Source: a virus
Reading direction: 5' to 3' (one strand)
Virus record (IMG/VR): IMGVR_UViG_3300004805_000028
Location: 1 to 27,325 of that record
DNA length: 27,325 bases
Part shown: positions 1 to 27,325 of the stretch, piece after piece
Layout of the letters: the number at the start of each line of letters is the position of its first letter
How positions within the stretch are numbered: the first letter of the stretch is position 1
Made by a program: the position numbers and the translations under genes
Notes under the pieces: model-generated
What the model saw: only the letters and a program-made list of their open reading frames with translations
Databases searched by the model: none
What the model was told of the DNA's origin: nothing

Positions 1-2
1 GG

Positions 3-1535
3 TGGTACACCGACGGCCGCCCCGTCTTGCATGTGATCACGTACAACGAACTTTCGGCGACGAAGAATTCAGATCTCTTGTCGCGGATTCCAAACCTCGA
101 TCTGATCATCGCCGACGAAGCGCACTCACTGAGAGACCCCGGGGCGGCGCGAACGATTCGCTTTTTGCGCGCGTTCTCGAGACTCCCGAATACCCGGTTC
201 GCGGCGCTCTCAGGCACGCTCACGACGCGAAGCCTGAAAGACTACGCGCACCTTTCGGCCCTGGCTTTGCGTGAGCGCTCACCGCTCCCAATCCACCCGC
301 CGACGGTCGACGAATGGGCGGCCGCGCTCGACGCGACGAGTTCGGCTCAACCCTTTCTAAAAGACCCTGGCGAACTTCTGAAGTTCGCGACCGGGCTCGA
401 GACAACGATCCCGCCAGGCAAGGATCACGACACGGAACTAGCTCGAGCGGGCTTCGCGCGACGGTTCTCGAGCACTCACGGGGTCGTTGTCACCGCCGAC
501 AATACGCTTCGGTCTTCGCTCCTGATCGAAGATCGCTCGGTCGCGCTCCCGGTCGAAATCGATCCCGAGGGCGCAAAGCAACTCTCGCCCGAGTTCCGCT
601 TTCACCTCGAGACCTCGAACGCCGCGTCGATCATTCATGCCGCGATCAATTACGTGCGCGAGTCGAGCACCCGCCCCGATGGTGAGGAAGCGATCGATAA
701 GCTCGAGGTCGCCCGTTGGGTTCGCCAGGTCGCAAGCGGGTTCTTCTACCGCTGGCGATTCCCGCGCGGTGAGACGCCCGAACAAATCGAGAAATGGCGG
801 GCGGCGCGTAAGGCGTGGCGTCGCGAGATTCGAACGGAACTCTCGAACCCGCGAGAGAATTACGACTCACCCGGGAACGTGACTCGAGCCGCGATCCGTT
901 GGTTCGAGGGATACCATTTCACCGACCCCGTGACGAACGAACGAAAGTTCTTCCCGCCGCACACCTCACGCGGGCCGCTTCCGACCCTTGCCGCGAACGC
1001 CTGGCTCGCGTGGAAAGAAGTTCACAAGACCGTCGAGCCGCAAACCGAAGCGGTTTGGATCTCAGACTGGCTCGTTCATGATGCGATCGAATGGGCGTCG
1101 AAGGCTCCCGGGATCGTGTGGGTCGAACACGACGAGTGCATGGCACGGGCACGCCAGATCGCGAAAGCGAAGAGACTCGACTTCGGCTTTTACGGCGGCG
1201 GGAAAGAGGCAAGCGTTCAGATCATCGGTGAGCGCGGCAAGCGTTCGATCTTCGCGTCGATTAAGGCGCACGGTGAGGGAAAGAACCTTCAACATGCGTT
1301 CTTTCGAAACCTCGTTCTGCACTCGCCGAGCAACGGTAAGACGTGGGAGCAACTTCTCGGACGCACGCACCGTGAGGGGCAACCCGCCGCCGAGGTGACT
1401 TGCGCGATCTACCGTTACCACGAAGAGCTACGCGCCGACTTCGACGCCGCATCGAATCACGCTCGCTATATCGAGCAAACGATCCGCTCGCCGCAACGGC
1501 TCAACTTTGCTTCGAAAAGTTGGGTCGATGAATAA
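3..1535 (+). CDS. SNF2-type helicase, 5'-truncated
   Basis: The reading frame is open from the first in-frame codon of the window, so the N-terminus lies outside; a TTG at position 27 is only an internal codon. The visible part holds helicase motif II (LIIADEAHSL), motif III (ALSGT), then near the C-terminus motif V (GEGKNLQ) and motif VI (QLLGRTHREGQ). The Walker A lysine motif must lie upstream. The order and the SGT and GRTHR-Q forms fit superfamily 2 helicases of the SNF2/DEAD-like type common in phage replication modules, which use ATP to translocate on or remodel DNA. The middle (about residues 130-370) is less familiar. It overlaps the next ORF by the ATGA arrangement. Function in replication or recombination is inferred from its position upstream of the polymerase. 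Confidence 0.85.
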   Translation, partial: WYTDGRPVLHVITYNELSATKNSDLLSRIPNLDLIIADEAHSLRDPGAARTIRFLRAFSRLPNTRFAALSGTLTTRSLKDYAHLSALALRERSPLPIHPPTVDEWAAALDATSSAQPFLKDPGELLKFATGLETTIPPGKDHDTELARAGFARRFSSTHGVVVTADNTLRSSLLIEDRSVALPVEIDPEGAKQLSPEFRFHLETSNAASIIHAAINYVRESSTRPDGEEAIDKLEVARWVRQVASGFFYRWRFPRGETPEQIEKWRAARKAWRREIRTELSNPRENYDSPGNVTRAAIRWFEGYHFTDPVTNERKFFPPHTSRGPLPTLAANAWLAWKEVHKTVEPQTEAVWISDWLVHDAIEWASKAPGIVWVEHDECMARARQIAKAKRLDFGFYGGGKEASVQIIGERGKRSIFASIKAHGEGKNLQHAFFRNLVLHSPSNGKTWEQLLGRTHREGQPAAEVTCAIYRYHEELRADFDAASNHARYIEQTIRSPQRLNFASKSWVDE

Positions 1536-1719
1536 TTTCGATCGGCACTTGACACGCGAGCGGAACCTAACTATTAATCGTCACATGCTCGAACGCGCGC
1601 TTCTGTGGATCGGATTCTGGATCGCTCACTGGCACACGCCGAAGACCAAATTCTACGAGCCGACCGGGGCGGAATTGATCCGCGCCTTGAAGCTCTCAAG
1701 TGTTCAGGCGAAAGCCTGA
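1528..1719 (+). CDS. small hypothetical protein
   Basis: This ORF of 63 codons starts at an ATG overlapping the helicase stop codon. I do not recognise the product. It has an aromatic-rich middle (LLWIGFWIAHWHTP) that could be a short amphipathic or membrane-facing segment, and a C-terminal helix. No good Shine-Dalgarno precedes 1528. An alternative ATG at 1585 lies just after a sigma70-like promoter at 1549-1577 and would make a 44-residue, nearly leaderless product. The first codons contain AT-rich triplets unlike the neighbouring genes, which supports the view that the coding part may begin at 1585. Whether it is translated is uncertain. Confidence 0.5.
   Translation: MNNFDRHLTRERNLTINRHMLERALLWIGFWIAHWHTPKTKFYEPTGAELIRALKLSSVQAKA
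1549..1577 (+). promoter_or_regulatory. sigma70-like promoter candidate
   Basis: A perfect TTGACA -35 box at 1549-1554 is followed after exactly 17 bases by TATTAA at 1572-1577, which matches the TATAAT consensus at four of six positions. The stretch is AT-rich in an otherwise GC-rich window. Transcription would begin near 1584-1585 and could serve the ORF at 1768, the tRNA and the polymerase unit. It lies inside a putative reading frame, so chance occurrence is not excluded. Confidence 0.55.
1704..1719 (+). other. GNRA-tetraloop hairpin
   Basis: TCAGGC and GCCTGA form a perfect 6-bp stem closed by a GAAA tetraloop. The stem ends on the stop codon of the small ORF and lies 48 bases before the next start codon. 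No T-run follows, so it is more likely an mRNA stability or processing element than a terminator. Confidence 0.4.
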
Positions 1720-1767
1720 CAAACGCGATCAATTTCGATCGTGATCTCGAACGAGGAAGCGAACAAA

Positions 1768-2313
1768 ATGGACGTCTCTCATTACGTGAACAAGGTCATT
1801 GCGGCGAAAGCGAACGTCGGCGGGAACGTGATCCGCGATGGGTCGTATACCCTGGCGGTGCGGAACCTGAAGATCGAGCCGAGTCAGAAGGGGCCCGAGG
1901 CGTGGTTCAAGGGCGAACTCTATGTCGTCGAGTCCGCGCCCGTGAACGTCGACGCGAGCATGATGAAGCCCGGGGAAACCCTCGGCGCGCCGAACCCCGT
2001 CGGGTCCGACGCAACGTTCATCACTGACATTGCGAAGCAAGTCGGTCAGTCGAACGTGAAGAGCTTCATGTGCGCGTTGCTCGGGAAGTCCGAAGCCGAG
2101 GTCGACGCCGATCCGAAATGGTTCGGCGACGAAATGACGAAGGCGGTCGGCATTTCGCAACCCTACAGGGGGCGAGTGCTCGCCGTCTCGAGCTACCGCA
2201 AGCCGATCAAGGGCGGGGCGAACGCTGGTAAGCCCTTCACGGGTTACAACTGGCGGCCCTACGCCGCGACCGAGGAAGATATCGCCGAGTTGCGAACGCT
2301 TCTCTCGAAGTGA
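1768..2313 (+). CDS. hypothetical replication-module protein
   Basis: The frame is open from 1741 (GTG), but the ATG at 1768 has a GAGGA Shine-Dalgarno ten bases upstream and is preferred, giving 181 residues. I do not recognise the family with confidence. The N-terminal part (residues 15-60) alternates hydrophobic and polar residues as in beta strands (GSYTLAVRNLKIEP, WFKGELYVVES), followed by a more helical part and a C-terminal segment ending in acidic EEDIAELRTLL. A small beta-barrel protein with an acidic tail located next to helicase and polymerase would suit a single-stranded DNA-binding protein, but this is inference from shape and position only. A 290-nt untranslated stretch follows it. 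Confidence 0.75.
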   Translation: MDVSHYVNKVIAAKANVGGNVIRDGSYTLAVRNLKIEPSQKGPEAWFKGELYVVESAPVNVDASMMKPGETLGAPNPVGSDATFITDIAKQVGQSNVKSFMCALLGKSEAEVDADPKWFGDEMTKAVGISQPYRGRVLAVSSYRKPIKGGANAGKPFTGYNWRPYAATEEDIAELRTLLSK

Positions 2314-2423
2314 CGACTTCAAGGCTAGTGTATCGGAAGGGATAGCACGCACGTTCGACGATTGAGCGAACGGGTAGAGCGGGAATTTCCAACCCGCGCC
2401 TTGAAGAACGCGGTTCGACTTCT

Positions 2424-2461
2424 CGAGAGCTAAATCGAGAGGTGACGCGAAATAGCTCTCG
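2424..2461 (+). repeat. 9-bp perfect inverted repeat
   Basis: CGAGAGCTA at 2424-2432 and TAGCTCTCG at 2453-2461 are perfect reverse complements separated by 20 bases. The left arm can instead pair with CGAGAGG inside the loop (2436-2442) through TCTCG, so two alternative folds are possible. Confidence 0.6.
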
Positions 2462-2489
2462 TCGGTTTTCTAGAAACAGGCGAGAGAGG

Positions 2490-2506
2490 CGGTTGAAGGT
2501 CAACCG
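2490..2506 (+). other. 7-bp hairpin with triloop
   Basis: CGGTTGA (2490-2496) and TCAACCG (2500-2506) pair perfectly around AGG. There is no T-tract after it, so a terminator role is not supported. Confidence 0.5.
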
Positions 2507-2605
2507 AAAGCGCGCTCGGAAGTATCGGGCGAAGAGCATGTTCGGGAAGTTGCCCCGCTAGGCCCGAGGGCGAACCGAACCGAAGCGCGCTAAAACCTTC
2601 GTCTT

Positions 2606-2676
2606 TGACCCGTCGTCTAACGGTAGGACGCGAGACTTTGACTCTCGCTATCTAGGTTCGAATCCTAGCGGGTCAG
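2606..2676 (+). tRNA. tRNA-Gln (anticodon TTG)
   Basis: A full cloverleaf is visible. The acceptor stem is TGACCCG with CGGGTCA (2669-2675), and the U1-A72 pair is typical of glutamine tRNAs. There is a short D arm (GTC...GAC), an anticodon stem CGAGA/TCTCG around the loop CTTTGAC with anticodon TTG, a 4-nt variable loop, and a T arm CTAGG-TTCGAAT-CCTAG. The discriminator base is G2676. CCA is not encoded, so it must be added by the host nucleotidyltransferase. The UUG anticodon reads CAA (and CAG by wobble). It sits 16 nt before the polymerase start codon, so it is probably processed out of the same transcript. Confidence 0.95.
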
Positions 2677-2679
2677 TTC

Positions 2680-2684
2680 AGGAG
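2680..2684 (+). promoter_or_regulatory. Shine-Dalgarno deciding a TTG start
   Basis: AGGAG lies 8 bases before the TTG at 2693. It directly follows the 3' end of the tRNA, so tRNA 3' processing would leave the polymerase mRNA with a very short leader holding only this site. Confidence 0.7.
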
Positions 2685-2692
2685 CAACGCCC

Positions 2693-4873
2693 TTGCCAAC
2701 TTCGATCGCCTTCGACCTCGAAACGTTCCTGATTACACCCGGGAACCTCACGCCCCCGCCCGTGTGCGGCTCGTTCGCTTCCGACGCCGAAGCCTGGCTC
2801 GAGACCGCCGCCGACACGTTCGAAACCCTCGGCGGGCTCTTGCGCCCTGGCGTGACGATCGAAGGCGCGAACGTGGCGTTCGACTTCGCGATCGCGGGCG
2901 CTCACCGAAACGACATGCTCGCCGAGATCTTCGAGCACTACGAGCGCGGCGGGGTCTACGACGTCCAACTAGCGCAAGCGCTCGACGCAATCTCTCGAGG
3001 CATGCTCGGAAAGGACCCGTCGACGGGCGGCCCGCTTCGCGCGATGAAGCATGATGGATCTTGGGGCAAGGTGACGAAGCGTTACTCTCTCGACACTTGC
3101 GTTCGCCTTGTGCTCGGGCGGAACAACGCGAAAGAAAACGATCAGTATCGGTTGCGGTACGGTGAGCTTGCTCACCTCCCGATCGAAGCCTGGCCAGAAG
3201 TCGCCCGCGTTTACCCGGTCGACGACGCTCGAAACACTCATGAAGTCGCGAGCGTGCAACGGGCTCGAGCGGCGAACGGCGAGTTCGCAAACATCGGGCC
3301 GATCGTGCGCTACATTCCGCGACTCGGAACCGCCGAGCCCCTCGGGTGGACTCACCTCACGCACCAAACCCGCGCCGCATTCGCGATGCAACTCGCGTCG
3401 GTGTGGGGAATCCGCACGGACCCCGAACGCGTCGAGAAGCTCGCCGCCGAAATGGACCTCGAGCACGCGCGCACCGACGCGTTGCTTCGCGAGTCAGGGC
3501 TTCTCAAACCCGACGGGAAAGAGGATCAGGGTGCGGTGAAGCGCCGCGTCGCCATCGCCTACGGCTCGAACCCCGCGCTCGCGTGCCCCGTGTGCAAGGG
3601 AACGACGAAGATCAGGAGCCTGAAGAGCGGCAACCCGATCAACTGTAAGACGTGCTCGGCGACCGGGCTCGATCTCGGACCCCAGGTCCCGCGCACGCCC
3701 GCCGATGGCGTGAAAGCCGATCGCGACACGCTCGAGGAATCAGACGATCCGGTTCTCGAGGCTCTCGCGGAAGCCGACGCGAAGATCCGCGACACTTACG
3801 TTCCGTTTCTGCGAACCGCCTCGAAGGTGCCCGCGAACATTTCGCCGAACGTGATCCTCGATACGCTTCGCGCTTCATGGGGCATTCTTCAGACCATGCC
3901 GAAGCGCGGCGGTGTGCGCGAGTGCGTGATCCCGCCCGAGGGTTTCGATATTGTTTCGGTCGACTACAACGCCCTAGAGTTCGCAACGCTCGGTCAGGTC
4001 GCCTTGTGGGTCGTCGGTTACTCGAAGATCGCAGAGTCGATCAACGCTGGCAAAGACGCTCACTCGATCCTCGGCGCTCGAATGACGTCGCTCACCTACG
4101 AAGATTTTCGAGCGCGTCTTAAGGCGACCGAAACGAAAGCGCTCTTCAAGCGGTTGCGCGACGGAACGAAGGCGGGAAACTTCGGCTTCGGCGGGCTCAT
4201 GGGTCCCGCGAAATTCGCGCTCACGCAACGCAAGGCGAAGATCGGCGGGCACGGTTCTATGTGCCGACTCATGGCGCGAGAGGTCCACCCGTGCGGCTCG
4301 GTGAAGATCACCGAGTATCGCCGCCGCCCGTGCCCGCCCGTGTGCGATCAGTGCGTCGAAGTGTCGGCCGAACTGAAAGGCGGGTGGCTCGAAACCTGGC
4401 CAGAAATGCCCGACTATTTCGATTGGGTCGCGTCGCTCCCGGGCGTGCAAGACGGTGAGGGCGTGATCGTCTCGCCTGGAACGGGATTCGTTCGCGGCGG
4501 GTTGAACGCGTCGGCCGCCGCGAATCATTCGTTTCAGCACCTCGCCGCCATGGGCGCGAAACACGCCCTTTGGAACGTCTCTCGAGAGTGCTACACCGAT
4601 CGGCGCTCGGCGCTCTACGGGTCGCGCCCGTTCATTTTCGCACACGACGAGATCCTAGCGCTCGTTCCTACGAGCCAGGCTCACGACGCGGCTTATCGTT
4701 TGGCGGCGGTCATGAAAGATCCCGAACTCGGAATGCCGAAGTTCGTTCCCGACGTCGCGATCAATTGCGAGCCCGCCCGCATGCGGCGTTGGTACAAGGC
4801 GGCCGACGCGGTATTTGACGCGAACGGCAAGCTCGATTATTGGGAACCCGAACCCGAACAAAAGGCGGCTTGA
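2693..4873 (+). CDS. family A DNA polymerase with 3'-5' exonuclease
   Basis: This 726-residue enzyme replicates phage DNA. Exonuclease residues are visible in order: D8 and E10 (AFDLET, Exo I), N60...D64 (NVAFDF, Exo II), Y174...D178 (YPVDD, Exo III). Polymerase motif A is DYNALEF with D424. Motif B is RDGTKAGNFGFGG (R489, K493, F497), a variant lacking the usual tyrosine. Motif C is AHDE with D652-E653. Two cysteine clusters are inserted: C298, C301, C318 and C321, resembling a DnaJ-type CxxCxG zinc ribbon between exonuclease and palm, and C524, C534, C547, C551 and C554 just after motif B. TTG is chosen as start because of a strong AGGAG 8 bases upstream and because Exo I begins at residue 5. 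MazG-like follows after 2 bases. Confidence 0.95.
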   Translation: MPTSIAFDLETFLITPGNLTPPPVCGSFASDAEAWLETAADTFETLGGLLRPGVTIEGANVAFDFAIAGAHRNDMLAEIFEHYERGGVYDVQLAQALDAISRGMLGKDPSTGGPLRAMKHDGSWGKVTKRYSLDTCVRLVLGRNNAKENDQYRLRYGELAHLPIEAWPEVARVYPVDDARNTHEVASVQRARAANGEFANIGPIVRYIPRLGTAEPLGWTHLTHQTRAAFAMQLASVWGIRTDPERVEKLAAEMDLEHARTDALLRESGLLKPDGKEDQGAVKRRVAIAYGSNPALACPVCKGTTKIRSLKSGNPINCKTCSATGLDLGPQVPRTPADGVKADRDTLEESDDPVLEALAEADAKIRDTYVPFLRTASKVPANISPNVILDTLRASWGILQTMPKRGGVRECVIPPEGFDIVSVDYNALEFATLGQVALWVVGYSKIAESINAGKDAHSILGARMTSLTYEDFRARLKATETKALFKRLRDGTKAGNFGFGGLMGPAKFALTQRKAKIGGHGSMCRLMAREVHPCGSVKITEYRRRPCPPVCDQCVEVSAELKGGWLETWPEMPDYFDWVASLPGVQDGEGVIVSPGTGFVRGGLNASAAANHSFQHLAAMGAKHALWNVSRECYTDRRSALYGSRPFIFAHDEILALVPTSQAHDAAYRLAAVMKDPELGMPKFVPDVAINCEPARMRRWYKAADAVFDANGKLDYWEPEPEQKAA

Positions 4874-4875
4874 AC

Positions 4876-5424
4876 ATGGATTTCGATACGTACCAGACCG
4901 AAGCGATTCGAACGGCGAGCAACAAGGGCGACAAGACTCTGATCTTTGCGCTCGGCTTGTGTGGTGAGGCGGGCGAGGTCGCCGACCTGATCAAGAAATG
5001 GGCGGGGCACGGGCACGAACTCGACAAGTCGAAGGTCACGAAGGAACTCGGCGACGTGCTTTGGTACGTCGCGACGCTCGCCGATCAACTCGGGATCAAT
5101 CTCGACGTGATCGCTTCGACGAACGTTGCGAAACTTCGCGCCCGCTACCCGAGCGGCTTCTCGGTCGAAGCCTCGAAGGCGAAAGCCGACGAGAAGAGTG
5201 TCGAGGTGCTGATTCCCGCGCCCATGATGATCACGCCCGTTCCGCTCCCGACCGCGCCGAACCTGACGTTCGGCATTCCGCGCGGGCCTGACCTCGAAGG
5301 TCTCGCTCGGCGTGAAGCGGGCGACATGCACGCGGGCTCCTACGTGCTCGAGACCTGGCCGAAGCCTCACGAGGGTTCGCCCCTCGCGATCTCCTACGAC
5401 GCCAACGGCTCGCCGATCGAATGA
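4876..5424 (+). CDS. MazG-like NTP pyrophosphohydrolase
   Basis: This 182-residue protein begins with an all-alpha MazG-type domain (about residues 1-105). The metal-binding helices are clear: E31 and E34 in GEAGEVADLIKK and E57 and D60 in ELGDVLWYVA. The family hydrolyses nucleoside triphosphates to monophosphates plus pyrophosphate. Phage members may adjust dNTP pools or lower host ppGpp. The last 75 residues are a proline-rich extension (LIPAPMMITPVPLPTAP) not needed for catalysis, with no family I recognise. The start at 4876 is 2 bases after the polymerase stop, with AAAGG about 10 bases upstream. The end overlaps the methyltransferase start by ATGA. Confidence 0.88.
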   Translation: MDFDTYQTEAIRTASNKGDKTLIFALGLCGEAGEVADLIKKWAGHGHELDKSKVTKELGDVLWYVATLADQLGINLDVIASTNVAKLRARYPSGFSVEASKAKADEKSVEVLIPAPMMITPVPLPTAPNLTFGIPRGPDLEGLARREAGDMHAGSYVLETWPKPHEGSPLAISYDANGSPIE

Positions 5425-5945
5425 GCAAGCTCGACGTTCACTTCAGTTCGAAGTCGATCGAATGGGGCACGCCTCAAAACGTGCTCGAGATCGTGCGTCA
5501 GTCTTACCGCCTCGTTCTCGACGTGTGCGCGACCCCGGGCCGCCAGCAAGCCGCGAACTACTTCGCACCGCCAGGCGCGGATCTCTCGAACACCTTCGGC
5601 GATCGGATCGTCGCGGTCGACGGGCTCATTCAGGATTGGGCGGGTTGGTGCGCTCACCTCGGCGGGTGCGCGTGGATGAACCCGCCCTTCGGTCGCGAGA
5701 TCGGCCGCTGGATCGCAAAGGCGCACGCGGAAGCGGCGCGGGGCGCGTGTGTCGTGTGCCTCGTTCCCGCGCGAACTGATACTTCATGGTGGCACGATCA
5801 CATTGAACCCGTGCGGCTCGGCGAGTTCCCGGGCGAGGTGCTCTTTTGGCGCGGGCGCATGAAGTTCACCGACGCGGCGGGCAAAGTCGGTGACGCCGCG
5901 CCGTTCCCGTGCGCCCTCGTTGTGTTCGGCTCGTTTAACAAGTAA
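5421..5945 (+). CDS. phage DNA N6-adenine methyltransferase (Dam type)
   Basis: At 174 residues this matches the length of the phage Dam-like methyltransferase family. It has the N-terminal WGTP signature (residues 15-18), DVCAT (34-38) and the catalytic NPPF motif (87-90, WMNPPFG), followed by TDTSWWHD near 118-125. It transfers a methyl group from S-adenosylmethionine to adenine N6, commonly in GATC in this family, although the site cannot be read from the sequence. Such enzymes protect phage DNA from host restriction or mark it for other uses. No cognate restriction gene is present. It is coupled to the MazG-like gene by ATGA and precedes the HD gene by 13 bases. Confidence 0.9.
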   Translation: MSKLDVHFSSKSIEWGTPQNVLEIVRQSYRLVLDVCATPGRQQAANYFAPPGADLSNTFGDRIVAVDGLIQDWAGWCAHLGGCAWMNPPFGREIGRWIAKAHAEAARGACVVCLVPARTDTSWWHDHIEPVRLGEFPGEVLFWRGRMKFTDAAGKVGDAAPFPCALVVFGSFNK

Positions 5946-5958
5946 GAAAGGCTCGCGA

Positions 5959-6564
5959 ATGCGTTACGACAAAGAGACGGTCGAAAAAGCATGGATTCAG
6001 GGCGTCGGAAGCCGCGTGATCACGCCGTTGGATCTGCAACCCGAACAAATCGATCTCGACGACGTAACGCATTCGCTCGGGCACTTGTGCCGCTACACGG
6101 GCCGCACCCGCCGTTTCTACTCGGTCGCCGAGCATTCGGTGATCGTGTTCGAAGCCGCTAAGGCTCTCGGGTTCAATCGGGGCGCGCGACGTTGGGCACT
6201 GGCTCACGACTTCGGTGAAGCCTATCTCTCGGACGTTTCGAACCCGTTGAAGCGAACCGAGGTGTTCGAGCTTTATCGCGCGCTCGAGGCGTCGATCGAC
6301 GTTCGAATTCGAGAGCGCTTCGGGATCGCCGTGACGCCTGAAGAGATCGCCGCCGTTCGCGTTCTCGACGTCGAAGCCTGCAACGTCGAGCGCGCCGATC
6401 TTCTCGATCGTGAGCCGCAACCCTGGAACATGCCCGTCGCGCCCCGTGAGTTCACGAAGGCGCTCGACGAGGCTTATCGAACGTTCTCTTCGCAACGCGC
6501 CCGCTACGATCTGACGTTCGGTCAGACCTTGCGAGAATACGCGCTCGAGGTTCTCGGCGAATGA
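5959..6564 (+). CDS. HD-domain phosphohydrolase (YfbR-like)
   Basis: This protein of 201 residues carries the metal-binding HD signature. H59 lies in FYSVAEHSV, H83-D84 in ALAHDFGEAYLSD, and PLK follows, exactly as in the YfbR/5'-deoxynucleotidase-like HD proteins of phages. The N-terminal DDVTHSLGHLCRYTGR is also typical. The likely reaction is dephosphorylation of deoxynucleoside monophosphates, which would shape dNTP pools with the dNMP kinase and MazG-like proteins nearby. The ATG at 5959 is preferred over upstream in-frame codons because AGAAAGG lies 8-14 bases before it. The end overlaps the RuvC-like gene by ATGA. The exact substrate is not shown by the sequence. Confidence 0.88.
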   Translation: MRYDKETVEKAWIQGVGSRVITPLDLQPEQIDLDDVTHSLGHLCRYTGRTRRFYSVAEHSVIVFEAAKALGFNRGARRWALAHDFGEAYLSDVSNPLKRTEVFELYRALEASIDVRIRERFGIAVTPEEIAAVRVLDVEACNVERADLLDREPQPWNMPVAPREFTKALDEAYRTFSSQRARYDLTFGQTLREYALEVLGE

Positions 6565-7127
6565 TCCTCGCAATCGACCCTGGCGTTCGTGCTCTCGGCG
6601 TGGCGCTCTTCGGCGGGCTCGGGCAAATGAATCTCATGCGGGCCGCCCTGATTCGAAACCCGATCAAGGTCGGGAACGGTCCCGAGGTCGCGTTCGCCGC
6701 GTGCGAAGCGCTCGTTCGCTGGCTCGAGGTCGACGCCCGCCGAATCGAAACCGTGATCGTCGAGATCCCTCGCGTGTACGGCGCGGCTCAACAAAAGGGC
6801 GATCAGAACGATCTGATCGCTCTCGCGGGAATCGGTTACGCCGCGTCGACCGCGATCGTCTCGGCGACGAATCGCGTTCGCTACTTCCCGCGCGAATGGA
6901 AAGGCACGATCGACGCCGATCAAATGACGGTTCGAATCGAAGCGAAGTTGATTCCCGCCGAGCGCCAGCGGATCGAGAAGTGCCCCGCGTCGTTGCGTCA
7001 CAACGTCATTGACGCGATCGGAATCGGCCTGAAGTTCGTCGGCCGCCTCGAGCCGCGCCGTGTGTACCCGGGCGCGACCCTGACCTATGACATGAGCCCT
7101 GAAGAAAGGCTCTCGCGTGAATCCTGA
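6561..7127 (+). CDS. RuvC-like Holliday junction resolvase
   Basis: This 188-residue protein has the RNase H-like fold of RuvC. D6 lies in ILAIDPG, E68 in VIVEIP, and RHNVIDAIGIG (residues 146-156) carries the C-terminal acidic residue D151. These acidic residues bind two metal ions and cut branched DNA. In phages such enzymes resolve recombination intermediates and trim branched concatemers before packaging. The length is close to bacterial RuvC (about 170-175). The last 25 residues (RRVYPGATLTYDMSPEERL) are an extra tail. It starts within the HD gene stop codon (ATGA), and its 3' end overlaps the next gene, whose Shine-Dalgarno lies inside it. Confidence 0.88.
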   Translation: MILAIDPGVRALGVALFGGLGQMNLMRAALIRNPIKVGNGPEVAFAACEALVRWLEVDARRIETVIVEIPRVYGAAQQKGDQNDLIALAGIGYAASTAIVSATNRVRYFPREWKGTIDADQMTVRIEAKLIPAERQRIEKCPASLRHNVIDAIGIGLKFVGRLEPRRVYPGATLTYDMSPEERLSRES

Positions 7128-7329
7128 CCTCGAAAAGCTCGCCGCCGCCTTGCGCGCCGAGCCCCTCACCGTTCGCGACGTGTGCGAGCGGTTCAACGTC
7201 TCGAAGCCGACGGCGCTCGCGTGGATCGCCAGGCTCACGACTGAACTCGGTTTGCATGTGCAGACCGACCGCCGCCGCGACGGTTCTCGCGGCCCGTTGT
7301 CGAAAACCTACAAGGTGCCCCATGAGTGA
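7117..7329 (+). CDS. small winged-helix DNA-binding protein
   Basis: The protein is 70 residues long. It is nearly all a helix-turn-helix with a short wing: LTVRDVCERFNVSKPTALAW contains the turn and recognition helix, and the C-terminal RRRDGSRGPLSKTYKV would form the wing. It starts at GTG 7117 with GAAAGG 7 bases upstream, inside the end of the RuvC-like gene. A regulator of early phage transcription or a replication accessory factor is plausible, but the target is unknown. It resembles in outline the C-terminal domain of the H1-like protein encoded at 8809-9210. Confidence 0.75.
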   Translation: MNPDLEKLAAALRAEPLTVRDVCERFNVSKPTALAWIARLTTELGLHVQTDRRRDGSRGPLSKTYKVPHE

Positions 7330-7630
7330 AGCTCTCGCCGTTGGTCGAATCGTTCGTTACAAGCTCACCGAGCGCGAAACGATTACGAAGGAACGTGTCG
7401 GCGCGGTCGTTCCCGCCATCGTGATCAACGTCAACCCCGATCAGACCGCCGATCTCGGCGTGTTCCTGAACGGCCGCGTCGACCTCCCGAGCGTCGTTCA
7501 TTGGGAGCCCGAAGCGAAGCGCATTCCCCTGATCCTCGCCCCGTTGGCATGGGTCGGAGCCGTCGCGCAAGACATGGTGAACGGCGAGCCCGCGTCGGGC
7601 ATGTTCGGTTTCCCCCGTCGCGAGAACTGA
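7322..7630 (+). CDS. conserved phage small protein, unknown function
   Basis: The start is the ATG at 7322, overlapping the previous gene by 8 bases, which gives 102 residues. The N-terminal GRIVRYKLTE followed by AIVINVNPDQTADLGVF looks like a small beta-barrel protein seen in many siphovirus and myovirus genomes (pattern G-R-I-V-x-Y ... A-A-I-V ... D-L-x-V-F) with no assigned role. The end (ASGMFGFPRREN) is short and polar. No catalytic residues are evident. The frame is open further upstream, but that part overlaps the winged-helix gene and lacks its own ribosome site. Confidence 0.7.
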   Translation: MSEALAVGRIVRYKLTERETITKERVGAVVPAIVINVNPDQTADLGVFLNGRVDLPSVVHWEPEAKRIPLILAPLAWVGAVAQDMVNGEPASGMFGFPRREN

Positions 7631-7634
7631 TCAC

Positions 7635-8396
7635 ATGCGCGCGATTCTTCTGTGTGGTCAGGCGGGATCGGGGAAAGACACGATCGCGTCAATGATCGAA
7701 AACGCCCTTCCCGGGCGCGTTCGTCGACTCGCTCTCGCCGACCCGCTGAAAGAGTTCGCGAAAGCGGTGTTCCTCTTCTCGGATCTTCAGTTGTGGGGTC
7801 CGTCGGAAGCGCGGAACGAGATCGACGTTCGCGGCGCGGATCTCCGCTATTGGGATTCGTGCCGCGAACGCCTTTGGAATGTCGGCCGCGAATTCGTTCG
7901 CGAATGGGTCGAAGCGTGCGGCACCTCACCGCGCGGCACGGGTCACGCGGTGCTCGAATGGTTCGAGGCACTCACACCCTACCCGTTCGAGCCAGGGCGC
8001 GGGGTCGACGCGTCGGCGCGGGTGAAGCTCTTCTCGCCGCGCCATGTTCTTCAGACCCTCGGGACCGACTACGGCCGCCGCGTGTTCGGACCCGACGTGT
8101 GGGCTCGGATCGCTTTGCGCCGCGCCGCTCGAGAAGAGATCGCGGTGATCACCGACGGGCGCTTTCCGAACGAGGTCGACGCCTTCACGACGGCGGGCGC
8201 GAAGATCGTTCGTGTGGTCGACCACACTGCGCCCGAAGCGACCGGGGCGATTCACGGGCACCCGAGCGAGCGCGGGTTGCTCGGGATCAACCCTGGCAAG
8301 TTCCACGCGTGGATCGTCAACGACAAGACGCAAGGCTATGAGCCGCTTCGCGTTCGTGTTCTCGAAGTGCTCGAAGGGTTCGGGTGGATCGAATGA
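7635..8396 (+). CDS. deoxynucleoside monophosphate kinase
   Basis: The product has 253 residues, close to T4 gp1-type dNMP kinases. It starts with the P-loop GQAGSGKDT (residues 8-16). Further on are LADPLKEFAK (a lid and substrate region), QTLGTDYGRRVFGPDVW and ITDGRFPNEVDAF, all typical of this family, where the last holds an aspartate and arginine used in nucleotide binding. The enzyme phosphorylates dNMPs to dNDPs with ATP, feeding phage DNA synthesis and often accepting modified nucleotides. It lies 4 bases after the preceding gene, and its stop codon overlaps the next start by ATGA. Confidence 0.9.
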   Translation: MRAILLCGQAGSGKDTIASMIENALPGRVRRLALADPLKEFAKAVFLFSDLQLWGPSEARNEIDVRGADLRYWDSCRERLWNVGREFVREWVEACGTSPRGTGHAVLEWFEALTPYPFEPGRGVDASARVKLFSPRHVLQTLGTDYGRRVFGPDVWARIALRRAAREEIAVITDGRFPNEVDAFTTAGAKIVRVVDHTAPEATGAIHGHPSERGLLGINPGKFHAWIVNDKTQGYEPLRVRVLEVLEGFGWIE

Positions 8397-8797
8397 CTCT
8401 CTTTCCGTCGAAGTCGAAGTGTCGCCGCACGCTCGCGAAAGTCTACCCGGGCGCGCACTTCGCGGCGCTCCCGCCGAACGAGCGAGGTCACGAGGGGCTC
8501 GAGCTTCGCTATACGCTGGCGGGCGGTGTCGTTCCCGTGTGCTCGGTTCACGGGCCGAATGTGAGCTTGCTCCCGTTCGCCGTTCTTCGCGCCGCGTTTC
8601 GCTTCCTCGGATTCGAAACGGTTTGGCTTCACGCGTTCCCGGGCCGTTTCGATTTCAAGGCGCTCGAGAGCTACGTCGGCCCCGAGAGCATGATCCCGGT
8701 CGAACTCGATCCGCGAGAGCCCGAAAGAGACTTGACGGAATCGAAACCCGAGACTACGGTTTCGCAACCCGACGGCGCGGTTACGCCGAACAACTGA
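8393..8797 (+). CDS. hypothetical protein
   Basis: The ATG at 8393 overlaps the kinase stop codon (ATGA). The product is 134 residues. I do not recognise it. The N-terminal 95 residues look like a compact mixed alpha/beta fold (PGAHFAALPPNE, LRYTLAGGVVPVCSVHG, FLGFETVWLHAFPGRF). The last 40 are polar and acidic, rich in proline and threonine, and probably disordered. No membrane segment, signal peptide or catalytic motif is visible. It sits between dNMP kinase and the H1-like gene at the end of the early unit. Confidence 0.7.
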   Translation: MTLFPSKSKCRRTLAKVYPGAHFAALPPNERGHEGLELRYTLAGGVVPVCSVHGPNVSLLPFAVLRAAFRFLGFETVWLHAFPGRFDFKALESYVGPESMIPVELDPREPERDLTESKPETTVSQPDGAVTPNN

Positions 8798-8808
8798 AAG
8801 GCCCACAC

Positions 8809-9210
8809 ATGGATTCCGAAAAGAAGAGCCCCGAGAGCATGACTTCGACCGAACTCGCGAACGCGCTGAAGAGCGGCACGGTCGGCGGCGGTAAGCCCGA
8901 GAAGTCGAAGACGAAGATCGCCGTCGTGAAGCCGAAGACGGTCAAGAAGACCTCGAAGCCGAAGGCGGCCGCAAAGCCGAAGGCGGTCAAGACCGAGCGC
9001 CGCTTCGGCGTCGAGTCCGTCGTGACGATCGAGAAGCTCTCGGCGCTCCTGAAGAAGAAGCCGCACACGGCCGCCGAACTCGCGAAGATCTTCAAGCGCT
9101 CGACGATCGCGGTGAAGCGCCAGGTCGCAAAAGTCAAGGGCGTGAAGCTCTCGCTTCGTGCCGCGAACGGGAAGATCGGCCGTCGGCCGAACGTCTACTC
9201 GCTCGCCTGA
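8809..9210 (+). CDS. lysine-rich histone H1-like DNA-binding protein
   Basis: The ATG at 8809 with GAAAGG about 8 bases upstream gives 133 residues. Residues 1-30 are polar (EKKSPESMTSTELANALKSG). Residues about 30-65 form a basic, disordered tail of lysine, proline, alanine and threonine (KPKTVKKTSKPKAAAKPKAV), strongly like histone H1 tails and bacterial H1-like proteins. The C-terminal 65 residues are a winged helix (TIEKLSALLKKKPHTAAELA ... STIAVKRQVAKV ... GRRPNVYSLA). Such a protein would bind and compact DNA or regulate transcription. It is the last gene before the convergent terminator. Whether it acts on phage or host DNA is unknown. Confidence 0.78.
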   Translation: MDSEKKSPESMTSTELANALKSGTVGGGKPEKSKTKIAVVKPKTVKKTSKPKAAAKPKAVKTERRFGVESVVTIEKLSALLKKKPHTAAELAKIFKRSTIAVKRQVAKVKGVKLSLRAANGKIGRRPNVYSLA

Positions 9211-9260
9211 ACAAGCCGCTCGCACGGGGTTTCCCCCCTCCCGCCCCGCGCGTTGCGCCG

Positions 9261-9292
9261 AACGCCTCGAGCCTGCAAAGGCCCGGGGCGTT
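9261..9292 (+). terminator. convergent (bidirectional) hairpin terminator
   Basis: Two 13-base arms (AACGCCTCGAGCC and GGCCCGGGGCGTT) pair around TGCAAA with one G-T pair and one mismatch. It lies in the only gap between the rightward early unit and the leftward late unit. The T-tract is poor on both sides, so termination could be partial or factor-assisted. Confidence 0.6.
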
Positions 9293-9303
9293 CGCTTTGG
9301 TGC

Positions 9304-10479
9304 TCACTTCCGACCGTGCTCGCGATCGAGCCAGATCGGCGCGGTGATCGACTTCTCGCCGCCGTTGCGATCGTGGATCAAAAAGAACGCCTGGCGCGCT
9401 TCCTCGGGTGAAGCGCCGATCGCTTGTGCGAACTCGTTGTAACCGATCAGCGAACCGTTCACGATGAAGTCGCCGCCGTCGAGCAATTGGTGAAAGTGCC
9501 CCATGACGGTCAGGTCCGCACGAATCGCCTTATCCCACGCCGCGAGTTTCTTTCGGATCGGGATCGTCACGCCACCGACACCGCCGCCGAACTTCACGTC
9601 GTCGCCGTGAAGCAACCGCATGTTGAAGCGATCGAAAAAGCGGCGATAAACGATCTTCGAGTTCGCGACTCGGAAGTTCACGCGCGGGTTGCCTTTGAAG
9701 CGGTAGGCAAGCGAATGGTACATGAACGTTTCGAGGCTCGTTTCGGTCGCGTTCTGAATTCGCGGCTTCAACGTCATTCGCCCGTGGTTACCCGGGATCG
9801 CGTCGATCTCGAGCTTGAACTTCGACTCGCGAAGCAAGAATTCGATCCCGCTCCCGATCGTGTTCAGCGCGAAGTGCGCCGCTTCACCCGGGGCGAGTTC
9901 GTTCGTCTCGCGCAACTCGTCGTGAATGTGTCCCGAAATGAAGTCACCGAGAAGCCCGAGAAAGACCGTCTCGATCTTCACCTCTCGCGCCATGATCTCG
10001 GTCAGGCGCAACCCGTTGGCGAAGAACGCGGCCGCTCGGCGCTCGGCGATCTTCAAGTTGTACTCGTTGATCCCGTGAACCTTCGAGGCTTCGACGGGCT
10101 CTTCGAGGTGCCAATCGGACGCGATCATGCACGCGACCGCCTCGCCCCGCGTGTTCACCGCCCGCTGAATCTCGACTTCGCGGGGGCTCTCGTTCATGCG
10201 CGACGTCAACCGAAGTTGAGCCTCGAGCCTGGCGTTCTTCTCGAGAAGCGCCGCGTGTTCGCTCTTCAGGTCGAAGCGCTGGCGGCGCTCGGCGTCGCGG
10301 CGCTCGGCGTCGGCGAGCGGGTCTTTCGAAGGCTCGGGCGCACCGACGCGGCGGCGCTCACCGCGACACGTCTTGCAATAGTTCTCGCGCCCGTCGGGCC
10401 GTGCACGGTTCGAGGTGAACTCGTCGATCGGCTTCTCGCGGGCACACGTCGGGCAATACTTCGAGGCTTTCTCGGTCAT
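9304..10479 (-). CDS. zinc-finger metallophosphoesterase
   Basis: The ATG at 10479 is chosen because GAAAGGGA precedes it; upstream codons in frame have no such site. The 391-residue product starts with a four-cysteine knuckle (C9, C12, C35, C38; CPTCAREKP ... DGRENYCKTC) of the sort found next to phage HNH nucleases, then a coiled coil (about residues 55-93). From residue 115 there is a calcineurin-like phosphoesterase with D122-x-H124 (ASDWH), G178-D179 (LLGDF), GNHGR near 230-234, LLHGDD and MGHFH. These ligands bind two metal ions. It is probably a DNA-acting nuclease or phosphoesterase of the Mre11/SbcD-like superfamily. It is the last gene of the late unit, directly after the lysis genes. 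Confidence 0.85.
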   Translation of the reverse strand: MTEKASKYCPTCAREKPIDEFTSNRARPDGRENYCKTCRGERRRVGAPEPSKDPLADAERRDAERRQRFDLKSEHAALLEKNARLEAQLRLTSRMNESPREVEIQRAVNTRGEAVACMIASDWHLEEPVEASKVHGINEYNLKIAERRAAAFFANGLRLTEIMAREVKIETVFLGLLGDFISGHIHDELRETNELAPGEAAHFALNTIGSGIEFLLRESKFKLEIDAIPGNHGRMTLKPRIQNATETSLETFMYHSLAYRFKGNPRVNFRVANSKIVYRRFFDRFNMRLLHGDDVKFGGGVGGVTIPIRKKLAAWDKAIRADLTVMGHFHQLLDGGDFIVNGSLIGYNEFAQAIGASPEEARQAFFLIHDRNGGEKSITAPIWLDREHGRK

Positions 10480-10490
10480 GGCGATCCCTT

Positions 10491-11009
10491 TCAGAACTCG
10501 AGCGACAAAGCGCCGCCCGCTGAACCTTGCGTCGAGATCCACGCACCGAGCGAGAGCCCGCCCACAATGCGCCGATCGACTTGAGCACCGATCACGAGCG
10601 GACCCGCGATCGGAAGCAACGGGTCGCGCAACGTCGCGCCGACGGTCAAGCTCACGCGCCAATCGGGCCGAAGCGTGACAGTCTTCACGACTTCGACGGT
10701 CTTCACGACTTCGCGCGCTTCCTGGCGTTCGGCGACGTTCTCGGCGACCGTCTCGGCGCTTGTCTTTTCGATCTCACGCTCGATCTTCGTCCCGTCGGGC
10801 TTCACGATGCGATCGCGAAAAACGATCTTCGTCTCGGCTTTCGCCATGACTTCGACGCGCTTCTCGACGACCCGATCTCTGTAGACCGTTTCAGACTTCA
10901 CGCGCTCTTCGACCTCGAGCGGCGCGGTGAAACGACCCGCCGAGAACGCCGCGACACCGAGCGCCGCGATCGCGAGCACCCGCGCCCACACGGGAACGGG
11001 CCGCGTCAT
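10491..11009 (-). CDS. membrane-anchored coiled-coil protein, spanin-like
   Basis: The 172-residue protein has an N-terminal membrane segment (about residues 8-25, WARVLAIAALGVAAF) and then a long charged stretch of valine, glutamate and lysine heptads (ERVKSETVYRDRVVEKRVEV, VVKTVEVVKTV) that would form an extended or coiled periplasmic rod. It ends with glycine-rich beta strands (GGLSLGAWIST ... GGALSLEF). The arrangement and position in the lysis cassette suit an inner-membrane spanin or another envelope-disrupting factor, but the beta-rich C-terminus is unlike classical i-spanins. No lipoprotein o-spanin was found nested in it. It overlaps the DUF5675-like gene by 4 bases. Confidence 0.72.
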   Translation of the reverse strand: MTRPVPVWARVLAIAALGVAAFSAGRFTAPLEVEERVKSETVYRDRVVEKRVEVMAKAETKIVFRDRIVKPDGTKIEREIEKTSAETVAENVAERQEAREVVKTVEVVKTVTLRPDWRVSLTVGATLRDPLLPIAGPLVIGAQVDRRIVGGLSLGAWISTQGSAGGALSLEF

Positions 11010-11404
11010 ACGACCGAGACCGTCAGAGTGATCTTCCCGCTGGCGCTCTTGAGCTTCTCGAAGAGCTTGTCGAACGCGGCGCGGCTCTCGAGAACCTGAT
11101 CAGGAGCGCGACGCGTGCCCGGGAGCAAGCAACCCTCGGTGTCGGCCGCCTTGTTTCCCGGGTGAATTCGAACGCCTTCGTACCCTGGCACCTTCAAGAG
11201 CAAGGGCAGATCGCGATTGAATCGGGGCGAGTGTGTGATCTTCACCTCGTAGACCCCGCGCGGGATCGCGGTCTGGCCGAAGACCTTCGGTTGCCCCTCG
11301 CGTTCACGGTCTTCGAGAATGAAGCATTCGAAAACCCCGTCGACGAAGAGTTCACCGATCGTCGTCTCGGGCGTGAACCATTTGCGTTTCAGTTCGAGAT
11401 TCAT
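11006..11404 (-). CDS. DUF5675-like protein, possible lysis enzyme
   Basis: The start is the ATG at 11404 inside TGATG, overlapping the previous stop codon. The 132-residue product matches the DUF5675 pattern: an N-terminal beta region (TTIGELFVDG ... CFILED), IPRGVYEV, then RIHPGN with H81 and N84 and DTEGCLLPG with D88 and C92. The His...Cys arrangement resembles L,D-transpeptidase-type active sites, and family members are common in phage lysis regions, so a peptidoglycan-acting role is plausible though not proven. No other muramidase or amidase is present in this window, which makes it the best endolysin candidate here. Confidence 0.8.
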   Translation of the reverse strand: MNLELKRKWFTPETTIGELFVDGVFECFILEDREREGQPKVFGQTAIPRGVYEVKITHSPRFNRDLPLLLKVPGYEGVRIHPGNKAADTEGCLLPGTRRAPDQVLESRAAFDKLFEKLKSASGKITLTVSVV

Positions 11405-11595
11405 CACTTGACCCTCACGAGACGAAGACGAGGTTCGACGTTGCTCTTCTTTCGAAGGCGCTCGAGAACGACGTCGACGCGGCTCGAGGCTTGCTCGAGT
11501 TCCGTCTTCATTGCCTCGAACGCACGCTTCACTTGCTCACGCTCGGCGTGTGCCTCGTCGAGCTTCACGGTGTTCGGCTTCGGCTTTCGGAACAT
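11404..11595 (-). CDS. small coiled-coil protein in lysis cassette
   Basis: ATG at 11595 is preferred because GGGAG lies 8 bases upstream; a GTG at 11604 overlapping the previous stop is the alternative. The product is 63 residues: a basic N-terminus (FRKPKPN), a charged amphipathic helix (EAHAEREQVKRAFEAMKTEL) and a basic end. There is no membrane segment or lipobox. I do not recognise a family. Its place between the holin-like and DUF5675-like genes suggests a lysis accessory role, but this is inference from position only. Confidence 0.6.
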   Translation of the reverse strand: MFRKPKPNTVKLDEAHAEREQVKRAFEAMKTELEQASSRVDVVLERLRKKSNVEPRLRLVRVK

Positions 11596-11600
11596 GGCGA

Positions 11601-11906
11601 TCACTCCCGCGTCAGTGAGTCGGTGACTCGCTCGAGGATCTCGAGCCCTTCGGTGAGCTTGCTCGAGAGCGGCACGATCTGAGAGAGGATCTCGCGTTGC
11701 TCTTTCGCGTCGGCTTTGATCGTCTCGACGAGGGTCTTTTGAGCCGCCTCGAGCGCCGTCGCGTGTGCCTTGCGTTCGTCGTTCATGGTGCGGAACAAGT
11801 AGCCGATCGCCAGCAACGAGAGCGCGAGACCCCAGGCGAGCGGGTTCTTCGCGAGCCCGTCGGCGACCGGGGTCGGGTCAATCTGACCGAGGATCAGCGC
11901 TCCCAT
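11601..11906 (-). CDS. holin-like single-span membrane protein
   Basis: The start is the ATG at 11906 in TAATG, coupled to the fibre gene stop. The product is 101 residues. It has one membrane span at about residues 22-39 (NPLAWGLALSLLAIGYLF) followed by a long charged, probably coiled-coil tail (ERKAHATALEAAQKTLVETI ... LTEGLEILERVTDSL). Small single-span proteins with a charged C-terminal helix are frequent at the start of phage lysis cassettes and may act as holins or holin partners. The order holin-like, small protein, enzyme candidate, spanin-like supports this. Membrane topology is not determined. Confidence 0.7.
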   Translation of the reverse strand: MGALILGQIDPTPVADGLAKNPLAWGLALSLLAIGYLFRTMNDERKAHATALEAAQKTLVETIKADAKEQREILSQIVPLSSKLTEGLEILERVTDSLTRE

Positions 11907-13309
11907 TATTGGAGCCCCATGATCATGACGTAGAAGTTGATCGAGTTCGTCGTGAGATTCAGGGTCGTTTGCGTGCCGTCGCTCGCGATGTTCAACGCCT
12001 CGAACGTGACCGTCGAATCGTTCGCGCCGAGCGTCGCGCCGACGTCGTAGGGGTGAACTTCGCGGCTCGGAATGTCGGTGAACGCGATGATCGCTCGAGT
12101 CGCACGCGCGACCGGGCTCGCGAGGTTCACTTTCAGTTGACCCGTCGTCGGGCTCGCACCCGCCGAAACGCTCGTGACGTTCTGACCTGCAACGACCGTG
12201 TAAGTGCCGGTCGAGATCGAAACCCGAGCCCATGCCTTCACGACGAGACCGGGCGTGATCTGATTCGTTTGCGCGACGTTCGCCGCGACGTTCGGCGAAG
12301 TGAACTTGACCGGGCCGTTTTGCGTGTGCTGGCCGTTCACGACGACTTCGCCCGTTGCGACGAGAGCCTTTCCGAAGATCGCGCCCGCGCCGACGTCGAT
12401 TCCTGCGATCAGGTGAAGCGCGTCGCCAGGCGTGCCCGTCGTGTAACCCGAGTCAACGTCGCCGCCCTTGATCGTCGCACCGTGACCCGCATTGATCACG
12501 GCGGCGGGGTTCAAGCTCGAGCCGTAGGCGTTGCCGCCTTCGATCAGGGCACCGTCGCCGCCCGCGCCTTCGAGGTCATTGAACTGATCGTCGTTGCCGC
12601 CGCCCTTGATCCACGCCGCCCGCCCGCCGACGTGCGTGTTCAGTGCCCCGGGAGCGGCTCCCATGAGCCAGGCGGTATCTTGCGGACTCGCCCCGGTCGA
12701 AACGTCACGGTCGGCACGCAACGCGATGGCGGCCGCACCCGACGCATACGCCGCGACACCCGCGCCGAAGCCGCCCATTCCGATCGACGAAGGCGCGGTC
12801 GGGCCTGAGAAACCCGCGACGCCCGTTCCGTTGCCGTTGCCCCAACCCGTGACGCCCGAGGTGTTCCCGCGTCCATAGAGCCCGACGTTCCCGCCAGGCA
12901 CCGCGCCAGTGACCGCCGCGCCTTCGATCGCGATACCGCCGATCGTCGTCGACACCGCGTTTACGCCGCGACTCGCGACGTTGCTCGAGGTGTTCGCGGT
13001 GAGCCCGTGACCCGTGCCGTTGCCCGTCGCGGTGATCGCCGTCGTGTTCGCGGCGGTGCGCGTCGCGGTGAGCCCTGCCGTCGTCGACACGGCCGCATTG
13101 AAGATCGCCGCGCCCGTCCAAGTGAGAGCCTCGCTCGTGAGGTTCTTCAGGTAGAGGCACCATTGATATACGAGGTTCATCCACCAATTGAAATAACTCG
13201 AGGGCGGGGTTTGGTTGACAGTCCAACCCGAGATCTTCTGACCGCTCGAGGGGTCGACGCGGTTCGCGCCGCCCGTGTTCCAGTTCGGATCTTGACTCGG
13301 TTGTGCCAT
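11906..13309 (-). CDS. tail fibre-like structural protein
   Basis: The 467-residue protein starts at ATG 13309. Its first 55 residues (PNWNTGGANRVDPSSG, GWTVNQTPPSSYFNWWMNLV) match the attachment segment found at the N-terminus of many phage tail fibre and tail collar proteins. The remainder is rich in Gly, Ala, Thr, Ser and Asn (GNGTGHGLTANTSS, GLYGRGNTSGVTGWGNGNG), a composition fitting a trimeric beta-structured fibre. The end (TLNLTTNSINFYVMIMGLQ) is a beta strand set. It follows baseplate genes J and I, the usual place for receptor-binding proteins. No chaperone gene is visible after it. Receptor and fold cannot be read from the sequence. Confidence 0.75.
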   Translation of the reverse strand: MAQPSQDPNWNTGGANRVDPSSGQKISGWTVNQTPPSSYFNWWMNLVYQWCLYLKNLTSEALTWTGAAIFNAAVSTTAGLTATRTAANTTAITATGNGTGHGLTANTSSNVASRGVNAVSTTIGGIAIEGAAVTGAVPGGNVGLYGRGNTSGVTGWGNGNGTGVAGFSGPTAPSSIGMGGFGAGVAAYASGAAAIALRADRDVSTGASPQDTAWLMGAAPGALNTHVGGRAAWIKGGGNDDQFNDLEGAGGDGALIEGGNAYGSSLNPAAVINAGHGATIKGGDVDSGYTTGTPGDALHLIAGIDVGAGAIFGKALVATGEVVVNGQHTQNGPVKFTSPNVAANVAQTNQITPGLVVKAWARVSISTGTYTVVAGQNVTSVSAGASPTTGQLKVNLASPVARATRAIIAFTDIPSREVHPYDVGATLGANDSTVTFEALNIASDGTQTTLNLTTNSINFYVMIMGLQ

Positions 13310-13318
13310 GTGATCACC

Positions 13319-13966
13319 TCACACGCGATCGATCGCGGTGTAGAAAGTTCCAACGTCGAGAGCCGCGCCCGCGCCGTCGAAGGCAAACGGGGTTGCGGCA
13401 AGTTGCACGAGCAAAATCACGCGCACGCCAGCGGGCGCGAGTGCTTTCAGGAAGCCTTCGACTTCGAGCGCTTTCGCCAGCGTAAGCGGGCCGCCGATAC
13501 CCGACCCATAACTTCCCGCGCCGCTCTCGCTCTCGATCAAGATCACTTCGTCGCCGCCGACCGCTCCCGATGCGCTCACGACGGGATCGTTTGCGTCGGT
13601 CGCAATCGTCGCCGACCAATAGTTCGGCTCGACGAGAAAGACGTTCGCGATCGAGAGCAAATCTTCGAGTCGGCCGAACGAGTTGTTCCGCAAGATCGAA
13701 GCGGCGATCACCGTGCGAAACTCGGCGTCGGTGCGCGGGCCGCGCTCGGGCGCGTCGACGATCTTCGCGATCTCGTCGAGCGCGGCACCCGTAGCCGTCA
13801 ACGGGTCGCGGAAGATCGAGTTCATCGTGATCAACGAATCCTCGAGCGCTTGCACCTCGAGCGCCAGGGCACCGACCACGCCGATCACGTCCGACGAGTT
13901 TCGGAATTGCAACCGAACTCGAGACAACGCGCGGGCCGCGTGATCAGTGATTGCTTCGAGCGCCAT
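13319..13966 (-). CDS. baseplate wedge protein, I / DUF2612-like
   Basis: A 215-residue protein directly after baseplate J. The N-terminal half has LEDSLITMNSIFRDP, TGAALDEIAKIV, TDAEFRTVIAASI and NNSFGRLEDLLSI, the pattern of tail protein I / DUF2612 wedge proteins that link J to the fibres. The C-terminal half is beta-rich and ends in GAGAALDVGTFYTAIDRV. It probably joins the fibre protein at 11906-13309 to the wedge. It starts at ATG 13966, 13 bases after the J stop codon. Assignment rests on pattern and gene order. Confidence 0.75.
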   Translation of the reverse strand: MALEAITDHAARALSRVRLQFRNSSDVIGVVGALALEVQALEDSLITMNSIFRDPLTATGAALDEIAKIVDAPERGPRTDAEFRTVIAASILRNNSFGRLEDLLSIANVFLVEPNYWSATIATDANDPVVSASGAVGGDEVILIESESGAGSYGSGIGGPLTLAKALEVEGFLKALAPAGVRVILLVQLAATPFAFDGAGAALDVGTFYTAIDRV

Positions 13967-13979
13967 GTGTGGAACCCTA

Positions 13980-15161
13980 TCAGGTCAGGGTCAGATTGAC
14001 CACGATCCGGGAGGTGTCGAGGTCGGCGATCTGGCGACTCGTCGGGCGAATGGTCGTCGAGAGAGTCGGGCTCGCCGTCGTTCCGATCTTGACGCTCGGG
14101 ACGTCGAGAACGCCCGCGCTCGCGTTGAACACCGTCGGGAGCATGGCGGCCGCGATCACAGGGTCGCCGACGTTGTAGTTCAGGTCGCCGAACGCCGCGA
14201 CGGCCGCCGAGATCAGCGCCGCCAGGTTCGACGGCGCAACCGACGCGCGGGCAATCGCGTCGATCGTCACGTAGATATTGAGCACGGTCGGCCGCGAGAA
14301 TTTGATCGTGTGCGGTTGCCCGCCCGAATCGTTCGCCGAAATCGAAGTCGTGCCATACGTGGCGATCCCAACGGGCTTCGTCGCGAGGATCTTCGCCGCA
14401 ATGTCGGCGTCGAGACCGCCGTTCACAACGCACTCGAACGAGTGCGGCGGGAGCCCGTTCGCGTCGGTCGCGTCGGTCTCGTTGGCGAACACGAGCGCAT
14501 CGGTCACGTTCGGCACCTCGAAGAGCGCCGCTTGAATCGCCGCCGAAGCCGCGCCGCCGAGAGCGCGAAGCGAAAGTTCGCGGCGCAAGCGAAGCGCCGA
14601 GTCGCTCTCGAGGTCGGTCCCGAGGTAGCTTTGATCGAGCGGGTTCGTCGCCGAAGCCCACCCGCTCACGGGCGTTTCGATCGTGGTCAACGTGCCAGCG
14701 GGAGCGACGATCGGCCCGGTCGAAACGGCGGTGAACTCGAGAACGAGAGTCCCGCCGCCACCGATCGTTCCGCCCGACACGTTCGAGAACTTCGAGCCGA
14801 CCCCGGTCACCGAGAGCTTTCGGCCAGCGGGAATCACCGTGCCAGGCGTTCCCGTAAGGGTCACCGAGACGCGGCTCGAGGTCGCGGGCTTGCGTGCGAC
14901 GCCCGTCAACGCACACAACTGATCGAGCGCGGCACCTTGCGCCCCGTCGGTGTACGCGTTGGCGTAGAGCGCTTGCCCGAGTTGCCACGCATCGGCGAGA
15001 CGGTCGGCGAAAATGCCGATCAGTTCGGCGAACACCGAGTTCGGCGAGAGGTCGATCCCGTTGCCGAACGTGGTACGAAACCGAGCCTCGAGATCGGTCT
15101 TGATATCCGCGAGAGGCTTCGCAACGAAACCCGTAGAAGTGACGCCGTAGGGACCGGGCAT
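13980..15161 (-). CDS. baseplate J-like wedge protein
   Basis: A protein of 393 residues, a normal length for the baseplate J family (P2 gpJ, Mu gp47). Recognisable parts in order are the N-terminal YGVTSTGFVAKPLADI and LSPNSVFAELIGIFADRLAD, then GAALDQLCALTGVARKPAT, a beta domain with GTVIPAGRKLSVTG, the conserved TDLESDSALRLRRELSLRA and IQAALFEVPNVTDALVFANE, and the C-terminal domains ending in NVGDPVIAAAMLPTVF. Copies of this protein make the ring around the hub that holds the spike and fires sheath contraction. It starts at ATG 15161, downstream of the W-like gene. Confidence 0.93.
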   Translation of the reverse strand: MPGPYGVTSTGFVAKPLADIKTDLEARFRTTFGNGIDLSPNSVFAELIGIFADRLADAWQLGQALYANAYTDGAQGAALDQLCALTGVARKPATSSRVSVTLTGTPGTVIPAGRKLSVTGVGSKFSNVSGGTIGGGGTLVLEFTAVSTGPIVAPAGTLTTIETPVSGWASATNPLDQSYLGTDLESDSALRLRRELSLRALGGAASAAIQAALFEVPNVTDALVFANETDATDANGLPPHSFECVVNGGLDADIAAKILATKPVGIATYGTTSISANDSGGQPHTIKFSRPTVLNIYVTIDAIARASVAPSNLAALISAAVAAFGDLNYNVGDPVIAAAMLPTVFNASAGVLDVPSVKIGTTASPTLSTTIRPTSRQIADLDTSRIVVNLTLT

Positions 15162-15172
15162 TTTCGAATCCT

Positions 15173-16114
15173 TTACACCGTAGGCGGTGTGATTGTTCCG
15201 GCGATCTCGCCGAGGTCAGTGTTTGCCGCGAACTCGATCTTCAGGCTTCGAGTCACACGATCGAAAGTAAGATCGAGCTTCGTCGTCGCGACGACCCCGG
15301 GCACCGCTTCGATCCGCGTCTTGAAGATCTGGCGAATCGCCGCGATGTTCGGCGACTTCACGAGCACGTTTTGAAAGTAGGGAATACCCGCGTCGAGATC
15401 GAGAAAGTATTCGTCGACGAAGGTCTGACACATGACCTGAACCGCCTGGCGAATCGCTTCGAGGTCGGCGACCAACGAGAGATCGCCGCCCGCGAGAATG
15501 AACTTCCCGGTCTTGAAATCGAACGCGAGATCGCGCACGCGGGGCGCGGCCGTCGTCGAGATCGTGCCAGCGGTGACCGTTGAAGAGATCGCAGGAAGCG
15601 ACGAGGTGATCACGCCCTCACTCACGACGCCGCCGAAGCGCCCCGGGAACGCCGAGGGGCTTCCGCTCGAGCCTTCGTAAGCCACGCCGAGCACGCGATC
15701 CGAGTCGCTCGGCGTGAACCCGTACACGCCGCCGCCGAAGTGCGTGATCGTCGGGATCGGCGTGGCGTTGGTTCCGTTGGGCTTTTTGTACGTGGCGATC
15801 GCTGGCGTCGCCGAGGTGAGCGGCGCGCCCGTGTTTCCGTTGAAGAGCCCGAAGAACACCGCGACGTTTCCGACCGTGCCGAACGAGTAGCGAGGCGCGT
15901 TCGCCGCGCCCGCGTCGATCAGGTAACCGCACCCGATCGCTTCGTCGCCCGCCGAGGGATCGAAACCGTAGCACCCGCCGCCGAGGTTCCGAATGATCGG
16001 CGCGATCGCGAGACGATCGCCGCCGAAACGATCGCGGTACACGATGATCGTAGGCGCGGCGGCCGTCGCGGGCACGGTTGGATCAGCGGCGGTGTATAGC
16101 GTCAAAAGGTGCAT
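15173..16114 (-). CDS. gp25/W-like wedge protein with duplicated N-terminal domains
   Basis: The 313-residue protein has two parts. Residues 192-313 (DLAFDFKTGKFILAGGDLSL, VMCQTFVDEYFLDLDAGIPY, NIAAIRQIFKTRIEAVPGV) match the gp25/gpW/gp46-type wedge protein that nucleates the sheath and binds J. Residues about 20-165 are an extension of two similar beta domains (PTIIVYRDRFGG ... NLGGGCYGFDPS and PAIATYKKPNGT ... HFGGGVYGFTPS), about 85 residues apart. Ordinary members of the family are only about 110-150 residues, so this is a fusion. The extra domains may be surface-exposed or bind carbohydrate, but their role is unknown. It lies between the fibre-like gene and J. Confidence 0.8.
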   Translation of the reverse strand: MHLLTLYTAADPTVPATAAAPTIIVYRDRFGGDRLAIAPIIRNLGGGCYGFDPSAGDEAIGCGYLIDAGAANAPRYSFGTVGNVAVFFGLFNGNTGAPLTSATPAIATYKKPNGTNATPIPTITHFGGGVYGFTPSDSDRVLGVAYEGSSGSPSAFPGRFGGVVSEGVITSSLPAISSTVTAGTISTTAAPRVRDLAFDFKTGKFILAGGDLSLVADLEAIRQAVQVMCQTFVDEYFLDLDAGIPYFQNVLVKSPNIAAIRQIFKTRIEAVPGVVATTKLDLTFDRVTRSLKIEFAANTDLGEIAGTITPPTV

Positions 16115-16121
16115 GGCGCGC

Positions 16122-17690
16122 TCACTTTACCACGAAGAACCTGAACTTGACGTTCGCGGCGGCCGCCGCCGAGAGCGTGACAGTGAACGAGCCCGCCGCG
16201 ACCGTGACGCGGTGTCGTTGACCGGGGTCGTCTTCCCATTCGATCAAGACGACCGAGTTCGCGTCGACGAGAGAGTTCGTGATCACGACGGACGTTGCGG
16301 CGTTCGCGAGAGCAGCGCGACCCTTGCCAGCGTTGATCGTTGCCGCACCTGGCGTGCCTGACAGGTCAGTGATCGTCGTTCCGACCGCAAGGGTCGTTCC
16401 CGCCGCCGCGACGAAGCCGCCGTTCGCGGTGAAGCCGCCCGAGCACGCCGACGCGCCCGTTCCCGGGAAGATACCGAGGTAGGCGGCCGCACCGTTCGAA
16501 AACCCCGCCATGCCATCGCCTGAACGGTAGGTCAGGAAGATCCCGCCGCCGTCGCCGTTCATGGCGAACTGACTGTTGAGCGACATTGCGGGACCGAGTT
16601 TGTTGATCCAAAACTTTTCGACTTCGGTTCCACCGATCCCGGTTCGCACACTGAAAAGGTGCGCGTTCGCGTGAACCGAGCCGTCGGCCGTCGTCGAGCC
16701 CGCCCCGGTCACAACGTCACCCGTGACCGAACCGAGGTTCGAGACGAGTCGAGCGATTGAACTCGAGCCTCGAAGTTGCGAGGGCACCGAGAAGCCTACG
16801 ACCTCAGCGACACCGCTCGAGACGTAGAGCCCGTGGGAGTTCCACACGAGCACGGTTCCCGCACTATTGTTCATTTGAAGCGACGCGGAAGTGCCAGGCG
16901 CTTCGAGCACAAAACCCGGGGTCAACCCGCCAGTTCGAAGAGCAAGGCGTTCGACTTCCGTTCCACCGATACCCGTTCGAACGCTGAAGAGCTTCGCGCT
17001 TGCGTGAATCGAACCGTCGGCGACCGCCGAGCCGATTTTTACGGCGACGTCGGTTGATCCCGCGCCGAGACCCGAATCGATCTGAATGCCGTTGGTCGAC
17101 CCGACTCGAATTCCGTAAGTCAACCCCGAAAAGATCGTCCCGTTTTGAATGACCGCGATCGAGTCGTTTGTCACAACCCAACCCTGCGTTGTTCCGAAAT
17201 AAGTCGAAGGCCCGATCACACCCGAGCCCATTGTCAGATTACCCGCGTTCGTGAAAAACACTCGTTCGATTTCCGTTCCACCGATACCCGAGCGAAGCGA
17301 GAGCAACTTTGCGGTAGCGTTCACGTTCGCGTCGGGTCGCCGCGTGCCGATCTTCACTGCAATTTCGCCCGACGCGATCGTTCCTTCCATTCGGCCCGAG
17401 ACGATCGCAAAGGTTTGAAATGATCGGACTTCGGCGGGGTTAACGGTTCCGTAGCTTTGCAGGTAGAACCCGAGCCCGTCGCACTGCAACGCGTTGAACG
17501 GCCCGCCAATCTCGAGCCCGCCGCCGTAGCCGAAACCGCCCGCGCCGCCAGGAAGCACGATCGACGGAATGTTGATCCCGGGTTGGGCGAATTGCTTTTG
17601 CCCCGCGCCGAGCGCTTGCGTCGTAGTCGAAACAATGCCCGGGGTCGTTGCAGTCGCGGGAGGAATGGGCGCGGGAATTACGTTCGGCAT
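16122..17690 (-). CDS. tail fibre or tip protein with internal repeats
   Basis: This 522-residue protein starts at ATG 17690. The N-terminal 60 residues are Pro/Ala/Gly-rich (VIPAPIPPATATTPGIV). Three copies of a 39-residue unit ending in SVRTGIGGTEVE lie at residues 111-149, 216-254 and 327-365. The C-terminal 75 residues (NAGKGRAALANAATSVVITN ... DPGQRHRVTVAAGSFTVTL ... NVKFRFFVV) look like a receptor-binding tip found in many fibre proteins. Low aromatic and charged content and regular beta-like repeats suit a trimeric fibre. It sits upstream of the wedge genes, between the spike-region gene 17694-18227 and the W-like gene, which is unusual. It is probably a second receptor-binding or decoration protein. 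Confidence 0.75.
   Translation of the reverse strand: MPNVIPAPIPPATATTPGIVSTTTQALGAGQKQFAQPGINIPSIVLPGGAGGFGYGGGLEIGGPFNALQCDGLGFYLQSYGTVNPAEVRSFQTFAIVSGRMEGTIASGEIAVKIGTRRPDANVNATAKLLSLRSGIGGTEIERVFFTNAGNLTMGSGVIGPSTYFGTTQGWVVTNDSIAVIQNGTIFSGLTYGIRVGSTNGIQIDSGLGAGSTDVAVKIGSAVADGSIHASAKLFSVRTGIGGTEVERLALRTGGLTPGFVLEAPGTSASLQMNNSAGTVLVWNSHGLYVSSGVAEVVGFSVPSQLRGSSSIARLVSNLGSVTGDVVTGAGSTTADGSVHANAHLFSVRTGIGGTEVEKFWINKLGPAMSLNSQFAMNGDGGGIFLTYRSGDGMAGFSNGAAAYLGIFPGTGASACSGGFTANGGFVAAAGTTLAVGTTITDLSGTPGAATINAGKGRAALANAATSVVITNSLVDANSVVLIEWEDDPGQRHRVTVAAGSFTVTLSAAAAANVKFRFFVVK
16596..17360 (-). repeat. three in-frame ~117-bp coding repeats
   Basis: The fibre gene contains three diverged copies of a unit encoding about 39 residues, at 17244-17360, 16929-17045 and 16596-16712. 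All share the core T-G-I-G-G-T-E-[IV]-E preceded by a D-x-[NS]-[VI]-x-A-x-A-x-L pattern. Spacing is about 315-333 bases. The copies have diverged at DNA level, so they are likely old duplications of a fibre segment. Confidence 0.75.
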
Positions 17691-17693
17691 GGG

Positions 17694-18227
17694 TTACCCT
17701 CGAAGATCAAAACTGATCCCGTCAAGAAAAAGATTCGTGTACCAACTGGCGTCGGCCGCCGCGATCACGAAGACCTGACCGTTCGTTGCGACTTGAACGA
17801 GCGCAATCCCGCCGTTGCCGACCGTGACGAACTTGCGCGCGTAGGGCGGCCGAAGCGCGGTCGGGAGCGTGAAGATCGACGTCGAGAGCGCCGCACTGAC
17901 ACGAGCGACCGCGCCGCGAAGCTCGACGATTCCGAAAGGGTTCAGGCGGTAGGCGGGCGGCGCGTAGATCGAGAGCGGCGCACCGAAAGACGTGAACGAG
18001 TTCTCGAGCGCGGCGTCGACCCAAGGGGTTGACTCGGCGAGCGCACCGAAGAGTGCGTAAGCCAGGCGACGAACGGCGGGGTCGCCTTCGTTCGGGTAGC
18101 TCACACCGAGCGGGAGTGCACGATCGAGAACTTCCGCGCCGACGATCCCTTCGTCGTTAGCCTGGCGCACACGAAGCGCCGCGACCTCGGCTCGAGCTTT
18201 CTCCCAATCGTCGACCGTGAGCTTCAT
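17694..18227 (-). CDS. baseplate-region structural protein
   Basis: A 177-residue protein of unknown exact role. The N-terminal helical part (DDWEKARAEVAALRVRQAND, RRLAYALFGALAE) is followed by a beta part (NPFGIVELRGAVARVSAAL, STSIFTLPTALRPPYARKF, TVGNGGIALVQVATNGQVF). That segment closely resembles a C-terminal beta domain found in many phage tail and fibre proteins, with the motif IFTLP-x-x-x-RP. It probably forms part of the tail tip or fibre attachment. It starts 4 bases inside the spike gene end and precedes the repeat fibre by 3 bases. No enzymatic residues are visible. Confidence 0.65.
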   Translation of the reverse strand: MKLTVDDWEKARAEVAALRVRQANDEGIVGAEVLDRALPLGVSYPNEGDPAVRRLAYALFGALAESTPWVDAALENSFTSFGAPLSIYAPPAYRLNPFGIVELRGAVARVSAALSTSIFTLPTALRPPYARKFVTVGNGGIALVQVATNGQVFVIAAADASWYTNLFLDGISFDLRG

Positions 18228-19033
18228 GGAACCTTCACCTCGTTCGAGATATAGCTCGAGGCTTGCGCCTTGAAGGCGGTCACGGCGGGCTTGACCGCTT
18301 GAAGCGCGGTCGCCGCCGACGTGAGCGCGGTTGCAGCGGTCACGAACAACGGCGCGGCGGGAATCCCGCCGACGATCGGAACGGCGTTCGCGGCGGCGGC
18401 CGACGTGAGCGCGGCGGTCGCGGCGATCAACGACGCGGCGGCCGAAGCGATCGCGGTGTCGATCGCGTCGATCATCGTGTCTTCACCCGAGCGATACGCG
18501 TCGCCGCGCAAGACCGCCTGACCCGCGTTCGCGTTGTGCGCGACGCCGAGGTGAACGATCGAGCCGTCGACCGCGATTCGCGGCCCCTTGTTTCCGAACA
18601 CCGCTCGAGCCGTGTCGAACTCGGTGAGCTTGCCAGGCTTCGCGCGCACGCCGAGGATCGCGACCGGATCGCCGAGGTCATGTCGGCGAGCGTCGACGGG
18701 ATCGACGACGCCCCCGCGATCGAGCCATTCGTCGAGAGAGCGATCGGAAAAGGTGATCCAGCAAGGATCGCCAGCGGCAACCGGGAACGTTTCCGCGAAG
18801 CCGCCCCCGCCCGCGAACTGAACGGGAACGTTCGTCAGAACGGGCAAGCTCTCGAGTTGCTCATTCCCGCTCTCGTCGGTGGCGCTCTCTTGAAGTAGTG
18901 GCGTGACGTCGGCGAGTTGATTCGCCGCGTCGAAGCGCTCGACTCGCCCGGGCAAGCCGACGCGCAACGCGCGAGACGATCTCTCGAGCGCGAGACGAAG
19001 AACTTCGGCGAGTGTCGGCGCACGGTTCGACAT
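18224..19033 (-). CDS. baseplate spike (gp138/gpV-like)
   Basis: A 269-residue protein. Its first 150 residues fit the gp138/V-type spike N-terminal domain: LRVGLPGRVERFDAANQLAD, LPVLTNVPVQFAGGGGFAET, FPVAAGDPCWITFSDRSLDE, then RRHDLGDPVAILGV. This OB-like domain joins the puncturing spike to the hub. The C-terminal part is alanine-rich and coiled or beta-helical (AIASAAASLIAATAALTSAA), suggesting a trimeric stalk. It pierces the host envelope on sheath contraction. No clear apical HxH iron-binding tip is seen. It follows the hub gene by 5 bases. Confidence 0.85.
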   Translation of the reverse strand: MSNRAPTLAEVLRLALERSSRALRVGLPGRVERFDAANQLADVTPLLQESATDESGNEQLESLPVLTNVPVQFAGGGGFAETFPVAAGDPCWITFSDRSLDEWLDRGGVVDPVDARRHDLGDPVAILGVRAKPGKLTEFDTARAVFGNKGPRIAVDGSIVHLGVAHNANAGQAVLRGDAYRSGEDTMIDAIDTAIASAAASLIAATAALTSAAAANAVPIVGGIPAAPLFVTAATALTSAATALQAVKPAVTAFKAQASSYISNEVKVP

Positions 19034-19038
19034 GGGAG

Positions 19039-19878
19039 TTAGATCGGCTTGAGTTCAGTTTCAGTGTACCATTCCGCGCCGTCGGTGTCGCCCGTGTGCT
19101 CGACGGTCTCGACGCGAAACTGACCCTTGAAGTTTTCCGATCGAAGCTCGACGACACCGCCGCAACGAATCCGCGCCTGAAGTAGCGCCTTTGCTTTCAC
19201 GCGCGGGGTCGCGCCCTTCTTTTCGGGCGAGCCCATTTCAGGCGAACCGACGAGACCCGTATCGGGCGAGAGAAGAACCGCCGACGTCGGAACGGCCGCG
19301 CCGCCCTGAAGAACCTGCAACGCGCCGTTTTGCACCGAGAGCGAGAAGCCCGCGCCGCGAAGCAACTTCTCGAGCACGTCGACCGCATCGCCGTTTGCGC
19401 TGAACCCATTTCGAAAGACCGTTCGGCCGCCCTTGAACGGGAGCGCGAGAGCGTCGTTCAGGTTCCCCGTGTTCAAGCCGAGGGCGTTGGCGCTCGCTTG
19501 AATGACGTCGGCGATCGAGGTGCCAGGGCCGAACGAAGCGTTGAAGCGTTGGAATTGGTAGGCCCGCTCGCCGTCGCCGCATCGGATCTTCGTGATCCAA
19601 TTCGGCCCCTCTCGCGTGTGATCGATGAACCTCGAGTCGCCCGAGAAGATCACCGCCTCGTTGCCCTCGTATCCCGCCGAGAGCACCGTCGACACGCCCT
19701 TACCCTGCAACTTCCGACGGGTCGACTCGGCGAGATTGAACACGCGAATTTCGGCCGTGTTCGGCTCTTTCGTCAGAGTCTTTTTGACCTTGAACGCGAC
19801 GCGAAGTTTCGTGATCTGCACACCGCCGACGTTCAACGTGTAGCGGCGGCCGAACAACGTGTCGGGCGCGGAAGTCAC
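19039..19878 (-). CDS. baseplate hub protein
   Basis: A 279-residue protein, GTG start overlapping the plug gene stop by 4 bases. Family features include FGRRYTLNVGGVQITKLRVA at the N-terminus, TAEIRVFNLAESTR, and near the C-terminus LVGSPEMGSPEKK, VKAKALLQARIRCGG and HTGDTDGAEWYTE, the usual signature of the gp44/late-control-D-like hub protein of contractile tails. It forms the central ring below the tube to which the spike binds. No lysozyme or other cell-wall domain is inserted. Order hub then spike is the standard one. Confidence 0.85.
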   Translation of the reverse strand: MTSAPDTLFGRRYTLNVGGVQITKLRVAFKVKKTLTKEPNTAEIRVFNLAESTRRKLQGKGVSTVLSAGYEGNEAVIFSGDSRFIDHTREGPNWITKIRCGDGERAYQFQRFNASFGPGTSIADVIQASANALGLNTGNLNDALALPFKGGRTVFRNGFSANGDAVDVLEKLLRGAGFSLSVQNGALQVLQGGAAVPTSAVLLSPDTGLVGSPEMGSPEKKGATPRVKAKALLQARIRCGGVVELRSENFKGQFRVETVEHTGDTDGAEWYTETELKPI

Positions 19879-20216
19879 ACGAGCACCTTCAGAGAATCAG
19901 GAAGCTCGCTGATCGATTGGTACACGAGCACCACACGATCGCCGAGATCCTCGAGTTGCGGATCGAGCCCCGCGCCCGAGGTGTCGATTGCCGAGAGGTC
20001 GCCAGGCGGGAGCGCCGCGTTCCTGTAGCGGTTCCACAACGGGAACCCGACCACAACGCGAAGCCCCGAAAGGATCGCGACCTTGTTCTGATCGAACACG
20101 TCGAGAAACCACGAAGAGAAACGGTCGTTCCATTCGAAGCCGAGGAAGTAGTTCGCGCCGTCGAGTTCAACTTCGATCACGTAGCGTGGATCGGTGCGAG
20201 TCGGGATCGTGATCAT
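19875..20216 (-). CDS. baseplate plug protein (DUF6983/Pam3 plug-like)
   Basis: A 113-residue protein with the family pattern NYFLGFEWNDRFSSWFLDVF, ILSGLRVVVGFPLWNRY, ALPPGDLSAID, then LDPQLEDLGDRVVLVY. This resembles the small plug/baseplate protein of cyanophage Pam3-type tails, which sits between the Dit-like ring and the hub. It starts at ATG 20216, directly after the TAA of the Dit-like gene, and its TGA is shared with the GTG start of the hub gene. Short length and gene order support the call. Confidence 0.75.
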   Translation of the reverse strand: MITIPTRTDPRYVIEVELDGANYFLGFEWNDRFSSWFLDVFDQNKVAILSGLRVVVGFPLWNRYRNAALPPGDLSAIDTSGAGLDPQLEDLGDRVVLVYQSISELPDSLKVLV

Positions 20217-20816
20217 TTAGAAACCGAGAGCCTTTCCGAAGACTTTGAGACCGTCGCTCGCCTTGTCGAAACCGCTCGCCGCCCATGACTTGCGCTTCGT
20301 GGCGTCGTCGGTGCCCGTCGTCGGTTGCTTGCCGCCGTCGACCTTCGGCTTCGCTTTCGTGTTCACCGTCGAGAGCCTCACGGGAACGCTCTCGCTCTTG
20401 ACGATCTTCACCTCGGCGAACATGAGCGAGATTCGAAGCGCGCCCGTGAGCGGCTTATCTCGAGGCACCGTGACACTTTTCAAAACCATGTTCTCGTATA
20501 CGCGAGCCCCGGTCTCGACGAAGAAACGCGTACCTTGCGCGCGAAGCGTCACGAGCTTTTCGAAAATGCGAGCGGCCCGACCTTTCTCGGGCGCGCCGCC
20601 GATCCCGTTGCCCTTCGTCGCGAGCGGGTAATCGGTCACCATGACTTCGAGGCGCAAACTCGAAGGCTTCGCGCGAACGTTGTCGTTCGTCGCCGAGCCC
20701 GACTCGACGGCGTTCTCGGTCACCTCGGCGTCGAACGTGTGCGTCTCGGACGTCGTAGCGTCGAAAGCGATCGTGTCGACTGAACTTCCCTCTTCATAGG
20801 TGAGCGTCGTTGCCAT
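20217..20816 (-). CDS. Dit-like baseplate/tail protein
   Basis: A 199-residue protein directly after the tape measure. The N-terminal TSETHTFDAEVTENAVESGS, NVRAKPSSLRLEVMVTDYPL and a later QGTRFFVETGARVYENMVLK match the Dit-like N-terminal domain seen in contractile and non-contractile tails, where it forms the ring joining tube to baseplate. The last 55 residues are basic and polar (RLSTVNTKAKPKVDGGKQP) and probably flexible. It lacks the galectin-like second domain of larger Dits. Call rests on pattern and position. Confidence 0.7.
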   Translation of the reverse strand: MATTLTYEEGSSVDTIAFDATTSETHTFDAEVTENAVESGSATNDNVRAKPSSLRLEVMVTDYPLATKGNGIGGAPEKGRAARIFEKLVTLRAQGTRFFVETGARVYENMVLKSVTVPRDKPLTGALRISLMFAEVKIVKSESVPVRLSTVNTKAKPKVDGGKQPTTGTDDATKRKSWAASGFDKASDGLKVFGKALGF

Positions 20817-20818
20817 GG

Positions 20819-22540
20819 TCAGTTCCCGCCGTTCGCCGCGTGAGCGTCTTGAAGGTGCCCGCCGAGTTCTTCACGCACCGCCAGGCGCGCCGCTTCGGCA
20901 ACGCCCGCCGCGTCAGTACCAGGCGGGACCGAGATCGAGATCGACGATTGAACGACCGTCGAACGCTTCGACGAGTCGACGGACGAAGACACGGCCGCCG
21001 ACGCCGAAGGCGAGACCGCGCCCGGGGCGATCATCGAAGAAATGAAGTCGCCGCCTTTCTGATCCCATTCCGAGACCTTGTTCGCGGCCGACACGGCGGG
21101 AGCAATCCCGGGGAATTTCGAAACGAGCATGTCGCTAACCGACTGGCCGTTCAGACCGAACGGGTCGGCGAGCCCGGGAAACTTCTCGGCGATCGCGTCG
21201 CCGATCGGCTTGCCGCCGAGCGAGAGCGGGTCGGCGAGCCCGGGCGCGACTTGTCCGAGGTTCGTGTTCACCTCGAAGTTGAAGCCCTTCGTGTCGACGC
21301 CCAACTTCTCGAGGATCCATTTCAGGCTACTGACCAACGCCTTGACCGGGCTCATGACCCAATCGAAGATCGCCTGACCGAGTTTCTTCCATTTCTCGGG
21401 ATCGGTGAGGTCGAAGAGCAACGCGCCCGCCGACTTCAGGAGCTTCACGAATTCGTTGTCTTCGGGGTCGATCGAATTGAACCACCCGATGATCCGACCG
21501 AGCATCGAATCGCCGCCTTCGATGAACGTGTAAATGTCGTCGACGATCAGGGCGATCAGGGCACCGAGCGCGATGAACGGAAGCGCCGCACCGATCCAGG
21601 CGGCGGCCGCCTCGAGCGCCGCGACGACGAACGCCGATCCCGCCGTTGCAGCGGCGGCCGCGAGACCGAACGTGATCGCGGTGAGCGCGAACAACGCCGT
21701 CTCGACGATCGTCTCGTTCGAGAGCAAGAGATCGAGCCCGTCGACGAGAACGCCGAGCGTGTCGACGAGTCGGCCGAAGCCTCGAGCGAGCGCGTCGACG
21801 GCGCGCTGAACGCCCTTCCCGGTCATGAGCTTTTGCAGTTTGCTGAAAAGCTCCGTGACTTTCGAAATGTTATTCTTAGCGAACTGATTCTGAAGACCGC
21901 CGACGGTCGACTCGAGCCGCTTCAACTGATCGTCGTAGGCTTCGGCCGCTGCGATCGTCGACGTGTCGAGAACGACGCCGAGCCGTTGGGCTTCCTCGCG
22001 AAGCGCGCCGATTCCCGCCGCGCCCTTGTTCAGCAACGGAACGAGATCGATTCCCGCGCGGCCGAAGAGCTTCAACGCGAGTGCGGTCTTCTCGACGCCT
22101 GGCGGCATGCTCGCGAACTTGTCGGCCGTGTTCTCGAGAATGTCCTGAATCGAGAGCATGCCTTTCGCGTCGGAAATCTTGATTCCCGCGAACGCTTCCT
22201 TTGCGTCTTTCGATCCGCTGGCGGCTTCGGCCGCCGCTTTCGAAAGGAACTTCAGTGAACTCGTGAGCGTCTCGGCGCTCGTGTCCGAGAGTAGGGCCGC
22301 GTAGCCGAGTTCCTGAAGAACATCGACCGCGATCCCGAGCTTCTCGGCGGTCGCGCTCACCTCGTCGCCCATTTCGGCGACATGGTGAACCGTCTTGAAC
22401 GCTTCGGTCACGCCGTCGGCGATCGCGCTGAAGACCTTTTCGAACGCGCCCGAGAGGTGATCGAGCAAGGCGAACGCGTCGGCGAATTCGCCTTGCTCGA
22501 TCTTTGCGCCGAGGGTCGCGACAAGTTCCTGAACGACCAT
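20819..22540 (-). CDS. tail tape measure protein
   Basis: The ATG at 22540 is preferred over a TTG two codons before it; a GAGG site lies about 8 bases upstream. The product is 573 residues. It has long helical stretches (VTEAFKTVHHVAEMGDEVSA, LKFLSKAAAEAASGSKDAKE, NQFAKNNISKVTELFSKLQK), a hydrophobic region with likely membrane segments at about 285-345 (ALTAITFGLAAAAATAGSAF, ALPFIALGALIALIV) and a C-terminal SSISISVPPGTDAAGVAEAA like other tape measure proteins. It sets tail length and is thought to be released into the host. At about 0.15 nm per residue this predicts a tail near 85 nm. It lies right after the chaperone genes. Confidence 0.88.
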   Translation of the reverse strand: MVVQELVATLGAKIEQGEFADAFALLDHLSGAFEKVFSAIADGVTEAFKTVHHVAEMGDEVSATAEKLGIAVDVLQELGYAALLSDTSAETLTSSLKFLSKAAAEAASGSKDAKEAFAGIKISDAKGMLSIQDILENTADKFASMPPGVEKTALALKLFGRAGIDLVPLLNKGAAGIGALREEAQRLGVVLDTSTIAAAEAYDDQLKRLESTVGGLQNQFAKNNISKVTELFSKLQKLMTGKGVQRAVDALARGFGRLVDTLGVLVDGLDLLLSNETIVETALFALTAITFGLAAAAATAGSAFVVAALEAAAAWIGAALPFIALGALIALIVDDIYTFIEGGDSMLGRIIGWFNSIDPEDNEFVKLLKSAGALLFDLTDPEKWKKLGQAIFDWVMSPVKALVSSLKWILEKLGVDTKGFNFEVNTNLGQVAPGLADPLSLGGKPIGDAIAEKFPGLADPFGLNGQSVSDMLVSKFPGIAPAVSAANKVSEWDQKGGDFISSMIAPGAVSPSASAAVSSSVDSSKRSTVVQSSISISVPPGTDAAGVAEAARLAVREELGGHLQDAHAANGGN

Positions 22541-22550
22541 GGTCAAACCC

Positions 22551-22805
22551 TCACTTCTTTTTGCGCTCTTGCTCCCGCCGTTGCGCTTCGTGCCAGGCGT
22601 CGAGAGCTTCGTTCTCTTCGATCACGTCGTCGAAACAATACCACGATTCAAGGTCTCGCCGAGTCGCGACGCCTTCGAGGATCAGTCGTTGGATCGGCCA
22701 ACAAAGAGCCGAGTTGACTTGATCCAGCGTTACGCCGCCGTCTTCGAGTTGAGCGCCCCCGACACGGCGGTTCGAAGGCGTTCGAAGAAAGACCCGAAGT
22801 TGCAC
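22551..22805 (-). CDS. tail assembly chaperone, -1 frame extension
   Basis: This frame lies -1 to the upstream chaperone gene and overlaps its 3' end by 76 bases. Its own putative start (GTG 22805) has no clear ribosome site. The sequence (LCWPIQRLILEGVATRRDLE, WYCFDDVIEENEALDAWHEA, ending KKK) looks like the T segment of lambda G-GT type chaperones. It would be made as a C-terminal extension of the upstream protein by ribosomal frameshifting, about 200 residues in total. It lies immediately upstream of the tape measure gene, the invariant place for such extensions. The Shine-Dalgarno of the tape measure overlaps its end. Confidence 0.72.
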   Translation of the reverse strand: MQLRVFLRTPSNRRVGGAQLEDGGVTLDQVNSALCWPIQRLILEGVATRRDLESWYCFDDVIEENEALDAWHEAQRREQERKKK

Positions 22806-23152
22806 TCGAGCGCGAAGAGAACGAGCCGCCCGAGTTCGAACGGGTGCCCCGTGAAGATCTCGCCGAGGTTCCGCGCGGCGTTCGCGTCGACCTCGTTCGC
22901 ATCGGGGAACCGCACCGACACGCGAGAGAGCACCTCGTTCTGAATGCGCTCGTATTCCTCGGGATCGACCTTCTCGAGAAGCCCCGCGATCATCGCCGCG
23001 CCGTTGCCCGCCTGGCGATTCGAGAGGGCAGGGCCGACCTTGTTCGCGAGACGAACGAAGAGCTTCATGGCGCGAACGCCGTCGAGTTGTGGAACCGTGA
23101 AGACACCCGAGCCCTTCGAGGTGTCGAGCGTGATTTCTTTCGAAACGATCAT
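22730..23152 (-). CDS. tail assembly chaperone (G-like)
   Basis: A 140-residue protein following the tail tube gene. It begins with DTSKGSGVFTVPQLDGVRAM and continues with FVRLANKVGPALSN and VDPEEYERIQNEVLSRVSV, then HPFELGRLVLFALECNFG. These are features of the tail assembly chaperones that hold the tape measure before tube assembly. AGGAG lies 11-15 bases upstream of ATG 23152. A run of five G at 22756-22760 (minus strand) lies eight codons before the stop and could allow slippage into the -1 frame. Confidence 0.78.
   Translation of the reverse strand: MIVSKEITLDTSKGSGVFTVPQLDGVRAMKLFVRLANKVGPALSNRQAGNGAAMIAGLLEKVDPEEYERIQNEVLSRVSVRFPDANEVDANAARNLGEIFTGHPFELGRLVLFALECNFGSFFERLRTAVSGALNSKTAA
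22756..22760 (-). other. candidate -1 frameshift site
   Basis: On the minus strand the zero-frame codons read TCG GGG GCG. A P-site tRNA on GGG can re-pair after slipping back one base because all bases are G. This would place the ribosome in the frame of the downstream extension. A second candidate is TCT TTC TTC near 22784-22792. Neither is a perfect X-XXY-YYZ heptamer. Confidence 0.45.
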
Positions 23153-23179
23153 GTGTGCGTTGCTCCTGTGGAAATGAAA

Positions 23180-23209
23180 CGAGGGCGAGACCTTGCGATC
23201 TCGCCCTCG
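23180..23209 (-). terminator. intrinsic terminator after tail tube gene
   Basis: A perfect 11-bp stem (CGAGGGCGAGA with TCTCGCCCTCG) closes an 8-base loop. Read on the minus strand it is followed at once by TTTCATTT, a good T-rich tail. It lies between the tail tube gene and the chaperone gene, so some transcripts from the upstream sheath and tube genes would stop here. Confidence 0.8.
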
Positions 23210-23234
23210 GTTCTAGCCGATCATCGGCTTGACG

Positions 23235-23657
23235 TCAGTTGCCGCCGTTGAAAATGTCGAGACGCCCGGTCTCGAACGTCCATTCACGGCCGCCGATCTC
23301 TTTGGCGAACTCGGAATCAGCGGGCTTGCGAATCCACGCTTCGACCGCCGACACGAGCGTTCGACCGCTCGCGTCTTTGACGAAGAGCGCACCCGTGCCG
23401 ACGTTGGTCAGTTCGTCTTGCGCCATGAGGTTCGCGAGGTCGTCGTTCGACGGGCTCGTTTGCATGAGCGTCACGGTCACCGTTCCCGACTGATCGGAAT
23501 TGGCGGCGCGGGCCGCCTCGCCATCGGAACCGATCGCGAGCGTGAACGAGTCGTTGTTTCGGCTCGCCGTGACGAAAGATCCGTCCATCGTGCCAGTGAG
23601 GATCTTTCCCGCGAACGAAACGAGAACCTTCTTCGAGTTGTACGTTTTGGTTGCCAT
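23235..23657 (-). CDS. tail tube protein (DUF3277 type)
   Basis: A 140-residue protein with a near-complete DUF3277 signature: TYNSKKVLVSFAGKILTGTM, DGSFVTASRNNDSFTLAIGS, SGTVTVTLMQTSPSNDDLAN, AVEAWIRKPADSEFAKEIGG and a final FNGGN. This is the tail tube (inner tube) of contractile tails with DUF3383 sheaths, made in many copies. GAAAGGAAA precedes ATG 23657. It follows the sheath gene and is followed by the terminator at 23180-23209. Confidence 0.93.
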   Translation of the reverse strand: MATKTYNSKKVLVSFAGKILTGTMDGSFVTASRNNDSFTLAIGSDGEAARAANSDQSGTVTVTLMQTSPSNDDLANLMAQDELTNVGTGALFVKDASGRTLVSAVEAWIRKPADSEFAKEIGGREWTFETGRLDIFNGGN

Positions 23658-23674
23658 GGTTCAGGTTTCCTTTC

Positions 23675-24994
23675 TTACACCGTGATCGTGCCGCTGATCG
23701 TGGTCGCGTGAATCGCGCCCGCGATCCGGGCCGTGAACGAGATCGGCTTGAGCACGCGAGCCGTCTTGTCGATCGTCGCGACCGCCGAAGCCAGGGGCAC
23801 CGAGACGATCGGCGCGGGGTTGTCGGCCAGGAAGCCCGACTGAATCCCTTCGGTCAGTTGCGCGCGAAGTTCCGCCTCGATCGCGGCAATGCCTCGATCG
23901 GTGAACGGCACCTTTGCGTTGTTCACGAGCACCGAATACACGCGCGCTTGAAGCCGCGACTCGAACCAATCGCGATCGCGGATCACGTCGGCGAACTCGC
24001 CCGCCGCCGTCTTGCCCTCGGCGGTAATCGCGATCCCGCCGTAGTCGGTGAAGAACATGGCGTTCTTCGCGCGGGCGTTGGTGAGTTGCGTCGCGGTGAG
24101 CGCGTCGGACGTGACGCCCGCGAGCTTGCGGAACTTGAAGGTCACCGAGCCAGGGTCGAACGGGAACGTCGCGCCGAGAAGAGCCGCGCCCGCGTGCGTG
24201 AACGAGCCACGGTTCGAGAACATGACGATCGAGCGGAAGTCGTTCGCCGCCTTCACCGTGCCCGCAACGTCCGTCGTAGGAGCGGCGAGAATGTCGCCGT
24301 CTTGCGAGGTGAACGCCGCGAACTTCTTGTTCGATTCCGCCCATGCGGCGGCCGCGATGATCTCGGCTTTGCCGCCCGTCGAGAGCGTGAGCCCGTACCA
24401 ATCCGACGACTCGAGAGCGATCGCCGCGAGGTCGGTCGCGATCCCGGGGTCGGCGTGGGTTTGTTGCGCGGTCATGACCGAGAGATCTTGAGCGGCGGCC
24501 GCGAAGTGAGAGCCCGCCGAAGCCGCCTTCAGGCGAACGAAAGTCGTCTGATCGGTCGCGGTGATCCCGACGGCCGCCGTATTGATCGCCGAGGTCAGAC
24601 CCGCCGTGATCTCGGCGACGGTCGCCGTCGAGTCGGACGTGAACGAAGCGGTCGCGGTCAAGCCAGCGGGACCGAGAAGATCGACCTTGTAGGTTCGAAG
24701 ATTGACCGCCGTCGGGAAGAGATCGATTTGCAGGTCGGGAGCCAGGGCGCGGCGGCCGATCGCGAGCCGTTGCACTTGCGGGGTTTGGGCGAACACAGCG
24801 GCGGCGGCGCGGTAAGCGCCATCGTTCACGGTGAACCCGTCGTCGATCATGCCTTGAAGGCTCGTGTAGAAGCGAACGCGCTCGGCGAAACGCGCATGGA
24901 AATCAGCGATCAGGGGCACGCCGAACCCCGGTTGCTTGACCGCCGTCGTGAGCGTGCTCACGTTGACAGTCACAATGTCAGAGAGAGAAGCCAT
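23675..24994 (-). CDS. tail sheath protein (DUF3383 type)
   Basis: A 439-residue protein, the usual size of DUF3383 sheaths. The start MASLSDIVTVNVST, the middle TSQDGDILAAPTTDVAGTVK and AMFFTDYGGIAITAEGKTA, and the end RDRDWFESRLQARVYSVLVN and ATISGTI-like beta strands match this family. The sheath wraps the tube and contracts to drive the spike into the cell. GAAAGGG precedes ATG 24994. Tube gene follows after 17 bases. The presence of this gene identifies the phage as a myovirus. Confidence 0.92.
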   Translation of the reverse strand: MASLSDIVTVNVSTLTTAVKQPGFGVPLIADFHARFAERVRFYTSLQGMIDDGFTVNDGAYRAAAAVFAQTPQVQRLAIGRRALAPDLQIDLFPTAVNLRTYKVDLLGPAGLTATASFTSDSTATVAEITAGLTSAINTAAVGITATDQTTFVRLKAASAGSHFAAAAQDLSVMTAQQTHADPGIATDLAAIALESSDWYGLTLSTGGKAEIIAAAAWAESNKKFAAFTSQDGDILAAPTTDVAGTVKAANDFRSIVMFSNRGSFTHAGAALLGATFPFDPGSVTFKFRKLAGVTSDALTATQLTNARAKNAMFFTDYGGIAITAEGKTAAGEFADVIRDRDWFESRLQARVYSVLVNNAKVPFTDRGIAAIEAELRAQLTEGIQSGFLADNPAPIVSVPLASAVATIDKTARVLKPISFTARIAGAIHATTISGTITV

Positions 24995-25006
24995 TTAGAA
25001 ACCCTT

Positions 25007-25540
25007 TCAGGTGAGAGAGCCGACCCATTCGGCGCTCGAAATGTACGTCGTAGCGTATTCGCTACCGTCAAGCGTTCGGAAACGAGCCACGAAAAGCGCC
25101 CGCCCCTGAACCTCAGTTTCTAGCACGCGGGGAACCCGCTGAACACGGTCGACCGAGACGAGGGCGAGCTTCGCCGCGAAGAGATTTTCGGTCACGTCGT
25201 CGCGTTGTAGATAGCGGGCGACGTTGTTCGCTTGCGCGTAGGCGCTCGAGTTGCCCGTCGGCGTCATGGTGAAGACTTCGATCTGAACGTCGAACTCGGT
25301 TTGCTCGTGAGACCGCAAGAGGATCTCTTGCCCCGCGCTCGGCGTCGGGTTGTTGATCACCGTCTCTTCGGGGTTACCGATCGGCCCGCCCGACAAGAGC
25401 GCCAGGCGCACCGAGTCTCCCGAAACGGGTGCGTCGCGGGACTGATCCGCCCAACGCACCGACGCGCCCGCAATCCCGGTCGCCGCGACGACTTGCGCTT
25501 GAATCGTGTTCTCGATCGAATCCCAATTCGCGACGCTCAT
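25007..25540 (-). CDS. tail terminator / neck protein
   Basis: A 177-residue protein. The pattern NTIQAQVVAATGIAGASVRW, EQTEFDVQIEVFTMTPTGNS, AYAQANNVARYLQRDDVTEN and a late VPRVLETEVQGRALFVARFR resembles the phage neck terminator (gp12-like / LIC_12616-like) family. Such proteins cap the completed tail and join it to the head closure ring. Its place between the head closure gene and the sheath fits. It starts at ATG 25540, directly after the previous TAA. Confidence 0.75.
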   Translation of the reverse strand: MSVANWDSIENTIQAQVVAATGIAGASVRWADQSRDAPVSGDSVRLALLSGGPIGNPEETVINNPTPSAGQEILLRSHEQTEFDVQIEVFTMTPTGNSSAYAQANNVARYLQRDDVTENLFAAKLALVSVDRVQRVPRVLETEVQGRALFVARFRTLDGSEYATTYISSAEWVGSLT

Positions 25541-25912
25541 TTAAGACCTCGGCTCGAAGGGCGCGGCGAGCTTGCGCGCCGTCGCTTCACAGTAAGTGCC
25601 CGTCGAAGTCCACACGTCGACGCGCTCGACTTCGAAGTCACCGAGCCCGGGAATCGTGAGCCGATCGCGGTTCTGAAGTTCGAGGTAGCCGAAGACCGTA
25701 ACGAGGTCGTCGCGTTCGTTGAAGCCTTGAAGGTCTTCGCGATCGAGCTTCCGCCCGCCCGGTTGAACGTTCATGTTCGCGGTGAACGTCGACGCCACGC
25801 TTCGCGCGTTCGCCTTGCCGTTCGACCCGAACGAATCGGCCGCGAAGCGCGTCACGGTAACCGCGTGCGTTGCGAGCGAGGTCACGATTCCTGAGAGGTC
25901 GAAGAGACTCAT
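25541..25912 (-). CDS. head closure-like connector
   Basis: A 123-residue protein. VTVTRFAADSFGSNGKANAR, FTANMNVQPGGRKLDREDLQ, ELQNRDRLTIPGLGDFEVER and a C-terminal VDVWTSTGTYCEATARKL suggest the small beta-barrel head closure (SPP1 gp16-like) proteins that seal the portal channel. The family is diverse, so the call rests on the pattern and the standard gene order adaptor, gp10-like, closure, terminator, seen here as DUF4054, gp10-like, this gene, terminator. It overlaps the gp10-like gene by ATGA. Confidence 0.65.
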   Translation of the reverse strand: MSLFDLSGIVTSLATHAVTVTRFAADSFGSNGKANARSVASTFTANMNVQPGGRKLDREDLQGFNERDDLVTVFGYLELQNRDRLTIPGLGDFEVERVDVWTSTGTYCEATARKLAAPFEPRS

Positions 25913-26430
25913 TTGTTCCCGGTTCCTTTTTCGACGACGTAGGAGATCGAGCCTACCATTCGCCCCGTGTCGACGAGGGTTCGAACCGAGCCCGTCGAGC
26001 CCTTGCGCGTGAGGCTCTTCTTTCGAGCCAGGGTCGCGGGCGCGTTGGGCGGCGGGATCGGCGAGCCTTGCGTTACGTAGTTCTTCACGTCGGCCGACGC
26101 CTTTTGGCCGATCAACGCGAGCCCTTGCATGTGATCCATTTCGCCCGTCATTGCGCGCTTAAGCACCGCCTCGAGCAACTTCAGATATTCGGGCGTGTGC
26201 TTTGCGATCGCGGGACGAAGGAAGGGGCGGGCGGGAATGCCAGCGTTCGGCGCGCCGAACTCGTGAATGATTCCGAGTTCAGGGTTCGTCAGAACGCCGT
26301 CGCGTTTCGCGCTCGCGTCGGCGAGAAGCCCGACTCTCACGACGGGCTTGTCGGCGTCGAAGCGCTTGATCGCTTTTCGAAGAGCCTCGAGCCCGCCCCG
26401 CTTATCTGTGATCTTCGCGCGGGCTTTCAT
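25909..26430 (-). CDS. HK97 gp10-like neck protein
   Basis: A 173-residue protein with VVRVGLLADA near residues 29-38, LGIIHEFGAPNAGIPARPFL and RPAIAKHTPEY: this HEFG-x-P-x-x-x-I-P-x-R-P-F-L motif is typical of the HK97 gp10-like/virion morphogenesis proteins. The C-terminal half is basic (PATLARKKSLTRKGST) and ends in TLVDTGRMVGSISYVV. It takes part in tail completion and head-tail joining. It starts at ATG 26430, 11 bases after the DUF4054 gene stop. Confidence 0.82.
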   Translation of the reverse strand: MKARAKITDKRGGLEALRKAIKRFDADKPVVRVGLLADASAKRDGVLTNPELGIIHEFGAPNAGIPARPFLRPAIAKHTPEYLKLLEAVLKRAMTGEMDHMQGLALIGQKASADVKNYVTQGSPIPPPNAPATLARKKSLTRKGSTGSVRTLVDTGRMVGSISYVVEKGTGNK

Positions 26431-26441
26431 CGGGCGAGACC

Positions 26442-26831
26442 TCAGATCACCATGGGCGAGGGCAACGCGAGCCGCACGAAGCGAGCGTAAGTGATCCCGT
26501 AGCGGGTGCGTGCGAGGTCGGCGCTTACGCCGCTCCCGGTCTTGCTTGTGGCGTCGGCGTATTGCACCGAGACGCGGCCGACGGTGATCCCGGTCACGGG
26601 ACCCGCCGCACCGCCGCCCGCGCCTTGCCCTGGCGCGCCGTAGCCGTCGACTTTCAGAAGGTGCGCGGTGAGGTATGCGCCCGCCTGAATCGTCGAGTCA
26701 CCGAAAACTCTCGGGTCGATTTGCAGATCGGCGATCGAAATGTAGAGATCGACCGTGGCGTCGGCGACACCGTTCGCGACGCTCATTTCAGCGGCGATCG
26801 CGCGAACATCGGTCTTCGTCCAAAGTGCCAC
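26442..26831 (-). CDS. head-tail adaptor (DUF4054)
   Basis: A 129-residue protein with the DUF4054 pattern: an N-terminal DVRAIAAEMSVANGVADATV, LYISIADLQIDPRVFGDS, then AGAYLTAHLLKVDGYGAP, a glycine-rich loop, and a C-terminal ARTRYGITYARFVRLALP. Members bind under the portal as an adaptor ring, like HK97 gp6-type connectors. It starts at ATG 26831 with GAAAGGGA upstream. It is followed by the gp10-like gene. Confidence 0.85.
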   Translation of the reverse strand: MALWTKTDVRAIAAEMSVANGVADATVDLYISIADLQIDPRVFGDSTIQAGAYLTAHLLKVDGYGAPGQGAGGGAAGPVTGITVGRVSVQYADATSKTGSGVSADLARTRYGITYARFVRLALPSPMVI

Positions 26832-26847
26832 GGTCGATCCCTTTCAG

Positions 26848-27147
26848 TTACGGCGCGGGGGCGGAAGCGGGCGAGCCGCCTTCGATCGTGGCACCGCTGG
26901 CGGTGAGGATCTCGGTGAGGTTCTTCGCTTCCTCGAGCGCGCTCGACTCTTGCGCCTTGTTCAGAAACTCGAGTTCGCCGCTCTTGAACTTGTGAGCGAG
27001 AACGACCGAGCCGTCGAACTTCTCGAGGAACTCGAGGGGCACCGAGACGGGCACGCCAGGCGGGAGAACGTATTGCTCGCCGCCGACCTCGATCGGGCCG
27101 ATCATGTGGACTGAAACCGTCTTGTTCAGAATCGAAACCTTTTCCAT
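26848..27147 (-). CDS. small hypothetical virion-region protein
   Basis: A 99-residue protein I do not recognise. The N-terminal half (ILNKTVSVHMIGPIEVGGEQ, VLPPGVPVSVPLEFLEKF) looks beta-rich; the middle is a charged helix (SGELEFLNKAQESSALEEAK), and the end is a Gly/Ser/Ala/Pro tail (ASGATIEGGSPASAPAP). AAAGGATC lies about 6-12 bases before ATG 27147. It lies between the capsid candidate and the adaptor gene, so a capsid-associated or decoration role is possible but unproven. Confidence 0.65.
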   Translation of the reverse strand: MEKVSILNKTVSVHMIGPIEVGGEQYVLPPGVPVSVPLEFLEKFDGSVVLAHKFKSGELEFLNKAQESSALEEAKNLTEILTASGATIEGGSPASAPAP

Positions 27148-27215
27148 GTGTGATCCTTTTGTTGGGGCGTTGGGGTCCTACGGTCAGGGCTCGAACTTTT
27201 CGAACCCTCACCGAA

Positions 27216-27245
27216 GGCGCTCGAGCGGTGCTTTGCTCGAGCGCC
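27216..27245 (-). terminator. hairpin terminator after capsid candidate
   Basis: GGCGCTCGAGC and GCTCGAGCGCC pair perfectly (11 bp) around an 8-base loop. On the minus strand the stem is followed by TTCGG, so the T-tract is weak. A second, imperfect stem around 27187-27208 (GGGCTCGAA with TTCGAACCC) follows it. The pair sits between the partial gene at 27262 and the gene at 26848, a stretch of 114 bases without a gene. Confidence 0.6.
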
Positions 27246-27261
27246 CCGTTTGCCTGGCGGC

Positions 27262-27325
27262 TTAGATACCGTCGCCGTAAGCCATCGTGAGCGGGTAGCG
27301 CATGAAGCACCCGCCCGCGCGGGCG
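27262..27325 (-). CDS. C-terminus of probable major capsid protein (partial)
   Basis: A frame open to the right edge ends at the TAA at 27262-27264. The visible 20 residues end in MRYPLTMAYGDGI. Only the 3' end is in the window. The place just upstream of head-tail connectors and of a terminator hairpin is where phages of this type carry the major capsid protein, so that is the likely product, but this is inference from position. Confidence 0.5.
   Translation of the reverse strand, partial: ARAGGCFMRYPLTMAYGDGI

Follow-up and report, generated by a model that had tools for sequence, protein, structure and literature searches.

A tail assembly chaperone gene with a very probable −1 ribosomal frameshift at a reduced but positionally conserved slip motif

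The phage represented by the window (the whole stretch of viral DNA analysed here, 27,325 nt) very probably makes two versions of its tail assembly chaperone by −1 ribosomal slippage, as judged by sequence comparison. We regard it as highly likely that the zero frame, ORF1 (22730–23152, minus strand), and the overlapping −1 frame form one chaperone gene, in which a slip at TCT TTC TTC would lead to a fusion of about 200 amino acids (aa). This −1 frameshift reading, which the original prediction had already put forward with a product of about that size, is strongly supported by comparison with relatives, i.e., by gene order, conserved coding in the −1 frame and a conserved slip position. Most ribosomes would terminate at the TAA of ORF1 (22732–22730) to give a short form of 140 aa, while a few would slip back by one base at TCT TTC TTC (22792–22784), with tRNA-Phe re-pairing from UUC to UUU, and would read 77–78 further codons to complete the fusion. 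The junction peptide would be ...NFGSFFR followed by TPSNR (SFF/RTPSNR) if both Phe codons are read in the zero frame, or ...NFGSFLR (SF/LRTPSNR) if the first UUC slips in the A site. If lambda gpG/gpGT is a guide, the short part may cover the tape measure protein, and the rare long form may recruit tail tube subunits through its helical C-terminal domain; that ribosomes slip in vivo, how often they do so and what the two products do are inferred. Counted against this reading are that only one good re-pairing is available at the motif, that the SD-like element is degraded and that the downstream hairpin is matched by shuffled sequences.

The two overlapping minus-strand frames lie, as had been claimed, between the tail tube and tape measure genes. 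The tail sheath (DUF3383; PF11863, phrog_205) is encoded at 23675–24994, the tail tube protein (PF11681 KPP10_Orf10, phrog_280) at 23235–23657 and the tape measure protein (phrog_8462 and other tape measure families) at 20819–22540, all on the minus strand, the last with its ATG at 22540 and GAGGG ahead of this start. ORF1 thus occupies the place, between a KPP10_Orf10-type tube and the tape measure, that gene order assigns to frameshifted chaperones. It scores 51.4 bits against PF21822 (Phage_TAC_15), for which the curated cut-off is 22, placing it in that family, and a PHROG search matches it to phrog_1613, tail assembly chaperone, with an E value of 2.4e-16. The best PDB rows for an AlphaFold2 model of ORF1 (pLDDT 85.8) are 5ir0 (Z 8.3), 3klu, YqbN (Z 5.5), and 2ob9, the HK97 chaperone (Z 4.1); the predicted structure modestly resembles the solved chaperones 3klu and 2ob9. 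Elsewhere in the window, the plus strand, opposed to the tail genes, carries a divergent family A DNA polymerase (2693–4873), a DNA methyltransferase (5421–5945) and a deoxynucleoside monophosphate kinase (7635–8396).

Read directly from the sequence, the second frame is −1 to ORF1, ends at a TGA (22553–22551) and is open upstream of the overlap, in fact over the entire ORF1, in agreement with the original prediction. This openness says little by itself, since long chance ORFs are frequent at the window's GC content of 62% (176 ORFs of at least 60 aa are present), and a comparison with relatives was therefore needed. The comparison set comprised 42 distinct loci with GC contents of 0.34–0.64, namely the window's phage (L001) and 41 relatives, and the C-terminal domain was found in the −1 frame in all of them. 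The closest relative outside the window's phage, L006, keeps the layout, with sheath, chaperone and tube 88%, 67% and 84% identical, respectively, and with 62% aa identity in the −1 frame. Over the 56 codons past the ORF1 stop, substitutions between the window and L006 number 14/4/18 at codon positions 1/2/3, a spread like that of a coding frame.

The extension itself (22551–22790, minus strand) would consist of 79 codons counted from the slip point and the stop, and is supported by the conserved domain and the substitution pattern. Across 26 aligned sequences the domain is conserved in the −1 frame with the consensus EExxIWRLVxEGxATLxELETxWSLDDVxRANAVLD. A model of the extension places helices at residues 27–38, 44–50 and 53–78 with a pLDDT of about 90, so that the C-terminal domain, after a disordered linker, is predicted with high confidence to be helical. 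A Foldseek search with the domain gave no PDB match, and no match below E 0.3 among viral models. The −1 domains match PHROG families of unknown function (phrog_4364 in 15 of 26, phrog_37484 and phrog_3976 in 10 of 26 each), and Pfam DUF6889, also of unknown function, perhaps matches them as well. Because of these matches, the three PHROG families, and perhaps DUF6889, probably represent the C-terminal parts of frameshifted chaperones, separated from their N-terminal halves.

Where does the ribosome change frame? The position that the relatives point to falls in a chaperone motif conserved over the 42 loci, typically LEVNxGSFF. At this position the window and L006 share TCT TTC TTC, both carrying TCTTTCTTC, and 38 other loci have T_TTT_TTN, with T_TTT_TTC in 27, T_TTT_TTA in five, and T_TTT_TTG and T_TTT_TTT in three each. 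The rarer heptamers are T_TTC_TTC itself (two loci, the window and L006), T_TTT_TCC (L075) and C_CCT_TTG (L066). In 41/42 loci the base ahead of the first Phe codon is T, although the residue encoded there varies among S, D, N, R, C, T, P and G, so that the constraint acts on the nucleotide. The slip motif is conserved at the nucleotide level among the relatives and is degenerate in the window and L006.

Since TCT TTC TTC is common to the window and L006 and sits exactly where the relatives have T_TTT_TTN, the slip most likely occurs at U_UUC (22790–22787), the tetramer within the T_TTC_TTC slip site (22784–22790, minus strand). The original prediction had named a TTT-CTT site as one to examine by alignment; the site is real, coincides with the conserved slip position and is the better candidate. 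TCT accounts for only 6.5% of the Ser codons in the window's genes. Within the region where a −1 slip could occur, just two Z_ZZN sites are common to the window and L006: U_UUC in the motif and, a long way upstream, C_CCG. Of these, only U_UUC is clearly shift-prone. Base composition alone does not account for the change from TTT to TTC in the window's clade, because loci of 58–64% GC (L016, L062, L070, L074 and L081) retain TTT.

The clade is represented here by the window's phage and L006 only. Scanning 84,980 species genomes twice yielded no relative, and a distant blastn search with the tail region matched no named phage. A search for counterexamples, using the DNA pattern Ser-TTC-TTC within the motif, returned, apart from the window and L006 loci themselves, only three unrelated matches due to chance, and a scan for further clade members returned one distant locus, with a GTTTTT-type site. 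In a separate group of DUF3383-type phages (L029 and L031–L038; L031 at about 4295), the chaperone-like −1 overlap coincides with GGGAAAC, a heptamer in frame, rather than with T-rich sites.

The original prediction placed the slip instead at a G-run, TCG GGG GCG (22762–22754), about 10 codons downstream of the U_UUC site. The GGGGG run itself is present (22760–22756), with its GGG codon nine, rather than the predicted eight, codons before the TAA. A slip there, which would give the junction peptide TAVSGGAQLEDGG... (fusion peptide form TAVSGGAQLEDGGVTLDQVNSALCWPIQR), has in its favour that G_GGG allows cognate re-pairing of tRNA-Gly and lies inside the overlap. However, L006 reads GTG ACG AAG GCT at this position and yet keeps the whole arrangement, and none of the 42 loci has a homologous G-run site; the run is not conserved. 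Furthermore, G_GG.G is not frameshift-prone in E. coli, where its signal was ascribed to SD-like initiation (PMC4066793). We therefore consider slippage at the G-run improbable, and take U_UUC as the preferred site in what follows.

The second frame could alternatively be a gene by itself, with initiation for example at GTG 22805 or by re-initiation at CTG 22727 after the ORF1 stop, and some relatives are indeed annotated with two genes (wV8 gp71/gp72). The GTG at 22805 is in frame and is the sole ATG, GTG or TTG in the window's −1 frame. However, no Shine–Dalgarno match precedes it, which agrees with the earlier statement that the second frame lacks a clear ribosome site, and it is absent in L006, where no −1 start occurs ahead of a TTG inside the domain. 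In 17 of the 42 loci the −1 frame offers no ATG, GTG or TTG before the conserved domain. These findings on the starts make independent initiation unlikely, and a separate gene would give no reason for the conserved nucleotides of the slip site; we judge this explanation very improbable. Least probable of all is a frame change by RNA polymerase slippage, for which the T6–T7 runs of relatives are a possible substrate whereas the run is interrupted in the window and L006 (TTTCTTC), making it unlikely in this clade, or a sequencing error that split a single fused gene, which is excluded by the recurrence of the −1 layout at every one of the 42 loci, three contigs of the window's phage among them.

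With ribosomal slippage at the Phe codons as the favoured reading, the mechanism at the window's site would differ from the classical one. On T_TTC_TTC the first UUC re-pairs as UUU, whereas the second tRNA-Phe would sit on CUU and mispair, so that a tandem slip of the X_XXY_YYZ type is unavailable. What the site does contain is a zero-frame tetramer of the Z_ZZN type, U_UUC. A survey in E. coli, which may not be the host of this phage, found that six tetramer motifs shift at 0.26–5.6% with the IS3 pseudoknot, in the order A_AA.G >> U_UU.C > U_UU.U > C_CC.U = C_CC.C > A_AA.A (PMC4066793). U_UU.C is thus the second-best −1 tetramer in that organism and is used in IS elements, and tetramer sites require a strong stimulator (PMC4066793).

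A possible stimulator is a 25-nt hairpin, GCCTTCG...CGGGGGC (22755–22779, minus strand), which starts 4 nt after the heptamer and whose 3′ arm is formed by the G-run. Its predicted stability is −10.4 kcal/mol in the window and −11.0 kcal/mol in L006, where a hairpin at the identical offset (GCCTTCG...CGAAGGC) has seven perfect pairs, two of its U–A pairs being U–G in the window. However, 22/200 and 19/200 shuffles (about 6–11% for the window and L006) equalled the hairpin, and since about one shuffle in ten does so, it is a lead rather than a result and its role as stimulator is suggestive only. Nor is such a hairpin general, as the rule used found none downstream in 15 of the 42 loci. Upstream by about 10–15 nt, an SD-like GGAGGTGAAC reaches −13.6 kcal/mol in many relatives, compared with −6.3 in L006 and −3.7 in the window, where it is weak; other relatives lack it altogether. 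We propose, tentatively and as a possibility somewhat short of even, that an ancestral tandem T_TTT_TTC decayed to a single-tRNA U_UUC slip while the upstream SD-like stimulator was lost and the downstream hairpin possibly gained, changing the mechanism that sets the short:long ratio.

Separately, a perfect 10-bp inverted repeat, ACGCCTTCGA/TCGAAGGCGT, at 22781–22772 and 22678–22669 on the minus strand, encloses the overlap; it would compete with the short hairpin and is not conserved in L006. Sites consisting of no more than a U_UUU tetramer occur in L075 (about 2273, GAT TTT TCC), L094 (about 3120, GTT TTT CAA) and L086 (about 4317, GTT TTT TCT), and reduction to a tetramer may thus have occurred more than once among the relatives.

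The arrangement in the window has known counterparts. First, it resembles lambda gpG/gpGT, as originally predicted, in gene position, in pairing a short chaperone with a rare −1 extended form and in having a separate C-terminal domain as the extension. Lambda slips on G_GGA_AAG; the slip sequence is thus different, and the likeness described here is one of arrangement. Second, a conserved −1 frameshift at GTTTTT was proposed in 2025 for the chaperone of Vandenendeviridae and Andersonviridae (the Adele paper, PMC12846349). These phages share with the window a DUF3383-type tail, a chaperone before the tape measure, a −1 frame open into a C-terminal domain and a T-rich slip motif close to where the chaperone gene ends; their GTTTTT is invariant, whereas the window's clade has its own motif with good re-pairing at the first Phe codon only. 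Third, IS-element U_UU.C sites (PMC4066793) have the tetramer U_UUC in common with the window; they lie in transposase genes with known stimulators, whereas the window's stimulator is a candidate hairpin. Since the GTTTTT frameshift has been proposed and chaperone frameshifting of the lambda type is conserved widely (PMC5009743), the phage adds to a known kind of system. A frameshifted chaperone has already been proposed in related phages, and the unusual point is the clade's reduced slip motif, present in two phages.

The reading corrects the annotation of the window's phage and of many relatives, in which the downstream half has been overlooked or entered as a gene in its own right, with unknown function. 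In addition, it provides a natural series of slip sites at one homologous position (T_TTT_TTC, T_TTT_TCC, T_TTC_TTC and C_CCT_TTG), on which the influence of slip motif and stimulators on the chaperone ratio could be tested directly. The public annotation of Rhizobium phage RHEph04 (L081) has a gap from chaperone to tape measure at 1921–2138, where the −1 domain lies.
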